Assembly (NCBI RefSeq): GCF_004363305.1
Contig: NZ_SNZA01000003.1
Location: 248,001-312,000, forward strand
Length of the DNA stretch: 64,000 nucleotides
Origin: Marinomonas communis
GTDB taxonomy: Bacteria > Pseudomonadota > Gammaproteobacteria > Pseudomonadales > Marinomonadaceae
Direction: 5' to 3'
A program made the position numbers and the translations under genes. Under the pieces are notes generated by a model. That model was not told the DNA's origin. It searched no databases and saw only the letters and a program-made list of their open reading frames with translations. Below, one piece after another: positions 1-64,000 of this stretch. Within the stretch, counting starts at the first letter, position 1. The number at the start of each line of letters is the position of its first letter.

Positions 1-490
1 GGAAAAGCTTAATCAGTTGCCAGAACGAAACCGCTATATGAAAGGGCTCTTTAGTTGGCCTGGTTATCACCAAGTGACGCTAACATTTGAAAGAGATGCA
101 CGCTTTTGCGGTGAAACAAAGTGGAATTTCTTCAAACTGTTAGGCCTAGCAATGGATGGCTTAACCTCCTTCTCCATTCGTCCACTTCGCTTGGCTACCT
201 GTGCTGGTGCACTCACGGCAACCATGGCATTTATTTATGGCGCTTGGATTGTGTTTAAGACACTGGCTTATGGCGATCCCGTTTCAGGGTATCCATCAAT
301 GATGGTGGCAATGTTGGCGTTGGCAGGTGTTCAGTTGTTGGCTGTCGGGCTGCTAGGCGAGTACATCGGTCGTATCTTTATAGAAGTGAAGCAGCGCCCC
401 GTGTATTTAGTAGAGTCTATGACGGAGCAAGCACCATCACTTAAGCAAACAAAAGGAAGCGCATCTTGGGCAGTGGAGAGTGCATCATGA
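1..490 (+). CDS. Polyprenyl-phosphate glycosyltransferase (GT2, GtrB/ArnC-like), C-terminal part
   Basis: This is the 3' end of a gene entering from the left edge; the frame is open from base 2, so the true start lies outside the window. The visible ~160 residues match the C-terminal part of GT2 enzymes that load a sugar onto undecaprenyl phosphate (GtrB, ArnC, DPMS-like). They comprise a conserved R-Y-M-K-G-L-F-S-W segment near the catalytic domain's end, then two hydrophobic helices, the second ending in LGEYIGRIFIEVKQRP, which is typical of the family. Its stop overlaps the ATG of the next gene, an ArnT-like transferase (ATGA). The pair probably forms a lipid-linked sugar donor and user module for envelope glycan modification. 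Sugar and acceptor are unknown. Confidence 0.85.
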   Translation, partial: EKLNQLPERNRYMKGLFSWPGYHQVTLTFERDARFCGETKWNFFKLLGLAMDGLTSFSIRPLRLATCAGALTATMAFIYGAWIVFKTLAYGDPVSGYPSMMVAMLALAGVQLLAVGLLGEYIGRIFIEVKQRPVYLVESMTEQAPSLKQTKGSASWAVESAS

Positions 491-1935
491 AAATGACTTT
501 CCGTGAAAGCCATCTTTGGATGATTTTGGTGTTTGCCTTGCTACTGCGCTTAGTGTCGTTGACGACCTACCCACTGATGGACACCACCGAAGCTCGCTAT
601 GGTGAAATGGCTCGTCTTATGGTCGAGACAGGTAACTGGCTAACGCCACAGTTTGATTACGGCATACCTTTTTGGGGTAAACCGCCGCTGTTTACTTGGA
701 TGAGTGCCTTAGGCATAGAAACGTTTGGTTTAAGTGAATTTGCAGTGCGTGCTCCCCACTGGCTGGCGGGCGTCTTAACCATTTTGCTGATGGCATGGAT
801 GACGAAGCGTGTAGGGTTTAATCCTCTGATTACCGCGGTTGTGTTGGCGACGTGCGGTATTTTCTCGATTTCAGCCGGTGCAGTGATGACCGACATGGCT
901 CTGACATTATCTTTGACAATGGCCATGATGGGCTTTTATTTCGCCTGGTTGGGAGGTGAAAAACAGCGTTTATGGGGGTATCTAGGCTTCTTTGGTTTGG
1001 CTTGCGGTTTACTGGCTAAGGGGCCATTAGTGTTAGTGCTAATGGGGCTCGCGGTAGGGCCATGGCTATGGTTACAGCATGGCTTTATTGGTGCATTCAA
1101 AGTGTTGTGGCAGCGCTTTCCTTTGATCAGTGGTATGGGATTAATGCTGGCCGTTGCGTTGCCATGGTACTTACTGGCAGAGCAAGCAACACCAGGCTTT
1201 TTAGACTATTTCCTCGTTGGTGAGCATTTTAAGCGCTTTGTTGTGAGTGGTTGGCAAGGTGACTTGTACGGCTCAGCACACGATGAGCCTCGCGGTATGA
1301 TCTGGTGGTTTTGGTTACAAGCGGCATTTCCATGGTCGTTTGTTTTGCCCATCTTAGTGTTATTGCGCCGCTTAAAGCTGGCTCAATGGATCAAGCATGA
1401 GAATGGTCTATTTAGCTTTTTACTCTTGTGGCTGGTCTCGCCTATGTTGTTGTTCACCATGGCAGGCAACATATTACCTGCCTATGTTTTGCCTGGTATT
1501 CCTGCGCTAGGGGTGCTGATTGCTATGCTATTTGAGAAGCGTGATATCAATTGGTTGTCTGGCGTATCAATGGTGTTGCCACTACTGCTGATGATTATGA
1601 TGCTGGTGTTGAATATGGGCAAAGCGGACAGCCGCAGTGATCGAGTGATCTTTTCGAAAATAAAAGACGATGCGCCTGCTTTTTACATTAATAGTCGTCC
1701 TTTCTCTGGTCAGTTTTACAGCCACGGCCAAGCTAAGGTGATAGAAAGCCCTGATACGATCAACGATTTGCCGCACTTTCATTTGATCGGTCAAACCAGT
1801 GAAGTAAAAACATTTATTCAGCAGCAGAAGCTTAATTGTAGTGCAGACTTTAAAGCGCCATCAGGTAGGCAGCTTTTTGATTGCCAAGAAAGCAATCAAG
1901 AAAAGACGCCGAATCTTGCTTTGATATTTCCCTAA
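487..1935 (+). CDS. ArnT-like GT-C glycosyltransferase, integral membrane
   Basis: This is a 482-residue polytopic membrane protein of the ArnT/PMT (GT39/GT83) type, which takes a sugar from a polyprenyl-phosphate donor and transfers it on the periplasmic side. Early residues show the family's first periplasmic loop: D-T-T-E-A-R-Y-G-E-M-A-R followed by an N-W-L-T-P motif and a G-K-P-P-L-F-T-W motif, where the acidic D/E are the expected catalytic residues. About ten hydrophobic helices follow. I chose ATG 487 over the upstream TTG 466 because it has GGAGAG just before it and overlaps the preceding gene's stop. The preceding GT2 enzyme is the likely donor-maker. Whether it modifies lipid A, O-antigen or protein cannot be told from the sequence. 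Confidence 0.85.
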   Translation: MKMTFRESHLWMILVFALLLRLVSLTTYPLMDTTEARYGEMARLMVETGNWLTPQFDYGIPFWGKPPLFTWMSALGIETFGLSEFAVRAPHWLAGVLTILLMAWMTKRVGFNPLITAVVLATCGIFSISAGAVMTDMALTLSLTMAMMGFYFAWLGGEKQRLWGYLGFFGLACGLLAKGPLVLVLMGLAVGPWLWLQHGFIGAFKVLWQRFPLISGMGLMLAVALPWYLLAEQATPGFLDYFLVGEHFKRFVVSGWQGDLYGSAHDEPRGMIWWFWLQAAFPWSFVLPILVLLRRLKLAQWIKHENGLFSFLLLWLVSPMLLFTMAGNILPAYVLPGIPALGVLIAMLFEKRDINWLSGVSMVLPLLLMIMMLVLNMGKADSRSDRVIFSKIKDDAPAFYINSRPFSGQFYSHGQAKVIESPDTINDLPHFHLIGQTSEVKTFIQQQKLNCSADFKAPSGRQLFDCQESNQEKTPNLALIFP

Positions 1936-2003
1936 AGGCATAAACCAATCGCACTGACTGGTGTAGAATGAGTCCACCATTTAGAAATTTCGGTGTCGTG
2001 TCT

Positions 2004-4052
2004 ATGAGCCAGTCAGTCCCCTCCATTGCCCAACGTATGCGTAGCCTAAATGAGCGACAGCTCGAAGCGGTGAAGCAAATCGATGGGCCATTACTTGTAT
2101 TAGCAGGTGCTGGATCCGGCAAAACCAGTGTAATCACGACCAAGATCGCTTACTTGATCCAGACCTGTGGCTTTAAGGCCAACAACATTGTTGCGGTAAC
2201 CTTTACCAATAAAGCGGCACGTGAAATGAAAGAGCGTGTGGTGGGGATGTTAACGAAGGAAGAAAGTCGCGGTCTTAGCATCTCAACTTTCCATACTTTG
2301 GGGCTGAATATTCTTCGCAAGGAATACCGCAAAGCAGGGCTGAAGGAAGGCTTCACGTTATTCGATTCGCAAGATGGATTAGCACTGGTAAAAGAGATCT
2401 TAGACAAAGAGTTCAATGGGCAAATGGACGCTGCGGGTTTTTGTCAGCACACTATTTCTAACTGGAAAAATGACCTGATTCCACCGCAGGAAGCCATCAC
2501 GCAAGCGGATACCGAAGAGCTGCAGCTAGCGGCACAGGTTTACGGGCAGTATCAACGTTACATTCGTGCGTACAATGCAGTGGATTTTGACGATCTGATT
2601 CTATTGCCGGTGAGCTTACTGATCTCAGATCAACTGTTGCGAGAAAAGTGGCAGCGCAAAGTGCGTTATTTGTTGGTGGACGAGTGTCAGGATACCAATG
2701 CCAGTCAGTATGAACTGATCCGTATTTTAGCGGGGGATCGTCGCTGCTTTACCTTAGTAGGGGACGATGACCAATCGATCTATGCTTGGCGTGGTGCACG
2801 CCCTGAAAACCTCGAACGCTTGTCGGTTGATTACCCTAATCTTAAGTTGGTAAAGCTTGAGCAGAATTACCGTTCAACACGCACGATTCTTAAAGCCGCG
2901 AACACTTTGATTGCTAACAACCCCCACGTTTATGATAAATCTTTGTGGTCAGACCTTGGTATTGGTGACCCCATTCGTGTCATGGTTACCCGTAATGAGG
3001 ATGCCGAAGCAGAACGGGTTGCGGCGGAGATTCAAAGTCGTCATTTGCGCCACAACATTCCATATCAAGACTTTGCCATCTTGTATCGCGGTAATCATCA
3101 GGCGCGATTGTTGGAAATTAAGCTACAGGCTTACCGTATCCCTTATAAAATGAACGGTGGCTCGTCGTTCTTCTCGCGCGCTGAAATCAAAGATCTGATG
3201 GGGTATCTACGACTGTTGGTGAACCCTGATGACGACAATGCGTTCCTACGAGTGATTAACTTGCCGCGCCGTGAAATTGGTCCTGCAACCCTCGAAAAAG
3301 TCGGTAATCTTGCTAACCATTTGCATGTGAGCTTATTCGCCGCTGCTGGTGATAAAGCGCTAGATGAAACGGTCACAGGTAAGCCATTAGTGCGCCTGCG
3401 TGAGTTCGAGTCATGGATTCAAAACTTACGTCAGCGCTTGCAAAAAGGCTCGCCAATTCCTGTTATTGAGCAAATGATTCATGACATGGATTACTTTGGT
3501 TGGCTTCAAGAGCAGGCTAGCTCGCCAAAAGCGGCGGAACGCCGCATAGAAAACGTTCGCTTCTTGATTGAGTCGATTCAACGCATGATGGAAAGTGCTT
3601 GGGAAGACGACGCTGATGCGGGCCTCGACCATGCGATTTCTAAGCTATTATTGATCGACATGTTAGAACGGCAAGAGGAAGAAGAGGACGAGGATAAGGT
3701 CCAGTTACTGACACTGCATGCCTCCAAAGGTCTGGAGTATCCCCATGTCTTTCTGATTGGCTGTGAAGAAGAGTTGCTGCCGCACCGAAACAGCATTGAA
3801 AACGATGACATTGAAGAAGAGCGACGACTCGCCTATGTGGGCATTACCCGTGCGAAACGCACACTTTGCATCACGATGGCGGCGAAAAGACGCCAGTTTG
3901 GTGAAGAAATTGATTGCTTGCCGAGTCGCTTTTTAGATGAGTTACCAGAGGAAGACTTGGTTTGGGAAGGGCGTGGCGATGAAAGTGAAGCGCAAAAGAA
4001 AGAGCAAGGTAAAGCCTCTTTGTCCGCCCTTAAAGCCATGCTGAATTCCTAA
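2004..4052 (+). CDS. rep: ATP-dependent DNA helicase Rep
   Basis: Superfamily 1A 3'-5' helicase that assists replication forks past protein roadblocks. Motifs in order: Q-motif region LNERQLEAV, Walker A GAGSGKTS, VTFTNKAAREM (Ia), VDECQD (II), QSIYAWRGA (III), EQNYRST (IV), LLTLHASKGLEYPHV (V) and EEERRLAYVGITRAK (VI). The sequence follows E. coli Rep more closely than UvrD, including the early CGFKANNIVAVTF segment. Start choice is uncertain: ATG 1968 adds 12 residues, and ATG 2037 gives 671 residues, close to E. coli Rep (673). A TAGAAT box at 1964-1969 could be a -10 element; if so, ATG 1968 cannot be used. The gene has its own transcript and ends at a strong bidirectional terminator. Confidence 0.95.
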   Translation: MSQSVPSIAQRMRSLNERQLEAVKQIDGPLLVLAGAGSGKTSVITTKIAYLIQTCGFKANNIVAVTFTNKAAREMKERVVGMLTKEESRGLSISTFHTLGLNILRKEYRKAGLKEGFTLFDSQDGLALVKEILDKEFNGQMDAAGFCQHTISNWKNDLIPPQEAITQADTEELQLAAQVYGQYQRYIRAYNAVDFDDLILLPVSLLISDQLLREKWQRKVRYLLVDECQDTNASQYELIRILAGDRRCFTLVGDDDQSIYAWRGARPENLERLSVDYPNLKLVKLEQNYRSTRTILKAANTLIANNPHVYDKSLWSDLGIGDPIRVMVTRNEDAEAERVAAEIQSRHLRHNIPYQDFAILYRGNHQARLLEIKLQAYRIPYKMNGGSSFFSRAEIKDLMGYLRLLVNPDDDNAFLRVINLPRREIGPATLEKVGNLANHLHVSLFAAAGDKALDETVTGKPLVRLREFESWIQNLRQRLQKGSPIPVIEQMIHDMDYFGWLQEQASSPKAAERRIENVRFLIESIQRMMESAWEDDADAGLDHAISKLLLIDMLERQEEEEDEDKVQLLTLHASKGLEYPHVFLIGCEEELLPHRNSIENDDIEEERRLAYVGITRAKRTLCITMAAKRRQFGEEIDCLPSRFLDELPEEDLVWEGRGDESEAQKKEQGKASLSALKAMLNS

Positions 4053-4084
4053 TGACTTGAAGGCGCTGTGAATAACATTCGCTT

Positions 4085-4122
4085 AAACCAAAGAAGGAGG
4101 CAAGTGCCTCCTTCTTTGGTTT
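4085..4122. terminator. Bidirectional intrinsic terminator between rep and cytochrome c5
   Basis: A perfect inverted repeat with 18-base arms (4085-4102 and 4105-4122) and a 2-base centre, so a short loop would open at the tip. It is flanked by T-runs in both directions and sits between two convergent genes, so it can serve both. Confidence 0.9.
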
Positions 4123-4154
4123 TGATCTGCGTTAGACGCTAGAGTAGGTGGGGA

Positions 4155-4604
4155 TTACTGACTGTTTTCTGTCATGTATTCAATCGCACCTTGGATCTCT
4201 TCGTCGCTACATGTTGTACATGTACCGCGCGGAGGCATCGCATTGAGACCGTTGATGGCATTGCTCATCAATGAGTCGAAGCCTTTTGCTACACGTGGTG
4301 CCCATGCACCCGCGTCGCCAAGCTTCGGAGCACCGGCCACGCCGATAGAGTGACAAGCAGTACAGAATTGCTTGTAAATCGCTTCGCCTGATCGAGGGCC
4401 ATCACTGGAAGCAACGGCTGCAGCAGACGCGACTTCACATTCTTCACCTACGATACAAACCTTGCCTACAGGGGCAATGCGTGCAGTGATTTCTTCAGGG
4501 CTTTGGCCAATAGCGCTGACGGTTGAACTCATCATGGCTGTAAAGCCAACCACTCCAATAAGAGTAATAAGCTTGCGACGGAAAAGGTTGATCAGCGAAC
4601 TCAC
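4155..4604 (-). CDS. Cytochrome c5 family protein
   Basis: Small periplasmic or membrane-anchored c-type cytochrome of 149 residues for respiratory electron transfer. It has an N-terminal hydrophobic segment (residues ~11-31), a CTACH haem-binding site at 81-85, a distal Met ligand at M123 (NAMPPRG) and the paired cysteines C129/C132 that make the short disulphide typical of c5. Two extra cysteines (C50, C56) precede the haem domain; their role is unclear. The start is a GTG preceded by GAGGA at good spacing. It is a single-gene unit, convergent with rep. Confidence 0.9.
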   Translation of the reverse strand: MSSLINLFRRKLITLIGVVGFTAMMSSTVSAIGQSPEEITARIAPVGKVCIVGEECEVASAAAVASSDGPRSGEAIYKQFCTACHSIGVAGAPKLGDAGAWAPRVAKGFDSLMSNAINGLNAMPPRGTCTTCSDEEIQGAIEYMTENSQ

Positions 4605-4759
4605 TATGTTTTTCCTCGATCCAAATTAGGCTGTTTAACAATTAAGTGGTCGGAGTATAACGAGACGCTTATAGGGTCGAAACCAACTTTGCACGAAATT
4701 TGGACAAACACCGCTCTAGGTCAAAGAAACACGACATTGCTTTTGGCTAAACGACCCCA

Positions 4760-4783
4760 GAACTACGTATTTATACGTAGTTC
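4760..4783. promoter_or_regulatory. 24-bp palindrome upstream of dctP, candidate response-regulator operator
   Basis: Two 11-base arms (GAACTACGTAT / ATACGTAGTTC) around TT form a perfect inverted repeat in the 305-base gap 4605-4909, 127 bases before dctP. A further half-site-like AACTACGGGG lies at 4796-4805. It has no T-run, so it looks like a protein-binding site, not a terminator. The NarL/LuxR-type regulator encoded downstream of the TRAP genes is the natural candidate ligand, but this is inference. The rest of the gap holds no convincing gene; I could not fix a -35/-10 pair. Confidence 0.55.
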
Positions 4784-4909
4784 TATGTGGGTAAAACTAC
4801 GGGGTGTTTTCGGTAATCTTACGAATAGAGTCATTGACTGTTTTTCCGCCATTATGAGGGCAGTGCTTCGGCATGTGCCATAAAAATAACCATAGGCAGG
4901 ATAAAAATA

Positions 4910-6001
4910 ATGACATTGCAAAAACTATCTAAGCTCGTTGCTGTTGCAACGTTAACTGTTTCTACATTCGCTGCTTCTTATTCTGTAGCCGCAGATGGCA
5001 AAGTGTACCGTCTTAAAATGGCGGAGACTTGGAACGCGAACTTCCCTATCTTTGGCGATGCGCCACGTGAAATGGCAAGACTGGCAGAAGAAATGTCAGA
5101 CGGTCGCCTAAAAATCACCATCGACTCTGCAAACAAGCACAAAGCGCCTTTCGGTGTATTTGATATGGTGCGCTCAGGTCAATACGACCTAGGACACTCT
5201 GCGTCTTACTACTGGAAAGGCAAAGTGCCGAATACGTTGTACTTCACAACGATGCCATTTGGTATGACAACACCGGAGCAATACGGTTGGTTCTACTACG
5301 GCGGTGGTCAAGCACTATCAGACAAAGTGTACAGCCAATTTGGTCTACGTTCTTTCCCTGGTGGTAACACGGGTAACCAAATGGGCGGTTGGTTCCAGAA
5401 AGAAATCAACTCAGTAGAGGACCTACAAGGTCTGAAGATGCGTATCCCTGGCTTTGCCGGTGAGGTCATGGCAAAACTGGGTGCTAGCCCAACCAATATT
5501 CCTTCTGGTGAATTATTCACGGCTCTTGAGCGTCGCACGATTGATGCATTGGAGTGGGTGGGACCATCACTAGACCTACGTATGGGCTTCCACAAAATTG
5601 CACCTTACTACTACACAGGCTGGCATGAGCCTGCAACAGAGTTACAATTCCTTGTTAATGAGCGTTCTTTCAAGCGTTTACCAGCTGATCTACAAACGAT
5701 CTTGAAGAGTGCTATGAAACTATCGGCTTACGATATGTACATTCAGTCTTACCACGAAAGTGCTGAAAACTGGGCAACGATGAAGAAAGAGTTCCCAAAT
5801 ATCGAAGTTAAAACGTTCCCTGAAGACGTGATGAAAGCAATGTACAAAGCCAACGAAGAATTGCTAGCGGAAAAAGCAGCGGCTGATCCATTGGCGAAAG
5901 AGATTTTGGATTCTCAAGCTGAGTACATGGCCAAAGCACGTGTTTGGACCAATATCTCGGATCGTGCTTACCTAGACAGCTTAGATAATTTAGCTGACTA
6001 A
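4910..6001 (+). CDS. dctP: TRAP transporter solute-binding protein (DctP family)
   Basis: Periplasmic substrate-binding subunit of a sodium-driven TRAP importer, 363 residues, with an N-terminal signal peptide ending near residue 28 (SYSVAAD). Family features are the conserved G-L-K-M-R-I-P segment with the carboxylate-binding Arg, and E-L-F-T-A-L-E-R-R-T-I-D-A-L-E-W-V-G. The WVGP...GFHKIAPYYY...GWHEP region resembles the TakP branch that binds 2-oxo acids or other monocarboxylates, which is a family-level guess at the ligand. AGGCAGGA precedes the ATG. A terminator directly after the gene would raise its expression relative to dctQM. It is first in the dctPQM operon. Confidence 0.9.
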   Translation: MTLQKLSKLVAVATLTVSTFAASYSVAADGKVYRLKMAETWNANFPIFGDAPREMARLAEEMSDGRLKITIDSANKHKAPFGVFDMVRSGQYDLGHSASYYWKGKVPNTLYFTTMPFGMTTPEQYGWFYYGGGQALSDKVYSQFGLRSFPGGNTGNQMGGWFQKEINSVEDLQGLKMRIPGFAGEVMAKLGASPTNIPSGELFTALERRTIDALEWVGPSLDLRMGFHKIAPYYYTGWHEPATELQFLVNERSFKRLPADLQTILKSAMKLSAYDMYIQSYHESAENWATMKKEFPNIEVKTFPEDVMKAMYKANEELLAEKAAADPLAKEILDSQAEYMAKARVWTNISDRAYLDSLDNLAD

Positions 6002-6007
6002 CCCCTT

Positions 6008-6041
6008 AAAAGGCAGGACGACTTCATGTCCTGCCTTTTTT
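6008..6041 (+). terminator. Intercistronic terminator/attenuator after dctP
   Basis: Perfect 12-base arms (6008-6019, 6028-6039), an 8-base loop and a T-run. Lying between the binding protein and the membrane subunits, it should let only part of the transcription continue into dctQM. Confidence 0.85.
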
Positions 6042-6071
6042 GATGAATTTGTTTTCCCTGGGGCTCTCCTT

Positions 6072-6611
6072 ATGTTTCTGGTTTCTCTTGAAAAGGCGCT
6101 TGGACGTTACTCCCTTTGGCTGGGTAAATTGTCTGCCTTGCTGCTGATTTTGTTGCTCTGCAACGTGTTCTATAACGTCTTGATGCGTTACGCCTTTAAT
6201 ACTGTCTCAATTGGTATGCAAGAGCTTGAGTGGCACTTGTATTCGGCCATTTTCCTACTGGGCATTCCGTTCGGTCTACAAACCGGTGGTCATGTTCGTG
6301 TGGATTTGATCTATGAGCGCTTGAGCGTGCGCGGTAAAGCATGGATTGATTTGGTCGGTTGTATTCTTTTTCTGATTCCTTTCACGTTACTTGTGGGCTG
6401 GTTCGGCGTGGACTTCGCAAAGGAAGCGTATGCGTTAGGTGAAACCAGTGGTGACCCAGGCGGTTTACCAGCTCGTTGGATCATTAAGTCGGCGATTCCG
6501 GTCGCGTTCTTCTCTATGGCGATTGGTGGTTTAGGCATGATCCTACGCTCGATCAATGCCATCCGAGGCGTTTCTAACGAGGGGTTCGATCACGAACCTA
6601 TTCAACACTAG
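6072..6611 (+). CDS. dctQ: TRAP transporter small permease (DctQ family)
   Basis: Small membrane subunit of the TRAP importer, 179 residues, with four predicted transmembrane helices (about 17-36, 52-70, 93-115, 134-155). The family hallmark is the M-Q-E-L-E-W-H-L-Y stretch in the second helix region, with the G-G-H-V-R-V-D loop and P-A-R-W near the fourth helix. It pairs with DctM to carry the ligand delivered by DctP. The C-terminus runs into a short hydrophilic tail. The dctM start follows 19 bases after its stop. Confidence 0.9.
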   Translation: MFLVSLEKALGRYSLWLGKLSALLLILLLCNVFYNVLMRYAFNTVSIGMQELEWHLYSAIFLLGIPFGLQTGGHVRVDLIYERLSVRGKAWIDLVGCILFLIPFTLLVGWFGVDFAKEAYALGETSGDPGGLPARWIIKSAIPVAFFSMAIGGLGMILRSINAIRGVSNEGFDHEPIQH

Positions 6612-6630
6612 CCGCTCAACAGGTGTTTAT

Positions 6631-7920
6631 ATGATTGGTATTATTATGTTTTTCGTGGCGCTGGTGATGCTGTTATTTGGCTTCCCAGTGGCATTTACCT
6701 TTGGCGGGGTGGCGCTGATTTTCGGTGTGTTTGCTGAAGGTTGGGATATGTTTGCTTTCATGCCGTTCCGTATCCAAAGCTATATGGAAAATACGGTGAT
6801 GATGGCTGTGCCTTTGTTTATCTTCATGGGCATTGTGTTACAGAAAACTCGATTGGCAGAACAGCTACTTGAGGCCATGGGTAAGCTATTTGGCAGTGTC
6901 CGTGGTGGTCTGGCTATCTCCACCATTTTGGTCGGCTCATTGCTTGCGGCTTCTACTGGTGTCGTTGGTGCAAGTGTGGTGGCAATGGGATTGATCTCTT
7001 TGCCGGTTATGATGAAATATCATTACAGTAAGTCTTTGGCCTGCGGCACTATTTGTGCGTCAGGTACGTTGGGGCAAATCATTCCGCCATCCATTATCTT
7101 GATCATCTTGGGTGATGTACTAGGGATTCCAGTTGGTGACTTGTTCCAAGCGGCGCTTGGTCCGGGGGTTGTATTAATCGGGTGTTACATTTTATACATT
7201 GTGGTGATTACATGGCTTAAACCTGAATTGGCGCCTGCGATCCCATACGATGAGTCTCTTGGTACACGCTCGGAGCAGATTCGTGATGCGCTAAAAGCAA
7301 TCATTCCTCCTTTGGCGCTTGTCTTGATTGTATTGGGTTCGATATTTTCCGGCATTGCTACCCCAACAGAGTCGTCAGCATTAGGCGGTGTAGGAGCTGT
7401 GATTCTGTCTCTGATTTACCGACAGTTTAGTTGGAAAATGCTGTTTGATAGCGCATTAGAGACCGTTAAAGTCACGGCCATGGTGTTTGCTATCCTGATG
7501 GGGGCGACGGCATTCTCTATGGCGTTCAGCTACACCGGTGGTGATTACATTGTTGAAGAAGTGTTGTTGAACCTACCAGGTGAAAAATGGGGCTTCATTA
7601 TCTTGGCAATGGTCGCTATTTTGATCTTGGGCTTCTTTATCGATTTCGTTGAGATTGCTTTCATTATCGTACCGATCTTAGCGCCTGTTGCAGAAGCATT
7701 AGGGATCAACATGGTGTGGTTTGCTATTTTGATCGCGATGAACTTACAGACGTCATTCTTAACACCGCCATTTGGGTTCAGTCTCTTCTATTTAAAAGGG
7801 GTCGCACCTAGGTCGGTGAAAACGTTCGATATCTATCGTGGTGTGATACCGTTCATCTTAATTCAGATAGCCGTGTTAGTGAGTATATTAGTATTGCCAG
7901 GCTTATATGGCATGGACTAA
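6631..7920 (+). CDS. dctM: TRAP transporter large permease (DctM family)
   Basis: Large translocation subunit of the TRAP importer, 429 residues and about 12 hydrophobic segments, the usual DctM length. Conserved segments are V-P-L-F-I-F-M-G near residue 50, ASTGVVGASVVAMG, the G-T-I-C-A-S-G-T-L-G-Q-I-I-P-P-S motif and the mirrored TPTESSA and QTSFLTPPFGFSLFYLKG motifs. I chose ATG 6631 (MIGIIMFF) because it has AGGTG at proper spacing; an upstream in-frame codon at 6556 lies inside dctQ and adds a non-family extension. Confidence 0.92.
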   Translation: MIGIIMFFVALVMLLFGFPVAFTFGGVALIFGVFAEGWDMFAFMPFRIQSYMENTVMMAVPLFIFMGIVLQKTRLAEQLLEAMGKLFGSVRGGLAISTILVGSLLAASTGVVGASVVAMGLISLPVMMKYHYSKSLACGTICASGTLGQIIPPSIILIILGDVLGIPVGDLFQAALGPGVVLIGCYILYIVVITWLKPELAPAIPYDESLGTRSEQIRDALKAIIPPLALVLIVLGSIFSGIATPTESSALGGVGAVILSLIYRQFSWKMLFDSALETVKVTAMVFAILMGATAFSMAFSYTGGDYIVEEVLLNLPGEKWGFIILAMVAILILGFFIDFVEIAFIIVPILAPVAEALGINMVWFAILIAMNLQTSFLTPPFGFSLFYLKGVAPRSVKTFDIYRGVIPFILIQIAVLVSILVLPGLYGMD

Positions 7921-7963
7921 TGGCTAATAGCTTTCTATCAAAGAAGGCGATACATTTACAAAA

Positions 7964-7984
7964 AAGGGAGGCTTGGCCTCCCTT
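7964..7984 (+). terminator. Hairpin downstream of dctM
   Basis: 9-base perfect arms (7964-7972, 7976-7984) with a 3-base loop; only a weak T-rich tail follows. It may be a partial terminator or an mRNA-stabilising end before the sensor kinase gene, which starts 80 bases later. Confidence 0.55.
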
Positions 7985-8064
7985 CAATCTTTCTAGCCAA
8001 GGCGCATGTTAGTGTGCCTGAAAGACATATAACGATCAGGAAACAACAATAACTAGGTCCTGCT

Positions 8065-9444
8065 ATGACACTTAAAAGCAAAATCATTTTGCTGACAGTG
8101 ATCCCTTTGCTTTTGGCAACGGCAATCATTACATATCTTGGGGTGACTCATGCTAAGTCATTGACGCAGCAAGAGCTGGCGCTCTATGAGCAGCGTATGA
8201 TCGAAACCCGCAAGCAAGCTCTAAAAGACAATGTGGCCATTGCCATGTCTGCCATTCGTCCTATCCTAAATGATCCTACTCTGACCACTGAACAGGCGAA
8301 GCTGAAAGTGCGTCGCTTACTCACCGGATTAACTTACAACGAAGATGGCTATTTCTTTGCGTACACCTTAGATGGTGTGAATTTGGTACACCCCACGCAG
8401 CCTGATTTTGTAGGTCAGAATTTACTAGAGTTTCAGGATCGTGAAGGGGACTTCTTAATTAAGAACCTAATTGATGCGGCCAAGTCTGGCGGTGGTTTCC
8501 ATCGTTACATTTGGGAAAAGCCGCCGCAATTGATCCAAGAGGATAAGCTCGGTTATGTGGTACTGATTGAGCAATGGGGCTGGATGATGGGCACAGGGCT
8601 ATACCTTGATGATATTTATCGAGATTTGGAAATTGCGCAAAACACCATGAATAAAAACATATCAAACAGCTTGTTTACCGTGCTGTTTGTCCTTGGTTTA
8701 ACAGTGACGATGGTGTTATTGCTAGGGCTGTTTATTAATTTGAGAGAACATCGTTTAGCCGATGCGCGCCTGAAAAACCTGATTAAAAGGTTTATTAAAT
8801 TACAGATCAGTGAGCGTCGAAAGTTCTCCCGTGAGCTTCACGATGGCATCAATCAATTGCTGGTCTCCAGTAAGTTTCGCATTGAACTGGTGGCAAATAA
8901 ACTTCGTAAAGGCGTGCAACATGACACGATTGAAGCGGATTTACAGCAGGCTGAGCATGTGATTGAGCAAACGATTCAAGAAGTACGGCAAATCTCCCAT
9001 AACTTGCGACCGACTTTATTGGATGATTTAGGCCTAGAAGCGGCCTTGATCGGTCTATTGGAACAGTTCTCCGAGCGAACACAGATACGTGTTCAATATC
9101 AGCTCATGCCAAATCTCGATGAGTTAGCTGAGGAGGTAGAAATTACCTTATATCGCTTATCACAAGAGTGCTTAACCAACATTGAAAAGCACGCTAATGC
9201 AGAGAACGTTTCGTTAAAAATTTGGTTGCAAAAAGATGCGTTACACTTTGAATGTAGAGACGATGGCTGCGGCTTTAACCCTCGTGATCATGCCAGTGGC
9301 ATAGGAGTATTCAACATGCGCGAACGTTTGGCGTTAATTGAAGGGGAATTTTCTATCCATAGCGAAGCGGAATTAGGCACTACCGTTAGGGCTCTTGTGC
9401 CCAGTGAAATCGCCATGTCTGGAGGACAAAATGAGCCGACCTAA
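8065..9444 (+). CDS. Cache-domain sensor histidine kinase (HisKA_3 / NarL-system type)
   Basis: Two-component sensor of 459 residues. A first membrane helix (7-26) precedes a periplasmic single-Cache domain (about 30-200) with the small-ligand motif Y-N-E-D-G-Y-F-F-A-Y-T-L-D-G and G-W-G-W-M-M-G-T-G. A second helix (202-224) leads to a HisKA_3 dimerisation domain with phospho-acceptor H259 (RELHDGINQ). An HATPase domain follows, with N-box (QECLTNIEKHA) and G-boxes (DDGCGF, GIGVFNMRER). Its 3' end overlaps the response regulator. Cache kinases of this type sense small carboxylates, so together with dctPQM it probably senses the TRAP substrate. The ligand is not determined. Confidence 0.88.
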   Translation: MTLKSKIILLTVIPLLLATAIITYLGVTHAKSLTQQELALYEQRMIETRKQALKDNVAIAMSAIRPILNDPTLTTEQAKLKVRRLLTGLTYNEDGYFFAYTLDGVNLVHPTQPDFVGQNLLEFQDREGDFLIKNLIDAAKSGGGFHRYIWEKPPQLIQEDKLGYVVLIEQWGWMMGTGLYLDDIYRDLEIAQNTMNKNISNSLFTVLFVLGLTVTMVLLLGLFINLREHRLADARLKNLIKRFIKLQISERRKFSRELHDGINQLLVSSKFRIELVANKLRKGVQHDTIEADLQQAEHVIEQTIQEVRQISHNLRPTLLDDLGLEAALIGLLEQFSERTQIRVQYQLMPNLDELAEEVEITLYRLSQECLTNIEKHANAENVSLKIWLQKDALHFECRDDGCGFNPRDHASGIGVFNMRERLALIEGEFSIHSEAELGTTVRALVPSEIAMSGGQNEPT

Positions 9445-10078
9445 TATCAAAGTTTTATTAGTGGATGACCATGTGTTAGTGCTCGATGGTTTGGTCGCAC
9501 GTTTACAGCTGGAGTCTCATATTGAAATTATGGGCACTGCTAAGAATGGTGAAGAAGCATTACAAAAAGCGCAGCAATTGGCTCCAGATGTGGTGCTCAT
9601 GGATGTCTCAATGCCGGTTCTCGGGGGGATTGAGGCCGCTAAACGCTTTCGCGAGGAACTACCACAAATAAAAGTGCTGATGCTGAGTATGCACCATGAT
9701 CGAGAATACATCTTACCTCTCGTGCAATCGGGAGCAAGTGGTTACGTGCTCAAAGATGTGTCAGTGAATGAACTCATCATGGCCATAGAAACCGTGTTTC
9801 AGGGAGGTACGTATTTCAGTGCAGGCGCTTCTCAGTCACTTTTTACTATGCCGGATAAGTCTCCAGATGCGCTTCCTTCTGCGAATGAATCTCTCACCCG
9901 TCGAGAGCTCGATGTATTGATTGCGCTAACTTCTGGCCATGCAAATAAAGAGGTGGCGAGACGTTTGAATATCAGTGTGCGAACAGTGGAAACTCACCGT
10001 CAAAACCTAAAGAATAAGTTGGATATCCATACGCTTGCAGGCCTTACAAAGTATGCGATTGAACAGGGTTTGATTTAG
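9431..10078 (+). CDS. NarL/LuxR-family response regulator
   Basis: Cognate regulator of the overlapping kinase, 215 residues. The receiver domain has the acidic pair D12/D13, the phosphorylation site D58 (VVLMDVSMP), and the conserved Lys in G-Y-V-L-K-D. A LuxR-type helix-turn-helix fills residues ~150-210 (LTRRELDVL...NKEVARRLNISVRTVETH). I chose ATG 9431 over the upstream ATG 9395 because GGAGGACAAA directly precedes it and family proteins begin here. The 14-base overlap with the kinase implies translational coupling. The likely target is the dctP promoter palindrome at 4760-4783, possibly also the palindrome at 10165-10187. Confidence 0.9.
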   Translation: MSRPNIKVLLVDDHVLVLDGLVARLQLESHIEIMGTAKNGEEALQKAQQLAPDVVLMDVSMPVLGGIEAAKRFREELPQIKVLMLSMHHDREYILPLVQSGASGYVLKDVSVNELIMAIETVFQGGTYFSAGASQSLFTMPDKSPDALPSANESLTRRELDVLIALTSGHANKEVARRLNISVRTVETHRQNLKNKLDIHTLAGLTKYAIEQGLI

Positions 10079-10164
10079 TTATGAAAGCTAGCTGATTAAA
10101 AAATAACACGCCTTTATAAAAAATAACTTGCTGATTTTTAAATAAAATTTTTTCTATTCAAGAT

Positions 10165-10187
10165 CTCTATACGCATTGCGTATAGAG
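10165..10187. promoter_or_regulatory. 23-bp perfect palindrome upstream of dppA
   Basis: Arms CTCTATACGCA / TGCGTATAGAG around a single T in the 400-base gap 10079-10478. No T-run follows, so it resembles an operator, not a terminator. Its TACGCA/TGCGTA core is reminiscent of the TACGTA half-sites in front of dctP, though the spacing differs. The surrounding gap is AT-rich at its left end and has no credible ORF. Confidence 0.5.
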
Positions 10188-10304
10188 CATATCGTTATTT
10201 CGATTGGTTATTCTAAATCGCTTCAGTACTCTTCAAATACGCTGTTTTTGCGAACTTTTTACAGGATTCGCGAAAACGTGTAGGGGGCCTCAAGGAAGAG
10301 GAAT

Positions 10305-10345
10305 AGCCGCCTCACTCAACGACTCGTTAGAGTGAGGCCGCTTTT
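10305..10345 (+). terminator. Stem-loop with T-run in the dppA leader region
   Basis: A stem built on CCTCACTC / GAGTGAGG, extended outward past one C-C mismatch, with a loop of about a dozen bases that may pair further, followed by TTTT. It lies 134 bases before dppA and 227 bases after the regulator gene. It may terminate read-through from the two-component operon or act as a leader attenuator. Confidence 0.5.
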
Positions 10346-10478
10346 AACACATCTCAGTTCGTTCTCCGAATTCAACGACATCACAAAAGAACACTTTCAT
10401 TGGCTTGGCTAAATGCCTGAGCCGATGTCGCGAGTTTTAACAGAACTTGAAAATAATTATGCGAAATGGAGAGTTAAG

Positions 10479-12077
10479 ATGAAAAAACGGTTAGCCGCTT
10501 TACCACTTGCGTTGATGGCTGCAGGTGCCATGTCAATGTCTGCTCAGGCTGCTTCAACGTTGGTCTACTGTTCAGAAGGTAGCCCAGAAGGCTTTAACCC
10601 AGCGTTCTACACATCGGGTACAACATTCGATGCCAGCTCAAAAAACATGTTCAACCGCTTAGTTGAGTTCAAACTAGGAACAACCGAAACAGAAGCTGGT
10701 CTAGCAGAAAGCTACGATGTCTCGGCTGACGGTCTTGAATACACTTTCCATTTACGCAAAGGCGTCAAGTTCCATAGCACCAAGGACTTTAAACCAAGCC
10801 GTGATTTCAACGCAGACGATGTCATTTTTACCTTTGCTCGTCAGTGGGATAAAAATCACCCTTACCACACCGTTTCAGGTGGCTCATACGAATACTTCAA
10901 CGGTATGGGCATGCAAGACTTAATCAAAGACATCGTTAAAGTAGATGATTACACGGTTAAGTTTGTTTTGAATCAGCCTGAAGCACCGTTCGTGGCAAAC
11001 TTAGCCATGGACTTCGCATCGATTTTTTCCGCAGAACAAGCGGATTACCTAATGAAGAAAGGCACGCCAGAGCAGTTGGACATCAACCCAGTTGGCACAG
11101 GCCCATTCCAAAAGGTTCAGTACCAAAAAGACTCTTTGATCCGCTACACAGCGTTTAAAGAATACTGGAAAGGTAAAGCAGACATCGATCGCCTAGTCTT
11201 CTCTATCACACCAGATGCTTCGGTTCGTTACGCTAAGTTAAAAGCAGGCGAGTGTCATGTGATGCCTTATCCAAACCCTGCTGACCTTGAGCAAATGCAA
11301 GCAGATAGCGATATCAACTTGATGAGCCAAGAAGGTCTAAACGTTGGTTACTTGGCGTTTAATACTGAAAAAGCTCCGTTTACTGATACCAAAGTTCGTC
11401 AAGCACTAAACTACGCGACCAACAAAAACGCCATCATTGACGCGGTGTTCCAAGGTGCGGGTAAAGTGGCGAAAAACCCAATTCCACCGACTATGTGGTC
11501 TTACAACAATGATGTGAAAGACTACTCGTACGATCCTGTGAAAGCGAAAGAGCTACTAAAAGAAGCTGGCTACGAGAACGGTTTCAAAACCAACATCTGG
11601 GCGATGCCAGTTCAGCGCCCTTACAACCCGAATGCTCGCCGTATGGCTGAGATCATCCAAGAAGATTGGAAGAAAGTGGGTGTGGATGCTGAGATCGTTT
11701 CTTACGAATGGGGTGAATACCTAAACCGTTCTAAGAAAGGTGAACACGATACTGTATTGCTAGGTTGGACAGGTGATAACGGTGACCCAGATAACTTCAT
11801 GTATGTTCTTCTTGGCTGTGATGGCGTAGGTGGCTCTAACCGTGCGCAATGGTGTAACGAAGAGTTCAACAACTTGCTGCTGGATGCGAAGAAAACATCT
11901 GTAAAAGCGGAACGTACTAAGTTCTACGAAGAAGCTCAGCAAGTCTTCAAGCGTGAAGCGCCTTGGATTACCGTTGCCCACTCAGTGGTATACGAGCCAA
12001 TCCGTAAGGAAGTGAAAGGCTACAAAATTGACCCACTAGGTGGTCACTACTTCTACAACGTAAGTCTAGAGAAGTAA
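10479..12077 (+). CDS. dppA: Dipeptide/oligopeptide ABC transporter substrate-binding protein
   Basis: Periplasmic family-5 solute-binding protein, 532 residues, closely resembling DppA. The signal peptide runs M-K-K-R...SAQAA with cleavage near residue 24. The mature start TLVYCSEGSPEGFNP and later GDNGDPDNFM and CNEEFN segments are characteristic of the DppA branch, which binds dipeptides and, in some species, haem or 5-aminolevulinate. ATG 10479 is preceded by GGAGAG at proper distance; the longer frame from 10413 adds 22 residues before the signal peptide and is rejected. First gene of dppABCDF; hairpins directly after it can stabilise its mRNA. Confidence 0.92.
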   Translation: MKKRLAALPLALMAAGAMSMSAQAASTLVYCSEGSPEGFNPAFYTSGTTFDASSKNMFNRLVEFKLGTTETEAGLAESYDVSADGLEYTFHLRKGVKFHSTKDFKPSRDFNADDVIFTFARQWDKNHPYHTVSGGSYEYFNGMGMQDLIKDIVKVDDYTVKFVLNQPEAPFVANLAMDFASIFSAEQADYLMKKGTPEQLDINPVGTGPFQKVQYQKDSLIRYTAFKEYWKGKADIDRLVFSITPDASVRYAKLKAGECHVMPYPNPADLEQMQADSDINLMSQEGLNVGYLAFNTEKAPFTDTKVRQALNYATNKNAIIDAVFQGAGKVAKNPIPPTMWSYNNDVKDYSYDPVKAKELLKEAGYENGFKTNIWAMPVQRPYNPNARRMAEIIQEDWKKVGVDAEIVSYEWGEYLNRSKKGEHDTVLLGWTGDNGDPDNFMYVLLGCDGVGGSNRAQWCNEEFNNLLLDAKKTSVKAERTKFYEEAQQVFKREAPWITVAHSVVYEPIRKEVKGYKIDPLGGHYFYNVSLEK

Positions 12078-12085
12078 TCAAAAGC

Positions 12086-12151
12086 GCGGCGTCGATGAAC
12101 ACCATTGGCGCCGCGAGCACTACAGAGTTAGGCGGTCGTGGAAGCCGCCTA
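12086..12151 (+). terminator. Two intercistronic hairpins between dppA and dppB
   Basis: The first stem is CGCGGCG / CGCCGCG (12086-12092, 12110-12116) and the second TAGGCGG / CCGCCTA (12129-12135, 12145-12151). Neither has a clear T-run, so mRNA stabilisation or partial attenuation after the binding-protein gene is more likely than full termination. Confidence 0.6.
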
Positions 12152-12215
12152 TCTCTGCTAAATCAAGTGGGCTAACCGCCTGCTTGGTTCTCCCCATTAA
12201 GAGAGCTAGTCATCT

Positions 12216-13226
12216 ATGTTCCAATTTATTTTTCGTCGATTAAGTTTAGTCATTCCGACGTTTATCGGAATCACCTTGCTGACGTTCACGCTTATCCGTT
12301 TGATCCCAGGTGACCCGATTGAGGTAATGGCTGGTGAACGCGGTGTCAGTGCAGAGCGTCACGCCGAACTCAGCGCGCAACTTGGCTTTGATCAGCCCTT
12401 ATATGTGCAATATTTTCACTACGTCACCGGTGTATTACAGGGTGACCTTGGTAATTCATTAGTAACGAAAGAGCCTGTATTAAGCGAGTTCTTAACCTTG
12501 TTTCCAGCCACAATCGAGTTGGCATTTTGTGCGGCGATTTTTGCCATTCTGATTGGCTTGCCGGCAGGTATGATTGCCGCGGTGAAACGCGGCACCTTGT
12601 TTGATCACTCGGTGATGACCTTTTCTTTGACGGGCTATTCCATGCCGATCTTCTGGTGGGCGTTATTGCTCATGTTGATCTTCTCTGTGAATCTCGGTTG
12701 GACGCCAGTTTCGGGACGCATCGATGTAGTGTATTGGATCGATGATGTCACGGGCTTTATGTTGATTGATTCGATTTTATCCGGTGAAGAAGGGGCACTT
12801 TCTTCCGCGATAGCACACCTTATCTTGCCAAGTATTGTTCTCGGTACCATTCCTATGGCGGTGATTGCTCGTATGACACGCTCGTCAATGTTGGAAGTGC
12901 TAAGCGAGGATTACATTCGTACCGCTCGTGCTAAAGGCATTGCCCCATGGCGAGTGATCATTATCCATGCGTTACGCAACGCGTTGATTCCTGTGATCAC
13001 AGTCATTGGTCTGCAGGTGGGTATTTTGCTCTCTGGTGCGATCCTAACGGAAACCGTATTTGCTTGGCCGGGGATTGGTAAATGGTTGATTGAATCCATC
13101 GGCCGTCGTGATTACCCAGTGGTGCAAGGCGGTATCTTGATCGTGGCCACGATCATCATTGTGGTCAACCTATTGGTGGACATTGCCTACGGCATTGTTA
13201 ACCCACGTATTCGACACAGCCGTTAA
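12216..13226 (+). CDS. dppB: Dipeptide ABC transporter permease DppB
   Basis: Inner-membrane permease of 336 residues with an N-terminal helix followed by the usual periplasmic segment (LGFDQPLYVQYFHYV) and the five-helix BPD core. The EAA coupling motif is E-D-Y-I-R-T-A-R-A-K-G-I-A-P-W, and the C-terminal ETVFAWPGIGKW is diagnostic of DppB/OppB. It lies second in the dpp operon, 138 bases after dppA, and pairs with DppC. Confidence 0.92.
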   Translation: MFQFIFRRLSLVIPTFIGITLLTFTLIRLIPGDPIEVMAGERGVSAERHAELSAQLGFDQPLYVQYFHYVTGVLQGDLGNSLVTKEPVLSEFLTLFPATIELAFCAAIFAILIGLPAGMIAAVKRGTLFDHSVMTFSLTGYSMPIFWWALLLMLIFSVNLGWTPVSGRIDVVYWIDDVTGFMLIDSILSGEEGALSSAIAHLILPSIVLGTIPMAVIARMTRSSMLEVLSEDYIRTARAKGIAPWRVIIIHALRNALIPVITVIGLQVGILLSGAILTETVFAWPGIGKWLIESIGRRDYPVVQGGILIVATIIIVVNLLVDIAYGIVNPRIRHSR

Positions 13227-13235
13227 GGAGGCGCT

Positions 13236-14126
13236 ATGACGACTGAAACATTACAAGCGCCAGCACCACGTACACCGTTACAAGAATTCTGGCATTACTT
13301 TAAGGGCAACAAAGGCGCGGTCAGCGGTTTGGTGTTCATCATTATCATTTGTTTGATGGCTTTGTTTGCGGATGTGGTTGCTCCTCATTCGCCATCTGAT
13401 CAGGCTCGTGATGCATTACTACTTCCTCCTGCATGGATGGAAGGCGGCAACTGGGCCTATGTCTTAGGTACTGACGATGTGGGTCGAGACATTCTGTCGC
13501 GTATTATCCACGGCGCTCGATTGTCACTGTCCGTTGGTTTGGTCGCGGTAACCGCTTCTTTATTAATGGGCATTTTGCTTGGCCTTGTGGCGGGCTACTG
13601 CAAAGGTGTGGTGGATACCATCATCATGCGTGTGGTGGACATTATGCTAGCGATGCCAAGTTTGTTGTTAGCGATTGCGATTGTTGCGATCTTGGGCCCC
13701 AGTATCGTTAACGCCGCGTTAGCGATCTCGATTGTTTCACTGCCGCACTATGTGCGTTTGACCCGTGCGGCGACTATGGCGGAAATGTCTCGAGATTACG
13801 TCACCTCTTCCCGAGTGATTGGCGCAAGTCCGTTACGTTTGATGTTTATTTGTATTCTGCCTAACTGTGTCGCACCACTGATCGTGCAAGCGACCTTAGG
13901 CTTTTCAACTGCCATCTTAGACATGGCCGCGCTGGGCTTCCTTGGCTTAGGTGCACAACCTCCAACCCCTGAATGGGGCAGCATGTTGGCGGACGCATTG
14001 CAGTTCGTTCAGCGCGCGTGGTGGGTGGTGACCTTCCCAGGTCTGATGATCTTGTTGACCGTATTGGCGTTTAACCTAATGGGTGACGGCTTACGTGATG
14101 CACTGGATCCGAAGTTGAAGCAGTAG
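13236..14126 (+). CDS. dppC: Dipeptide ABC transporter permease DppC
   Basis: Second permease of the importer, 296 residues. It has a cytoplasmic N-terminus, a first helix at about 28-48, the conserved LGTDDVGRDILSRIIHGAR segment, the coupling motif around R-D-Y-V-T-S-S-R-V-I-G-A-S and the C-terminal LGFLGLGAQPPTPEWG typical of DppC/OppC. A strong AAGGAGG ribosome site precedes the start, 9 bases after dppB. Confidence 0.92.
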   Translation: MTTETLQAPAPRTPLQEFWHYFKGNKGAVSGLVFIIIICLMALFADVVAPHSPSDQARDALLLPPAWMEGGNWAYVLGTDDVGRDILSRIIHGARLSLSVGLVAVTASLLMGILLGLVAGYCKGVVDTIIMRVVDIMLAMPSLLLAIAIVAILGPSIVNAALAISIVSLPHYVRLTRAATMAEMSRDYVTSSRVIGASPLRLMFICILPNCVAPLIVQATLGFSTAILDMAALGFLGLGAQPPTPEWGSMLADALQFVQRAWWVVTFPGLMILLTVLAFNLMGDGLRDALDPKLKQ

Positions 14127-14135
14127 GAGCGCAAT

Positions 14136-15104
14136 ATGTCATTACTTAAGCTAGAAAATCTATCCGTTACCTTTGGTAATTTCCGCGCTGTGGATCAAAT
14201 TAGCTACAGCGTCAACGAAGGGGAAGTGTTAGGCATCGTGGGCGAGTCAGGCTCAGGTAAAAGTGTCAGTTCATTGTCGTTAATGGGCCTGATTGATTAC
14301 CCTGGGAAAGTCAGTGCCGATGAGCTGACCTTTATGGATCAGGATCTATTGTCCATGCCCGAAGCGCAACGTCGCAAAATCACAGGTTCTGATATTGCGA
14401 TGATCTTCCAAGATCCAATGACCAGTCTAAATCCGTGTTTTACTGTGGGTTATCAGATCATTGAAGCACTTAAAACCCACCAAGGTGGTACTAAAAAAGA
14501 GCTGAAAAAACGCGCCATTGAGTTGTTAACTCTGGTTGGTATTCCTGCTCCTGAAACGCGTTTAAGTGCTTATCCGCATCAATTATCAGGTGGTATGAGT
14601 CAGCGGGTGATGATCGCGATCGCGATCGCTTGTAATCCTAAGCTCTTGATTGCCGATGAGCCGACAACGGCTTTGGATGTGACCATTCAAGCTCAGATTA
14701 TTGATCTGCTGATTGACCTACAAGAACAAAAGCAAATGGGCTTGGTATTGATTACCCACGATTTAGCGCTGGTGGCTGAAGTGGCCCATCGGGTGATCGT
14801 GATGTACGCCGGTCAAATCGTTGAAAGTGGCCCTGCGAGTGAAGTGTTTAGCGCACCGCAACACCCTTACACACAGGCTTTGCTGGCGTCATTGCCTGAA
14901 TCCGCGGCCGGTAAAGCACGTTTAGAAGCGCTTCCTGGTGTGGTGCCTGGTCAATACGATCGACCAAAGGGATGTTTGCTAAGTCCCCGTTGTCCTTATG
15001 CAACGGATCATTGTCGTAATGTGGAGCCTGCTAGCCAAGGGCCTTTAGAACGCCAAGTGAAATGTCATACACCACTGAACGCACAGGGGAGGCCAGCCGC
15101 ATGA
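14136..15104 (+). CDS. dppD: Dipeptide ABC transporter ATPase DppD
   Basis: ATP-binding subunit, 322 residues. Walker A is GESGSGKS, the Q-loop [11 protein letters not shown], the signature LSGGMSQRV, Walker [13 protein letters not shown] and the H-loop Thr-His-Asp. The C-terminal oligopeptide-transporter extension has the Cys-rich [10 protein letters not shown] motif, which in relatives can hold an iron-sulfur cluster. Walker B follows the signature at normal spacing, a useful comparison with the duplicated paralogue at 19726. Its stop overlaps the dppF start (ATGA). Confidence 0.93.
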
Positions 15105-16102
15105 GCCAAGAACTTGTTTTAAACGCCCATAACCTGAAGCAGCACTATGAAGTGAAACAAGGCTTTTTAAAGCCTGATGCGACAGTGAAAGCGGTGGACG
15201 GAGTAAGCTTTACCCTTGAGAAAGGCAAAACCTTAGCGGTGGTGGGGGAATCAGGTTGTGGTAAATCGACGCTAGGTCGAATGCTGACCATGATCGAAAC
15301 ACCGACCGATGGTCAGTTGAATTTCCTTGGTGAGGATTTACTGGCTTTATCGAAAGAGCAGCAAAAAGAGTTGCGCCAGAAAATCCAAATCATTTTCCAA
15401 AACCCTTATGGCTCTTTAAACCCACGTAAGAAAATCGGCTCGATCTTAGAAGAGCCGTTGGTGATTAATACCAATCTGAGCAAAGCGGAGCGCAAGGCCA
15501 AAGCCATGGAAATGATGTCCAAGGTAGGCTTGAAGCCAGAGCACTATGATCGTTATCCGCATATGTTCTCAGGTGGTCAGCGTCAGCGTATCGCCATTGC
15601 CCGTGGTTTGATGTTAGATCCTGAAGTGATCGTGGCTGATGAGCCGGTGTCAGCTCTGGATGTGTCAGTGCAAGCGCAGGTTCTTAACCTGATGATGGAT
15701 CTGCAACAAGAGTTTGGCTTGAGCTATGTGTTTATCTCTCATGATTTATCTGTGGTAGAGCACATCGCCGATGAAGTGATGGTGATGTACCTCGGTAAAG
15801 TGGTCGAGCACGGTACTTGTGAGGAAGTCTTTACTAACCCAAAACACCCTTATACTCAGGCACTCCTGTCCAGTACACCGCAACTTTCTAGTGAGAAGCG
15901 TCGTCAGCGCATTAAGCTAAAAGGGGAGCTGCCATCACCACTGAATCCACCAAGTGGTTGTGCTTTCCATGGACGTTGTCAGTATGCGAACGATCGTTGT
16001 CGTACTGAAGGGCCTGTACTTCGTACTACCGATGAGGCTCACTTGATTGCCTGTCATGCCGTTGAAGAAAACCGCTTAACGGAGGTTTCTGGCGCGGCAT
16101 AG
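15101..16102 (+). CDS. dppF: Dipeptide ABC transporter ATPase DppF
   Basis: Second ATP-binding subunit, 333 residues, forming a heterodimer with DppD. Walker A is GESGCGKST, then [14 protein letters not shown], signature FSGGQRQR, Walker [15 protein letters not shown] and C-A-F-H-G-R-C in the C-terminal extension, all as in DppF/OppF. I chose ATG 15101 because it has GGGGAGG upstream and overlaps the dppD stop by the usual ATGA; the longer frame from 15062 lies within dppD. Last gene before a strong terminator. Confidence 0.93.
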
Positions 16103-16106
16103 TGAA

Positions 16107-16144
16107 AAAGAATGAAGCGAAGTCAGTGCTTCGCTTCATTCTTT
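16107..16144 (+). terminator. Terminator of the dpp operon
   Basis: 16-base perfect arms (16107-16122, 16129-16144) with a 6-base loop, right after dppF. The following gap to 16276 holds a possible TATAAC -10 box near 16181 preceded by TTGATT, a weak candidate promoter for the next operon. Confidence 0.85.
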
Positions 16145-16276
16145 ACTAGGCGAACAACTGTTGATTTTCTATACTGTAGGGTATAACCAAATGGTCAAGC
16201 TATTGGCCAGTACAACAAGAGGCTAGATCTGCAACCCCCAGTCATAAAGCAGAATCAGCCCGTATAAGGAACCCAA

Positions 16277-17815
16277 ATGTTAAGATGTCTTCTCATTCTA
16301 CTTGGAATGGGTTTTAGTGCGTTCTCGTGCTTGGCGGCGGATATCCGTGTAGCGGTTGATGCTGATCCAATTTCTCTTGATCCTCATGAACAGCTGTCCG
16401 AAGCAGGCATTCAATATTCTCACACGGTCTTTGACCCTTTAGTTCGATGGCGCCAAAACGGTACGCTTGAACCGCGTTTAGCCCAATCTTGGCAAATGCT
16501 CGACGCCAACACTATGCGTGTTCAGTTACGCAATGACGTGCAATTCCATTCAGGCAACCGGATGACCGCAGACGATGTTTTATTCACAGTGGCGCGATTG
16601 AAAGGCTCTGTGGATTTCAAAGCATTGTTTAATGTTGTGCAAAATGTGGACAAAGTTGACGATTATACCGTTGATATCCACACCACCCATGCTTATCCCT
16701 TGCTGTTAAACATACTGGCGTATGTGTTTGTGATGGACAAAGGTTTCTATGAAGGTAAGGCTGAGATCGTAAAGTTTGGGCAGACGTTTGCTTCGAGCAA
16801 CGTGTCAGGTTCAGGGCCGTTTCAAGTCAAAGAGCGTATTGCTGGGCAGCGTTTAGTACTTGAGCGTAATCCAAACTACTGGGATCAAACTTCCTCCGGG
16901 AATGTACAGCGTATGGAATGGTTGCCGATTCGCTCCGATTCGACTCGTTTAGCGGCGCTATTAACAGGCGGCGTTGACGCCATCTCACCGGTTGCGCCAA
17001 TCGACATTGCCCGTGTGCAACGCACCCCTGATATTCAGCTGCTGTCGATGACAGGAACGCGCATCGTGATGTTACAGCTCAACCAATCTCGCAGAAAAGA
17101 ATTGCAACACCCTAAAGTTCGTCAAGCGATGAGTCTTGCCATCAATCAAAGCCTAATCGTAGAGAAAATCCTCAGAGGCTATGGTGAAGCCGCTGGGCAA
17201 CTCAGTGCAACCGCGTTTGCCGGTCATATCAGTGATTTGATGCCCCAATACGATATTGAAAAAGCCAAACAATTGATGGCTGAAGCAGGCTACCAAGAGG
17301 GCTTTCGTATCACCATGATGGCGCCAAATAACCGCTACATGAGCGATGAAAAAGTGGCTCAGGCCGCTGCGGCGATGTTAGAAAAAATCAATATTAAAGT
17401 GGACCTTAAAACCTTTCCTAAAGCCCAATACTTCCAGTTGTTTGATCAACGGGCGGCGGATGTCATGATGCTGGGATGGCAGTCGGACACTTTTGATTCC
17501 AATAATATTTTTGAATTCACATTGGCGTGTCGTGACCTAAAAACGGGGTTGGGTACTTATAACGCCGGGGAGTTTTGTGATCCTTTGATTGAGCAAGGCG
17601 TTCGCCTGGCTAACCGTGAAATGCAACCTAAACAGCGCGAACGTATCTTGCAGGGTATTGAACATCACACCGCACAGGAAGCACTGGTGATTCCGTTGTA
17701 CTGGCAACCGATTATTTGGGCGACGAAGCGCTCGGTTCAATTAGAAGGCGTGTTAAACTTTTTGAATTTCCCATACTGGGGCGATTTAGAAGTAAGCGAA
17801 GGAATCCATGGTTAG
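16277..17815 (+). CDS. Family-5 (peptide/nickel-type) ABC substrate-binding protein
   Basis: Periplasmic binding protein of a second peptide-type importer, 512 residues. The signal peptide ends near residue 21 (SCLAA-D). The mature protein starts DIRVAVDADPISLDPHEQ and keeps the SBP_bac_5 marks LAQSWQ, VQFHSGNRMTADDVLF and GSGPFQVKE. It is clearly diverged from DppA above. The best general resemblance is to dipeptide or glutathione binders, but the substrate cannot be assigned. The cysteine at residue 18 is not in a proper lipobox, so I do not call it a lipoprotein. Its end overlaps the next permease by 8 bases. Confidence 0.85.
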   Translation: MLRCLLILLGMGFSAFSCLAADIRVAVDADPISLDPHEQLSEAGIQYSHTVFDPLVRWRQNGTLEPRLAQSWQMLDANTMRVQLRNDVQFHSGNRMTADDVLFTVARLKGSVDFKALFNVVQNVDKVDDYTVDIHTTHAYPLLLNILAYVFVMDKGFYEGKAEIVKFGQTFASSNVSGSGPFQVKERIAGQRLVLERNPNYWDQTSSGNVQRMEWLPIRSDSTRLAALLTGGVDAISPVAPIDIARVQRTPDIQLLSMTGTRIVMLQLNQSRRKELQHPKVRQAMSLAINQSLIVEKILRGYGEAAGQLSATAFAGHISDLMPQYDIEKAKQLMAEAGYQEGFRITMMAPNNRYMSDEKVAQAAAAMLEKINIKVDLKTFPKAQYFQLFDQRAADVMMLGWQSDTFDSNNIFEFTLACRDLKTGLGTYNAGEFCDPLIEQGVRLANREMQPKQRERILQGIEHHTAQEALVIPLYWQPIIWATKRSVQLEGVLNFLNFPYWGDLEVSEGIHG

Positions 17816-18788
17816 CTTTATTGGGCGCAGGCTTTGTCAGGCGCTGTTTGTGCTGCTGATTATCAGTGTGGTCAGCTTTGTTATTCAAGATAACCTGGGT
17901 GACCCAGTTCGGCAGATGGTCGGCCAATCTGTGTCCTTGCAGGAGCGGGCGGCCTTACAACAAGAGCTGGGCTTAAATGACCCTTTATTACAGCAATACG
18001 GTCGTTTTTTAATGGGAGCGCTGCAAGGTGACTTAGGCATGTCGTATTACTATAAGCAGCCTACCTTGGATGTGATTGTAAGTCGCTTGCCTGCAACACT
18101 GGAGCTATCGTTTTGCGCCTTGCTGTTGGTGATCATTTTAGCAACGCCACTTGGTGTCATTGCCGCCATTCACCCCAAAAGCTTATTATCCAGAGCGGTT
18201 CTATTTATTAGTACATTGGGGCTATCGATCCCGATCTTCATTGTCGCTGTTTTCCTGATGTACTTCTTCGCCATTGAGTGGCGCGTGTTACCAAGCTTTG
18301 GTCGCGGGGAAACCACTTCTTTTCTAGGTCTTTGGCAAACAGGGTTGTTTAATAAAGATGGACTGCGACACCTTTTACTGCCAAGTTTTTCTTTAGCATT
18401 TGTTTTAACCCCTATTTTTATTCGCTTAATCCGAGCGGAAATGCAAGATGTGCTGCAAAGTGATTTCATCCGTTACGCATGGTCAAAAGGCATTTCAGCA
18501 CCGCGTATTTATTTTCTACACGCGTTGAAAAACACCATGCTACCTGTCATTACGGTAGGTGGGATTCAGGCGGGAACACTCGTCGCTTATACCATACTAA
18601 CCGAGAGTATTTTCCAGTGGCCGGGCATGGGCCTATTGTTCATGGAAGCCGTAACACGAGTAGATGTGCCATTAATATCCGCTTATTTAATGGTGGTTGG
18701 GGTAATTTTTGTGGTGACCAATACCTTAGTGGATGTGGTGTACAGTATGGTCAACCCTAGAGTTCGAATTCCGGGATACAGCGCATGA
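17808..18788 (+). CDS. Peptide-type ABC transporter permease (DppB-like)
   Basis: First permease of the second importer, 326 residues, with the DppB-type N-terminal helix, the ELGLNDPLLQQYGRFL segment, the coupling region around Q-S-D-F-I-R-Y-A-W-S-K-G-I and the C-terminal ESIFQWPGMGLLF. It overlaps both neighbours (8 bases with the binding protein, 4 with the next permease), so the operon is tightly coupled. Confidence 0.88.
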   Translation: MVSFIGRRLCQALFVLLIISVVSFVIQDNLGDPVRQMVGQSVSLQERAALQQELGLNDPLLQQYGRFLMGALQGDLGMSYYYKQPTLDVIVSRLPATLELSFCALLLVIILATPLGVIAAIHPKSLLSRAVLFISTLGLSIPIFIVAVFLMYFFAIEWRVLPSFGRGETTSFLGLWQTGLFNKDGLRHLLLPSFSLAFVLTPIFIRLIRAEMQDVLQSDFIRYAWSKGISAPRIYFLHALKNTMLPVITVGGIQAGTLVAYTILTESIFQWPGMGLLFMEAVTRVDVPLISAYLMVVGVIFVVTNTLVDVVYSMVNPRVRIPGYSA

Positions 18789-19723
18789 GTTTGTTGCACC
18801 GTCCTCACGTTTCCCCAGAGCACGTCACCCGCGTTCGTCACCTGTTGATGGCCATCCGTGGCGATAAACTAGCGCTGTTTGCTCTGCTTATCTTTGTCTT
18901 TTACTGCTTGGTCGCTTTGCTGGCGCCTTTGTTGTCACCTTATGACGTGAACAGCACCGATTTTATGGATCTCGAAAATGCTGAGCTAGCGCCTTATTGG
19001 CAGACCGGGGACAGTCGCTTTTTGCTAGGGACTGATACTCAAGGGCGTGATCTATTATCGGTGATTCTGTATGGCACGCGTTTGTCTCTGACGATTGGCG
19101 TGTGTGCGGTTCTGATTCAAGTGCTGCTTGGGGTCAGTATAGGCCTTTTATCTGGCTATATTGGCGGACGTTTGGATGCGTTCTTGATGCGTGTTGCTGA
19201 TATACAACTGTCCTTTTCGACCATGATGGTTGCCATTGTTGTATTAGCGATTTTTCAAACGATGTTTGGTAATGCGGCGTATCAGCAGTTGGCGATGTTA
19301 ATGCTGATTTTAGTGTTAGGCATAGCAGAGTGGCCTATTTTTGCTCGGACGGTACGAGCCTGTGTATTTGCCGAGAAAGAGAAAGAATACGTTGATGCGG
19401 CGCGCATTTTGGGGGTAAGTAAGCTCCACATTATGCTGCGCCATATTTTACCTAATACTGTGTCGCCCATTTTGGTCATCCTAACCATTCAAATTGCTAA
19501 TGCCATTGTTGCTGAAGCGGCATTGTCATTCCTTGGGCTAGGGATGCCGCCGTCACAGCCATCGCTTGGGGCTTTGATTTCATCGGGCTTTAACTACCTT
19601 TTTTCTGGTGCTTGGTGGATCAGTGTGTTCCCAAGTGTCACCTTGATTTTGTTGATCTTTGTGATGAATTTATTAGGCGATTGGCTACGTGATCACTTAA
19701 ATCCGAAAGAGATCAGGGGCTGA
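18785..19723 (+). CDS. Peptide-type ABC transporter permease (DppC-like)
   Basis: Second permease, 312 residues. It has the DppC-type hydrophilic N-terminus, one helix at about 33-54, the LLGTDTQGRDLLSVILYGTR segment, the coupling motif around E-K-E-Y-V-D-A-A-R-I-L-G-V and C-terminal LSFLGLGMPPSQPSLG. It starts inside the previous stop (ATGA), and the ATPase gene follows after 2 bases. Confidence 0.88.
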   Translation: MSLLHRPHVSPEHVTRVRHLLMAIRGDKLALFALLIFVFYCLVALLAPLLSPYDVNSTDFMDLENAELAPYWQTGDSRFLLGTDTQGRDLLSVILYGTRLSLTIGVCAVLIQVLLGVSIGLLSGYIGGRLDAFLMRVADIQLSFSTMMVAIVVLAIFQTMFGNAAYQQLAMLMLILVLGIAEWPIFARTVRACVFAEKEKEYVDAARILGVSKLHIMLRHILPNTVSPILVILTIQIANAIVAEAALSFLGLGMPPSQPSLGALISSGFNYLFSGAWWISVFPSVTLILLIFVMNLLGDWLRDHLNPKEIRG

Positions 19724-19725
19724 CT

Positions 19726-20766
19726 ATGAGCTTGTTATCGGTCAATGGTTTGAGCGTAAAGTTCCGTCAGCGCCATCAGGATTTGGTGGCTTTGCACGAT
19801 GTCAGTTTTAGTTTGGATCGCGGTGAGAGAATTGCCATTGTCGGGGAGTCGGGAGCGGGTAAGTCTGTTTTGGGCTATGCCTTGGTCAATCTATTGATGA
19901 AGCCTGGTTACATTGATGCTGGGTCCGTGCAGTTTGATGGTCGCGAGTTAACCAAGCTAAGCCCTAAGCAATGGCAAGGGATTCGGGGCAAGAAAATCGC
20001 GATGATCTTCCAAGACCCTATGGTGACGCTTAACCCGGTGTTGACCATTGGCGCGCAGATGATTGAAGCCATCCGTAGCCATACTCGTATTGCTTATAAA
20101 GACGCCCGAAAGCTTGCGATTGAAAAGCTTGCACACGTGCGTATCTCAGCGCCTAGTCAGCGTTTCGATCAGTTCCCTCATGAGCTGTCGGGCGGCATGC
20201 GACAGCGGGTAATCATTGCCATTGCTTTGTTGTTAAACCCTGAAATCATCATTGCCATTGCTTTGTTGTTAAACCCTGAAATCATCATTGCCGATGAGCC
20301 CACTACGGCACTGGATGTGACCATCCAAGCAGAGATATTACAGTTGCTAAAACAAATCTGTGCTGACAATGGTGTGGCGCTGATTTTGATTACTCATGAT
20401 TTTGGAGTGGTCTCACGGATCGCTGAACGAACCTTTGTGATGTATGCGGGGCGTATTGTGGAGCAGGGGCCGACGTTGGAGATTATCAATGATCCACAGC
20501 ATCCTTACACCCAAGGTTTGTTAAATGCTTTGCCGCAAATGGCGTTACCAGGTCAACGCCTCAACCAAATTAAAGGCAATATGCCGCCTTTGAATGATCA
20601 ACCAAGTGGTTGCGCCTTCCATCCACGTTGCCCCTATGCGGAAGAGCGTTGTCGACAGAGTCCACCGGGCTTTGTGTTCAGTGGTGTGTCTACCGTAGCG
20701 TGTTACGTGGTGGAAGATATGTTGTCCGAATTTTCCCAATACGATGGAGGCGACTCTTATGAGTAA
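19726..20766 (+). CDS. Peptide-type ABC transporter ATPase (DppD-like) with an internal 12-residue duplication
   Basis: ATP-binding subunit, 346 residues. Walker A is GESGAGKS (40-47), Q-loop [11 protein letters not shown], signature LSGGM (154-158), Walker [13 protein letters not shown] (D190/E191). Unlike DppD at 14136, where the Walker B Asp is 24 residues after the signature Leu, here it is 36 residues after. The reason is that residues 164-175 ([12 protein letters not shown]) are exactly repeated as 176-187. This falls in the helix and strand that position Walker B against the signature motif, so the subunit may be impaired. The C-terminal [10 protein letters not shown] domain is intact. 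Confidence 0.85.
20212..20292 (+). repeat. 36-bp in-frame tandem duplication inside the ABC ATPase gene
   Basis: The 36-base unit at 20215-20250 recurs without mismatch at 20251-20286; identity at period 36 extends over 20212-20292 (2.25 copies). Perfect identity suggests a recent slippage event, or an assembly artefact. Confidence 0.95.
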
Positions 20767-21769
20767 GCCGTTGGTGACGTTCCATCGTTTGGAAAAAGTG
20801 TTCCGTGCTCGCTCTGAATGGCGTTGGCCATTGCGTTGGCCGCGTAAGCAAAGCCGTCACCCGAAGGTGTATGCTTTAAATGGTATTGATCTCAGTATTC
20901 ACCGTGGTGAAACCTTATGTGTGGTAGGTGAAACGGGTTGTGGTAAGTCTACTTTAGCAAGGTTGCTAGTTGGACTTGAGCGTCCTGATGAGGGCGCGGT
21001 GTACTTTGATGATCAACGCATTGATCAGTTAAGCGATAGCCAAAGAATGCCATTTCGTAAGAAAATACAGATGGTGTTTCAAAACCCCTATGCCTCGCTC
21101 AACCCTAGAATGACGGTGTATCAAATCTTGCGCGAAGCCATTCGACTGCATCATGCAGGCTGGTCGCGTACGCAAGTGGATCAGTTTATTGAAGAGTTGT
21201 TGCAGTCTGTGGGGTTAACCAAAGACGCAGAGGACCGTTATCCGCATGAGTTTTCTGGAGGTCAGCGTCAGCGAATCTCTCTAGCCCGTGCATTGTCAGT
21301 AGAACCCAAGTTAATTATCGCGGATGAGCCATTGGCGGCGCTTGATGTCTCCGTGCAGGCACAAGTACTGAACTTGATGATGGATAAGCAAAAGGAGCTT
21401 GGCTTAACCTATTTGTTTATTACCCATGATTTAGCTGTGGTGGAGCATTTTGCAACGCGTGTGGCTGTGATGTATTTGGGGCGTGTGTGTGAAGTGGCTG
21501 ATCGTGCGACATTGTTTGATGCGCCAAAGCATCCTTATACCCAAGCATTACTGTCATCTATCCCGCGTTTGGATAACTTAGATCTGGAACCGATTCATCT
21601 TACCGGTGAAGTACCGACGCCTTTAGAAAAGCCGATGGGGTGCAGCTTTTGTAACCGTTGTCCTCTCGCTAATCAGCGTTGTTATGAACAGATTCCAATG
21701 CTGGTCACTCAATCCGATGGTAGCCAAGTGGCATGCCATGCAGTGGAGGAGGGGCGCACATGGAAATAA
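20759..21769 (+). CDS. Peptide-type ABC transporter ATPase (DppF-like)
   Basis: Second ATP-binding subunit of this importer, 336 residues. Walker A is GETGCGKST, then MVFQNPYASLNPR, signature FSGGQRQR, Walker B LIIADEPLAALDVS and C-S-F-C-N-R-C in the C-terminal extension. A basic, Trp-rich stretch (about residues 20-35) precedes the first strand. I chose ATG 20759, which has GGAGG upstream; the ATG at 20744 is inside the preceding gene without a better site. All its ATPase motifs are normally spaced, so the dimer could keep one good subunit. Confidence 0.9.
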   Translation: MSKPLVTFHRLEKVFRARSEWRWPLRWPRKQSRHPKVYALNGIDLSIHRGETLCVVGETGCGKSTLARLLVGLERPDEGAVYFDDQRIDQLSDSQRMPFRKKIQMVFQNPYASLNPRMTVYQILREAIRLHHAGWSRTQVDQFIEELLQSVGLTKDAEDRYPHEFSGGQRQRISLARALSVEPKLIIADEPLAALDVSVQAQVLNLMMDKQKELGLTYLFITHDLAVVEHFATRVAVMYLGRVCEVADRATLFDAPKHPYTQALLSSIPRLDNLDLEPIHLTGEVPTPLEKPMGCSFCNRCPLANQRCYEQIPMLVTQSDGSQVACHAVEEGRTWK

Positions 21770-22680
21770 GGTGGTTAGAAGACTTTATTGCTTTGGCGAA
21801 GACGCGACACTTTTCCCGTGCTGCGGATGAGCAGAATGTGACGCAGCCGACTTTCAGTCGTCGTATCAAATTACTGGAAGAAGAAATGAAGGTCACGTTG
21901 ATCGACCGTAATACGTTGCCTCTGTCATTAACGCCAGCGGGCGAGATCTTTTTGCAAAGTGCTGAGCTGATTACACGACAGCTGCGCGATACAAAAGCCC
22001 GGTGCCTTGAGATCAAAGAGCAGGAGCAATCGCAGATTCGCTTCGTTACGACGCAGTCGTTATTTTTGGGCTATTACCGAGAATTAGTGGCACCGCTTTG
22101 TGATCAATTGGATATCAAGATCGATGTGAATATGAAGTCGAGCTCGTGGGCCGGTGCTGACTTTATTAATGCTATGACGGCTAATGAGGCGGACTTGATG
22201 TTGTGCTTCTGGCATCCAGCTATTGGCTTCTTGAAAGAGTTGGATGAAGAGCATTTTGAGAGCATCACCATAGGCCGTGAAATACTCGTTCCCTGTGTGG
22301 CGGTGGATGAACAACAAAAGCCTATCTACGAATTGCCGGGAAGTCGGAAGCAGCCGATTCCTTACATTGCTTACGATGACGTGACCTTTTTAGCGCCAGC
22401 AGTGCAACATCATCTACAACGTCAGCATGAGGTGCCGCAGTTGCAAATCTTAGCCAGCAACATTCATGCGGCAAGTATTAAAGCTATGGTTAAAGAAGGC
22501 TTCGGTGTGGGTTGGTTGCCAAAGCGTTTAGTGCAGGATTCGTTAAGCTACGGGTCGCTAGCTTTGGCTGGGGCTGTGAATTGGAACGTGCCGTTGGAAA
22601 TCCGTGTTTATCGAGCACGAACCAATGCTAACCCTAAGTTAAACGATGTTTGGCAAGCGCTTAAAGACTCTGCTTTTTAA
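21760..22680 (+). CDS. LysR-family transcriptional regulator
   Basis: Regulator of 306 residues. The N-terminal winged helix-turn-helix covers residues ~1-60 (F-I-A-L-A-K-T-R-H-F-S-R-A-A-D-E-Q-N-V-T-Q-P-T-F-S-R), followed by a periplasmic-binding-like effector domain. It starts inside the last ATPase codons, after GGAGGAGGGG, so it is translated from the ABC operon mRNA. This is unusual, since LysR regulators are more often divergent from their targets. The neighbouring importer is the obvious candidate target, and the co-inducer might be its substrate. The 3' end overlaps the convergent flavoprotein gene by 20 bases. Confidence 0.88.
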   Translation: MEIRWLEDFIALAKTRHFSRAADEQNVTQPTFSRRIKLLEEEMKVTLIDRNTLPLSLTPAGEIFLQSAELITRQLRDTKARCLEIKEQEQSQIRFVTTQSLFLGYYRELVAPLCDQLDIKIDVNMKSSSWAGADFINAMTANEADLMLCFWHPAIGFLKELDEEHFESITIGREILVPCVAVDEQQKPIYELPGSRKQPIPYIAYDDVTFLAPAVQHHLQRQHEVPQLQILASNIHAASIKAMVKEGFGVGWLPKRLVQDSLSYGSLALAGAVNWNVPLEIRVYRARTNANPKLNDVWQALKDSAF

Positions 22681-23887
22681 GCCAATTAACAACTCCGTGC
22701 CCTACACGATGGCCTGTGGCAAAACAGGCCGTGAGCAAGTAGCCACCTGTTGGCGCTTCCCAATCTAACATTTCACCCGCACAGAACACCCCTGGAAGGC
22801 GGTTCAACATAAAGAAGTCATCAACACTGTTTTCTAACACGCCGCCAGCGCTAGAAATGACCTCTTCAATGGGCTTCACTTTATAGAAACACGCAGGGAT
22901 ATTTTGTAAACACTGAGCTAGCTTCTCAGGCGTGTCAAACTCATGCTTTGAGTAGTGTTCATAAAGTAATGCGATCTTGGCCGCATCAAGCTTTAGTGTG
23001 CGCTTGAGATATTTGGAAAAAGACTCTTTCGCCTTGGTTTTGGCGAGTTTTTGAATCAGCTGATCACGGCTTAGATCAGGGATTAAGTTGATTTGTAATG
23101 TTGCTTTGTCGCTACTATTAATCGCATCCCTTAGATATTTCGAGTAGGCATAAATCAAACTGCCTTCCATGCCATCTGCCGTGACAATGCATTCGCCTTT
23201 TCGAGAGACGGTTTCTCCATCAGGAAGAGTAAAGCTAAACTCAACGCCTTTTAACGGAGCTCCAGCGCATTGCTGTTTAAGGTAGTCACTCCAATTACTG
23301 TAGAAGCCACAATTAGTGCTTTCGAGGGGGGCGACGTCTACTTTATTTTGCTCCAGTAGTGGAACCCACTTTCCATCAGAGCCTAACTTAGGCCAGCTTG
23401 CTCCGCCAAGTGCGAGCACGATTGCGTCCGCTTGGAGCACAGTGGTTTCACCAAGGTGCTCAAAAGTTGCCGCCCGTTCCTCTAACCCCACTAGCCGGTG
23501 ACGCATATGAAAAGTCACTCCAGATTCTTTGAGGCGTTTTAACCAATTGCGTAGCAACGGAGCGGCTTTCATCTGTTCGGGAAAGACTCGTCCAGAAGTT
23601 CCGACGAAGGTTTCAATACCAAGCTCGTGAATCCACTGACGAAGGTCGGTCGGTGTGAATGCTTTTATCGAAGGCTCAAGCCAAGCGGATTTGTCGTAAT
23701 AGCGTGTGAGAAAGTCATCATAAGGCTCAGCATGGGTGATGTTCATGCCTCCAACGCCCGCTAACAAAAACTTGCGGCACGCACTTGGCTTGGCATCAAA
23801 CACTTCAACCGAGAGGCCTGCTGATTGAATGACTTCAGCCGCCATCAAACCTGCTGGGCCAGCACCTATCACCATTACTTTCTTCAC
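22661..23887 (-). CDS. FAD/NAD(P)-dependent flavoprotein, HI0933/YhiN-like
   Basis: Predicted flavin-dependent oxidoreductase of 408 residues, from the HI0933-like family (TIGR03862-type), whose reaction is not established. It begins with a dinucleotide-binding Rossmann motif GAGPAGLMAAE, then K-F-L-L-A-G-V-G-G-M-N-I-T-H, the SGRVFPEQMKA segment characteristic of the family, LGGASWPKLGSDG, and a C-terminal FAD loop CAGEMLDWEAPTGGYLL. The start is GTG 23887 with AAGGTGAG upstream. It is transcribed alone and opposes the LysR gene. Confidence 0.85.
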   Translation of the reverse strand: MKKVMVIGAGPAGLMAAEVIQSAGLSVEVFDAKPSACRKFLLAGVGGMNITHAEPYDDFLTRYYDKSAWLEPSIKAFTPTDLRQWIHELGIETFVGTSGRVFPEQMKAAPLLRNWLKRLKESGVTFHMRHRLVGLEERAATFEHLGETTVLQADAIVLALGGASWPKLGSDGKWVPLLEQNKVDVAPLESTNCGFYSNWSDYLKQQCAGAPLKGVEFSFTLPDGETVSRKGECIVTADGMEGSLIYAYSKYLRDAINSSDKATLQINLIPDLSRDQLIQKLAKTKAKESFSKYLKRTLKLDAAKIALLYEHYSKHEFDTPEKLAQCLQNIPACFYKVKPIEEVISSAGGVLENSVDDFFMLNRLPGVFCAGEMLDWEAPTGGYLLTACFATGHRVGHGVVNWLKKQSL

Positions 23888-24113
23888 TTGCTCACCTTCA
23901 CTTTTTAATTAGGCGGAATGATAGCGAATTGAGCTTAAACTGCTAGTCTTAAAATGAAGCTCGACTTGTCAAAACTTAAAGAACAGCTACTTTAAAATTA
24001 CCAATTTTGTACTAAAAATAACAATTTCTGGGCGGCTTCTAATTCATATTATTCATTACTAATACAACCAACTTTACTGATGACAAAAGGGACTCATTTG
24101 AGCGGGGGAAGTT

Positions 24114-25415
24114 ATGTTTTCGATTGGAAATAAAAAGAACCAGCAGGTATCTAAGACGGCAGATCAAGAGGAATTAACAAGACTTAAACGTGAGCTTAAT
24201 GCGATACGATCTCACACTGCTTTCATACGATTTGATCCTAATGGAAACATACTCAATGCGAACGGAATTTTCTTAGCCGCAGTAGGTTATACCTTAGAAG
24301 AAATCGTTGGTAAGCATCATCGAATGTTTTGTAAACCGGAATATGTTGAGTCAAATGAGTATCGAAGCTTCTGGTCCGACCTTGCTAGTGGCCATGCCTT
24401 TGGCGGGACCTATGAGAGACTCAACAAAAACGGCGATACCTTATTCCTTGAAGCGAATTATTTCCCTGTCAAAAATGAACAAGGAACGGTGACAGAAGTT
24501 ATTAAGATTTGTAACGACGTCACTAAAACCAAGCAGGATTTGAGTAATAAAAATGCCATACTTGAAGCTCTAGACCGGTCTCAAGCTGTCATCAGCTTCG
24601 AGCCTGATGGAACCATTCTAGACGCTAATCAGAACTTCCTTAATGTGGTTGGATACAGTCATGAGGAAGTGGTTGGTCAGCACCATAGAATGTTTTGTGA
24701 TGATGAGTTTTATCGTCAGAACCCTGACTTTTGGTCAAAGCTAGCTAATGGCGAGCTATCTCATGGGCGTTTCAAACGTATCGATAAAAGTGGCAACGTG
24801 CTGTGGCTCCAAGCAACTTATAACCCTATCTATGATGACAAAGGTCGAGTTCATAAGGTGATTAAATTTGCATCGGATATCACCGAGCGAGTGAGTCTAG
24901 CAATGAGCGCAGTAGAAATGGCCGCTGCAACATCGGAGCAAACGAGTCAGATCACATCAAATGCTGTGCAAGTACTCAGTGAAGCAGTTGATACGTCACA
25001 TAATATTGCAGAGCAGGTTTCGGAGGCGACACGTGTTGGTGAGCAGCTTATGGAGCAGTTTAAAAGTATCGCCGACATTGTTGTGACTATTCGCTCAATT
25101 GCGGATCAAACCAATTTGTTAGCGCTAAACGCAGCCATCGAAGCGGCTAGGGCTGGGGACGCTGGACGGGGCTTTTCTGTGGTGGCTGATGAGGTACGAC
25201 AGCTTGCGAGTAATACGTCCGACGCGACCGCAGAAATTACAAAAGTTGTGGACTTTAACCATGAGCTGATTAAGCAGATTGATACGGCATTAACTGCAGT
25301 ATCAGGTATTGCCATGCATGGAGAAGAAAGTATTAGCAATGTTTCCAAAGGCTTGGAAGAAGTCAGCCAAGGGGTTGAGCAATTTGTGCAAATGGTGGAA
25401 GCGATGCGCCCATAG
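24114..25415 (+). CDS. Soluble PAS-PAS methyl-accepting chemotaxis protein, BdlA-like
   Basis: Cytoplasmic chemoreceptor-type protein of 433 residues with no transmembrane helix. PAS domain 1 (~28-140) and PAS domain 2 (~148-262) are tandem relatives: each has a G-K/Q-H-H-R-M-F-C motif and ends in a PAC segment ([20 protein letters not shown]). A short MCP signalling domain follows, with the conserved hairpin tip [20 protein letters not shown]. Architecture and length match P. aeruginosa BdlA (biofilm dispersal) and Aer2-type receptors; function here is inferred. GGGGAAG precedes the ATG. It stands alone between a flavoprotein and a tRNA, just outside the flagellar cluster. The 226-base gap before it shows no sigma-28 motif. 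Confidence 0.88.
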
Positions 25416-25433
25416 CTGTATAAATTGAAAGAG

Positions 25434-25509
25434 TGGCGTCTCCACCAGGACTCGAACCTGGAATAGCCGCTTAGGAGGCGGCAGGTATATCCCGTTTACC
25501 TATGGAGAC
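25434..25509 (-). tRNA. tRNA-Arg (anticodon CCU)
   Basis: 76-base cloverleaf on the minus strand: acceptor GTCTCCA / TGGAGAC, D-arm GGTA...TACC, anticodon stem GCCGC / GCGGC with loop CTCCTAA (anticodon CCT), T-arm CCAGG / CCTGG around TTCGAGT, discriminator G and an encoded CCA. It reads the rare AGG codon and resembles E. coli argW. Confidence 0.96.
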
Positions 25510-25601
25510 ACGCCACGAGGATTATATCAGCGATACGTTATCAGGCAAGCCAAAGTTCTATAGCTAGCTGTTCTATAAAGGAATTTATGGAAGAGAGAGG
25601 C

Positions 25602-26078
25602 CTAGGCACGACCAATGGTGTGTTTACTACTCACGGGCTTGGTGTTACCGTTAGAGGTATACACTTTGTTTTTACGGTTATGTCCTTGGAGCATTTCAAA
25701 CAGAGCTTTATTGCGCCTTTGTAAAGTAGACAATACCCGTGCATTGGTTTGGTTGGCTTGTTTGCATTCATTCAGCAATTCGTCACATTCAGCAATCAGT
25801 AATTTAACATCTTCCATATTGTCTTGCTGATCAAGCCAATCAAAGAATTGTTTATCATCAGGTTGCTTAGGGTGCAAAACCCCGAACTTTATTAGCATGC
25901 TTTGACGTTTAGCGTTAGCGCTATCGATTGCATCTAGCAATGATTTCTTTTCTGAAGCTAACTGGAGTATATCGTCTGGCGTAGCAGTGGCTAGAGCACT
26001 GCGCTCACGCAAAAGAACCTCGGACAAACGTTCGAGGTTCTCTTTAATTTGAATAAACAGCGGGGCAAGCGGAATCAT
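25602..26078 (-). CDS. flgN: FlgN flagellar export chaperone
   Basis: Cytoplasmic all-helical chaperone for the hook-filament junction proteins FlgK and FlgL, 158 residues. The N-terminal LIQIKENLERLSEVLLRER-type helix and the E-K-K-S-L-L-D-A-I motif at ~48-56 are typical; the tail is basic and probably disordered. It sits directly after flgM in the same operon, as in most gammaproteobacteria, and ends this transcription unit. Confidence 0.88.
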   Translation of the reverse strand: MIPLAPLFIQIKENLERLSEVLLRERSALATATPDDILQLASEKKSLLDAIDSANAKRQSMLIKFGVLHPKQPDDKQFFDWLDQQDNMEDVKLLIAECDELLNECKQANQTNARVLSTLQRRNKALFEMLQGHNRKNKVYTSNGNTKPVSSKHTIGRA

Positions 26079-26096
26079 GAGAAGATCCTAGTTGAG

Positions 26097-26408
26097 TTAG
26101 GCAAACAACTCGTCGATCGAAAGCATGCTGCTTGCTAACTTTTCGGTGTCAATCTTGTATTCACCTGCAGCAATAGCTTGCTTGATTTGTTCAACCTTAT
26201 CCATGTCTACCTCAGATTCATTATCTGAACCTTTTGCTTGCAGCGATTGCGCAACACTGCTCAACTGAACAGTATCTTCTGCCAAGGATTCTTTGCTGTT
26301 TACTGAGCTCGACTGTGAAGCGTTATTTGCTTCATCTTTTTGAACTCTATCGTTTTTATTTGTTGATAGGGTAGGCTGAGTACCTACTCCAGAAATATTA
26401 ATTGCCAT
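26097..26408 (-). CDS. flgM: FlgM anti-sigma-28 factor
   Basis: Small secreted inhibitor of the flagellar sigma factor FliA, 103 residues. The first half is polar and unstructured in composition; the C-terminal half carries the sigma-28-binding helices (V-E-Q-I-K-Q-A-I-A-A-G-E-Y-K-I-D, then S-S-M-L-S-I-D-E-L). Export of FlgM once the hook is finished frees FliA for late genes. It is read from a sigma-28 promoter 35 bases upstream, giving the usual feedback loop, and continues into flgN after 18 bases. Confidence 0.92.
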   Translation of the reverse strand: MAINISGVGTQPTLSTNKNDRVQKDEANNASQSSSVNSKESLAEDTVQLSSVAQSLQAKGSDNESEVDMDKVEQIKQAIAAGEYKIDTEKLASSMLSIDELFA

Positions 26409-26442
26409 GTTACTTGCCTCCAGAATTAGTCCGCTAGTTCAG

Positions 26443-26469
26443 TTATCGGTCATACTCGTTCGAACTTTA
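26443..26469 (-). promoter_or_regulatory. Sigma-28 (FliA) promoter of flgM
   Basis: On the minus strand it reads TAAAGTTC, an 11-base spacer, then ACCGATAA, against the family consensus TAAAGTTT-N11-GCCGATAA. Placement gives a leader of about 30 bases before flgM. Confidence 0.88.
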
Positions 26470-26484
26470 GGAAAAAGTTCGAAC
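26458..26484. repeat. Inverted repeat overlapping the flgM promoter -35 element
   Basis: 10-base perfect arms GTTCGAACTT / AAGTTCGAAC around a 7-base loop. It lies between flgA and flgM and covers the -35 box of the flgM promoter. It could be an operator or a hairpin at the end of the flgA mRNA; it has no T-run in the flgA direction. Confidence 0.6.
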
Positions 26485-26517
26485 TATTTTTTAACTGAAG
26501 ATAGCAAGCGTTCGATA

Positions 26518-27207
26518 CTAATAGTTTACTAAAACCTCTGAGTCACTGACAACTTTTCCGTACACTATTCGACCAGAACTTACGTTTTGAACGCGTATTT
26601 GTTGTCCCATTACCCCATCTTCTAGGGCTGTGCCGTTCATTTTAACTGAGATTGCGCCGCTCTGAGCGGTAATGAGTACGTTGCTGCCCTTTTTCACAAG
26701 ATCGGGGAGCTCTGTTAATTGGTCTGTTAAAAATGTATTGATACGAATATTTCTTGATGCCATGAGACCGTAAGGAGGGTTTGAGCTGGTGTAAAGATGT
26801 CCTCTAATAGTATTTAGATTGACTTCACCTATGCCTGTATTTTGCGGTGTAATGGCACCGCCGCGCTGAATGGGGGCGATAGCTTTAATGCCCTCGATGA
26901 ATATTTCCTGTGTCACAGGGACATAAGACTTCCAATTCGGGTTACGGCATTCGAGAGAATAAGTGGTCCTGCTGACGGCTTCTGGGCGCTGATTGTCTAT
27001 AATGACATCATGATCACATTCTGGCAGGTAACTCAGTGCTGCTTTATTCTGGATGCCTATTTCAATTCGGGCATTTGGATAGATACTTTGTAATCTTTTG
27101 TACTCAACCTGTTTGATGAATTGTTCTATTTGAGTTTCTATTTGTGACGCGCTACTCCAACAGGGGAGAAAAAGAAGTAATATGGATATAAGCTTGATGT
27201 GGCCCAT
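26518..27207 (-). CDS. flgA: FlgA, P-ring assembly chaperone
   Basis: Periplasmic chaperone that helps FlgI form the flagellar P-ring, 229 residues. The signal peptide lies at residues 1-20 (LISILLLFLPCWSSAS). The C-terminal SAF domain shows L-T-A-Q-S-G-A-I-S-V-K-M-N-G-T-A, then G-Q-Q-I-R-V-Q-N-V-S-S-G-R-I-V, a strongly conserved FlgA signature. It is divergent from cheV across a 127-base gap (27208-27334) in which I could not identify a clear sigma-54 or sigma-28 site. Confidence 0.92.
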   Translation of the reverse strand: MGHIKLISILLLFLPCWSSASQIETQIEQFIKQVEYKRLQSIYPNARIEIGIQNKAALSYLPECDHDVIIDNQRPEAVSRTTYSLECRNPNWKSYVPVTQEIFIEGIKAIAPIQRGGAITPQNTGIGEVNLNTIRGHLYTSSNPPYGLMASRNIRINTFLTDQLTELPDLVKKGSNVLITAQSGAISVKMNGTALEDGVMGQQIRVQNVSSGRIVYGKVVSDSEVLVNY

Positions 27208-27334
27208 CGCTAATCTCCATGGATATCGACTAGGGTTAGAAAAAATAACAAAATGACTCTATCATTTGATGAGAGATTTTCATAACAATAGGGTTTCTCC
27301 CTGTATAACAGAGCGCATATTTTAGGAGGCTTTT

Positions 27335-28267
27335 ATGGCCGGAGTTCTCGAGAGCGTAAACCAGCGAACCCAACTCGTCGGAGAAAACCGTCTTGAATTA
27401 TTGCTTTTTCGATTAAACGGAAAGCAGATTTATGGCATCAACGTTTTTAAAGTAAAAGAAGTGTTGCAGTGCCCCAAATTGACTAACATGCCTCACAGTA
27501 GTCCTGTTGTACGAGGGGTTGCGCACATTCGTGGCGGCACGATTCCAATTTTGGATCTTGGGTTAGCAACTGGTGCAAGTCCAATCGAAAATATTGAGCA
27601 TTGCTTTGTGATCATTACCGAATACAACCGTCGTATTCAAGGTTTCTTGGTGCGTGGTGTAGAGCGAATTGTCAATATGAACTGGAGTGATATTCAGCCA
27701 CCTCCAAAAGGTTTATCAAACGACAACTACCTCACAGCAGTTTGTCAGGTTGATAAAGAAATGGTGTAAATCATCGATGTTGAGCAAATCCTGTCAGAAG
27801 TTGCTCCTACTCGTCAGAATATTTCCTCTGGTATTGTTACAGAAGATATTCAAGAAAATGCGAAGCAACATCATATCTTAATTGTGGATGACTCATCCGT
27901 AGCGCGTAAGCAGATTAAGCGCTGTATGGAAGATGTTGGTTTTGCTACGACTGTATTGTGTGATGGTAAAGAAGCCCTTACTTATCTTCAGAATTTAGTG
28001 GCTGATGGTGTTGATGTAACGGATCACTTCTCAATGATTATTTCAGATATTGAAATGCCTGAGATGGATGGTTACACACTCACCACAGCGATCCGAAATG
28101 ATAGCCGCTTACAAGATCTGTTTATATTGTTACATACTTCTTTGAGTGGTGTATTTAACGAAGCGATGGTGAAAAAAGTGGGAGCGGACGGCTTCTTAGC
28201 TAAATTCCAACCTGACGAACTTGCTAGGATCGCTATTGAGACGGTTGCGGCAACCGAAGAAGCGTAA
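27335..28267 (+). pseudogene. cheV: CheV chemotaxis coupling protein, interrupted by an in-frame TAA
   Basis: The frame encodes a full-length CheV (310 codons): a CheW-like coupling domain (codons 1-~160, with K-V-K-E-V-L-Q-C-P and VRGVAHIRGGTIPILDL) and a response-regulator receiver (codons ~180-310, with V-D-D-S, phospho-acceptor in IISDIEMPEMDG, and a K in L-A-K-F). It is broken by TAA at 27767-27769, codon 145, inside EMV-stop-IIDVEQIL. Family alignment expects a glutamine-like residue there, so a single CAA to TAA change explains it. No frameshift is needed and the downstream frame is intact. The 144-residue CheW part could still be made; the receiver could restart only weakly (for example GTG 27884). 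A sequencing error remains possible. Confidence 0.88.
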
Positions 28268-28304
28268 TGGCTTTGGTGTCATTGATCCGCAGTAAGGAGT
28301 GTGC

Positions 28305-29138
28305 ATGCTAAGTAGTTCTGGTTCTATCTCTCCTCAAGGTTATGACCGCTTTCGAAAGTATCTTGAGAAAGAAAGCGGTATTTCTTTAAGTGATAATAAA
28401 CAATACCTTGTGGCAAGTCGCTTAGGCAAACTGCTAGAGCGAGAGAAGTTCACGAAAATTGAAGAGTTGGTTGCCGCACTCGAACGAAGCGGACGAGTCT
28501 CCAAGCTTCGTGAAGAAGTGATCAACGCCATGACGACGAATGAGACGTTGTGGTTCAGAGATAGTCACCCTTTTAAAATTTTAAAAGAGCTGATTCTCCC
28601 CCAGATGGATAAACGTCCCGTTCGTATTTGGTCGGCGGCGTCTTCAACTGGCCAAGAACCTTACTCTATTAGTATGATTCTTGAAGAGTACAAACAGCTC
28701 AAGCCTGGTGCTCTTAAGCCGGGCGAGAAAATTATTGCCACAGATATTTGTACAAATATTCTTCAGCATGCAAAGCAAGCGGAATACGACAGTTTGGCTA
28801 TTGCTCGAGGTTTGAGTCCTGATAATCAAAATCGCTACTTCGAGAAATTGAGCGATTCTGTTTGGAAAGTGAAGCCTCATATCTCTTCAAGGGTAGAGTT
28901 TAAACATCTTAACTTGATTGACTCATTTACAACGCTTGGAAAATTCGATGTCATTTTCTGCCGTAACGTACTTATTTACTTCACTGCAGAAACCAAGCTA
29001 GACATTCTTAAGCGAATGCATGCATCTTTAAATCCTGGCGGCTACTTATTCTTAGGTGGATCTGAGGCGCTAAGCGGTTTGTCTTCTATGTTTGATATCG
29101 TTCAATGCCACCCAGGTATTGTTTATAAAGCGAAATAG
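28305..29138 (+). CDS. cheR: CheR chemotaxis protein methyltransferase
   Basis: SAM-dependent enzyme that methylates glutamates on chemoreceptors, 277 residues. The N-terminal helical domain (~10-80) leads to T-T-N-E-T-L-W-F-R-D, the SAM-binding segment RIWSAASSTGQEPYSI and the FDVIFCRNVLIYF motif, all conserved in CheR. ATG 28305 is preceded by AAGGAG at 5 bases; the GTG at 28299 overlaps that site and is rejected. It follows cheV by 37 bases, the usual flagellar-locus pair. Confidence 0.93.
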   Translation: MLSSSGSISPQGYDRFRKYLEKESGISLSDNKQYLVASRLGKLLEREKFTKIEELVAALERSGRVSKLREEVINAMTTNETLWFRDSHPFKILKELILPQMDKRPVRIWSAASSTGQEPYSISMILEEYKQLKPGALKPGEKIIATDICTNILQHAKQAEYDSLAIARGLSPDNQNRYFEKLSDSVWKVKPHISSRVEFKHLNLIDSFTTLGKFDVIFCRNVLIYFTAETKLDILKRMHASLNPGGYLFLGGSEALSGLSSMFDIVQCHPGIVYKAK

Positions 29139-29164
29139 CTAACACGCTATACTTTGCTATCTTT

Positions 29165-29199
29165 AAAAACGGCAACTTAGTAATAAGTTGCCGTTTTTT
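29165..29199 (+). terminator. Terminator of cheV-cheR
   Basis: 15-base perfect arms (29165-29179, 29184-29198) with a 4-base loop and a run of six T. It separates the chemotaxis pair from the flgB operon. Confidence 0.9.
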
Positions 29200-29267
29200 G
29201 TTTGCCGCCTATTGCCAGGTTTGTATTTATTTTTAATAAGTTATTGATATTTAATGGTTTTAATTTC

Positions 29268-29283
29268 TGGCATTTATTTTGCT
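29268..29283 (+). promoter_or_regulatory. Sigma-54 promoter of flgB operon
   Basis: TGGCATTTATTTTGCT matches the -24/-12 consensus TGGCAC-N5-TTGCT with the GG and GC dinucleotides at the correct 10-base separation. It lies 43 bases before the flgB ATG. It fits class II/III control by an FlrC/FleR-type activator (inference). Confidence 0.8.
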
Positions 29284-29326
29284 TTATTTAGATCAAATAA
29301 GTTGTTGCTGTCGAAATGAGGTATTT

Positions 29327-29722
29327 ATGTCGATTTCTTTTCAAGATGCGTTTGCGGGACACGATCAGATGTTGCTGTTTCGTACTGCACGCGCCTCTGT
29401 GTTAGCAAACAACATTGCCAACGCAGATACACCGAACTACAAAGCGCGTGATATCTCGTTTGAGTCAATGCTGTCAGCGGAACGAGATCGTATGCAACTA
29501 GCAGGAGATGATGATCAGCATATTGCTGCAGAAAGCTCTTTTGCTCAGGATGATGACTTACTTTACCGAAATGGCAGTCAGCCTTCATTAGATGGCAATA
29601 CTGTAGACATGCAGCGTGAACAAGCGGAATTTGCGCAAAACTCGCTGCAATTCGACACTAGCTTTATGTTTTTGGATAGAAAAATCAGCGGCATGAAGAA
29701 AGCGCTGACTGGGGGACAATAA
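29327..29722 (+). CDS. flgB: FlgB proximal rod protein
   Basis: Flagellar rod component, 131 residues. Near the N-terminus it has the rod/hook signature A-S-V-L-A-N-N-I-A-N-A-D-T-P-N-Y-K-A-R. I chose ATG 29327 (MSISFQDAF) with GAGG upstream; the TTG at 29279 lies within the sigma-54 promoter and is not a credible start. First gene of flgBCDE; flgC begins 2 bases after the stop. Confidence 0.94.
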   Translation: MSISFQDAFAGHDQMLLFRTARASVLANNIANADTPNYKARDISFESMLSAERDRMQLAGDDDQHIAAESSFAQDDDLLYRNGSQPSLDGNTVDMQREQAEFAQNSLQFDTSFMFLDRKISGMKKALTGGQ

Positions 29723-29724
29723 CA

Positions 29725-30177
29725 ATGTCATTGAATAACATTTTTGCTATTTCCGGTTCAGCAATGAGTGCACAGACAGTGCGCTTGAATACCGTTGCTA
29801 GCAACATTGCCAATGCTGACAGTGTAGCAAGTTCTGCAGATCAAACTTACCGTGCTCGTAAGCCTGTTTTTGAGCAAATGATGACCGATGCGCTTCGTGA
29901 AAGTGGTTGGAATGCCTCTGAGGATATGACATCAGGCGCGTCTGGTATGGGGGTGCGTGTGGCAGGTATTGTTGAATCTGATGCACCGCTTGAGCCTCGT
30001 TACGAGCCAAATAGTCCTATGGCTAATGAAGAAGGCTATGTGTTCTATCCAAATGTAAATCCTGTTGAGGAAATGGCCGATATGATGTCTGCATCACGTT
30101 CATTTCAGACCAATGTTGAAATTATGAATTCTGCGAAAAGCATGATGCAGAGAATGTTGACCTTAGGTCAATCCTAA
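29725..30177 (+). CDS. flgC: FlgC proximal rod protein
   Basis: Rod component of 150 residues. The N-terminal motif is LNTVASNIANADS, followed by Y-R-A-R-K-P-V-F, and the C-terminal rod motif is MMSASRSFQTNVEIMNSAK. It joins FlgB and the distal rod in the periplasm. Directly downstream of flgB; flgD follows after 11 bases. Confidence 0.94.
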   Translation: MSLNNIFAISGSAMSAQTVRLNTVASNIANADSVASSADQTYRARKPVFEQMMTDALRESGWNASEDMTSGASGMGVRVAGIVESDAPLEPRYEPNSPMANEEGYVFYPNVNPVEEMADMMSASRSFQTNVEIMNSAKSMMQRMLTLGQS

Positions 30178-30188
30178 GGGGGTAGACG

Positions 30189-30890
30189 ATGTCTGATATA
30201 AGTACAAGTTCAGCGCTTTCAAGTTTGATATCCCAATATGGGACGGATGAGGCGAAAGCGAAATCAGGAATATCAACCACTACTAGTACAGAGAGTTCTG
30301 ATGGTATTGGTAATCAGGATGTGTTTCTTCAGCTTTATATTGAGCAGCTCAAAAATCAAGATCCTACTGAGCCTCAAGATACAGGGGACATGGTGTCGCA
30401 GATGGCAGAGTTTAGTTCCCTAGAACGCCTGACTGAAATGGCGACACAAATGTCTGCAATGTCTGACTCTCTGATGTCTAGCCAAGCGTTAACTGCTTCA
30501 ACATTGGTGGGCAAATCAGTATATGTTGATAGCGACACGGCGACTGTTACAGATGGTAGCTCGGTATCAGTGAAAACTGAGTTTCCAGATGATGCTCAAA
30601 CCAATACTTTAAAGATACTCAACTCAGACAATGAAGTTGTCAGAACGGTGACCTTGACGGATGAAACCTACAATTGGGATGGTACTGATAGCGATGGAAA
30701 TGTGGTTGAGGATGGTGAATATTCATTTAGTGTGACGTCGCGTAATGCGGATGGCGAGGTGACAGCATTAAGCACCCAGCTGCCTGCGAGAATTAATAGC
30801 GTCACTATTAATGGGGCAGATGGTACAACACTTAATGTTCAAGGTTATGGCAGTTTAGCACTTAGTGACGAGATTGAAATCGTCAGTTAG
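30189..30890 (+). CDS. flgD: FlgD hook-capping protein
   Basis: Scaffold required to polymerise the hook, 233 residues. The N-terminal region carries the marker segment D-V-F-L-Q-L-Y-I-E-Q-L-K-N-Q-D-P-T-E-P, then M-A-E-F-S-S-L-E-R-L, and the C-terminal half forms FlgD's Tudor/Ig-like domain (T-Y-N-W-D-G-T-D-S-D-G). GGGGGTAG ribosome site. It is cotranscribed with flgE, 14 bases downstream. Confidence 0.93.
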   Translation: MSDISTSSALSSLISQYGTDEAKAKSGISTTTSTESSDGIGNQDVFLQLYIEQLKNQDPTEPQDTGDMVSQMAEFSSLERLTEMATQMSAMSDSLMSSQALTASTLVGKSVYVDSDTATVTDGSSVSVKTEFPDDAQTNTLKILNSDNEVVRTVTLTDETYNWDGTDSDGNVVEDGEYSFSVTSRNADGEVTALSTQLPARINSVTINGADGTTLNVQGYGSLALSDEIEIVS

Positions 30891-30904
30891 CGGAGGAAAA
30901 TACA

Positions 30905-32587
30905 ATGGGTTTTAATACAGCACTTTCAGGTATCAAAGCATCCGCTGACTATCTCAGCACAACTGGTAATAATATTGCCAACTCAGATACAACAGGCTTT
31001 AAGAAGTCTCGGGTTGAATTTGGTGATCTGTACAGCACTAGTGTCATCGGTGCGGGGAGCAGTAACACTATTGGTAGTGGTGTTAGTGTAAACAATATCG
31101 CGCAAGAGTTCTCAGCGGGTAATATCTCTTACACAGATAATAACCTGGATCTAGCTATTGACGGTACTGGCTTTTTCGTTATTGATGTGGGTGGTACTCA
31201 AGCCTATACACGAGCGGGTGATTTTAAGCTTGATGAAGAGGGTTACTTAGTTACTAATGATGGTGCTTATGTACAGGGCTACAATGCTGTAAATGGCGTT
31301 ATCGGTGGTAGTTTAGAGGACTTGGTTGTTCCAACAGAGCGTATCGCTCCAGAAGCGAGTACAGAGGTGACTATAGAGTCAAACTTGGATTCCCGTTTAG
31401 AGGATGTGCCGCCCTATATTGCTTCAACATTTGATACAAGTGATCCTGATACGTATACCTACACACAAACTCAGAATGTTACGGACAGTGCAGGTATACA
31501 GCATGCGGTAACCTACTACTATGCAAAGGCTGAAACACCTAATACTTATCAGGTTTATGCTACGGTTGACGGTGAGTTGACTGATAATACTGGTGCAAAT
31601 TGGCTGCCAGAAACATATGTGACTTTTGATGATGCGGATGGTACTACTTCAGGTACTGCGTTTGCGCCAATATACTCAGACTCTACAGAGCCAACGAGTG
31701 GTGATATTGTTGCTCCAGGTGCGCCGAACGACTTTACTATTACTGGCACATTAGCAAGTGGTGCAACGGTTAATAACACATTAACCACAGCGAACTTTTC
31801 GACACCTGATAATTTTGCGCGACAGTCTTTTGATCCAACGGATCCTGAGACGTACACATACGGTAATACAAATACTGTGTACGACGCTCTTGGTGAAACT
31901 CACACCATAGGTTACTACTTCATTAAGCAAGGTGAGGATAATACTTGGGAAATGAAGATCACCGTGGATGGTGAATCGACTTACACTGACCCTGCTACAG
32001 GTAACGAAGTTCCCTTCTTGACGGAAGATACGGTCGTACAATTCGATTCCCAAGGTAATATTACAGGTGCTTATGTCGGCTACTCGCCTTATGCTGTAGC
32101 AAGTCCTACACAGCTAAGTATTGTTGGCTGGGATCCAACTAATGTGGCTGCCACATTGGACATTGATCTGGGTGAGTCGACTCAATATGCGTTATCTAGC
32201 TCAGATACGTTCAGTCAAGACGGCTATGCAGCAGGTGAGCTTCAAGGGGTTAGCTTTGATGAAGATGGTTTCTTGACAGCGAGTTATACCAATCAGCAAA
32301 CGGCTGTGCTTGGGCAGATAGCTTTGGCTAACTTTGATAACGTAGATGGTTTGACGCCTGCAGGTGATACAGCTTGGGTGGCAAGCTCTGAGTCTGGAGC
32401 GGCAAATGTCGGCAAGCCTAATACCGGCACGTTCGGTAGCATTCAAGGTGGTGCGCTAGAAGAGTCCAACGTTGACCTTACAGAAGAGTTGGTAGCACTC
32501 ATCGAAGCCCAACGTAACTATCAGGCTAACTCTAAGACCTTAGAGACTGAAAACACTGTCACTCAGACGATTATCAACCTACGTTAA
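30905..32587 (+). CDS. flgE: FlgE flagellar hook protein, enlarged by an internal domain repeat
   Basis: Hook subunit of 560 residues, longer than the ~400-460 common in gammaproteobacteria. The N-terminal D0 is GFNTALSGIKASADYLSTTGNNIANSDTTGFKKSR-like (conserved NNIAN-TGFK) and the C-terminal D0 is QRNYQANSKTLETENTVTQ. The extra size comes from two tandem related domains. One starts FDTSDPDTYTYTQTQNVTD (~31430) and the other FDPTDPETYTYGNTNTVYD (~31828). Both continue with Y-Y-x-K and a VDGE-T strand. The second looks canonical, the first diverged. GGAGGAAA ribosome site; a strong terminator follows. Confidence 0.94.
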   Translation: MGFNTALSGIKASADYLSTTGNNIANSDTTGFKKSRVEFGDLYSTSVIGAGSSNTIGSGVSVNNIAQEFSAGNISYTDNNLDLAIDGTGFFVIDVGGTQAYTRAGDFKLDEEGYLVTNDGAYVQGYNAVNGVIGGSLEDLVVPTERIAPEASTEVTIESNLDSRLEDVPPYIASTFDTSDPDTYTYTQTQNVTDSAGIQHAVTYYYAKAETPNTYQVYATVDGELTDNTGANWLPETYVTFDDADGTTSGTAFAPIYSDSTEPTSGDIVAPGAPNDFTITGTLASGATVNNTLTTANFSTPDNFARQSFDPTDPETYTYGNTNTVYDALGETHTIGYYFIKQGEDNTWEMKITVDGESTYTDPATGNEVPFLTEDTVVQFDSQGNITGAYVGYSPYAVASPTQLSIVGWDPTNVAATLDIDLGESTQYALSSSDTFSQDGYAAGELQGVSFDEDGFLTASYTNQQTAVLGQIALANFDNVDGLTPAGDTAWVASSESGAANVGKPNTGTFGSIQGGALEESNVDLTEELVALIEAQRNYQANSKTLETENTVTQTIINLR

Positions 32588-32602
32588 TCATTACTAGTGT
32601 TA

Positions 32603-32632
32603 AAAAAAGCCCAGCATATGCTGGGCTTTTTT
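32603..32632 (+). terminator. Terminator after flgE
   Basis: Perfect 30-base palindrome (15-base arms) with GC core GCCCAGCAT and a T-run. It splits the rod-hook genes into flgBCDE and flgF-J transcripts. Confidence 0.9.
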
Positions 32633-32659
32633 ATGTCTGAAAAACGCAATTTTCAGACT

Positions 32660-32675
32660 TGGCACACTATTTGTT
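32660..32675 (+). promoter_or_regulatory. Sigma-54-type promoter before flgF
   Basis: TGGCACACTATTTGTT has a perfect -24 half (TGGCAC) and a -12 half TTGTT in place of TTGCT. It lies 53 bases before flgF and right after the flgE terminator, so it is a good candidate despite the -12 mismatch. Confidence 0.65.
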
Positions 32676-32727
32676 ACACACTATTTATTATTTGTTTTAA
32701 ATCCGTTTTTAATCGTGGGTATGAACT

Positions 32728-33468
32728 ATGGATAGAGCGCTGTATTTAGCAATGAGTGGTGGTACGCAAGTCATGAATGCCCAAACTATTCATGCAAATA
32801 ACCTTGCCAATGTCTCGACTACAGGCTTTAGGTCGGACTTTGAACAGGCTCGGTCTATGCAGGTAAATGGTGACTTTTACCCCTCACGTGTCTATGCCAT
32901 GACAGAGAACCCTGGCACTAACTTTGACATGGGGCCTTTGCAAAATACTGGACGCTCGATGGATGTTGCTATCCAAAATAATGGTTTTATTGCTGTGTTG
33001 GATGGTAGTGGGCAAGAAACCTATACCCGTGCTGGTGATCTTCAGCTGACGCTTTCAGGTCAGTTGGTGACAGGCACTGGATTGCCGGTGATGGGCGCTG
33101 CAGGGCCAATATTTCTCCCACCCTTAGATGATCTTGATATCAGTGAAGATGGGACCATTTCCATTATTCCCCAAGGTGGTGATGGTACTCAAATAACCGC
33201 TTTGAACAGAATTAAACTTGTGTCCGCTGAGCCTGAAGCTTTAGTGAAAGGTGATGATGGCTTGATTCGAACAAAAAGTGGCGAGCAGTTACAGCAGGAT
33301 AATGCAGTGCAAGTGATTTCAGGGTACCTAGAAGGCAGTAATGTTAATGCGGTAGAAGAAATGACCAGCATTATGGAGCTGTCTCGTCGATTTGAAATGA
33401 ACATTAAAGTTATGAACACCGTGCGTGAAAATGAAAACGCATCGGCACGAATTCTTGAGCGTAGTTAA
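32728..33468 (+). CDS. flgF: FlgF proximal rod protein
   Basis: Rod protein of 246 residues. N-terminal marks are M-D-R-A-L-Y-L-A-M-S-G-G, then the HANNLANVSTTGFRSDF motif, A-I-Q-N-N-G-F-I-A-V in the middle and the C-terminal coil with MELSRRFEMNIKVM. It begins the flgFGHIJ run after the flgE terminator. No strong ribosome site stands before its ATG. Confidence 0.94.
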   Translation: MDRALYLAMSGGTQVMNAQTIHANNLANVSTTGFRSDFEQARSMQVNGDFYPSRVYAMTENPGTNFDMGPLQNTGRSMDVAIQNNGFIAVLDGSGQETYTRAGDLQLTLSGQLVTGTGLPVMGAAGPIFLPPLDDLDISEDGTISIIPQGGDGTQITALNRIKLVSAEPEALVKGDDGLIRTKSGEQLQQDNAVQVISGYLEGSNVNAVEEMTSIMELSRRFEMNIKVMNTVRENENASARILERS

Positions 33469-33502
33469 CACAACCGCGTGATTCAGAGATAAGGAGTACG
33501 AT

Positions 33503-34288
33503 ATGCATTCAGCTCTATGGGTTGCTAAAACAGGTTTGTCTGCGATGGACAAACAATTGGCTGTTATTTCGAATAACTTGGCTAACGTATCGACCACGGC
33601 ATTTAAAAAAGACCGAGCAGTCTTTGAAAACTTGCTATACAAAACACTGCGTGCGCCAGGTGGTTTGTCTTCGCAGAATACCGAGTTGCCTTCCGGGTTG
33701 CAGTTAGGGGCTGGTGTACGTGTAACAGGCACACAAAAGAATTTTGAAGAAGGCGATTACAATATTACGGATCGCCAATTGGATGTGGCCATTCAAGGTG
33801 GTGGTTTTTTCCAAGTACAGCAACCTGACGGGACTATTGCTTACACGCGAGATGGTCAATTCCAGCTCAATAGTGAAGGTACGATAGTGGATTCAACTGG
33901 CTTGGTATTGGAGCCAGGCATTACGGTAGACCAAGATGTCGTAGAAATCACCATTGGTGAGGATGGTGTTGTATCAGTGTTAAGAGCTGGCGAGACAGAA
34001 ACAGAAGAGGTTGGGGCTATAAACATAGCTACTTTTATTAATGCCTCCGGCCTAAATTACTTAGGTAGCAACCTTTACCAAGAGACAACTGCGAGCGGTG
34101 CGCCTGTGGTAGGTGTGCCAGGAATTGATGGTCGAGGCTATTTGAGCCAAGGTATGCTTGAGTCTTCTAATGTGAACTCTATCGAAGAGCTGGTGAATAT
34201 GATTACCACGCAGCGAGCTTATGAAATGAACTCAAAGGTCATTGCAGCTGCTGATGGTATGTTGAGCTTCGTTAACCAACAGTTATAA
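33503..34288 (+). CDS. flgG: FlgG distal rod protein
   Basis: Distal rod subunit of 261 residues. It has an N-terminal SALWVAKTGLSAMDKQLAVISNNLANVSTTAFKKDR-like segment (NNLANVSTTAFK conserved) and the C-terminal E-E-L-V-N-M-I-T-T-Q-R-A-Y-E-M-N-S-K. Length matches E. coli FlgG (260). AAGGAG lies before the ATG. Confidence 0.95.
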   Translation: MHSALWVAKTGLSAMDKQLAVISNNLANVSTTAFKKDRAVFENLLYKTLRAPGGLSSQNTELPSGLQLGAGVRVTGTQKNFEEGDYNITDRQLDVAIQGGGFFQVQQPDGTIAYTRDGQFQLNSEGTIVDSTGLVLEPGITVDQDVVEITIGEDGVVSVLRAGETETEEVGAINIATFINASGLNYLGSNLYQETTASGAPVVGVPGIDGRGYLSQGMLESSNVNSIEELVNMITTQRAYEMNSKVIAAADGMLSFVNQQL

Positions 34289-34300
34289 AGAGTCTTTCTT

Positions 34301-34960
34301 ATGCGTTACTTGCTTGCATTATTTCCTTTGTTTTTGGTCGGCTGCGCAGCTGTCGAACCCGCTCCTGTATCGGATGATCCATATTATGCTCCGGTGATTC
34401 AGCCCTCTGTACAGTACACGCAGAACAGTGATGGCGGCATTTATCAGGTTGGAATGGGGGATGTGTTTTTTGGTGACAAGAAAGCACGTCAAGTAGGTGA
34501 TATTTTAACGGTTACTTTATCTGAAAGTACCAGCTCTACTAAATCTAACGGCGCTTCTGTATCTAAGTCTTCTTCGGCAACGATTCAAAATCCAACTATT
34601 TTAGGGATTCCAGTTGGATTAGATACTAGCTTGCCGGGAATGAATAGCGACTTCTCTGGTAGCGCAGACGCGAACCAAAGTAACAGTTTAAGTGGAAGTA
34701 TTACCGTAACGGTCTATGAGGTGTATCCTAATGGGCTGCTTGCTGTACGAGGGGAAAAGTGGATTACATTGAACCGCGGGCAAGAGTATATTCGTTTATC
34801 TGGCCTAGTTCGCGAAGCGGATATAAGCTCAGACAATACCGTTGAGTCGACTAGGTTAGCGGATGCGAGAATTGCTTATTCAGGTACTGGTGAGCTGGCT
34901 GCTGGTAGCGAGCAAGGTTGGCTAACCCGAGCGCTGAATACGAGTTGGTGGCCATTTTAA
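34301..34960 (+). CDS. flgH: FlgH L-ring lipoprotein
   Basis: Outer-membrane lipoprotein forming the flagellar L-ring, 219 residues. The lipobox FLVGC puts the lipidated Cys at residue 15. Family marks follow: F-F-G-D-K-K-A-R-Q-V-G-D-I-L-T-V, the S-G-S-I-T-V-T-V-Y-E-V-Y-P-N-G-L segment and G-E-K-W-I-T-L-N-R-G-Q-E-Y-I-R. Ribosome site weak; 12 bases after flgG. Confidence 0.95.
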   Translation: MRYLLALFPLFLVGCAAVEPAPVSDDPYYAPVIQPSVQYTQNSDGGIYQVGMGDVFFGDKKARQVGDILTVTLSESTSSTKSNGASVSKSSSATIQNPTILGIPVGLDTSLPGMNSDFSGSADANQSNSLSGSITVTVYEVYPNGLLAVRGEKWITLNRGQEYIRLSGLVREADISSDNTVESTRLADARIAYSGTGELAAGSEQGWLTRALNTSWWPF

Positions 34961-34981
34961 TTACTACGTGGATTCTAGTGT

Positions 34982-36058
34982 ATGAAAACCCTGTTCTTAA
35001 CACTCTCTTTGCTTTTATGGGGAGGGCTTGCTTCGGCGGAGCGCCTTAAAGATATTGCAAGCGTAGAAGGTGTGCGTGATAACCAACTTTTTGGCTACGG
35101 TCTAGTCATAGGTTTGAATGGCACAGGGGATGATACGGATTTCACTAATCAAAGTTTCATTAGCATGCTGAACCAATTCGGCATTAATTTGCCGGATGGG
35201 GCGGATACAGACTCAGATAATGTGGCCGCGGTTTCGCTAACGGCAACGTTGCCACCATTTTCAAAGCCAGGTCAGACTATTGATGTAACCGTTTCTTCTT
35301 TGGGAAACGCGAGTAGTCTTCAGGGTGGCACATTACTGCTTTCAGCTTTAAAAGGTGCCGATGGTCAAGTCTATGCTATTGCACAGGGTAATTTAGTGGT
35401 CGGAGGATTGGGAACTGGTGGTACAGACGGTTCTCGTCAATCAATTACTACGCCAACTGTAGCAAGGATTCCTAATGGTGCGAGTGTTGAGAAAGCGGTG
35501 GCGAACAGCTTCAACCGTGGGGATACCCTTACCTTCAACCTTAATAGACCAGACTTTACTACTGCGAAGCAGGTTGCAGATAAGATTAATAGTCTGTTAG
35601 GTCCCGGTGTCGCCCAGTCTCTTGATGCCACATCAATTCGTGTAACGGCGCCTCGTGATCCTTCGCAACGAGTGACTTTTCTGTCGATTCTTGAAAACTT
35701 AGATGTTGAATTAGGTCGTGAAAGGGCGAAGATTGTTGTGAATTCACGCACAGGCACCATCATTATTGGTCAAGATGTGACCGTATCACCTGCTGCAGTG
35801 ACTCACGGCAGTCTGACCGTGACGATTAATGCTAACCCTGAAGGTGCGTTCCCGGGGGCTGGGCAAGAGCTTGCCCCACGACAGGAGATTGAAACAGATG
35901 AAGAAAGTGGCCATATGTTTGTTTTTAATCAAGGTGCATCTTTGAATGACATCGTTCGTGCTGTTAATCAAGTAGGAGCAGCGCCTGGTGATGTGATGGC
36001 TATTCTTGAAGGGCTGAAGCAAGCTGGTGCGTTAAATGCCGATTTAGTGGTCATTTAA
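34982..36058 (+). CDS. flgI: FlgI P-ring protein
   Basis: Periplasmic P-ring subunit, 358 residues, with a signal peptide ending at LASA-E (residue ~20). The mature start is [32 protein letters not shown], the family hallmark. Later it shows [11 protein letters not shown] and a C-terminal [17 protein letters not shown]. FlgA, encoded at 26518-27207, is its folding partner. Confidence 0.96.
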
Positions 36059-36079
36059 GCGATTCATTAGGGGGGATAT

Positions 36080-37033
36080 ATGAGTCGAATCGATAATAAT
36101 GCTTTTTTCGCAGACTTTAACTCTTTAGTAAGCCTGAAAGCTCAAGCTCAGCAAGACCCCGATGCGGCCTTGAAGAAAGTGGCTCAAGAGTTTGAGGCAA
36201 TCTTCATCAATATGATGTTTAAGAATATGCGATCTGCCAATGAAAATATTGGTGGAGGGTTGTTTGATAGCGCCCAAACAAAACAATATACCGAAATGAT
36301 GGATTCGCAACTGGCTCAATCATTGGCTAATGCTGGTGGTATTGGCTTGGCCGAATCATTGGTGCGACAGCTTCAGGGTAAGGGGAAAGATGTATCCTCG
36401 GCCGAATACGGTGCTTTGGATTCAGAGGCAAGTTTTCTGCGCAATCTGTCGACTCTTGATGCAGAGAGAGTCCGTGCGGTAGCGAAGCGGGCAGCTCAAG
36501 ACTATACAGAGTCTGCACAACAAGTAGTGGATGCGGCTAAGGTAAAAGCAACGGATGTTGCGTTTGATTCCCCAGATAGCTTTGTGCAAACACTATGGCC
36601 GCATGCACAAAAAGCAGGAGAACAGCTAGGGGTTGATCCCAAAGCTATTTTGGCCCAAGCCGCGCTAGAAACTGGTTGGGGGAAATATCCCATGGCAAAA
36701 ACGGATGGTAGTCCCAGTTACAACTTGTTTGGTATTAAGGCTGACCATCGCTGGTCTGGGGATAAGGCTTTGGTAAGCACCTTAGAATTCAAGGAGGGGG
36801 TGGCTCAAAGGGAGAAAGCGGCATTTCGAGCGTATGACTCTTTTTCGCAAAGCTTTGAAGACTACGCAGATTTCTTGAAAAATAGTGAACGTTATCAAGA
36901 AGCACTAGAGGCTGGTGATAATGCGGCAATGTTTGCCGCCTACCTGCAAAAAGGTGGCTATGCCACAGACCCCAACTACGCAGATAAGATTACTAATATT
37001 CTATCTAGTAAGTGGTTCAAAACCCTTCTATAA
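36080..37033 (+). CDS. flgJ: FlgJ rod-cap protein with peptidoglycan hydrolase domain
   Basis: Dual protein of 317 residues. The N-terminal rod-binding domain (~28-95) has K-K-V-A-Q-E-F-E-A-I-F-I-N-M-M, which caps the growing rod. The C-terminal glucosaminidase domain (~165-315) has the catalytic Glu at E197 (AQAALETGWGK) and YNLFGIK, which opens the cell wall for the rod. GGGGGGATAT precedes the ATG. A small hairpin at 37043-37063 follows but has a poor T-run. Confidence 0.95.
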   Translation: MSRIDNNAFFADFNSLVSLKAQAQQDPDAALKKVAQEFEAIFINMMFKNMRSANENIGGGLFDSAQTKQYTEMMDSQLAQSLANAGGIGLAESLVRQLQGKGKDVSSAEYGALDSEASFLRNLSTLDAERVRAVAKRAAQDYTESAQQVVDAAKVKATDVAFDSPDSFVQTLWPHAQKAGEQLGVDPKAILAQAALETGWGKYPMAKTDGSPSYNLFGIKADHRWSGDKALVSTLEFKEGVAQREKAAFRAYDSFSQSFEDYADFLKNSERYQEALEAGDNAAMFAAYLQKGGYATDPNYADKITNILSSKWFKTLL

Positions 37034-37075
37034 CAATGCCTTGAGCGAGTTTTTAGTTCGCTCTTGTACTTTTGG

Positions 37076-37102
37076 TAAAGTTATTGCATCTCAAGTCGAT
37101 AT
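37076..37102 (+). promoter_or_regulatory. Sigma-28 promoter of flgKL
   Basis: TAAAGTTA, 11-base spacer, GTCGATAT; two mismatches from consensus in the -10 half and one in the -35 half. It lies 44 bases before flgK, so the hook-junction genes can be switched on with the late genes. Confidence 0.82.
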
Positions 37103-37145
37103 AGAAATATGCGCGCTAGCGTTTCGTGTCTGAGAGGTTAATAAC

Positions 37146-39122
37146 ATGGCGAGTCTTTATTCCATAGGTTTATCTGGGTTGCAGTCGAGCACGGCTCGTA
37201 TCACCACGACTGGTCAAAATACAGCAAACGTAGATACAGAAGGCTACAGCCGCCAAACTACTTCAACAGTGAGCCAATCTGGTGGTGGCGTTTTAATCCA
37301 AAACACAGACCGCATAGTTAACCAATACATCAACCAGCAAGTATGGAGCGATACCTCTAGCTACAGCTTTTATGAAAGCTATCACTCCATGATGACATCA
37401 TTTGACGCGGTCATAGGTGAGGACAGTGTGTCCATTAGCACCTATTTAGACAATGCGTTTAGTGCCTTGCAAACAGCGAATGCTGATCCAACAGATACTG
37501 CTGCTCGTTCAAACGCCTACTCGAATTTTAAGCAGTTGGCATCTCAGTACAACGATTTAGCAAACTATATTTCAGACCAAAGAACACTTGCTAATGAAGA
37601 GTTAGAAAGTAGTGTTGACGCTATAAATAACCTGACCAGTCAGATTGCTAACCTAAATAAACAAATTTATAAACTAGAAACGACGACTTCGAGCTCCGCG
37701 AACGAGCTACGAGATCAACAAGAGCAGCTGGTTAAAGAGCTATCAGAGTATTTAGACATAAAAGTAAATTACGATGACAGCGAATTGATGACTGTCAACC
37801 TAGCATCTGGGCAGCCTTTGGTATTACAAAGTACCAATAACGAACTTCGTCTAACGTCCAATACCAATAATCCTGATGGTGAACTGGGGATTGAGCTCGA
37901 CTTTGGTAAATATGAGCTGAATATACCGACTGATGAGTTAGGCGGTTCTATTGGTGGTTTGGTGGAATTTCGAAATGAATTCATTACAACCGCGGAGCGT
38001 ATGCTGGGGCAACAAGCGTTGGTGTTTGCAGATGTAATGAATCAGCAAAACCAACTTGGTTTGGATGCAAATGGTGATTATGGCATTAACCTGTTTTCTA
38101 CCGCTGAAATAGAAGTTAGTGCAAATGCTAAAAATAGCAATGAGGATTCTGGAGTTGAGGTTCGTGTCACTGCAGGCGCTTCAAGTGAAATCACTACGGA
38201 TACATACGAAATTGAGATGATGTCATCTACAACGTTCAAGTTAGTCACTTACGACTTGGATGGTAATGTGACCAGTGAGTCTGAAACTATTGATACGGCT
38301 ACAGCAACTCCGACATCAGATGGCTATTATGAAGTGGATGGTTTTGGTGTAGAAATATCATTTGACTCATTACCTAGTTATGCATTGGGTGATCGTTATC
38401 AGTTTGCCCCGACTAAAAATGCGGCGGAATCAATTAAAATGACGGCCCGTTCTGGAGATTACTTAGCCCTTTCGGCGCCAATTGCCGTATCAAGTGCTAG
38501 TACCAACCTATCTGATGTGGCTATTTCAATTTCATCAATTACCAATACTGACTCTTCAACTTCCGCATTCACCACTTCAGGGGGGCTTTATAGTGCAGCG
38601 CCCCAGTCATTGTATTTCACTGCGAGTGATGCTGTTGAGATAAGAGATGGTAGCGGCACTGTATTGGCAACCTTGACAGGTATAACTGATTATTCAAACT
38701 TATTGGAACAGGCAGGTCTTGCCGAAGATGCAGGATATGACATTAGCTTAGATGGCACTCCAGTTGCAGGTGATTCGTTTTCAATCACTTTTAATTCGGA
38801 TGGTGAGTCTGATAATTACAATGGTTTGAAATTAGCAAACTTGCAGACTGAAAATACAGTGGAAGGGAGTAAGTCTTTCACTTCGGCATTTTCTTCTTTG
38901 GTAACAGAAGTAGGTAGTTTAACTGCAACGTTATCCACGAATATGGATGCGAGCGAAACCATTATGAATAAGTCGATTGCTGCCCGCGATCAGGTTTCTG
39001 CTGTCAGTTTAGATGAAGAGGCGGTTAATTTATTGCGATACCAGCAGTCGTATACAGCGTCAGCTCAGGTTTTGTCTGCTGCTCAGAGTACATTTGCAAC
39101 GCTGATTAGTGCGTTAGGGTAG
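37146..39122 (+). CDS. flgK: FlgK hook-filament junction protein 1
   Basis: First junction protein between hook and filament, 658 residues. The N-terminal S-L-Y-S-I-G-L-S-G-L-Q-S motif and TTGQNTANVDTEGYSRQ are the FlgK signature, and the C-terminal helix is V-S-L-D-E-E-A-V-N-L-L-R-Y-Q-Q-S-Y. The long middle (~300-560) is Ser/Thr/Asp-rich and variable, the usual surface-exposed insert. Exported with FlgN as chaperone. flgL begins 7 bases downstream. Confidence 0.95.
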   Translation: MASLYSIGLSGLQSSTARITTTGQNTANVDTEGYSRQTTSTVSQSGGGVLIQNTDRIVNQYINQQVWSDTSSYSFYESYHSMMTSFDAVIGEDSVSISTYLDNAFSALQTANADPTDTAARSNAYSNFKQLASQYNDLANYISDQRTLANEELESSVDAINNLTSQIANLNKQIYKLETTTSSSANELRDQQEQLVKELSEYLDIKVNYDDSELMTVNLASGQPLVLQSTNNELRLTSNTNNPDGELGIELDFGKYELNIPTDELGGSIGGLVEFRNEFITTAERMLGQQALVFADVMNQQNQLGLDANGDYGINLFSTAEIEVSANAKNSNEDSGVEVRVTAGASSEITTDTYEIEMMSSTTFKLVTYDLDGNVTSESETIDTATATPTSDGYYEVDGFGVEISFDSLPSYALGDRYQFAPTKNAAESIKMTARSGDYLALSAPIAVSSASTNLSDVAISISSITNTDSSTSAFTTSGGLYSAAPQSLYFTASDAVEIRDGSGTVLATLTGITDYSNLLEQAGLAEDAGYDISLDGTPVAGDSFSITFNSDGESDNYNGLKLANLQTENTVEGSKSFTSAFSSLVTEVGSLTATLSTNMDASETIMNKSIAARDQVSAVSLDEEAVNLLRYQQSYTASAQVLSAAQSTFATLISALG

Positions 39123-39129
39123 GTGATTT

Positions 39130-40347
39130 ATGCGTGTCACAACGAACTTGATTTTTAACCAGTCGTCACTTTCAATGCAAAAAGCCAATGAGCGCTATTT
39201 AAAAGTTCAGGAAAAAATCTCTGAGCAGTCTGATATTGTCAGACCAAGCGACGATCCTAATGGCGCTGGTCAGTTGCTGCGCTATGGTGCCGATGCTAAG
39301 TTACTTGATCAGTATGATCAGAACATGACGCTTGCCACGAACTCTTTAGAGTATGAGTCAGTTACCTTAGAAAGTTTGAATAGTACCTTAGATGATATCA
39401 ATGTTCGCCTGATTCAAACGGTCAATGGGGCAAATTCTCAAGATGACCTAGATACATTGGCTGGAGAAATGGAATCTTTGTTGGCTTCAGTTGCCGATTT
39501 AATGAACTCTAAAAATTCAAATGGACAGTATATTTTCTCAGGCACTAGCACGGACTCTCCTGCGTTTATCAAGGATGCAACAGGAAAGTATGTGTACGCT
39601 GGAAACGAGGCTCAGCAGATGTCGCAAATAGGAGATACAGTTTCAATTGCTACAAATGACTCTGGGAAGGCTGTTTTTCAGGATGCGTGGACCCGTAATA
39701 CGGTAACGGCTACATCCTCAGCGGGAACTGCTACTTTATCCTACTCAATATCAGACCAAGACGCCTATGACACTTTTGTTGAAAACAACTACAGTGCAGT
39801 GAATTCAGTATTGAATGACTTTACATTGACAACCACAGCGGGAGCTCCTGACCAGTTTGCTATCACCGACAGTTCTGGTGCTGTGTTGGCTTCTGGTGAT
39901 TATGTGTCTGGTGAGGCGATTACTTTCAATGGAATGGAGTTTACTTTGGATGGGGCAGCAGGGAGTACCGTGAATATTACGTTAGATCAGCCAACGCGAG
40001 ATAATGTTTTGAATCAAGTGATGGACGCAATTAATGCTTTGCGTGATCCCTCTTTGACATCTGAAGAGAGAGAGTATTTTCGCTTAAATGCTACTGCTAG
40101 TATTGTGAATACCCAGACAAATATTGCAAAGGCTTCTTCATCTGTTGGGGCTCGTCTCAACACCATTGATAATCGAACCGATTATGGCGCAGCTAAGCAG
40201 ATTTTTAATCAGCAAGCTCAGGAGAATATCGGTGGGTTAGACATTTATAAAGCAACAACTGAGCTTGAATTAAGTGAGTCGGCTTTATCTGCTACTCAGC
40301 TACTGTTTCAGCGAATTAGTTCCCTTTCTTTGTTCAACTCGATTTAG
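39130..40347 (+). CDS. flgL: FlgL hook-filament junction protein 3
   Basis: Second junction protein, flagellin-like, 405 residues. The N-terminal coil runs M-R-V-T-T-N-L-I-F-N-Q-S, then R-P-S-D-D-P-N-G-A-G-Q-L-L, and the C-terminal coil S-V-G-A-R-L-N-T-I-D-N-R, then L-E-L-S-E-S-A-L-S-A-T-Q. Cotranscribed with flgK; a HD-GYP-like gene follows after 15 bases. Confidence 0.94.
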   Translation: MRVTTNLIFNQSSLSMQKANERYLKVQEKISEQSDIVRPSDDPNGAGQLLRYGADAKLLDQYDQNMTLATNSLEYESVTLESLNSTLDDINVRLIQTVNGANSQDDLDTLAGEMESLLASVADLMNSKNSNGQYIFSGTSTDSPAFIKDATGKYVYAGNEAQQMSQIGDTVSIATNDSGKAVFQDAWTRNTVTATSSAGTATLSYSISDQDAYDTFVENNYSAVNSVLNDFTLTTTAGAPDQFAITDSSGAVLASGDYVSGEAITFNGMEFTLDGAAGSTVNITLDQPTRDNVLNQVMDAINALRDPSLTSEEREYFRLNATASIVNTQTNIAKASSSVGARLNTIDNRTDYGAAKQIFNQQAQENIGGLDIYKATTELELSESALSATQLLFQRISSLSLFNSI

Positions 40348-40362
40348 TTGTAAAGGTACTAG

Positions 40363-41904
40363 ATGGCAAAGTTTGATGTAACAAGCTTATTTGGCGTAAA
40401 TATCGACTTTGCCTATTTCGATGTCTTTGAGTTGCTCGAATTGTTGGGAGTCAGCCGGCGCATCCTTAAAACAGAGCGTGTAGCCAACCTAATAAAAAAA
40501 CATGGCGAAAAGCATCATATTGTTAGTGTTGCCATTCGACAAGTGCTCTTGTCTGAGTTAAAGGCTACTCTCAATAAAGAACTGTTACCTTTTCATTCCC
40601 CCTTTCAAGACGTTCATATCACCAGTACAGACTATGAGCGGCGTTATGAAGCGGAAGAGAAACTTATACTGTTGTGTTATTCCATTTCTCTAAGTAAGTC
40701 TGTAACGAGTATCAGACGTTTGAAGGGGGAAGAGTTTTCAAAAAATCCTAGGGAGTTCCATTCCAAAGGGAAAAGTTTGTATGACTATTTCCGCTCACTG
40801 TTAAATGACAACACTCGTGAATATGTATTGGCTTATAAAGAAGGAAGAGTGGACCCCAATGGCCTGCTGACGAGCGCGAGCGAATCTGAAAAAGGTGAAG
40901 TGGAGGTAAATAGTGAGCCGCTTCATGCTGAAACAGATCAACAGCGCGCCATTTCTCGCAAGGATCATGCTGCAACTGTGCCATTTCATAAGGAGGTTGA
41001 GCGTGCGACATCATTAATGATTAACGGTGTTCAGTTGCTACATGAGGAGGTAAAGCAGTCTCTTGCTGGTGTGCCTTTAAATGTTTTGAGGCTTTCTAGT
41101 TTTTGTAAAAAGCTGATCGAGTCTTATGATCGTAATCCACATTCACTTCTTGCCGCACGACACATACAAAACTCTGAAGATTATATTGCACAGCATTCGA
41201 TTGCGTGTGCAATTTTGGCTTGTCACCTATCCAAATCTCTACAGCTTACTTCTCGCTATGTAGAGGTCATTGTGCTTGGTGCGCTGTTATTTGATATCGG
41301 GCGGTTTAAGTTGCCTGAGGCTATTGCTAAAAAAACAGGCAAGCTAACAGAAGCAGAATTTCAGCTTACTCGTAAGCATCTTAGCTTCGGTGAAGTGCTC
41401 TTATCTGGTTCATCGGATATACCCAAAGTGGTTTACCAAATGCTTTGGGAGCATCATGAACGGCTTGATGGTTCTGGTTATCCTCAAGGAAAGTTTGATG
41501 ATGAAATCAGCGCTTATGGGAAAATAGGCTCTATTGTTGATGCTTATGATTCCCTCACATCAGAGCAAGTACATCGTGCAGCTTTAACGCCAACTGAGGC
41601 GCTTAGAAAGATGCAGAAAGAGGCTGGTGTAGCATTTGATAAGAATATCTTAACAGTGTTTATAAAGAGCTTAGGTCCAATCCCCGTAGGATCTTGTGTT
41701 GCCTTGTCTAATGGTAGGCTCGGTTTTGTTTTGACACTGAGTAATAAACACGCCCCTTCTTTGGTAAGACAGGTTTATAGCATCACTACCAAAGCGTTCA
41801 TTTCTCCATCAGATATCGCTCTAGATAAAAATGACGATGTGAAGGTGTCTAAGGTTGTCTTACCTGGTGACTTTGATCTTCGTTTTATTGATCATATCTC
41901 CTAA
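40363..41904 (+). CDS. HD-GYP family protein with degenerate HD motif (FD)
   Basis: 513-residue cytoplasmic protein. The N-terminal ~260 residues are not recognised. Residues ~270-440 form an HD-GYP domain (a c-di-GMP phosphodiesterase fold): H278, H339, the HHERLDGSGYP motif (364-374) and D393 are kept. The HD pair that should read H-D-I-G-K is F310-D311-I-G-R, so one metal ligand is lost. A C-terminal P-V-G-S-C-V-A-L-S-N-G-R-L-G domain follows. Likely inactive or altered as an enzyme and possibly a c-di-GMP-responsive partner (inference). Its position directly after flgL, on the flgKL transcript, suggests a motility role. Confidence 0.85.
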   Translation: MAKFDVTSLFGVNIDFAYFDVFELLELLGVSRRILKTERVANLIKKHGEKHHIVSVAIRQVLLSELKATLNKELLPFHSPFQDVHITSTDYERRYEAEEKLILLCYSISLSKSVTSIRRLKGEEFSKNPREFHSKGKSLYDYFRSLLNDNTREYVLAYKEGRVDPNGLLTSASESEKGEVEVNSEPLHAETDQQRAISRKDHAATVPFHKEVERATSLMINGVQLLHEEVKQSLAGVPLNVLRLSSFCKKLIESYDRNPHSLLAARHIQNSEDYIAQHSIACAILACHLSKSLQLTSRYVEVIVLGALLFDIGRFKLPEAIAKKTGKLTEAEFQLTRKHLSFGEVLLSGSSDIPKVVYQMLWEHHERLDGSGYPQGKFDDEISAYGKIGSIVDAYDSLTSEQVHRAALTPTEALRKMQKEAGVAFDKNILTVFIKSLGPIPVGSCVALSNGRLGFVLTLSNKHAPSLVRQVYSITTKAFISPSDIALDKNDDVKVSKVVLPGDFDLRFIDHIS

Positions 41905-42001
41905 AAAAGTATTAAAGATCTCCGGCTTCTGACCGTAAATGTAAGTACAGCGAAGCATAATTGTTGTTTGCGAAGCAAAAGAAAAAAATTTAAAAAAATA
42001 T

Positions 42002-42028
42002 TAAAGCTTTTTCTGAATGTGACGATAA
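42002..42028 (+). promoter_or_regulatory. Sigma-28 promoter of the first flagellin gene
   Basis: TAAAGCTT, 11-base spacer, GACGATAA. It lies 84 bases before the ATG in an otherwise empty AT-rich gap (41905-42111). Confidence 0.85.
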
Positions 42029-42111
42029 CTTAAATATGCAAGATGCAACCAAATAACTAATTAAATCAAATGGTTGCGATAAATGTTTTACATTTCTAGG
42101 AGAACTTAATC

Positions 42112-42969
42112 ATGGCTTTGTACGTAAATACTAATGTCTCATCCATAAATGCTCAAAACCAGTTAATGAAGTCAGGAAATACGCTTGATACAGCTTATCA
42201 GCGTCTATCTTCTGGTCTACGTATTAACAGTGCTGCAGACGATGCAGCTGGTCTTCAAATCTCAAACCGTTTAACGTCTCAAATCAACGGTTTGAACCAG
42301 GCAGTACGTAACGCTAATGATGGTATCTCTCTAGCGCAAACCGCAGAGGGGGCGTTGGATGAAACAACAAGCATGTTGCAACGAATGCGAACTCTAGCGA
42401 TTCAATCAGCTAACGGCTCGAACTCTGATGAAGACCGCGTCGCTCTACAGCAAGAGATTTCTCAACTTGCTACTGAAATTAACCGAGTGGCCGAAACAAC
42501 TACATTTGGTGGTCAGAACTTACTTGACGGAACTTACGAAGGTATTTTTCAGGTAGGTGCAGATGCTAATCAGACGATTTCTTTCTCATTGAGTACTGTG
42601 AATAGTTTAGCTGCAGCTCAAGGCTTTAGTATTTCAGGTATGAGTAGTGTTTACACTTCTACTACTATTACGATTAGTGCTGCTTCTTTGGCGCAGTCTG
42701 CCATTGACCAAATTGGCAATATGATTGCGGCAGTTGATGCTAAGCGTGCAGAGTTGGGTGCGGTGCAAAACCGATTTACATCTACTATCAGTAACTTAAG
42801 TAATATTTCTGAAAACGTATCAGCCGCACGATCACGTATTCGTGATGCAGACTTCGCTGAAGAAACTGCGACTTTAACTAGTGCTCAAATTCTACAGCAA
42901 GCAAGTTCAACAATTCTTGCGCAGGCTAACCAAAGACCACAAACAGCCCTATCTCTACTAGGGGGCTAA
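42112..42969 (+). CDS. fliC: Flagellin, first copy
   Basis: Filament subunit of 285 residues. Its conserved D0/D1 domains are almost complete: N-terminal [28 protein letters not shown] and C-terminal [35 protein letters not shown]. The middle domain is very short. It has own sigma-28 promoter and AGGAG ribosome site. It is near-identical in protein to the second flagellin at 43447, yet the DNA differs at many third positions. Ser/Thr in the short central region are the plausible sites for nonulosonic acid added by the Maf enzyme encoded nearby. Confidence 0.95.
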
Positions 42970-42976
42970 TAAAAAA

Positions 42977-42997
42977 GAGCGGCTGATCAGGCCGCTC
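42977..42997 (+). terminator. Hairpin after first flagellin
   Basis: 7-base arms GAGCGGC / GCCGCTC with a 7-base loop, 8 bases after the stop. The T-run is weak, so it may mainly protect the mRNA end. Confidence 0.6.
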
Positions 42998-43013
42998 ATA
43001 CTTTGAAGCATAT

Positions 43014-43054
43014 TTCGAATGCCGGAGGCAAGAGGTTTGGCGAAGGCATTCGAA
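43014..43054 (+). repeat. Long-loop inverted repeat between flagellins
   Basis: 10-base perfect arms TTCGAATGCC / GGCATTCGAA with a 21-base loop. It is part of the 477-base flagellin spacer (42970-43446), which has no credible gene but holds four hairpins and one promoter. Confidence 0.6.
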
Positions 43055-43090
43055 ACCTTTCTCGCTTCTTACTCCTAGAAGTGATTTTTG

Positions 43091-43120
43091 AGCCAAGTGT
43101 TAGCGCACTTGGCTTTTTTT
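43091..43120 (+). terminator. Intrinsic terminator in the flagellin spacer
   Basis: 9-base arms (43091-43099, 43106-43114) with a 6-base loop and seven T. This is the strongest stop signal for the first flagellin transcript, giving it an unusually long ~150-base 3' tail. Confidence 0.88.
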
Positions 43121-43144
43121 ATGGAAGCTTTGGCGAGCTTCCAT
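43121..43144 (+). repeat. Second hairpin immediately after the terminator
   Basis: 9-base arms ATGGAAGCT / AGCTTCCAT with a 6-base loop, without a T-run. It may be a back-up stop or a remnant of a rearranged 3' end. Confidence 0.55.
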
Positions 43145-43320
43145 ATTGTTTTTCAGCAAGCAGCATGCCAATGTGGGGAAAATATTCATAAGCCTGTTTT
43201 TAAATATTTTTTTTGGGTGTGCAGGAAAATTTTTCAAGAAAAAAGCGTTTTAAAAACAAAGTATTGCCGACTTTGGCGGTGCTTTTTTGCCATAAGCGGA
43301 AAAAAATATCAAAAAAACGT

Positions 43321-43347
43321 TAAAGTTCCTTTTGGCTTCGCCGTTAA
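43321..43347 (+). promoter_or_regulatory. Sigma-28 promoter of the second flagellin gene
   Basis: TAAAGTTC, 11-base spacer, GCCGTTAA, the best -35 and a near-consensus -10. It lies 100 bases before the ATG. Confidence 0.88.
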
Positions 43348-43446
43348 CGTAAACAAGAGGTTTTAGGTGAATTTAGATTTGGCGATCTTTTCACCAATTA
43401 AAGGTTTGCTTGGCAGCAAGCCACATGGCGAAACTAGGAGGCTATT

Positions 43447-44304
43447 ATGGCTTTATATGTAAATACTAATACATCATCGTTGAACGCTCAGAACAACTTG
43501 ATGAAATCTGGTAACACGCTTGACACTGCTTACCAGCGTTTGTCTTCAGGCATGCGTATCAACAGTGCAGCAGATGATGCTGCAGGTCTTCAAATTTCAA
43601 ACCGTTTGACTTCTCAGATCAATGGTTTGAACCAGGCTGTTCGTAATGCGAATGACGGTATTTCTTTGGCTCAAACGGCTGAAGGTGCGCTAGACGAAAC
43701 TACTAGTATGCTTCAGCGTATGCGTACACTTGCAGTGCAGTCTGCTAACGGCTCCAACTCAGATGAAGATCGTGTTGCACTACAGCAAGAGATTTCGCAG
43801 CTTGCCACTGAAATTAACCGTGTTGCTGAAACAACTACTTTTGGTGGTCAGAACCTTTTAGATGGTACTTATTCTGGTGTTTTCCAAGTAGGTGCGGACG
43901 CAAACCAAACTATCTCGTTCTCTTTGAGTACAGCTAACACTGCAGCTACGGCTGGTGCTGGTTTTACGATTTCAGGTATGAGTAGTGTGTACACATCGTC
44001 TACAATCACTATTAGTGCAGCTTCTTTGGCGCAATCGGCAATTGACCAAATTGACAATATGATTGCCGCGGTAGACTCTCGACGTGCTGAATTGGGTGCG
44101 GTACAAAACCGTTTTACATCTACTATTAGCAACTTGAGCAATATTTCTGAAAACGTATCGGCTGCCCGCTCACGTATCCGTGATGCAGACTTTGCGGAAG
44201 AGACAGCTGCTTTGACTAGTGCTCAGATCTTGCAACAAGCAAGCTCTTCTATTCTAGCCCAGGCTAACCAGCGTCCTCAAACTGCGCTATCCTTATTAGG
44301 TTAA
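43447..44304 (+). CDS. fliC: Flagellin, second copy
   Basis: Second filament subunit, also 285 residues. It differs from the copy at 42112 at only a few dozen positions, mostly around residues 145-210, for example S-G-V-F versus E-G-I-F and the T-A-A-T-A-G-A-G stretch. AGGAGG precedes the ATG. The stronger promoter match and ribosome site suggest it may be the major subunit. A strong terminator follows. The pair probably arose by duplication, but many synonymous differences show it is not recent; protein identity is being maintained. Confidence 0.95.
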
Positions 44305-44321
44305 TGTAGAGTAATGCTAGA

Positions 44322-44348
44322 AAGCTGGAGTATTACTCCAGCTTTTTT
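44322..44348 (+). terminator. Terminator after second flagellin
   Basis: 11-base arms (44322-44332, 44334-44344), AAGCTGGAGTA and its complement, with T-run to 44348. Confidence 0.9.
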
Positions 44349-44365
44349 GTTTTGGGAGAGTGCCC

Positions 44366-44794
44366 ATGTCAATTAATTCTGATTTTTCAAAACTATCTAC
44401 GACACCACTGCAAACAGGTCAGGGTAATCAACTAACTGAGCAAGAGTTTGTTAAAGATAAGCAATTGCAAACTCAAGTTGTGCAGCAAACTGCCGATACA
44501 AATTCAACAGGTACAGAGTCTGAGAATGGCAGTAATTTTGCAGATGATTCAGCAAAGTTTGTGGATGAGCCTAAGGTTGAGGAAGTGAATGTGAAAATGC
44601 GACAGCTGAGTTTAGGCGTGTCGTTTGAGCTAACGGAAGAGTCTGAAAACATTGTAAAAGTCATTGATCAGGAGACAGGTGACTTGGTACGACAGATTCC
44701 ATCAGAGGAATTTTTAAAAATGTCGGATCGGCTCGACGAGATTTTTGGTGAGCTAAATAGCCTGAAAGGAAACCTGATCAATAGTGAAGTTTAA
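44366..44794 (+). CDS. flaG: FlaG family protein
   Basis: Small protein of 142 residues that affects filament length in polar-flagellate bacteria. The N-terminal half is Gln/Thr/Ser-rich and looks disordered. The C-terminal FlaG domain (~75-140) has F-E-L-T-E-E-S-E-N-I-V-K-V-I-D and T-G-D-L-V-R-Q-I-P-S-E-E-F-L. ATG 44366 is preceded by GGGAGAG; the GTG two codons earlier is rejected. It lies between the flagellin terminator and fliD, its usual place. Confidence 0.9.
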   Translation: MSINSDFSKLSTTPLQTGQGNQLTEQEFVKDKQLQTQVVQQTADTNSTGTESENGSNFADDSAKFVDEPKVEEVNVKMRQLSLGVSFELTEESENIVKVIDQETGDLVRQIPSEEFLKMSDRLDEIFGELNSLKGNLINSEV

Positions 44795-44829
44795 GTTAGC
44801 TCAAAAGTAATGAGCTAAGGGAGGAAAGT

Positions 44830-46224
44830 ATGTCTGTTACATCTCTTGGTGTAGGTTCTGGCTTAGATCTAGAATCTCTTGTTGAGAATATGATCTCTGT
44901 ACAGCGAGACTCCAAGGTTAGCGCATACGAAGATAAAATTAGCGATTACGAATCAGAAGTTTCTGCTTATGGCGCGATTAAGTCTGCGTTGGAGAAATTT
45001 GAGACCTCCGTCGAAACTCTTGCTGATAGTGATCTTTTCACTGGCCGAACGGCCACTCTTACTCAACCTAGTAGCGGCGATATTATTTCTGTTGAAGCTG
45101 ACAGTGACGCTTCTAATGGTTCCTACAACATTTCTGTCTCGCAGCTCGCACAGGGTAGTCGAAGTGTTTCCTCTGCGGGCTTATTCAGTAGCTCTGATGA
45201 TGAAGTGACTGCTGTTGGAGGCGACCTTACATTTACCGCTGGAACCGAGACCTTTACTATTACCGTTGCCGCAGGGACAACTCTATCTGAGTTAAGAGAG
45301 CAAATTAATGATGATAGTAGTAATTTTGGTGTTTCTGCGAACTTGGTGGATGATGGATCTGGGAATGTTTATTTGACCCTAAATTCAGATGTTACTGGCG
45401 ATGGCAATGATTTAGTGGTCACTAATACGGATGAGTCATTGGATAACGTGTCTTCTGTGGCTACCGGTGCTGGAACACCAGGGCTGAGCATTGCTGCTGA
45501 AGATGCAGCGCAAGATGCTGTGATCAATGTAGATGGAATTGATATCCGTAGTGACTCAAATACCTTTGAAAATGCAGTGTCAGGATTGACCATTAAAACC
45601 TTGGCTGTATCTGAAACGGATGCAAATGGTGACCCTGAAACAGCTAAAGCGGAAGTAGATTTTGATACAGAAACTGTTCAAGAAACTCTTGAAGAGTTTG
45701 TGACAGCATATAACACTCTTTTGTCAGTATTTGATAAGTACACCGACACTGATGCGATATTAAATGGTAGTAGCTTAGTACGAGGCTTAGAAGGCTCATT
45801 AAATTCTGATCTAATGAGTATTTTTGATGATGCTGGGGCCTTAACCAATATTTTCGATATCGGTATTGAGATGGATGATGATGGTACGCTATCCCTCGAT
45901 ACAACGGCTTTTAGCGAAGCGATGGAAGAAAGCTATGATGACGTTGTGACGCTTTTTTCTGGTGAAAATGGGCTGGCTAGTATTCTCGAAGAGATGTTAG
46001 GTAACTATACGGGCTCAAGTGGCCTTTTGAAAGATATGGTTGACACTTCTCAAGCTTCTGCAGATAAAACAGAAGAGTCATTGGAAAACTTTGAATATCG
46101 CATGGATCTCTACGAAGAGCAGTTGCGTGCGCGATTCACCACACTGGATACACTTTTAGCGAGCATGAACTCCAATGGTACTTATTTGTTAACACAATTA
46201 AGTAGTTTAAGCAGCAGTAGCTAA
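44830..46224 (+). CDS. fliD: FliD filament cap protein
   Basis: Cap that folds flagellin at the filament tip, 464 residues. N-terminal S-L-G-V-G-S-G-L-D-L-E-S-L-V-E-N-M opens the protein, with Y-E-D-K-I-S-D-Y-E-S-E-V-S-A-Y-G-A-I-K nearby. The C-terminal coiled coil ends with Y-E-E-Q-L-R-A-R-F-T-T-L-D-T-L-L-A-S-M-N and a Ser-rich tail. GGGAGGAAAG precedes the ATG. An 8-base inverted repeat (44796-44803 / 44811-44818) just before the ribosome site could regulate translation. Confidence 0.95.
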   Translation: MSVTSLGVGSGLDLESLVENMISVQRDSKVSAYEDKISDYESEVSAYGAIKSALEKFETSVETLADSDLFTGRTATLTQPSSGDIISVEADSDASNGSYNISVSQLAQGSRSVSSAGLFSSSDDEVTAVGGDLTFTAGTETFTITVAAGTTLSELREQINDDSSNFGVSANLVDDGSGNVYLTLNSDVTGDGNDLVVTNTDESLDNVSSVATGAGTPGLSIAAEDAAQDAVINVDGIDIRSDSNTFENAVSGLTIKTLAVSETDANGDPETAKAEVDFDTETVQETLEEFVTAYNTLLSVFDKYTDTDAILNGSSLVRGLEGSLNSDLMSIFDDAGALTNIFDIGIEMDDDGTLSLDTTAFSEAMEESYDDVVTLFSGENGLASILEEMLGNYTGSSGLLKDMVDTSQASADKTEESLENFEYRMDLYEEQLRARFTTLDTLLASMNSNGTYLLTQLSSLSSSS

Positions 46225-46254
46225 TATAGAATCGTTGTAACATAAGAGGTTGAT

Positions 46255-46668
46255 ATGTACACGAATAAAGGCATTCAAGCATATAAAAAAGATTCATTAA
46301 AGTCAGATCTGGCATCTGCTGATCCACATCGCGTTATCCAGTTATTGATGCAAGGTGCGTTGGAGCGCTTAGCCCTTAGTAAAGGGTTTATTGAGCGAAA
46401 AGACTTAGAGTCAAAATCACAGACGCTTACCCGCGTGGTTGAGATTATTAACGCTTTGCGAGATGCGCTAGATAGAGATGCTAACCCTGAATTGGTCGAT
46501 AATCTTAATGATCTGTATGCATATATGATTGACCAGGTTCAAGAAGCTAGTGTTACGATGGATGTTCAAAAAATAGATTTGGTCATGGGTTTACTGCTTC
46601 AGATTAAAGGAGCTTGGGATCAAATCAGTGAAATAGATAAGCAAGCCGCGGCGCAAGCAAATGCGTAA
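46255..46668 (+). CDS. fliS: FliS flagellin export chaperone
   Basis: Cytoplasmic chaperone that binds the flagellin C-terminus, 137 residues, all helical. Conserved start: Y-T-N-K-G-I-Q-A-Y-K-K-D-S, then A-D-P-H-R-V-I-Q-L-L-M-Q-G-A-L-E-R-L, and the L-N-D-L-Y-A-Y-M motif. Spaced 30 bases after fliD with AGAGG upstream. Confidence 0.95.
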   Translation: MYTNKGIQAYKKDSLKSDLASADPHRVIQLLMQGALERLALSKGFIERKDLESKSQTLTRVVEIINALRDALDRDANPELVDNLNDLYAYMIDQVQEASVTMDVQKIDLVMGLLLQIKGAWDQISEIDKQAAAQANA

Positions 46669-46691
46669 TATTTCTATGTCATGGGTCTCAA

Positions 46692-46997
46692 ATGTCTATT
46701 GAATATACTCCTGAAAATTTATTGAAATTGCTCTCTTCCTTTTCTAAAGCAATTACGGATAAAGATATTGACGCCCTTCTAGCTATAGATAGCTATATTT
46801 CTGAGTTAATTAAGAGAGAGTTATTAACACAAGAATTCATAGCTATACACAAGGAAGAAATGACTCAGTTATATGCTTTGATGAGAGAGTCTGAGGCTTG
46901 TATCGAGGTTCTTAAAAGTGAAATTAAAACTGAACAGTCAGACCTGAAGAAAAAAGTAAAGATTTCTAAACGTTATTTGGATATAGAGAGGCTGTAA
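46692..46997 (+). CDS. Small helical protein, probable FliT-like flagellar chaperone
   Basis: 101-residue, predicted all-alpha, charged protein with a Lys-rich C-terminus. No motif identifies it by sequence. Its position directly after fliS, its size and its helical composition match FliT, the FliD chaperone, which diverges quickly. The call therefore rests on context. Its stop overlaps the start of the Maf gene (TAATG), so the two are translationally coupled. The region is clearly more AT-rich than the upstream genes. Confidence 0.6.
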   Translation: MSIEYTPENLLKLLSSFSKAITDKDIDALLAIDSYISELIKRELLTQEFIAIHKEEMTQLYALMRESEACIEVLKSEIKTEQSDLKKKVKISKRYLDIERL

Positions 46998-49087
46998 TGT
47001 CTGAGGTGTCAGAAATAGATGCTATCATACGCCGAATGGAGCGAGGATTAAAGGTTCTTAAAGCAAATGATGACATTTTGACTGAGCGTTATTTGAGTAA
47101 TATAAAAGTTATTGAAGAGAATTTCCCTCAGATTTATACCATCATCAAAGACTATAAACCCTCTAACAATAATATTTTCGTAGAGGAAGACGGTTCTCTA
47201 AATTTATTATTTCCTGATAGTGGTTATACGTTATTTTCAGAAACTCCTTTTCAGCAAATAGAAGAAAAATACAAAAGGTTTATCAGTAATCCTGACAGAA
47301 CTTATGTGAACTTGTCAGTTGAATTAACAGATCGATCTAGGCATGAGTTTTATTTAAGTAAAATTCATGTTGATAAAGAAAAAGCTAAAAGTAGTGCAGA
47401 AAAATTAACAATAATGCCCCGTGTGGTAGGCGGAATTGTTTTATTTGGTTTTGACTTGGGCTACCAATTAATTCGTATATTAGATGAGCATTTCGCAAAG
47501 CACATCTATATTTACGAGGAGAATCTTGACCTATTCTACTACTCTCTCTTTGCGATAGACTGGGAATGGGTTGTGAATGAAATGGTTGAACGGGATTGTT
47601 CATTACACTTTTTTCTAGGTATTGATGAGAGTGAGTTTATCAACCAATACCTTAGGGTTTTGCGGCTTAATGGCATGTATATGGCTGCACATACTTATCT
47701 GTACTCTAGCTACAGTGCGCAGCATATTCAGCCTGTATTGACCGAATTTAGGAATCAATTTGCTAAGCAAGTTATGGGGTGGGGCTTCTTTGATGATGGT
47801 GTGATAGGCATAGGTCAATATTTAGCAAGACAGAATAAAACTTATTTAGCTGTAAAGCCTGAGCAAGATCTAAGGTTTGGTTTTAATAAGAATCTTGATA
47901 TCCCTGTCTTTATCCTAGGTAATGGTCCATCTCTAGATGATAATATAGAGTTTGTGAAAGCCCATCGAAATGACGTTATTCTAGTGTCATGTGGAACGAC
48001 ACTTAATACACTTTCTAAGTATGGTATTAAACCTGATTATCATGTTGATGTAGAGCGCATGCGTCATACAGCAGAAAAAATATCTTTTGTTGATAAGGAG
48101 TTTTTAAAAGGGATTACCGCTTTAACGGTTAATGTGATGCATCCAGAGTTCTACCAGTACTTTGAGAAAAGTATTATTGGTTTAAAGCCGGGTGAGCCTA
48201 TTTCATCTTTGATGAGAAATAGACTGGTTTCAGAGGAAAATAGATCTCGTCTTATGGATATGCATTTCTCATCACCTATCGTTGCCAATTTGGCTTTGTC
48301 GTATGTTTTGCAAATGGGATTCTGTGATGTATATATGATTGGGGTGGATTGCGGTTTTAGGTCTCCTGAACTACATCATTCTAAAGTAAGCGGTTATTAT
48401 ACGAAAGACGGTGAAAACTCTGGTCTTATGCCTTTAGCTTCGGATCATATTAGACGTGAAGCCAACTTTGGTGGTATTGCTTTAACTACTTCTATTATGG
48501 ATATGTCGCGTATTCAGCTTGAGCTTCTTATCAGCTTCTTTCGACCAAAAAACCGAATGTTTAAATGCTACAATTTATCAGATGGTATTAAGATAAAAGG
48601 AACAGAACCTTTACGTGCAGAGGATGCATTAATAGCTGCCCAGGCCGAAGGTAGGAAAAATAAAGTAAAGAGTTATGTTTGGGATAACTTTGTAGTAGAA
48701 GAGAACTCTGATTTTAGTGATTGGAGTAGTCTCGATGTTAAAGATGAGTTTGAGTTATTTTGTGATGAAGTTACGAATATTTTAGATAATGATTTTCAGA
48801 CTAAGGAAGATATTTTAAAGAATGTTTCTACACTGAATAATTTAGTTATGCTTCAATACAACTTAGGAAAGTCATATAATATTGAGCTCATGTTTGGATC
48901 CTTTGTTTACTTTGCTAATGAGCTTCTTGATTATGTGTTGTCAGTAGAAGTATTTGACATGAAAGAAGTTAGATCTATGCTGAATATTTTTAAAGATTTT
49001 GTTCAAGAAATGCCATCCATGTTAGAGGACCCAAGGCAATCGGTTGATAAGCGTGAAGATGTTTTAAAAGGTAAATATCACGCTTGA
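46997..49087 (+). CDS. Motility-associated factor (Maf) glycosyltransferase
   Basis: Large cytoplasmic enzyme of 696 residues from the DUF115/Maf family, which transfers pseudaminic or legionaminic acid from its CMP form to Ser/Thr of flagellin before export. The central MptE-like domain begins around residue 305 with the diagnostic VFILGNGPSLDDN, then VSCGTTLNTL and GIKPDYHVDVER, with G-V-D-C-G-F later. N- and C-terminal flanks are variable. It lies between the flagellar genes and the convergent legionaminic-acid operon, linking sugar and acceptor. AT-rich sequence suggests a different history from the flg genes: the line 46741-46800, in the gene just upstream, has only 19 G+C of 60. Confidence 0.9.
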   Translation: MSEVSEIDAIIRRMERGLKVLKANDDILTERYLSNIKVIEENFPQIYTIIKDYKPSNNNIFVEEDGSLNLLFPDSGYTLFSETPFQQIEEKYKRFISNPDRTYVNLSVELTDRSRHEFYLSKIHVDKEKAKSSAEKLTIMPRVVGGIVLFGFDLGYQLIRILDEHFAKHIYIYEENLDLFYYSLFAIDWEWVVNEMVERDCSLHFFLGIDESEFINQYLRVLRLNGMYMAAHTYLYSSYSAQHIQPVLTEFRNQFAKQVMGWGFFDDGVIGIGQYLARQNKTYLAVKPEQDLRFGFNKNLDIPVFILGNGPSLDDNIEFVKAHRNDVILVSCGTTLNTLSKYGIKPDYHVDVERMRHTAEKISFVDKEFLKGITALTVNVMHPEFYQYFEKSIIGLKPGEPISSLMRNRLVSEENRSRLMDMHFSSPIVANLALSYVLQMGFCDVYMIGVDCGFRSPELHHSKVSGYYTKDGENSGLMPLASDHIRREANFGGIALTTSIMDMSRIQLELLISFFRPKNRMFKCYNLSDGIKIKGTEPLRAEDALIAAQAEGRKNKVKSYVWDNFVVEENSDFSDWSSLDVKDEFELFCDEVTNILDNDFQTKEDILKNVSTLNNLVMLQYNLGKSYNIELMFGSFVYFANELLDYVLSVEVFDMKEVRSMLNIFKDFVQEMPSMLEDPRQSVDKREDVLKGKYHA

Positions 49088-49097
49088 TATGGCCTTT

Positions 49098-49871
49098 TTA
49101 GACTGAGAATCCGTCATCTACAACAATATTCTGGCCAGTTACATGTTGTGATTGGTCAGAAAGTAAAAAAATAATAGATCCAGTAACCTTGTCTACAGAT
49201 AACATGCCCTCACCATGAGTGTTATCTTTATAAGAGGCTAAAAATGCTTCTGGTTGGTGGTCAAAAATCCCCCCCGGGCTAACGCAGTTCACTCTAAACT
49301 TACTATTTTTCACATAGGCCACTGAATACTTAGTTAGATGTATAAGAGCTGACTTTATCGCGGCATATTCAACAGGCATACTCATTGAAGTATCGTTGTA
49401 TACATCAAATTTTGGAGCAATCACACCATATATAGAGGAAATATTGACGAGTGAAAATGGTGATTGGCGTTCTTTGAAGTAAGCGGCGCATTGCTGCATG
49501 AATAAGAAGCTACTGCCAAGATGGAGTGACAAATTTTCGTTGAAACTTGCTTGTGACACTTCAAAAAAGTGCGCGCCATAGGTCCGATTTCGAGGGTATG
49601 TCGTGTTGGCCGCACCATCCAGCGCTTTAATATTGGCAAAGAACTTTTTCACATCACTCTCATTTGTGATGTCTAGAGTTGTTAGCTCTAAAGACGGATA
49701 TTCGTTTGCATTGATACCTAAAGATACGAGCCTTTGCTGGATACGTTCAATATCGAGGTCAGCAGCAATAACTGAAGCGCCTTGCCATAGGCAATCTTTT
49801 ACTAATTGTGATCCAAGTAGTCCTGCTGCACCTGCAATGAGGATAGTTTTACCTTGGAGTAAGTCAGTCAT
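49098..49871 (-). CDS. ptmA: PtmA-like SDR oxidoreductase
   Basis: Short-chain dehydrogenase of 257 residues. It has Rossmann motif GAAGLLG near residue 14, catalytic Y-x-x-x-K in E-Y-A-A-I-K and C-V-S-P-G-G-I after it. It resembles PtmA from the legionaminic-acid loci of Campylobacter. Its exact reaction there is not settled. It is last of the operon, overlapping legF by 8 bases, with AGGA upstream, and its stop is 11 bases from that of the convergent Maf gene. Confidence 0.8.
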   Translation of the reverse strand: MTDLLQGKTILIAGAAGLLGSQLVKDCLWQGASVIAADLDIERIQQRLVSLGINANEYPSLELTTLDITNESDVKKFFANIKALDGAANTTYPRNRTYGAHFFEVSQASFNENLSLHLGSSFLFMQQCAAYFKERQSPFSLVNISSIYGVIAPKFDVYNDTSMSMPVEYAAIKSALIHLTKYSVAYVKNSKFRVNCVSPGGIFDHQPEAFLASYKDNTHGEGMLSVDKVTGSIIFLLSDQSQHVTGQNIVVDDGFSV

Positions 49872-50562
49872 TTTGGATATCCTTTAAAATACTTTCTGCC
49901 AACTTGAAATCATAAAAATCGTCAATATCGACCGCGCGTTGCTTTGGCATAACAATAGCGACGACTTTTCCATCAAATAGTGCGTTGTTTTTCAGAATAA
50001 AATCTGGTGTTGAAACATACACTCCTGTGGTGATGTCATATACTTCAGGAGTATCCTGCCTTCTTGTTATACCGGTACTTTGGGGAATAACCAACTCGAC
50101 TTCTTCTGAGTGCGAAAATCGCTTTACCATATTGAAATAAGGGCTTCGGCTAGCGGGTGTAACTGATATGCATATATCTGCCGCCTCTGCCTGATGTTTT
50201 GAGATCGCAGATTCAACATCTTCTACTGCTCTTAATGGGCATGTGGCCGGTAAGCTAACGAAGTGGTCAAACGAGCCATAATGCTTCTGTGCCCATTCAA
50301 TTGCATGTCGCCAGCTAAGCCACTCGGGACTGGTATCTGTGGCAAGATTTTTTGGACGTGGAATAATTGTCGCACCAGCTATGGTTGCACATTTAGCTAT
50401 CTCTTTGTCATCGGTAGAAACAAATACATGACTAATAGAAGGGCACGCTATTGCTGTTTCGATAGCGTAATGTATAAGAGGTTTACCAAGCAGCGGTTTG
50501 ATATTTTTTCCTGGTAAGCCTTTTGAGCCACCTCTAGCAAAAACAAATGCAAAGCAAGTCAT
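49864..50562 (-). CDS. legF: CMP-legionaminic/nonulosonic acid cytidylyltransferase
   Basis: Activates the finished nonulosonic acid with CTP to make the CMP-sugar that Maf uses. 232 residues, NeuA/LegF family. N-terminal F-A-R-G-G-S-K-G-L-P-G-K-N is the CTP-binding loop, followed by VSTDD, L-P-A-T-C-P-L-R and the acidic D-I-D-D-F-Y-D metal motif near the end. GAGGC before ATG. Assigned to legionaminic rather than sialic acid from the surrounding genes. Confidence 0.87.
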   Translation of the reverse strand: MTCFAFVFARGGSKGLPGKNIKPLLGKPLIHYAIETAIACPSISHVFVSTDDKEIAKCATIAGATIIPRPKNLATDTSPEWLSWRHAIEWAQKHYGSFDHFVSLPATCPLRAVEDVESAISKHQAEAADICISVTPASRSPYFNMVKRFSHSEEVELVIPQSTGITRRQDTPEVYDITTGVYVSTPDFILKNNALFDGKVVAIVMPKQRAVDIDDFYDFKLAESILKDIQND

Positions 50563-50568
50563 AGTGCC

Positions 50569-51558
50569 TCAATTAGTGGTTTGTATCAGTGGGTAGCGCT
50601 TTATTGCTTCTATTAACTCTATGATCGAAAGTGCTTCATCAACAGTGGCTAAGGGTTTTTCTTTATTATATGAAGAGCAAATAAACGCCTCAAACTGTTG
50701 AGTATACATTTGGTTCTTATCCCATTCTGGAGCACTGTAAAGAATCTCTTTTTTACCTGATAAGGAGATTGTGGTTACAGTATTGAGTATTAGGTCCCAT
50801 TCTAAGGAACCCCCGCTGCCGACTATACGCCATCGGCGATAGGGCGTGCGTTGTAGGAAGTCTAGGTGAACGTGTGCGATGACTTTAGACGAATTGCTCA
50901 ATAGGAGGTCGACGCAATCTTCTACATCTGTATCGAGTTCAGGCATGGAACGTAAAATAGCGTGTTCCAAAGTCAAGTTACCTAGTAGCCACTGCGCCAA
51001 ATCAAGCTCGTGACTTAGCTCAAGTAAAGCTCCTCCTCCACATTTTCTTTGAGCCGAAACGGACTGCCTATAATCGATATCAGGACGCCAACTTGGTAAA
51101 TATTGCCCTACTTCAATAGACACATTATAAAGCTGCCCTAGTCGCTGTTCATTGATTACTTGTTTGACTACAGCGGAAGAGGGTAGGAAGCGTAAGCAGT
51201 ACCCAATGGCTACTCTAGTGTGATTCTCATGTACAAGTTTAGCCAGCTCATAAGCATCCTCTATTGAGGCAGACAGTGGCTTTTCAATCAAGACCGGAAT
51301 ACCTGCTTTAATAAAACCTTGGGCGTGTTGTAGATGCAGAGAAGCAGGTGAAGCGACGATGGCGCACTGGATATTACACCGCATAAGCTCAGTTACTGAT
51401 TCGACCAGTTGGTCTGCGTTTTCAACCCGTTTTTGATTGGTAGGCAGAAGACCTCGTGCAGGCATGCTAATAATGCACGCGCTAGGGAAATGCTGGCGGA
51501 TATTTCGCCGATGCCGTGTAGCTATACTGCCAAGGCCGATGACTCCAATACGTTCCAT
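50569..51558 (-). CDS. ptmF: Gfo/Idh/MocA oxidoreductase, PtmF-like
   Basis: NAD(P)-dependent oxidoreductase of 329 residues. The N-terminal Rossmann motif G-L-G-S-I-A and the E-K-P-L-S-A segment, where K is the catalytic Lys, are typical of Gfo/Idh/MocA. It matches the PtmF position in legionaminic clusters. The substrate is not established. Its start overlaps the ptmE stop by one base, and legF follows 6 bases downstream. Confidence 0.75.
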   Translation of the reverse strand: MERIGVIGLGSIATRHRRNIRQHFPSACIISMPARGLLPTNQKRVENADQLVESVTELMRCNIQCAIVASPASLHLQHAQGFIKAGIPVLIEKPLSASIEDAYELAKLVHENHTRVAIGYCLRFLPSSAVVKQVINEQRLGQLYNVSIEVGQYLPSWRPDIDYRQSVSAQRKCGGGALLELSHELDLAQWLLGNLTLEHAILRSMPELDTDVEDCVDLLLSNSSKVIAHVHLDFLQRTPYRRWRIVGSGGSLEWDLILNTVTTISLSGKKEILYSAPEWDKNQMYTQQFEAFICSSYNKEKPLATVDEALSIIELIEAIKRYPLIQTTN

Positions 51559-52622
51559 TAATGTTCGAACTCCAATGAATGAATGTCAGATTGAGCGCGA
51601 TTGAAGTCATCTAATCTACCAATGTCCAACCAGTATTCATGGATTGGGAACATGAGAATTTGATCTCGTTCGCTCATATGCTGCTCCAGCAATTTAGGCA
51701 TATCGATGCGATGATTCTCTGGAACAGATTGGATAACTCGATGAGAGACAACATAAATACCGGCATTGATAAAAAAACGTTGAATGGGCTTTTCTACCAT
51801 GCTTTTAATCTTGCCATTTTGCCCATTGATGACGCCATATGGGATTTGATAATCGTACTCAGTGACACACATCGTAGCATCCCCGTCATTCTCTACATGA
51901 AAATTGAGTAGGCGGGTAAAGTCGACATTCGTCAGAATATCGCCGTTTATCATTATAATCGGTAAGTCTTTAGGAAGGTCCTTTGGTAATAATCCTAGTG
52001 CGCCGCCTGTGCCAAGAGGCTCTTGTTCATGGACATAGGTAATTGACACACCGAGTTTTGAACCATCACCAAAATACTCTTTGATTTTTTCCGGCATGTA
52101 ATGAGTCGAAATATAAAAGTTTTCGAAGCCGGCTTTAATAAAACTCAGTATTTGCGTTTCTAGTATAGGCTTCTTACCTATCTTAAGCATGGGCTTGGGA
52201 CAATGGTCGGTCAGAGGTTGAAGTCGAGTGCCAAAACCGCCAGCCATAATAAATACAGGGTTTTTGTAATGTGTTTTTTGGGAGTGTTGGTTGAGAAATT
52301 CTACCCCTACCAATGTATTGTCTGCGTCAACAATAGGTAGTGATAGGATGCCATGCCTTGTCATAATTTCGACAAGCTTCTGTCTTGATGTTGCTTGTGT
52401 GGCAGTAATTGGGGTGCGACTCATTATGTAATGAACTTCATCCGTCAAGGATAAGTTATTAAGCAAACCTCTGCGAATATCGCCATCAGTGATTACACCT
52501 ATCAAGCGCTCTTGGTCATCAATGACCATGGCAAAACGCAATGCTTCGTTGTTAATGATTTCTAATGCTTCGCGGATAGAATTATGAGATTTTAATAGTA
52601 CGTTGCGCCAATTTTTTTTCAT
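51558..52622 (-). CDS. ptmE: PtmE-like sugar-1-phosphate nucleotidyltransferase with CBS pair
   Basis: 354 residues with a tandem CBS module (residues ~1-115, with G-V-I-T-D-G-D-I-R-R) followed by a nucleotidyltransferase domain (GGFGTRLQPLTDHCPKPML, then NGDILTNVDF). This fusion is the mark of PtmE, the glucosamine-1-phosphate guanylyltransferase that starts the GDP-linked legionaminic pathway in Campylobacter. CBS domains may regulate it with adenine nucleotides. A small internal P-K-D-L repeat occurs at ~215. AGGTGA precedes the ATG. Confidence 0.83.
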   Translation of the reverse strand: MKKNWRNVLLKSHNSIREALEIINNEALRFAMVIDDQERLIGVITDGDIRRGLLNNLSLTDEVHYIMSRTPITATQATSRQKLVEIMTRHGILSLPIVDADNTLVGVEFLNQHSQKTHYKNPVFIMAGGFGTRLQPLTDHCPKPMLKIGKKPILETQILSFIKAGFENFYISTHYMPEKIKEYFGDGSKLGVSITYVHEQEPLGTGGALGLLPKDLPKDLPIIMINGDILTNVDFTRLLNFHVENDGDATMCVTEYDYQIPYGVINGQNGKIKSMVEKPIQRFFINAGIYVVSHRVIQSVPENHRIDMPKLLEQHMSERDQILMFPIHEYWLDIGRLDDFNRAQSDIHSLEFEH

Positions 52623-52637
52623 AAGTCACCTATTTAC

Positions 52638-53297
52638 CTAAAGCTCAGAGGGTGCGATAAACGCATTGGCAGAATGTGCTGTTTGGTTGCTTTGCAGGTG
52701 ATCCTTTACAACTGCTCCCGCGCCCACAATAACCCCTTTATCAAGGTGTAGGTTAGGTAAGACAGTTGCGTTAGCACCCACGAAAACATCTGTTGCAGTA
52801 ATGACACCTCCGCATAGTACTGCATTGGGTGCGATATGATTGAAGCTTCCTAGTTGGCAGTCATGCTCTACTAGAGCGCCAGTATTAATGATACTGTATG
52901 CACCAATTGATACCCCTGCCTGAATAACTGCTCCAGGAAATATTTGGCAGGCCTCACCAACGTCTGAAAATTTTGAAACAATGGCCTTGTCTGATACCAC
53001 GCTTATGAACTGATAACCCTTGTCTAAGTAGTAGCTTTGAATCTTTTGTCGACGATTTGACCTAGGTACTATGCCTATTCCATTTACAAGAAAAACATCG
53101 GAAGCCTGAAATTGTTCGATGTCAGAATCATTTCTAAGCTGCTGTATCCCTTTAAATATATTGCGTTGGTTAATTTCATCAGGACTAATGAAAGCCTTAA
53201 TCGAGTACCCTTGGGACAGCAAAATATCTGCCAGTACTGAGGCATGTCCACCAGCACCTATCATGATGATAGGCTTGAGAGGATGTTGATTAGTCAA
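52638..53297 (-). CDS. legH: NeuD/PglD-type sugar acyltransferase (LegH role)
   Basis: N-acetyltransferase of the left-handed beta-helix family, 219 residues, expected to acetylate the 4-amino sugar nucleotide. The N-terminal Rossmann-like part has MIGAGGHASVLADIL. The C-terminal hexapeptide repeats include A-P-N-A-V-L-C-G-G-V and V-G-A-N-A-T-V-L-P. Start choice: TTG 53297 has GGAGAT at good spacing and overlaps the legI stop. The longer frame from 53375 runs 86 bases into legI and lacks a family match. The TTG start is unusual. Confidence 0.8.
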   Translation of the reverse strand: MTNQHPLKPIIMIGAGGHASVLADILLSQGYSIKAFISPDEINQRNIFKGIQQLRNDSDIEQFQASDVFLVNGIGIVPRSNRRQKIQSYYLDKGYQFISVVSDKAIVSKFSDVGEACQIFPGAVIQAGVSIGAYSIINTGALVEHDCQLGSFNHIAPNAVLCGGVITATDVFVGANATVLPNLHLDKGVIVGAGAVVKDHLQSNQTAHSANAFIAPSEL

Positions 53298-54363
53298 GGA
53301 TGATATCTCCAAGTTTATATTCTCTTTGTGCTTGTCGGCCAATGGTATCCCAATATAGATAAGGGGACTTACCATTTCCTGGACGTTTAGTTCCTATATT
53401 GTTTTCGGTAAAAGATTCCCCGACTTTAATAGGTTGAATCGCAACTAAGCTTTTTCGAGCAATCACCTTATTTTTTAATTCAGCTGGAGAAGGTGCTTTT
53501 AGTGGGCTACCCAAGGCGCTCTCTACGAGTCGAATGCCTTCTACCATCGCTTTGAGTTCTTGGGGTTCTAGAGAGGCTTTATGATCCGGACCAGGTAAGT
53601 TTTGACTTATAGTAAAATGTTTTTCTATAACCCCTGCTCCTCGTGCAACGGCAGCCACAGGTACGGTAATGCCACTAGTATGATCCGAATACCCAATAGG
53701 TAAACCGAATGCATTATGCAATGTGTCCATTGCCCGAAGATTCACATCTTCAATGGCGGCTGGATATTCTGTTGTGCAGTGCAACAATATGACTTTATTT
53801 CTTAATGCTTGCTGACCTTCGCTAGATAGATAAGCCGACATAAATGCAGCTTGTGAGGGAGGCACTTGAGGCCCACATGTCAGACCAAATGCTATGACCT
53901 GAAGAGCCATTTCAACCTCTGCTAGAGTGGCCATACCTGTAGAGACAATTAGCTCACAGCCACTACGGGCGTGGGCAAGAACTAATGGTGCATTGGTCAG
54001 CTCTCCTGATGGTATTTTAAGACGCTTTAACCCGATGTCCTTGACTAAAAAAGTGAGGCTTTCTTCGTCGAATGCGGTGGACAAAAACTCAATTCCTAAT
54101 GATTGACAGTAGCTAAGTAACCGATGATGAGCTTCATAGGGAAGTTCAAGTCGGCTGAGCATTGCTAGCTGGGTCTCTTTCCGTTGACTGTTTTTGGCTT
54201 GGTACTCCGCTTGTTGTGCATGTTCTGTAACAAGGTTCTTCGCCTTGAAAGTTTGGAATTTGACGATGTCAGCTCCTGCTTCATAGGCCGCTTTGACAAG
54301 CTCAAAAGCTAAACTTTCATCTCCATTATGATTGACGCCTGCTTCAGCAATAATAAGTGTCAT
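53290..54363 (-). CDS. legI: Legionaminic acid synthase (NeuB family)
   Basis: Condenses the released 2,4-diacetamido sugar with phosphoenolpyruvate to give the nine-carbon acid. 357 residues: TIM barrel opening with IIAEAGVNHNG, then VKFQTFK, IPSGELTNAPL, STGMATLAEVE and KHFT, followed by a C-terminal SAF antifreeze-like domain (R-K-S-L-V-A-I...G-T-K-R-P-G-N-G). I chose ATG 54363 because AAGGAA stands ~9 bases upstream; ATG 54369 is too close to that site. LegI, NeuB and PseI are hard to split by eye; context favours LegI. Confidence 0.87.
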   Translation of the reverse strand: MTLIIAEAGVNHNGDESLAFELVKAAYEAGADIVKFQTFKAKNLVTEHAQQAEYQAKNSQRKETQLAMLSRLELPYEAHHRLLSYCQSLGIEFLSTAFDEESLTFLVKDIGLKRLKIPSGELTNAPLVLAHARSGCELIVSTGMATLAEVEMALQVIAFGLTCGPQVPPSQAAFMSAYLSSEGQQALRNKVILLHCTTEYPAAIEDVNLRAMDTLHNAFGLPIGYSDHTSGITVPVAAVARGAGVIEKHFTISQNLPGPDHKASLEPQELKAMVEGIRLVESALGSPLKAPSPAELKNKVIARKSLVAIQPIKVGESFTENNIGTKRPGNGKSPYLYWDTIGRQAQREYKLGDIILD

Positions 54364-54376
54364 AGTCATATTTCCT

Positions 54377-55546
54377 TTACTTCGCAAGTTGATAATCGAG
54401 GTCGTAGAAAGTCTTTACGGGCTTACGCGGTAGTTGTCTGATCATTTGAATAACGGCTTCACTAGCGTTGCCTTGACCATAGGGGTTATCAACTTGCTTG
54501 CCTTTAGCTGTATCATGCCACTGGATCGCAGCAAGAATTGTTTTCACAATATCCGTCTCATTAGCAGCTGTGTTTAATACGCTGCTTGCAGCTAAGCGTC
54601 CCTTTTGGCGGATGCCGATATTTACCGTGGGAACGTTAAAGCTAGGAACTTCAATAATGCCACTTGAGGAGTTACCTATAACGGCCGTTGCATGTTTTAC
54701 CGCACTTAAGTAACGTATCTGGCCTAAGGATTTAATGCTCAATACGCGATTGGAGTGGGCTCTAGCATATGCCTCTAGTATTGGGATGATTAGCCTTCCG
54801 CCATCATCGGCATTAGGGTAGGTAAGTATGACTTTATGGCTGTCCAATACATAATCAAGTGCTTTAAGCAGTGCCTGAAAGCTGGTTATAGGGTCTTCTT
54901 CTCCTGCTGTCACAGGATGATAGGTGACAAGAAAGTAAGGGTCATTAAGCTCGAAGTCCAGAGACTTGCTGAGCTCGTCAAGCGACATAAAATTTGATCG
55001 CTTGATATGATCAAGGCCAACGGCTCCTATATTAAAAACTCGTTCAGGACTTTCTCCCAGTTGAATCACTCGCCGACGGTAGGGTTCTGTGGCTGTACCA
55101 TGAAAATAGCTAAACTTAGTAATAGCGTGCCGAAAGGCGTCATCATAAGCCCCCTCTGTAATTTCACCTCCATGGAGGTGGATGACGGGGATACGTAAAA
55201 TAGCTGCGCTCTGTGCTGCAGCCAAGGCTTCAAATCGGTCTCCAAGAATAACTATGGCGTCTGGCTTTAGGCGAGTTAATGCATCCGTAAAGCCTAGAAT
55301 GCCAAGCCCTAAACTTTTAGCTGTTCCCGTTGCGGTGTTGGAAGAGAGAAGCATTTCCACTTTTTCATCAATGACAAAGCCATCATGCTCAATTTGTTGA
55401 TATGTTTCACCAAACTCAGGAGATAAGTGCGACCCTGCTACTAATAATTGTAGAGTCATATCCGGTTGCGCTTGGATGTCTTTCAATAGCCAGTACAGCA
55501 AGCCATACTCTGCCCTAGTACCTGTAAAAACTGTAATTTTGATCAT
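54377..55546 (-). CDS. legG: UDP/GDP-sugar 2-epimerase, hydrolysing (LegG/NeuC)
   Basis: 389 residues, NeuC-type fold. It inverts C2 and hydrolyses the nucleotide to release the free sugar for LegI. Visible motifs are TGTRAEYGLLYWLL at the N-terminus, LGDRFEALAAA, HLHGGEITEGAYDD with catalytic His/Glu, and GNSSSGIIEVPSF for nucleotide binding. AAGGA precedes the ATG. A pseudaminic pathway would use PseG instead, so this gene supports legionaminic acid. Confidence 0.88.
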   Translation of the reverse strand: MIKITVFTGTRAEYGLLYWLLKDIQAQPDMTLQLLVAGSHLSPEFGETYQQIEHDGFVIDEKVEMLLSSNTATGTAKSLGLGILGFTDALTRLKPDAIVILGDRFEALAAAQSAAILRIPVIHLHGGEITEGAYDDAFRHAITKFSYFHGTATEPYRRRVIQLGESPERVFNIGAVGLDHIKRSNFMSLDELSKSLDFELNDPYFLVTYHPVTAGEEDPITSFQALLKALDYVLDSHKVILTYPNADDGGRLIIPILEAYARAHSNRVLSIKSLGQIRYLSAVKHATAVIGNSSSGIIEVPSFNVPTVNIGIRQKGRLAASSVLNTAANETDIVKTILAAIQWHDTAKGKQVDNPYGQGNASEAVIQMIRQLPRKPVKTFYDLDYQLAK

Positions 55547-55558
55547 GGTTATTCCTTT

Positions 55559-56701
55559 TTAAAGGATAGGGCTGCTTGGGATATTCACCAAATGTGCTTC
55601 TATATGTTCAGAGTAGGACAGGTCCCCTCGTAGCGCATCGCTATACATTGGTAATGTGTGCATTAACTGCCATATTGGTCTAGTCATTACACCTTGTGAA
55701 TTGGTCTCTTCAAGCAGAGTATTGCGTGCTGACACATCAGGGCAAAGAATAGCGTTAAGCCAATAATTGGAGTGTGCATAATCAGGCTCAACGATAAACT
55801 GGTAAGGAGATCTACTGAACAGTTGAGCATATTGCTTAGCTAGCTTGCGCTTTGCTTCTATAAGCTGGTCTAGTCTCTCTATCTGTGCGCATCCCAGAGC
55901 TGCGTTGATATTTGGGAGACGGTAATTAAAACCTAGTTCATCGTGGTAAAACTCAAATGGATGAGGAACCTTCGCCGTGGTTGTAACATGTTTAGTGTGC
56001 TCGCCATCTTGTGTGTCAGCACATAACACCATGCCACCTCCGCCTGTTGTAATGATTTTATTGCCGTTAAAGCTTAAAGCGCCAAAGCGCCCAAAGGTTC
56101 CAGTATGTTTGCCTTTATAAAGCGAACCTAGGCTCTCAGCAGCGTCTTCTATCAAAGTCAGCTGCCATTCTTGACAGACAAGGAGTAGTTCGTCTATTTG
56201 GCATGGGTGACCAAAAGTATGCATTGGAAGCAGGGCTTTGATCATTTGTCCTGTAGACTTTAAACGACAACCTTGATGGCAAATTTCTGCGTGTTCTTCT
56301 AAAAAGCGTCGTGTTGCATTGGGGCAGATACCTAAGCTGATGGGAGATACATCAATGAAAATAGGCGCAGCACCTAATTGATGGATGGCGTTGCAGGTGG
56401 CAACAAAGGTTAGAGCTTGCGTTAAAACAAGGTCTCCTTGGCGGATGCCACTCATGTAGAGTGCCGTATGTAGAGCGGCTGTTCCATTCACCGTTGCAAT
56501 AGCGCGAGGGCTGCTGGTGTATTGTTCTATACGTTGTTCGAACTGATTTACAAATTGTCCGACACTTGAAACAAAGCTGCTACGAATGGTTTCGAGAACA
56601 TAGTCTTCTTCTTTACTGGTAAAGCTCGGTGCATGTAAGGGGATAAAGTCTTTGGTTTGGTAGACATCTTGAACAAACTCAATCAATAATTTTGGCGTCA
56701 T
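55559..56701 (-). CDS. legC: PLP-dependent sugar aminotransferase (LegC)
   Basis: DegT/DnrJ/EryC1-family enzyme of 380 residues that places an amino group at C4 of the keto sugar nucleotide made by LegB. Motifs are TVNGTAALHTAL (phosphate binding), IEDAAESLGS and the PLP-linked Lys in S-F-N-G-N-K-I-I-T-T-G-G-G-G. The late N-Y-R-L-P-N-I-N-A-A-L-G motif is conserved. Follows legB by 11 bases. Confidence 0.88.
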   Translation of the reverse strand: MTPKLLIEFVQDVYQTKDFIPLHAPSFTSKEEDYVLETIRSSFVSSVGQFVNQFEQRIEQYTSSPRAIATVNGTAALHTALYMSGIRQGDLVLTQALTFVATCNAIHQLGAAPIFIDVSPISLGICPNATRRFLEEHAEICHQGCRLKSTGQMIKALLPMHTFGHPCQIDELLLVCQEWQLTLIEDAAESLGSLYKGKHTGTFGRFGALSFNGNKIITTGGGGMVLCADTQDGEHTKHVTTTAKVPHPFEFYHDELGFNYRLPNINAALGCAQIERLDQLIEAKRKLAKQYAQLFSRSPYQFIVEPDYAHSNYWLNAILCPDVSARNTLLEETNSQGVMTRPIWQLMHTLPMYSDALRGDLSYSEHIEAHLVNIPSSPIL

Positions 56702-56712
56702 GAATAGTGCCC

Positions 56713-57900
56713 TTACATTTTGCTATCTAGATATTTTCCAGTCTCTTTATGTCCAAAAGTCGGAATCATCTCGTAGAACAAATTGACAATGTCAGTTTTA
56801 CTCCATTGCTTTAATTGTTTCATAGTAGCAATACGCTCTTCAAAAAGCCGGAGCAAAGTTTCATCATAGACAGCGTTGTTCTTGATTACGCCAAGGCTTC
56901 TGAAACGCTCCATATCTAGGCATTCATCTTGAGTAAAAAACTCTTCATAATCTTTTTCGCCTGTGGTGTCGCTTTGGGTGAATAAGCAAGGCCACATTCC
57001 TTTCTGTGGTAGTGTGGCTGTCAGTGCTCTAGCTTCGTCTTCTGTTCCGCATTCGTAAGCTTCGTAGCCTAGCTGTTCTAAGTAAAGTTTGGCTATGTCT
57101 GCAAAACTGACAAGATGAAGAGCTTCGCTGAGTTTTGGGAAGAAAATGTCTCGATTATCGCCGAAAATGCAAGACATTAGACATAGCTCACCTGATTCTT
57201 GAGGTGTAACAAAGTAGCGTTTGATGTCATAGGGTGCAACGATAGGCTGTCTCTTGTCGATACGTTGCCTGAACCCGTGTAATAGTGAACCATCTGAGAA
57301 CGCAACGTTTGCAAACCGTGCGGTTGAAATGTTGGTATGTTCACTGTGTTGCATCAAGAACATCTCCATAATACGTTTTGAAGCGCCCATCATGTTGACT
57401 GGGTTTGCTGCTTTGTCAGTTGACACACAAAAATATTTTTTGACGCCTGCAGCTCTAGCTTGATGAAGCGTTTTATTAGTATTAAAGATGTTTACATCTA
57501 TCATCCGCATGAGTGTAAAGGGATCTTTTTCACTACGAACATGCTTCAAGGCAGATAGATTCAAAATGTAATCATATTTGCCGTCAGCTTGGATGAAGGC
57601 ATCATATTCTAATGATCCGATATCGAGCGCAAAGGTTTGAAAGTCTCCTTCTATGTAACCGTATGAACTTCGAATGTCTCGAACCAACTCAACTAGGTTG
57701 TTTTCGCTGATATCCACCACATGTAGTTTTGATGGCGAACGCTTGAAAATCTCTTTTGTTACAGCCTGCCCTATTGTCCCAGCACCACCTAGCACTAAGA
57801 AGCGTGAGGCACCTACTTCTGCGCTTAACTTGTCTTCGTTGTATTGAATATCACTTTCAAGCAATGCTCTATTACGGCCAATAAGTTTAAGCATGTTCAT
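56713..57900 (-). CDS. legB: NDP-GlcNAc 4,6-dehydratase (LegB), CapD/FlaA1-type SDR
   Basis: First sugar-nucleotide step of the pathway: 4,6-dehydration of the activated N-acetylglucosamine. 395 residues with Rossmann GGAGTIG (~38-44), ALKHVRSEKDP and the catalytic segment STDKAANPVNMMGASKR. The usual SDR Tyr is replaced by Met (M-G-A-S-K), as in retaining WbpM-type dehydratases and unlike inverting PseB, which fits LegB. Start ATG 57900 or 57894 is open. It heads the operon; the 85-base gap to tag (57901-57985) must hold the promoter, but I could not define it. Confidence 0.85.
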   Translation of the reverse strand: MNMLKLIGRNRALLESDIQYNEDKLSAEVGASRFLVLGGAGTIGQAVTKEIFKRSPSKLHVVDISENNLVELVRDIRSSYGYIEGDFQTFALDIGSLEYDAFIQADGKYDYILNLSALKHVRSEKDPFTLMRMIDVNIFNTNKTLHQARAAGVKKYFCVSTDKAANPVNMMGASKRIMEMFLMQHSEHTNISTARFANVAFSDGSLLHGFRQRIDKRQPIVAPYDIKRYFVTPQESGELCLMSCIFGDNRDIFFPKLSEALHLVSFADIAKLYLEQLGYEAYECGTEDEARALTATLPQKGMWPCLFTQSDTTGEKDYEEFFTQDECLDMERFRSLGVIKNNAVYDETLLRLFEERIATMKQLKQWSKTDIVNLFYEMIPTFGHKETGKYLDSKM

Positions 57901-57985
57901 TTCGTGTGTTCTTCCGTTACATGTATTGAATGGGACGAGGTAAGAGGGTGGGACGGTGCTGATTGGTATTGCAAATCACAAGTGA

Positions 57986-58546
57986 TCAAGTTTCTTTTGC
58001 CACACATCCAACCAGATGGTCATCTACCATGCCCGTTGCTTGCATAAATGCATAGCAAATAGTGGGACCAAAAAACTTAAAGCCGCGTTTTTTCATATCC
58101 TTTGAAATCGTCTCTGCTAGTGGTGTGACAGCAGGAACGTCGGCTAAGGTTTTTGGTTGGTTCGTTATCACTTTGTTGTCACTGAATGCCCAGTAGTAGT
58201 TCGCAAACGAACCAAACTCTTCTGCGATCCGTAAAAAACATTGTGCATTGCTAATCGTTGCGGCGATTTTTCCGCGGTGGCGCACGATGCTGGGGTCTTG
58301 TGACAGTCTATCTATGTCATCGGCCGTCATGCTCGCAACTTTAGTTGGGGCGAATTGATGGAAAGCATTGCGATAACCTTCACGTTTTCGCAATATCGTG
58401 ATCCAGCTTAATCCCGCCTGTGCGCTTTCCAGTACAATGAACTCAAATAAGGTCTGGTCATCGGTGACCGGTTTGCCCCACTCATTGTCGTGGTAAGCGA
58501 TGTATTCTGGGGAGCTCAGACACCAGTCGCAACGCAGTTCTGCCAT
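57986..58546 (-). CDS. tag: DNA-3-methyladenine glycosylase I
   Basis: Base-excision repair enzyme for 3-methyladenine, 186 residues. Zinc ligands correspond to E. coli Tag C4, H17, H175 and C179: here C6, H19 (AYHDNEWG) and the late H and C of D-D-H-L-V-G-C. ATG 58546 has AGGTG at good spacing; the GTG 12 bases earlier overlaps that site. Same strand as legB but functionally unrelated. Confidence 0.93.
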   Translation of the reverse strand: MAELRCDWCLSSPEYIAYHDNEWGKPVTDDQTLFEFIVLESAQAGLSWITILRKREGYRNAFHQFAPTKVASMTADDIDRLSQDPSIVRHRGKIAATISNAQCFLRIAEEFGSFANYYWAFSDNKVITNQPKTLADVPAVTPLAETISKDMKKRGFKFFGPTICYAFMQATGMVDDHLVGCVAKET

Positions 58547-58605
58547 GATTTTATTCACCTTTTTTCGTTAGATGAGACTCTATTACCAAATGAGAGGGAG
58601 TGCAA

Positions 58606-59403
58606 ATGAACTTCGCCCAAGGGCTTTTTTACTCAGGGTTTGAGTGGTTTGGCTGGATAATTACTGTACTAAGTCTTGTGATAGGGATGCTGGCGGTTCC
58701 TTGGCGTAGCATATTGGGGGATTCACCTCTACAAAATCGCTTTTTAGGTTGTGCGGTAGTGTTGGCCTTCCTATGGCAGATGAGCGTGAACTTAAACATT
58801 GGTGTCGTGATTCATTTTATGGGTATGACGACGCTAACGCTGTTTTTTGGTTGGCCTTTAGCGTTGCTAGCAGGTTTTATCGCACAGCTAGTCGATCTCT
58901 TTTTGCATTGGCAGCAATGGCCGTCTTTTGGCCTCAACTATCTCTACAATGTGTTAGTCCCCGTTATGGTGTCATGGTGGCTACACGTCAGAATAGAGCA
59001 ATTAAAGCCCAGTAACCCATTTGTATTCATCTTGGGAACAGGGTTCTTTGGTTGCGTGTTAAGCACCACCGTTACTCTTGTGTTGGCAGTGCTGAGTCTT
59101 TCTTTCTTCAGTGAAATGGAACTGAAACTAAATATTGATGAATACTTGGGCTATCTACCCATATTTGTTTTTCCAGAGGCTGTTGTGAATGGTATGTTTA
59201 TCTCCGCAACGACAATTTTACACCCTCAAGTGGTGGTGGCCTTTAACGAAGAGCGTTATTTCAAGCGTGTAGATCGCGAAATGATTCTCGACGAACACAT
59301 CGAACCTTCCCTCGATTTAGATCAAACAGAAGCACCAGTGGAAGACGATGACAGCCGTTATCGCCCACCGAAAGAGTGGTATGACAAGGATAAAGACTCG
59401 TGA
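58606..59403 (+). CDS. CbiM-like integral membrane protein (energy-coupling-factor permease type)
   Basis: 265 residues with about six or seven hydrophobic helices and a charged C-terminal tail of ~60 residues rich in Asp/Glu. It resembles the predicted permeases of COG3235, a CbiM relative seen without the rest of a cobalt/nickel system. Substrate unknown. ATG 58606 has GAGGGAG upstream; GTG 58600 is rejected. Its stop overlaps the nudF start, but the two functions are unlikely to be connected. Confidence 0.65.
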   Translation: MNFAQGLFYSGFEWFGWIITVLSLVIGMLAVPWRSILGDSPLQNRFLGCAVVLAFLWQMSVNLNIGVVIHFMGMTTLTLFFGWPLALLAGFIAQLVDLFLHWQQWPSFGLNYLYNVLVPVMVSWWLHVRIEQLKPSNPFVFILGTGFFGCVLSTTVTLVLAVLSLSFFSEMELKLNIDEYLGYLPIFVFPEAVVNGMFISATTILHPQVVVAFNEERYFKRVDREMILDEHIEPSLDLDQTEAPVEDDDSRYRPPKEWYDKDKDS

Positions 59404-60029
59404 AATTTAAGCCGACTTATCAACAATCCGATGTAGAAGTAAAAAAAGACGAAGTGGTCTATGACGGCTTCTTCAAAATGCATAAACGTGAGCTTCGCCA
59501 TCGTAAGTTTAATGGTGAGTGGTCTGAGTATATGACGCGTGAAATGATGGTCCGTTCGGATGCCATTTGTGTTCTGCTGTTTGACCCTAATCTTGATAAA
59601 CTATTACTCATCGAGCAGTTTCGTCCCTGCTTGCCCGAACACGAGTCCCCATGGTTGCTTGAAGTTGTCGCAGGCATGGTCGAAGAGGGCGAATCAGATG
59701 AGGAAGTGGCCCGCCGTGAAGCTTTAGAAGAGGCGGGTGTTGAGATCAAGCGCTTAGAGTATATGTTCCGCTTTGTGCCATCTCCTGGCGGATTGGTGGA
59801 GCATTTGCGTATGTATGCCGGCGAAATTGATGCGTCGACAGTCGACTTGAGTGCAACACAAGGATTGGACGAAGAAAATGAAGACATCAAGCTGCATTTG
59901 TTTGACGTCGAAGATGTGATGCCATTGCTCGAGCAAGAAATCGTCAATGCCAGTGCCATTATGGCGTTGCAATGGTTCGCACTGAATGCATACAAACTGA
60001 AACAGAAATGGTTAAACAGTGACGACTAA
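59400..60029 (+). CDS. nudF: ADP-ribose pyrophosphatase (Nudix hydrolase)
   Basis: Hydrolyses ADP-ribose to AMP and ribose 5-phosphate. 209 residues with a canonical Nudix box G-M-V-E-E-G-E-S-D-E-E-V-A-R-R-E-A-L-E-E-A-G-V, followed by S-P-G-G-L-V-E-H-L-R-M-Y-A-G typical of NudF. GTG start inside the previous stop (GTGA). Synteny nudF, yqiB, yqiA, parE is shared with E. coli, which supports the call. Confidence 0.93.
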   Translation: MKFKPTYQQSDVEVKKDEVVYDGFFKMHKRELRHRKFNGEWSEYMTREMMVRSDAICVLLFDPNLDKLLLIEQFRPCLPEHESPWLLEVVAGMVEEGESDEEVARREALEEAGVEIKRLEYMFRFVPSPGGLVEHLRMYAGEIDASTVDLSATQGLDEENEDIKLHLFDVEDVMPLLEQEIVNASAIMALQWFALNAYKLKQKWLNSDD

Positions 60030-60068
60030 TGTTGTTGGCTGAATAGTCAGAGAACGGAAACCAGATAC

Positions 60069-61022
60069 GTGTTAACGAAGCTATTACCTTGGGCATTTAT
60101 GCGGCCGTTGATCGGCATAATGTCTTTTATTTTTATCAGTGTGAACATACTTGTTTGCGGCGTAGCGATACATGGTATCGCTTTTATAGCGCTGGTCTGT
60201 AAATGCTCGGATCAGTGGCGTCGAGCACACATGGATCGTTGCTATCAAGCCTGGTGCCAAGGCTGCGGTTACTGGTTTCAATACGTATTAGGCATTCATT
60301 GGCGCTTTGATGAGGGTATGAAGGTTCAGCTTGATAAGAGCCATCTAGTCGTGGCCAATCATCAATCCTGGGTCGATGCGTTTATTGTGTTATTGCAAGT
60401 ACAGGGGCGCATCCCCATGCCAAGGATCTTTATGAAAGATACGCTCGTTTGGCTTCCATTAGTGGGCACAGCAACCAAGCTGATGGGGTTTCCACAAGTA
60501 AAGCGTTATAGCAAAGCGAAATTAGCCGCCAATCCGACACTGGCTGAGCGGGATCGAATGATTACCCGAAAAGCTTGTGCAGACCTGATGCAAACACCAA
60601 GCAGTGTGATGACGTTTGCGGAAGGCACTCGTTTTAGTTCAATCAAGCATGCACAGCAAGGCTCACCGTATCAATACTTGCTTAAACCCAAAGCCGGTGG
60701 GTTGTGGATGGTGCTGCAAGCAATGCCTAAGCGTTTTGATCGAATCACTGATTTAAATATTATTTACTCAGGCGAAGTCCCCACATTTTGGGATTTGCTT
60801 TGTGGGAGAGTAAGTGGGGCTTATGTCAAAGTACGCCATATAGCGTTGCCGAAGGCCTACCAGTGTATCGATTCTAAAACTGATAAAGCAGCGTTCTACG
60901 ACTGGCTCAATGGTTATTGGCAAGACAAAGACAGCAATATAGTGACGGATCAACAGCAGTGTTCTAAGCTTGAATTTCAGCAAAATGGACCAATTAAGAA
61001 GGGAAATAGTCTACAAAATTAG
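60069..61022 (+). CDS. YihG-like 1-acylglycerol-3-phosphate acyltransferase (PlsC family)
   Basis: Membrane acyltransferase of 317 residues. The N-terminal hydrophobic segment (~14-45) precedes the active-site N-H-Q-S-W-V-D (HX4D), I-F-M-K-D-T-L-V-W-L-P, and the F-A-E-G-T-R glycerol-phosphate motif. The K-R-Y-S-K-A-K-L and L-L-K-P-K-A-G-G segments are closer to E. coli YihG than to PlsC. GTG start. It sits between nudF and yqiB, where E. coli has no such gene. Confidence 0.82.
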   Translation: MLTKLLPWAFMRPLIGIMSFIFISVNILVCGVAIHGIAFIALVCKCSDQWRRAHMDRCYQAWCQGCGYWFQYVLGIHWRFDEGMKVQLDKSHLVVANHQSWVDAFIVLLQVQGRIPMPRIFMKDTLVWLPLVGTATKLMGFPQVKRYSKAKLAANPTLAERDRMITRKACADLMQTPSSVMTFAEGTRFSSIKHAQQGSPYQYLLKPKAGGLWMVLQAMPKRFDRITDLNIIYSGEVPTFWDLLCGRVSGAYVKVRHIALPKAYQCIDSKTDKAAFYDWLNGYWQDKDSNIVTDQQQCSKLEFQQNGPIKKGNSLQN

Positions 61023-61047
61023 AGAACCGTAAAATGAGAGAAATATC

Positions 61048-61500
61048 ATGGCCCATCCATACATTCCCAATCTAGTAGAGTTACAAATGCTCGGTGAGTT
61101 GAACTATCGCCGACTTGGGAAGCTTGTGCGTGGCTATGAAGAAGACGACTCTTGGCACTTTACGATTCATACCATGGGGCAACAAAGTCGCTTATCTCTG
61201 GAGTTGATGGAGGCGAGCCGCTTTACCGCCCAGGTAAAGTTAACCTTTGCCCCTGAAATCAGTATTAAATTGCCTTTCAGCAGTGAGTTGACCATGACCG
61301 TGCGTCTGTATCATGACGTGGGGATTGCTGAGATCACAGATGGACACCGCCATTACCAAGGCGCTTATCCTTATCCAAACGATGATATGCATCATCGAGA
61401 TGAAAAGTTTCGCCTCAATCAACAGTTATCCGATCTGCTTGAACTGTGTTTAAAGCATGGCCACCGTCTGTACGACCTCCCGGATTTTCAATTCGCGTAA
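61048..61500 (+). CDS. yqiB: DUF1249 family protein (YqiB)
   Basis: Conserved gammaproteobacterial protein of unknown function, 150 residues, matching the YqiB/DUF1249 family (start Y-I-P-N-L-V-E-L-Q-M-L-G-E-L-N-Y; Y-P-Y-P-N-D-D-M-H-H-R-D-E-K segment). Its constant neighbour nudF/yqiA/parE confirms it. No signal peptide or membrane helix. Confidence 0.9.
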   Translation: MAHPYIPNLVELQMLGELNYRRLGKLVRGYEEDDSWHFTIHTMGQQSRLSLELMEASRFTAQVKLTFAPEISIKLPFSSELTMTVRLYHDVGIAEITDGHRHYQGAYPYPNDDMHHRDEKFRLNQQLSDLLELCLKHGHRLYDLPDFQFA

Positions 61501-61536
61501 CCTATTCACCCGCACTAAAGATTGATTTAAATAACT

Positions 61537-62133
61537 ATGACGATGCTACAGCTTATTTATGTTCACGGTTTTAATAGCTCCGAACTGTCGTACAAATCTC
61601 AGCAAGTATTAGAGCGTTTACGCTCCCTTGGCTTTGCTGAACAGTTTGCTTGCCCTAGGCTTCCATGGCAGCCATCCAAGGCCATTCAGTGTTTAGAATC
61701 GATGATTGAAACCTATCGATCCAGCGGCCAAGACGTCGTGCTTGTAGGCAGTTCTCTAGGTGGTTTCTACGCGGCTTATTTAAGTGCAAAGTACGATTTG
61801 AAAGCGGTACTCGTTAATCCCGCGGTGCAAGCCCCTACGTTGCTTCAAGACTATCTTGGCAAGCAAGTAAATCCTTATACACAAGAAGAATATGTACTGA
61901 CGACAGAGCACATTAACGAGTTAGAAGCGTTAGCTAATCCAAAATGTCAGCCCAACAATCTATGGTTAATGCTGCAAGAAGGAGATGAAGTTCTTGATTA
62001 CCGTGCAGCATTGCAATGCTATCCCACTGTGGCACGATTGATTTGCGAACCAAATGGCGACCACAGTTTTGTCGGCTTCGAGCGCTATCTTGATGAATTG
62101 CTTAGCTTCGCAGGATTTTCGTTGAATAATTAA
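61537..62133 (+). CDS. yqiA: YqiA-like esterase
   Basis: Alpha/beta hydrolase of 198 residues. The nucleophile elbow is VGSSLGGFYA, preceded by Y-V-H-G-F-N-S-S, and the C-terminal N-G-D-H-S-F-V-G-F contains the catalytic His. E. coli YqiA hydrolyses palmitoyl-CoA and short esters. Lies directly before parE, as in E. coli; E. coli cpdA, normally between yqiB and yqiA, is absent. Confidence 0.9.
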   Translation: MTMLQLIYVHGFNSSELSYKSQQVLERLRSLGFAEQFACPRLPWQPSKAIQCLESMIETYRSSGQDVVLVGSSLGGFYAAYLSAKYDLKAVLVNPAVQAPTLLQDYLGKQVNPYTQEEYVLTTEHINELEALANPKCQPNNLWLMLQEGDEVLDYRAALQCYPTVARLICEPNGDHSFVGFERYLDELLSFAGFSLNN

Positions 62134-62234
62134 CCTATTGTTTTGATGGCATTTGCCTCTACCAATAGCCCGTTATAGACTCTCCTCAATATTGCTTTAT
62201 TTGGCGAACCTTCGCCCCGAACCTTGGAAATACC

Positions 62235-64000
62235 ATGTCTGCAAAAGAATATAATGCTGGATCCATTGAAGTTCTCAGCGGGCTAGAGCCTGTACAGAAA
62301 CGCCCAGGGATGTATACGGAAACGACACGTCCTAATCACCTTGCCCAAGAAGTGATCGATAACTCAGTTGATGAGGCCTTAGCCGGTCATGCTGACCGCA
62401 TCATTGTCACATTACACAAAGACAATTCCCTAAGTGTGGAAGATAACGGTCGCGGCATGCCCGTTGATATCCACCCAGAAGAAGGAGTGTCAGGTGTTGA
62501 GTTAATCCTGACCAAGCTGCATGCGGGCGGTAAATTTTCTGGTGATAACTATCAGTTCTCAGGCGGTTTGCACGGGGTTGGCGTCAGCGTCGTCAATGCA
62601 CTGTCCACCTCTTTAGAAGTGTGGGTGAAACGTGGTGGAGTACAGTATCACATTGGCTTTGCAGACGGTCATAAAGTCTCTGAGCTTGCTGAAGTCGGAA
62701 CGGTTGGTAAGAAAAACACTGGTACGACGGTTAAATTCAAAGCCGACCCTAAATACTTCGACAGTGGTAAATTCTCGCTTACGCGCTTAAAGCACTTATT
62801 GAAAGCCAAAGCGGTATTGTGCTCAGGCCTACATGTGGTGTTTGTTGACCAAAGTGGGCCAGCTGAAGAGCGCGAAGAATGGTTCTATGAAGACGGCCTT
62901 AAAGACTATCTACTTAAAGCTAACGAAGGCTTCGACCTGTTGCCTGATGAGCCGTTTATTGGTGGTGTTACAGAAATTACCCAAGGGGTTGATTGGGCGG
63001 TACAGTGGCTACCAGAGGGGGGCGAGTTAATCACTGAAAGCTACGTCAATCTCATCCCAACCGCGCAAGGTGGTACCCACGTTAATGGCCTTCGTACAGG
63101 CTTGTTAGAGGGGATTCGAGAGTTCTGTGACTTCCATAGCTTGTTGCCGCGCGGTGTAAAGCTGACCGCTGAAGACGTTTGGGACCGTTGTAGCTACGTG
63201 CTATCGGCGAAGCTTCAAGAGCCACAGTTTTCTGGACAAACCAAAGAGCGTTTATCGTCTCGCCAAATCGTTGCGTTTATCTCTGCGACGGTTAAAGACG
63301 CCTTTAGTCTATGGCTTAACAAGCACGTTGAAGACGGTAAGAAAATTGCCGAACTGATTATTAGCAGCGCCCAAAAACGCTTGCGCGCGAGTAAAAAAGT
63401 GGTGCGTAAAAAAGTCACCCAAGGTCCAGCACTGCCTGGTAAGTTGGCGGATTGTGCGGGACAAGATGGTCGTACCAGTGAGCTTTTCTTGGTGGAAGGG
63501 GACTCGGCTGGAGGCTCTGCCAAACAAGCTCGGGACAAGGATTTCCAAGCCATCATGCCTCTTCGCGGTAAGATCCTAAACTCTTGGGAAGTGGATTCGA
63601 CTCAAGTGCTTGGTTCCCAAGAAATTCATGATATCTCTGTCGCATTAGGCGTTGATCCTGCTGACGATGACTTATCTGGTTTGCGCTATGGCAAAGTGTG
63701 TATCTTGGCCGACGCAGACTCTGATGGTCTGCACATCGCGACGTTATTGTGCGCTTTATTTGTACGTCATTTCCCGGCGTTAGTGAGAGAAGGTCACGTA
63801 TTTGTGGCCATGCCACCACTTTACCGTATTGATATGGGTAAAGAAGTTCATTACGCCTTAGACGATGAAGAAAAAGACATTATCCTGCATAAGCTTGAGG
63901 CGGAGAACAAACGAGGTACGCCAAACGTGCAACGCTTTAAGGGCTTGGGTGAAATGAACCCTGCTCAACTGCGTGAAACCACCATGGCACCTGACACTCG
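62235..64000 (+). CDS. parE: DNA topoisomerase IV subunit B (ParE), 5' part
   Basis: ATPase subunit of topoisomerase IV, which decatenates replicated chromosomes. The frame is open from ATG 62235 to the window end, 588 codons of about 630. GHKL ATPase: R-P-G-M-Y, VIDNSVDEALAG, VEDNGRGMPV and SGGLHGVGVSVVNALS; transducer in the middle. Toprim domain: LVEGDSAGGSAKQARD and D-A-D-S-D-G-L-H-I. This sequence reads ParE, not GyrB, in the early Y-N-A-G-S-I-E-V-L-S-G-L-E-P. The 101-base gap before it shows no clear promoter. Confidence 0.96.
   Translation, partial: MSAKEYNAGSIEVLSGLEPVQKRPGMYTETTRPNHLAQEVIDNSVDEALAGHADRIIVTLHKDNSLSVEDNGRGMPVDIHPEEGVSGVELILTKLHAGGKFSGDNYQFSGGLHGVGVSVVNALSTSLEVWVKRGGVQYHIGFADGHKVSELAEVGTVGKKNTGTTVKFKADPKYFDSGKFSLTRLKHLLKAKAVLCSGLHVVFVDQSGPAEEREEWFYEDGLKDYLLKANEGFDLLPDEPFIGGVTEITQGVDWAVQWLPEGGELITESYVNLIPTAQGGTHVNGLRTGLLEGIREFCDFHSLLPRGVKLTAEDVWDRCSYVLSAKLQEPQFSGQTKERLSSRQIVAFISATVKDAFSLWLNKHVEDGKKIAELIISSAQKRLRASKKVVRKKVTQGPALPGKLADCAGQDGRTSELFLVEGDSAGGSAKQARDKDFQAIMPLRGKILNSWEVDSTQVLGSQEIHDISVALGVDPADDDLSGLRYGKVCILADADSDGLHIATLLCALFVRHFPALVREGHVFVAMPPLYRIDMGKEVHYALDDEEKDIILHKLEAENKRGTPNVQRFKGLGEMNPAQLRETTMAPDT

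Follow-up and report, generated by a model that had tools for sequence, protein, structure and literature searches.

The cheV gene in the flagellar cluster of this Marinomonas strain is interrupted by a single in-frame stop codon, and we think it probable that this represents a very recent nonsense (loss-of-function) allele. Within the window, that is, the whole stretch of 64,000 nucleotides that was analysed, the cheV frame occupies positions 27335-28267 of the plus strand and comprises 144 residues, a TAA at codon 145 and a further 165 residues up to a second stop (Table 1). In Pfam searches, the 5' part matched CheW over profile positions 1-125 of 138, and the 3' part matched Response_reg over positions 1-107 of 111. 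Translation and Pfam thus agree with the initial annotation, which had described one in-frame TAA in an otherwise complete CheV consisting of a CheW-like domain and a receiver. As the TAA separates the two domains, they would share one polypeptide, as in a CheV, only if the stop were read through, and the annotation should mark cheV as one interrupted gene, not as two proteins. The case amounts to an ordinary single-codon interruption of a chemotaxis gene that is conserved and has an intact paralogue, or to a base error; the stop is ordinary gene loss and not a new kind of system. No published cheV nonsense allele was found in the literature searched, where absence is no proof that none exists.

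Table 1. Features of the interrupted cheV gene and its direct neighbours (positions within the window).
Feature	Position	Strand	Basis or remark
Truncated CheW-like domain (5' part of cheV; 144 aa)	27335..27769	+	cut off within the last beta strand of the CheW fold
In-frame TAA stop, codon 145	27767..27769	+	all relatives examined have Glu here
Orphan linker and receiver domain (3' part of cheV; 165 aa)	27770..28267	+	Pfam, start-site scoring
Asp238 codon, conserved phosphoryl-accepting position	28046..28048	+	invariant in 25 aligned rows
cheR, intact	28305..29138	+	Pfam CheR and CheR_N; directly downstream of cheV
flgA, intact, divergent from cheV	26518..27207	-	Pfam ChapFlgA

Aligned to 46 Marinomonas rows, cheV showed codon 145 as its sole defect, and the alignment beside the break was gapless, as the initial annotation had also stated. 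The read-through product was matched by its best relatives across 310 of 310 residues. Its descent from CheV is apparent from 88-98% identity to eight Marinomonas CheVs and 61-68% identity to fifteen CheVs from other genera. Because relatives match over the full length and the stop is unique among the matches listed, a chance open frame was ruled out. The receiver possesses the phosphoryl-accepting Asp and the acidic pair of a CheV, with D185, D186 and D238 being invariant across the 25 aligned rows. A part of the earlier reading that did not hold was the proposed route from CAA to TAA. The interrupted column contains Glu, not Gln, in all 46 Marinomonas rows, which correspond to 36 distinct coding sequences and include some species present in both of the collections used, and likewise in 80 of 80 named loci, 17 of which are also among the 46 rows. 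Since Glu occupies this column without exception, the CAA to TAA change is unsupported, and a Gln codon as the origin of the stop was ruled out.

We then turned to the distribution of the stop among relatives. With the receiver half as query, an uninterrupted cheV orthologue was found in each of the 34 other genomes of the genus, at 83-99% identity and in stop-free open frames of 312-339 aa. In a wider search, the read-through protein was compared with 293 genomes of the order, of which 126 matched at E 1e-60 or better; among the 150 matches listed from this search, an internal stop occurred only in the cheV studied here. The named loci best matching the first half were headed by 17 that all belong to Marinomonas (92-99% identity). 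Sister strains in which the two parts form separate genes and the receiver part has a functional start were looked for at the species level and were not found. Because the relatives examined do not have the stop, it is a recent change or an error, as the initial annotation had anticipated.

The age of the stop was approached by comparing the two halves of the gene. Relative to the nearest relative that was fetched (83.5% DNA identity), the first half showed 53 synonymous and 4 nonsynonymous differences, and residues 146-300 showed 85 synonymous and 4 nonsynonymous differences; by this comparison, both halves appear to be otherwise strongly constrained. Besides the stop, N51 is the only residue of this cheV that is unique among the 46 rows up to residue 306. 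Against six relatives, we counted 1 private residue of 144 in the first half and 0 of 155 in residues 146-300. Three intact relatives treated in the same way had between 0 and 3 such residues in each half, so that this cheV shows no excess. The lineage has 12 private third-position states in residues 146-300. When these 12 changes are scaled by the number of sites (about 103 synonymous and about 362 nonsynonymous), about 42 private replacements would be expected under no constraint along the whole private branch, compared to the 0 that were seen. From these numbers, the unconstrained share of the private branch would be at most about 7% (3 of 42). The disruption is thus confined to one lineage and unaccompanied by decay, and an older pseudogene was ruled out by the lack of sequence decay. 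Because almost no amino-acid change has accumulated, the sequence comparison indicates either a very young stop or a base error.

That the living strain carries an intact cheV and that one consensus base is wrong, by a sequencing or assembly error, appears rather unlikely to us. Such an error would fit the lack of amino-acid decay on either side of the stop, the intact state of the relatives examined, and the fact that the stop stands alone, all other substantive genes in the part of the window that was compared being undisrupted. However, a very young real mutation would look equally neat, no second defect marks a poor stretch, and isolated substitution errors are uncommon in drafts of the quality of this assembly (3.85 Mb in 11 contigs, scoring 100% complete). 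Where the window could be compared with two sister genomes (G015 and G003), no substantive gene other than cheV contained a stop. Other rows flagged for stops (eight for G015, five for G003) were set aside, being short minus-strand frames opposite plus-strand genes, as was one short plus-strand frame overlapping the flagellin genes, where the near matches are tandem flagellins. G015 offered little or no matching sequence for the first 3 kb of the window and for roughly its last 17 kb; G003 matched from 2 kb on, and the listing of open reading frames shows long open frames between 34 and 62 kb. Internal stops were found in none of 39 receptor-domain matches (38 over the family cut-off and one under). 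Among 13 CheW matches, 12 were without an internal stop, the thirteenth being the interrupted cheV itself. The assembly is therefore not generally damaged, as cheV alone is disrupted in the compared part and the receptor-domain and other CheW matches are free of stops; widespread assembly damage was not seen.

With the very recent nonsense allele as the preferred reading, we asked what the interrupted gene may still produce. The initial annotation had held that the strain makes a CheW-like half. This claim found no support, as the stop cuts the CheW domain itself. In a model of the read-through protein, the last strand of the CheW domain covers residues 142-147 and the closing helix residues 149-156, and since the stop at 145 falls within this strand and ahead of the helix, the domain is incomplete. 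Correspondingly, the profile match ends at position 125 of 138 in the truncated half, compared to 136 in the intact second CheV of the genome (CheV2) and 137 in the CheW of the main chemotaxis cluster, so that the fragment does not have the complete domain of a stand-alone CheW-like protein. CheW proteins from E. coli (2HO9, 6S1K) and T. tengcongensis (2QDL) have the same fold as the first domain of this cheV, and the complete proteins extend beyond the point where the truncated product ends. Structure prediction gave a mean confidence of 37.8 for the 144-residue fragment (18 rows) versus 83.0 for the whole protein (25 rows), a comparison without a matched control that is suggestive only of poor folding of the predicted product. 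Because the stop truncates the CheW domain, removing part of the last strand and the helix, a null allele is likelier than a CheW-like half.

In principle, the two halves might also work as separate proteins, with the receiver started internally or by reinitiation. The receiver part retains its conserved Asp without any private change, and the break lies shortly before the inter-domain linker, both of which would suit a functional split; nevertheless, we consider it extremely improbable. The true cheV start at 27335 has a strong Shine-Dalgarno sequence that pairs with the 16S tail at -10.2 kcal/mol, and the cheR start reaches -8.7 kcal/mol. The first ATG, GTG or TTG after the stop is GTG 27884 (codon 184), which scores +1.7 kcal/mol and thus has no ribosome site. 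It lies where the receiver's first strand ends (residues 180-184 in the read-through model), and starting there would drop most of this strand. Rare starts did not have a ribosome site either: none of the 13 common or rare in-frame starts in 27770-27989 was better than -2.8 kcal/mol, where the local background has a median of -1.5 kcal/mol and its lowest 5% lie at -5.9 kcal/mol. Hence, in these 220 bases no start with a ribosome-binding site of its own precedes the receiver domain, as a stand-alone receiver would have. Furthermore, the stop leaves the CheW fold of the first half incomplete, and no relative examined is divided in such a way.

Some full-length CheV could still arise by stop-codon readthrough or through a suppressor tRNA, which the fully kept downstream frame would permit. 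We regard this as very unlikely. An anticodon reading UAA was found in 0 of 68 tRNA genes, scored in stretches containing all 68 covariance-search matches; this set is probably incomplete, as it includes no tRNA-Ile and as 150 of 208 first-look candidates were scored. An ochre suppressor tRNA was thus not present among the 68 genes of this probably incomplete set. In addition, the 39 receptor-domain and 12 other CheW matches are without internal stops, and for this reason there is no sign of a changed genetic code.

The interrupted gene is located in the flagellar block, between flgA on the minus strand and cheR. That cheR and the neighbouring flagellar genes are intact, as noted initially, was borne out by their open frames and by the Pfam matches given in Table 1. 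For cheR, ATG 28305 was chosen as the start for its Shine-Dalgarno sequence; the list of open reading frames gives GTG 28299. Among 80 related loci, a cheR match begins within 400 bases of the cheV end in every one, and 64 also contain a flgA match. The flagellar block adjoins a receptor gene (24114-25415) encoding 433 aa with PAS domains and an MCP signalling domain, which has the same length in G015 and, by eye, no obvious membrane segment. A tRNA-Arg gene (anticodon CCT; 25434-25509, minus strand) lies between this PAS-PAS receptor gene and a gene that we take to resemble flgN, about 1.4 kb inside a segment that has diverged from G015. DNA identity to G015 is 93-97% in most 1-kb steps from 10 to 24 kb and about 66-85% from about 24 kb, where the flagellar block starts; before 10 kb, identity is lower in places. 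This pattern of identity suggests that recombination in one or the other lineage exchanged the flagellar region. Farther downstream, two tandem genes (42112-42969 and 43447-44304) encode 285 aa each; the first matches flagellin models, and the same flagellin-like frames of G015 match the second. They are followed by a region (46997-55546) with NeuB- and NeuC-type genes over their cut-offs and a weak match, far below cut-off, to the PseD model of a flagellin modification protein; the region may be an island for the sialic-acid-like decoration of flagellin.

A search for a second complete cheV, as recommended in the initial annotation, was positive elsewhere in the genome. CheV2 (G000:C1:631441-632367; L141:9432-10367) is an intact protein of 311 aa with both domains. 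It has the same two domains as the interrupted cheV, to which it is 52.6% identical, but is itself uninterrupted, and no cheR or flagellar gene was seen by eye among the open reading frames of at least 150 aa in the 9 kb listed around it. The main che cluster (C3:415-435 kb) has open frames for a CheY-like receiver, CheZ, CheA, CheB and CheW. Across 35 Marinomonas genomes, each has at least two kinds of CheV, 83-100% and 46-52% identical to the receiver half studied here.

What the loss of this gene may entail can be judged from CheV function elsewhere. As reported for P. aeruginosa (PMC12691637), the single CheV, encoded together with CheR1 in gene cluster V, is needed by a subset of receptors and requires D238. 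According to this report, the cheV mutant lost most of its response to nitrate and alpha-ketoglutarate as well as visible aerotaxis and kept, among others, the responses to L-Val and L-Gln, and a D238S variant did not restore function. In the account of Ortega and Zhulin (PMC4742279), CheV is argued to serve particular receptors and possibly to act as a phosphate sink. By its description in PMC12691637, the P. aeruginosa protein resembles this cheV in its cheR partner, in the design of CheW-like domain and receiver, and in the Asp at residue 238; the difference is that P. aeruginosa has one CheV, whereas the present genome has a frame stopped at codon 145 plus a second complete CheV. Identity to this cheV is 66-68% for the CheVs of L067 and L079, two other Pseudomonas genomes, the likeness to the P. 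aeruginosa protein being one of description.

If the very recent nonsense allele is real, translation of cheV would start normally and stop at codon 145. The resulting CheW-like fragment, which would not have the end of the last strand and the closing helix, probably does not fold, as judged from the structural model, and the receiver part would not be made. Phosphorylation-dependent coupling of receptors to CheA by this cheV is therefore expected to be lost: CheV-dependent chemoreceptors would be deprived of their phosphorylation-gated coupler, CheW-coupled receptors would keep working, and CheV2, at about 53% identity, may partly compensate. Non-folding, loss of function and an effect on behaviour are inferred; by analogy, the chemotaxis defects of the strain would be selective and not general, and CheV2 may soften them. 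A more speculative proposal, which we hold to be improbable, is that the loss is tolerated as CheV2 carries the CheV-dependent receptors or, bolder still, that the halves work as separate proteins.

If CheV2 does carry these receptors, the strain would be a natural experiment indicating that the two Marinomonas CheVs are at least partly interchangeable. Should the stop be real, the strain would naturally be without one of its two CheV couplers. A lead beyond the stop itself is that all 35 Marinomonas genomes have two or more kinds of CheV, which bears on how a bacterium with 38 receptor-domain matches over the cut-off may divide its receptors between two phosphorylation-gated couplers.
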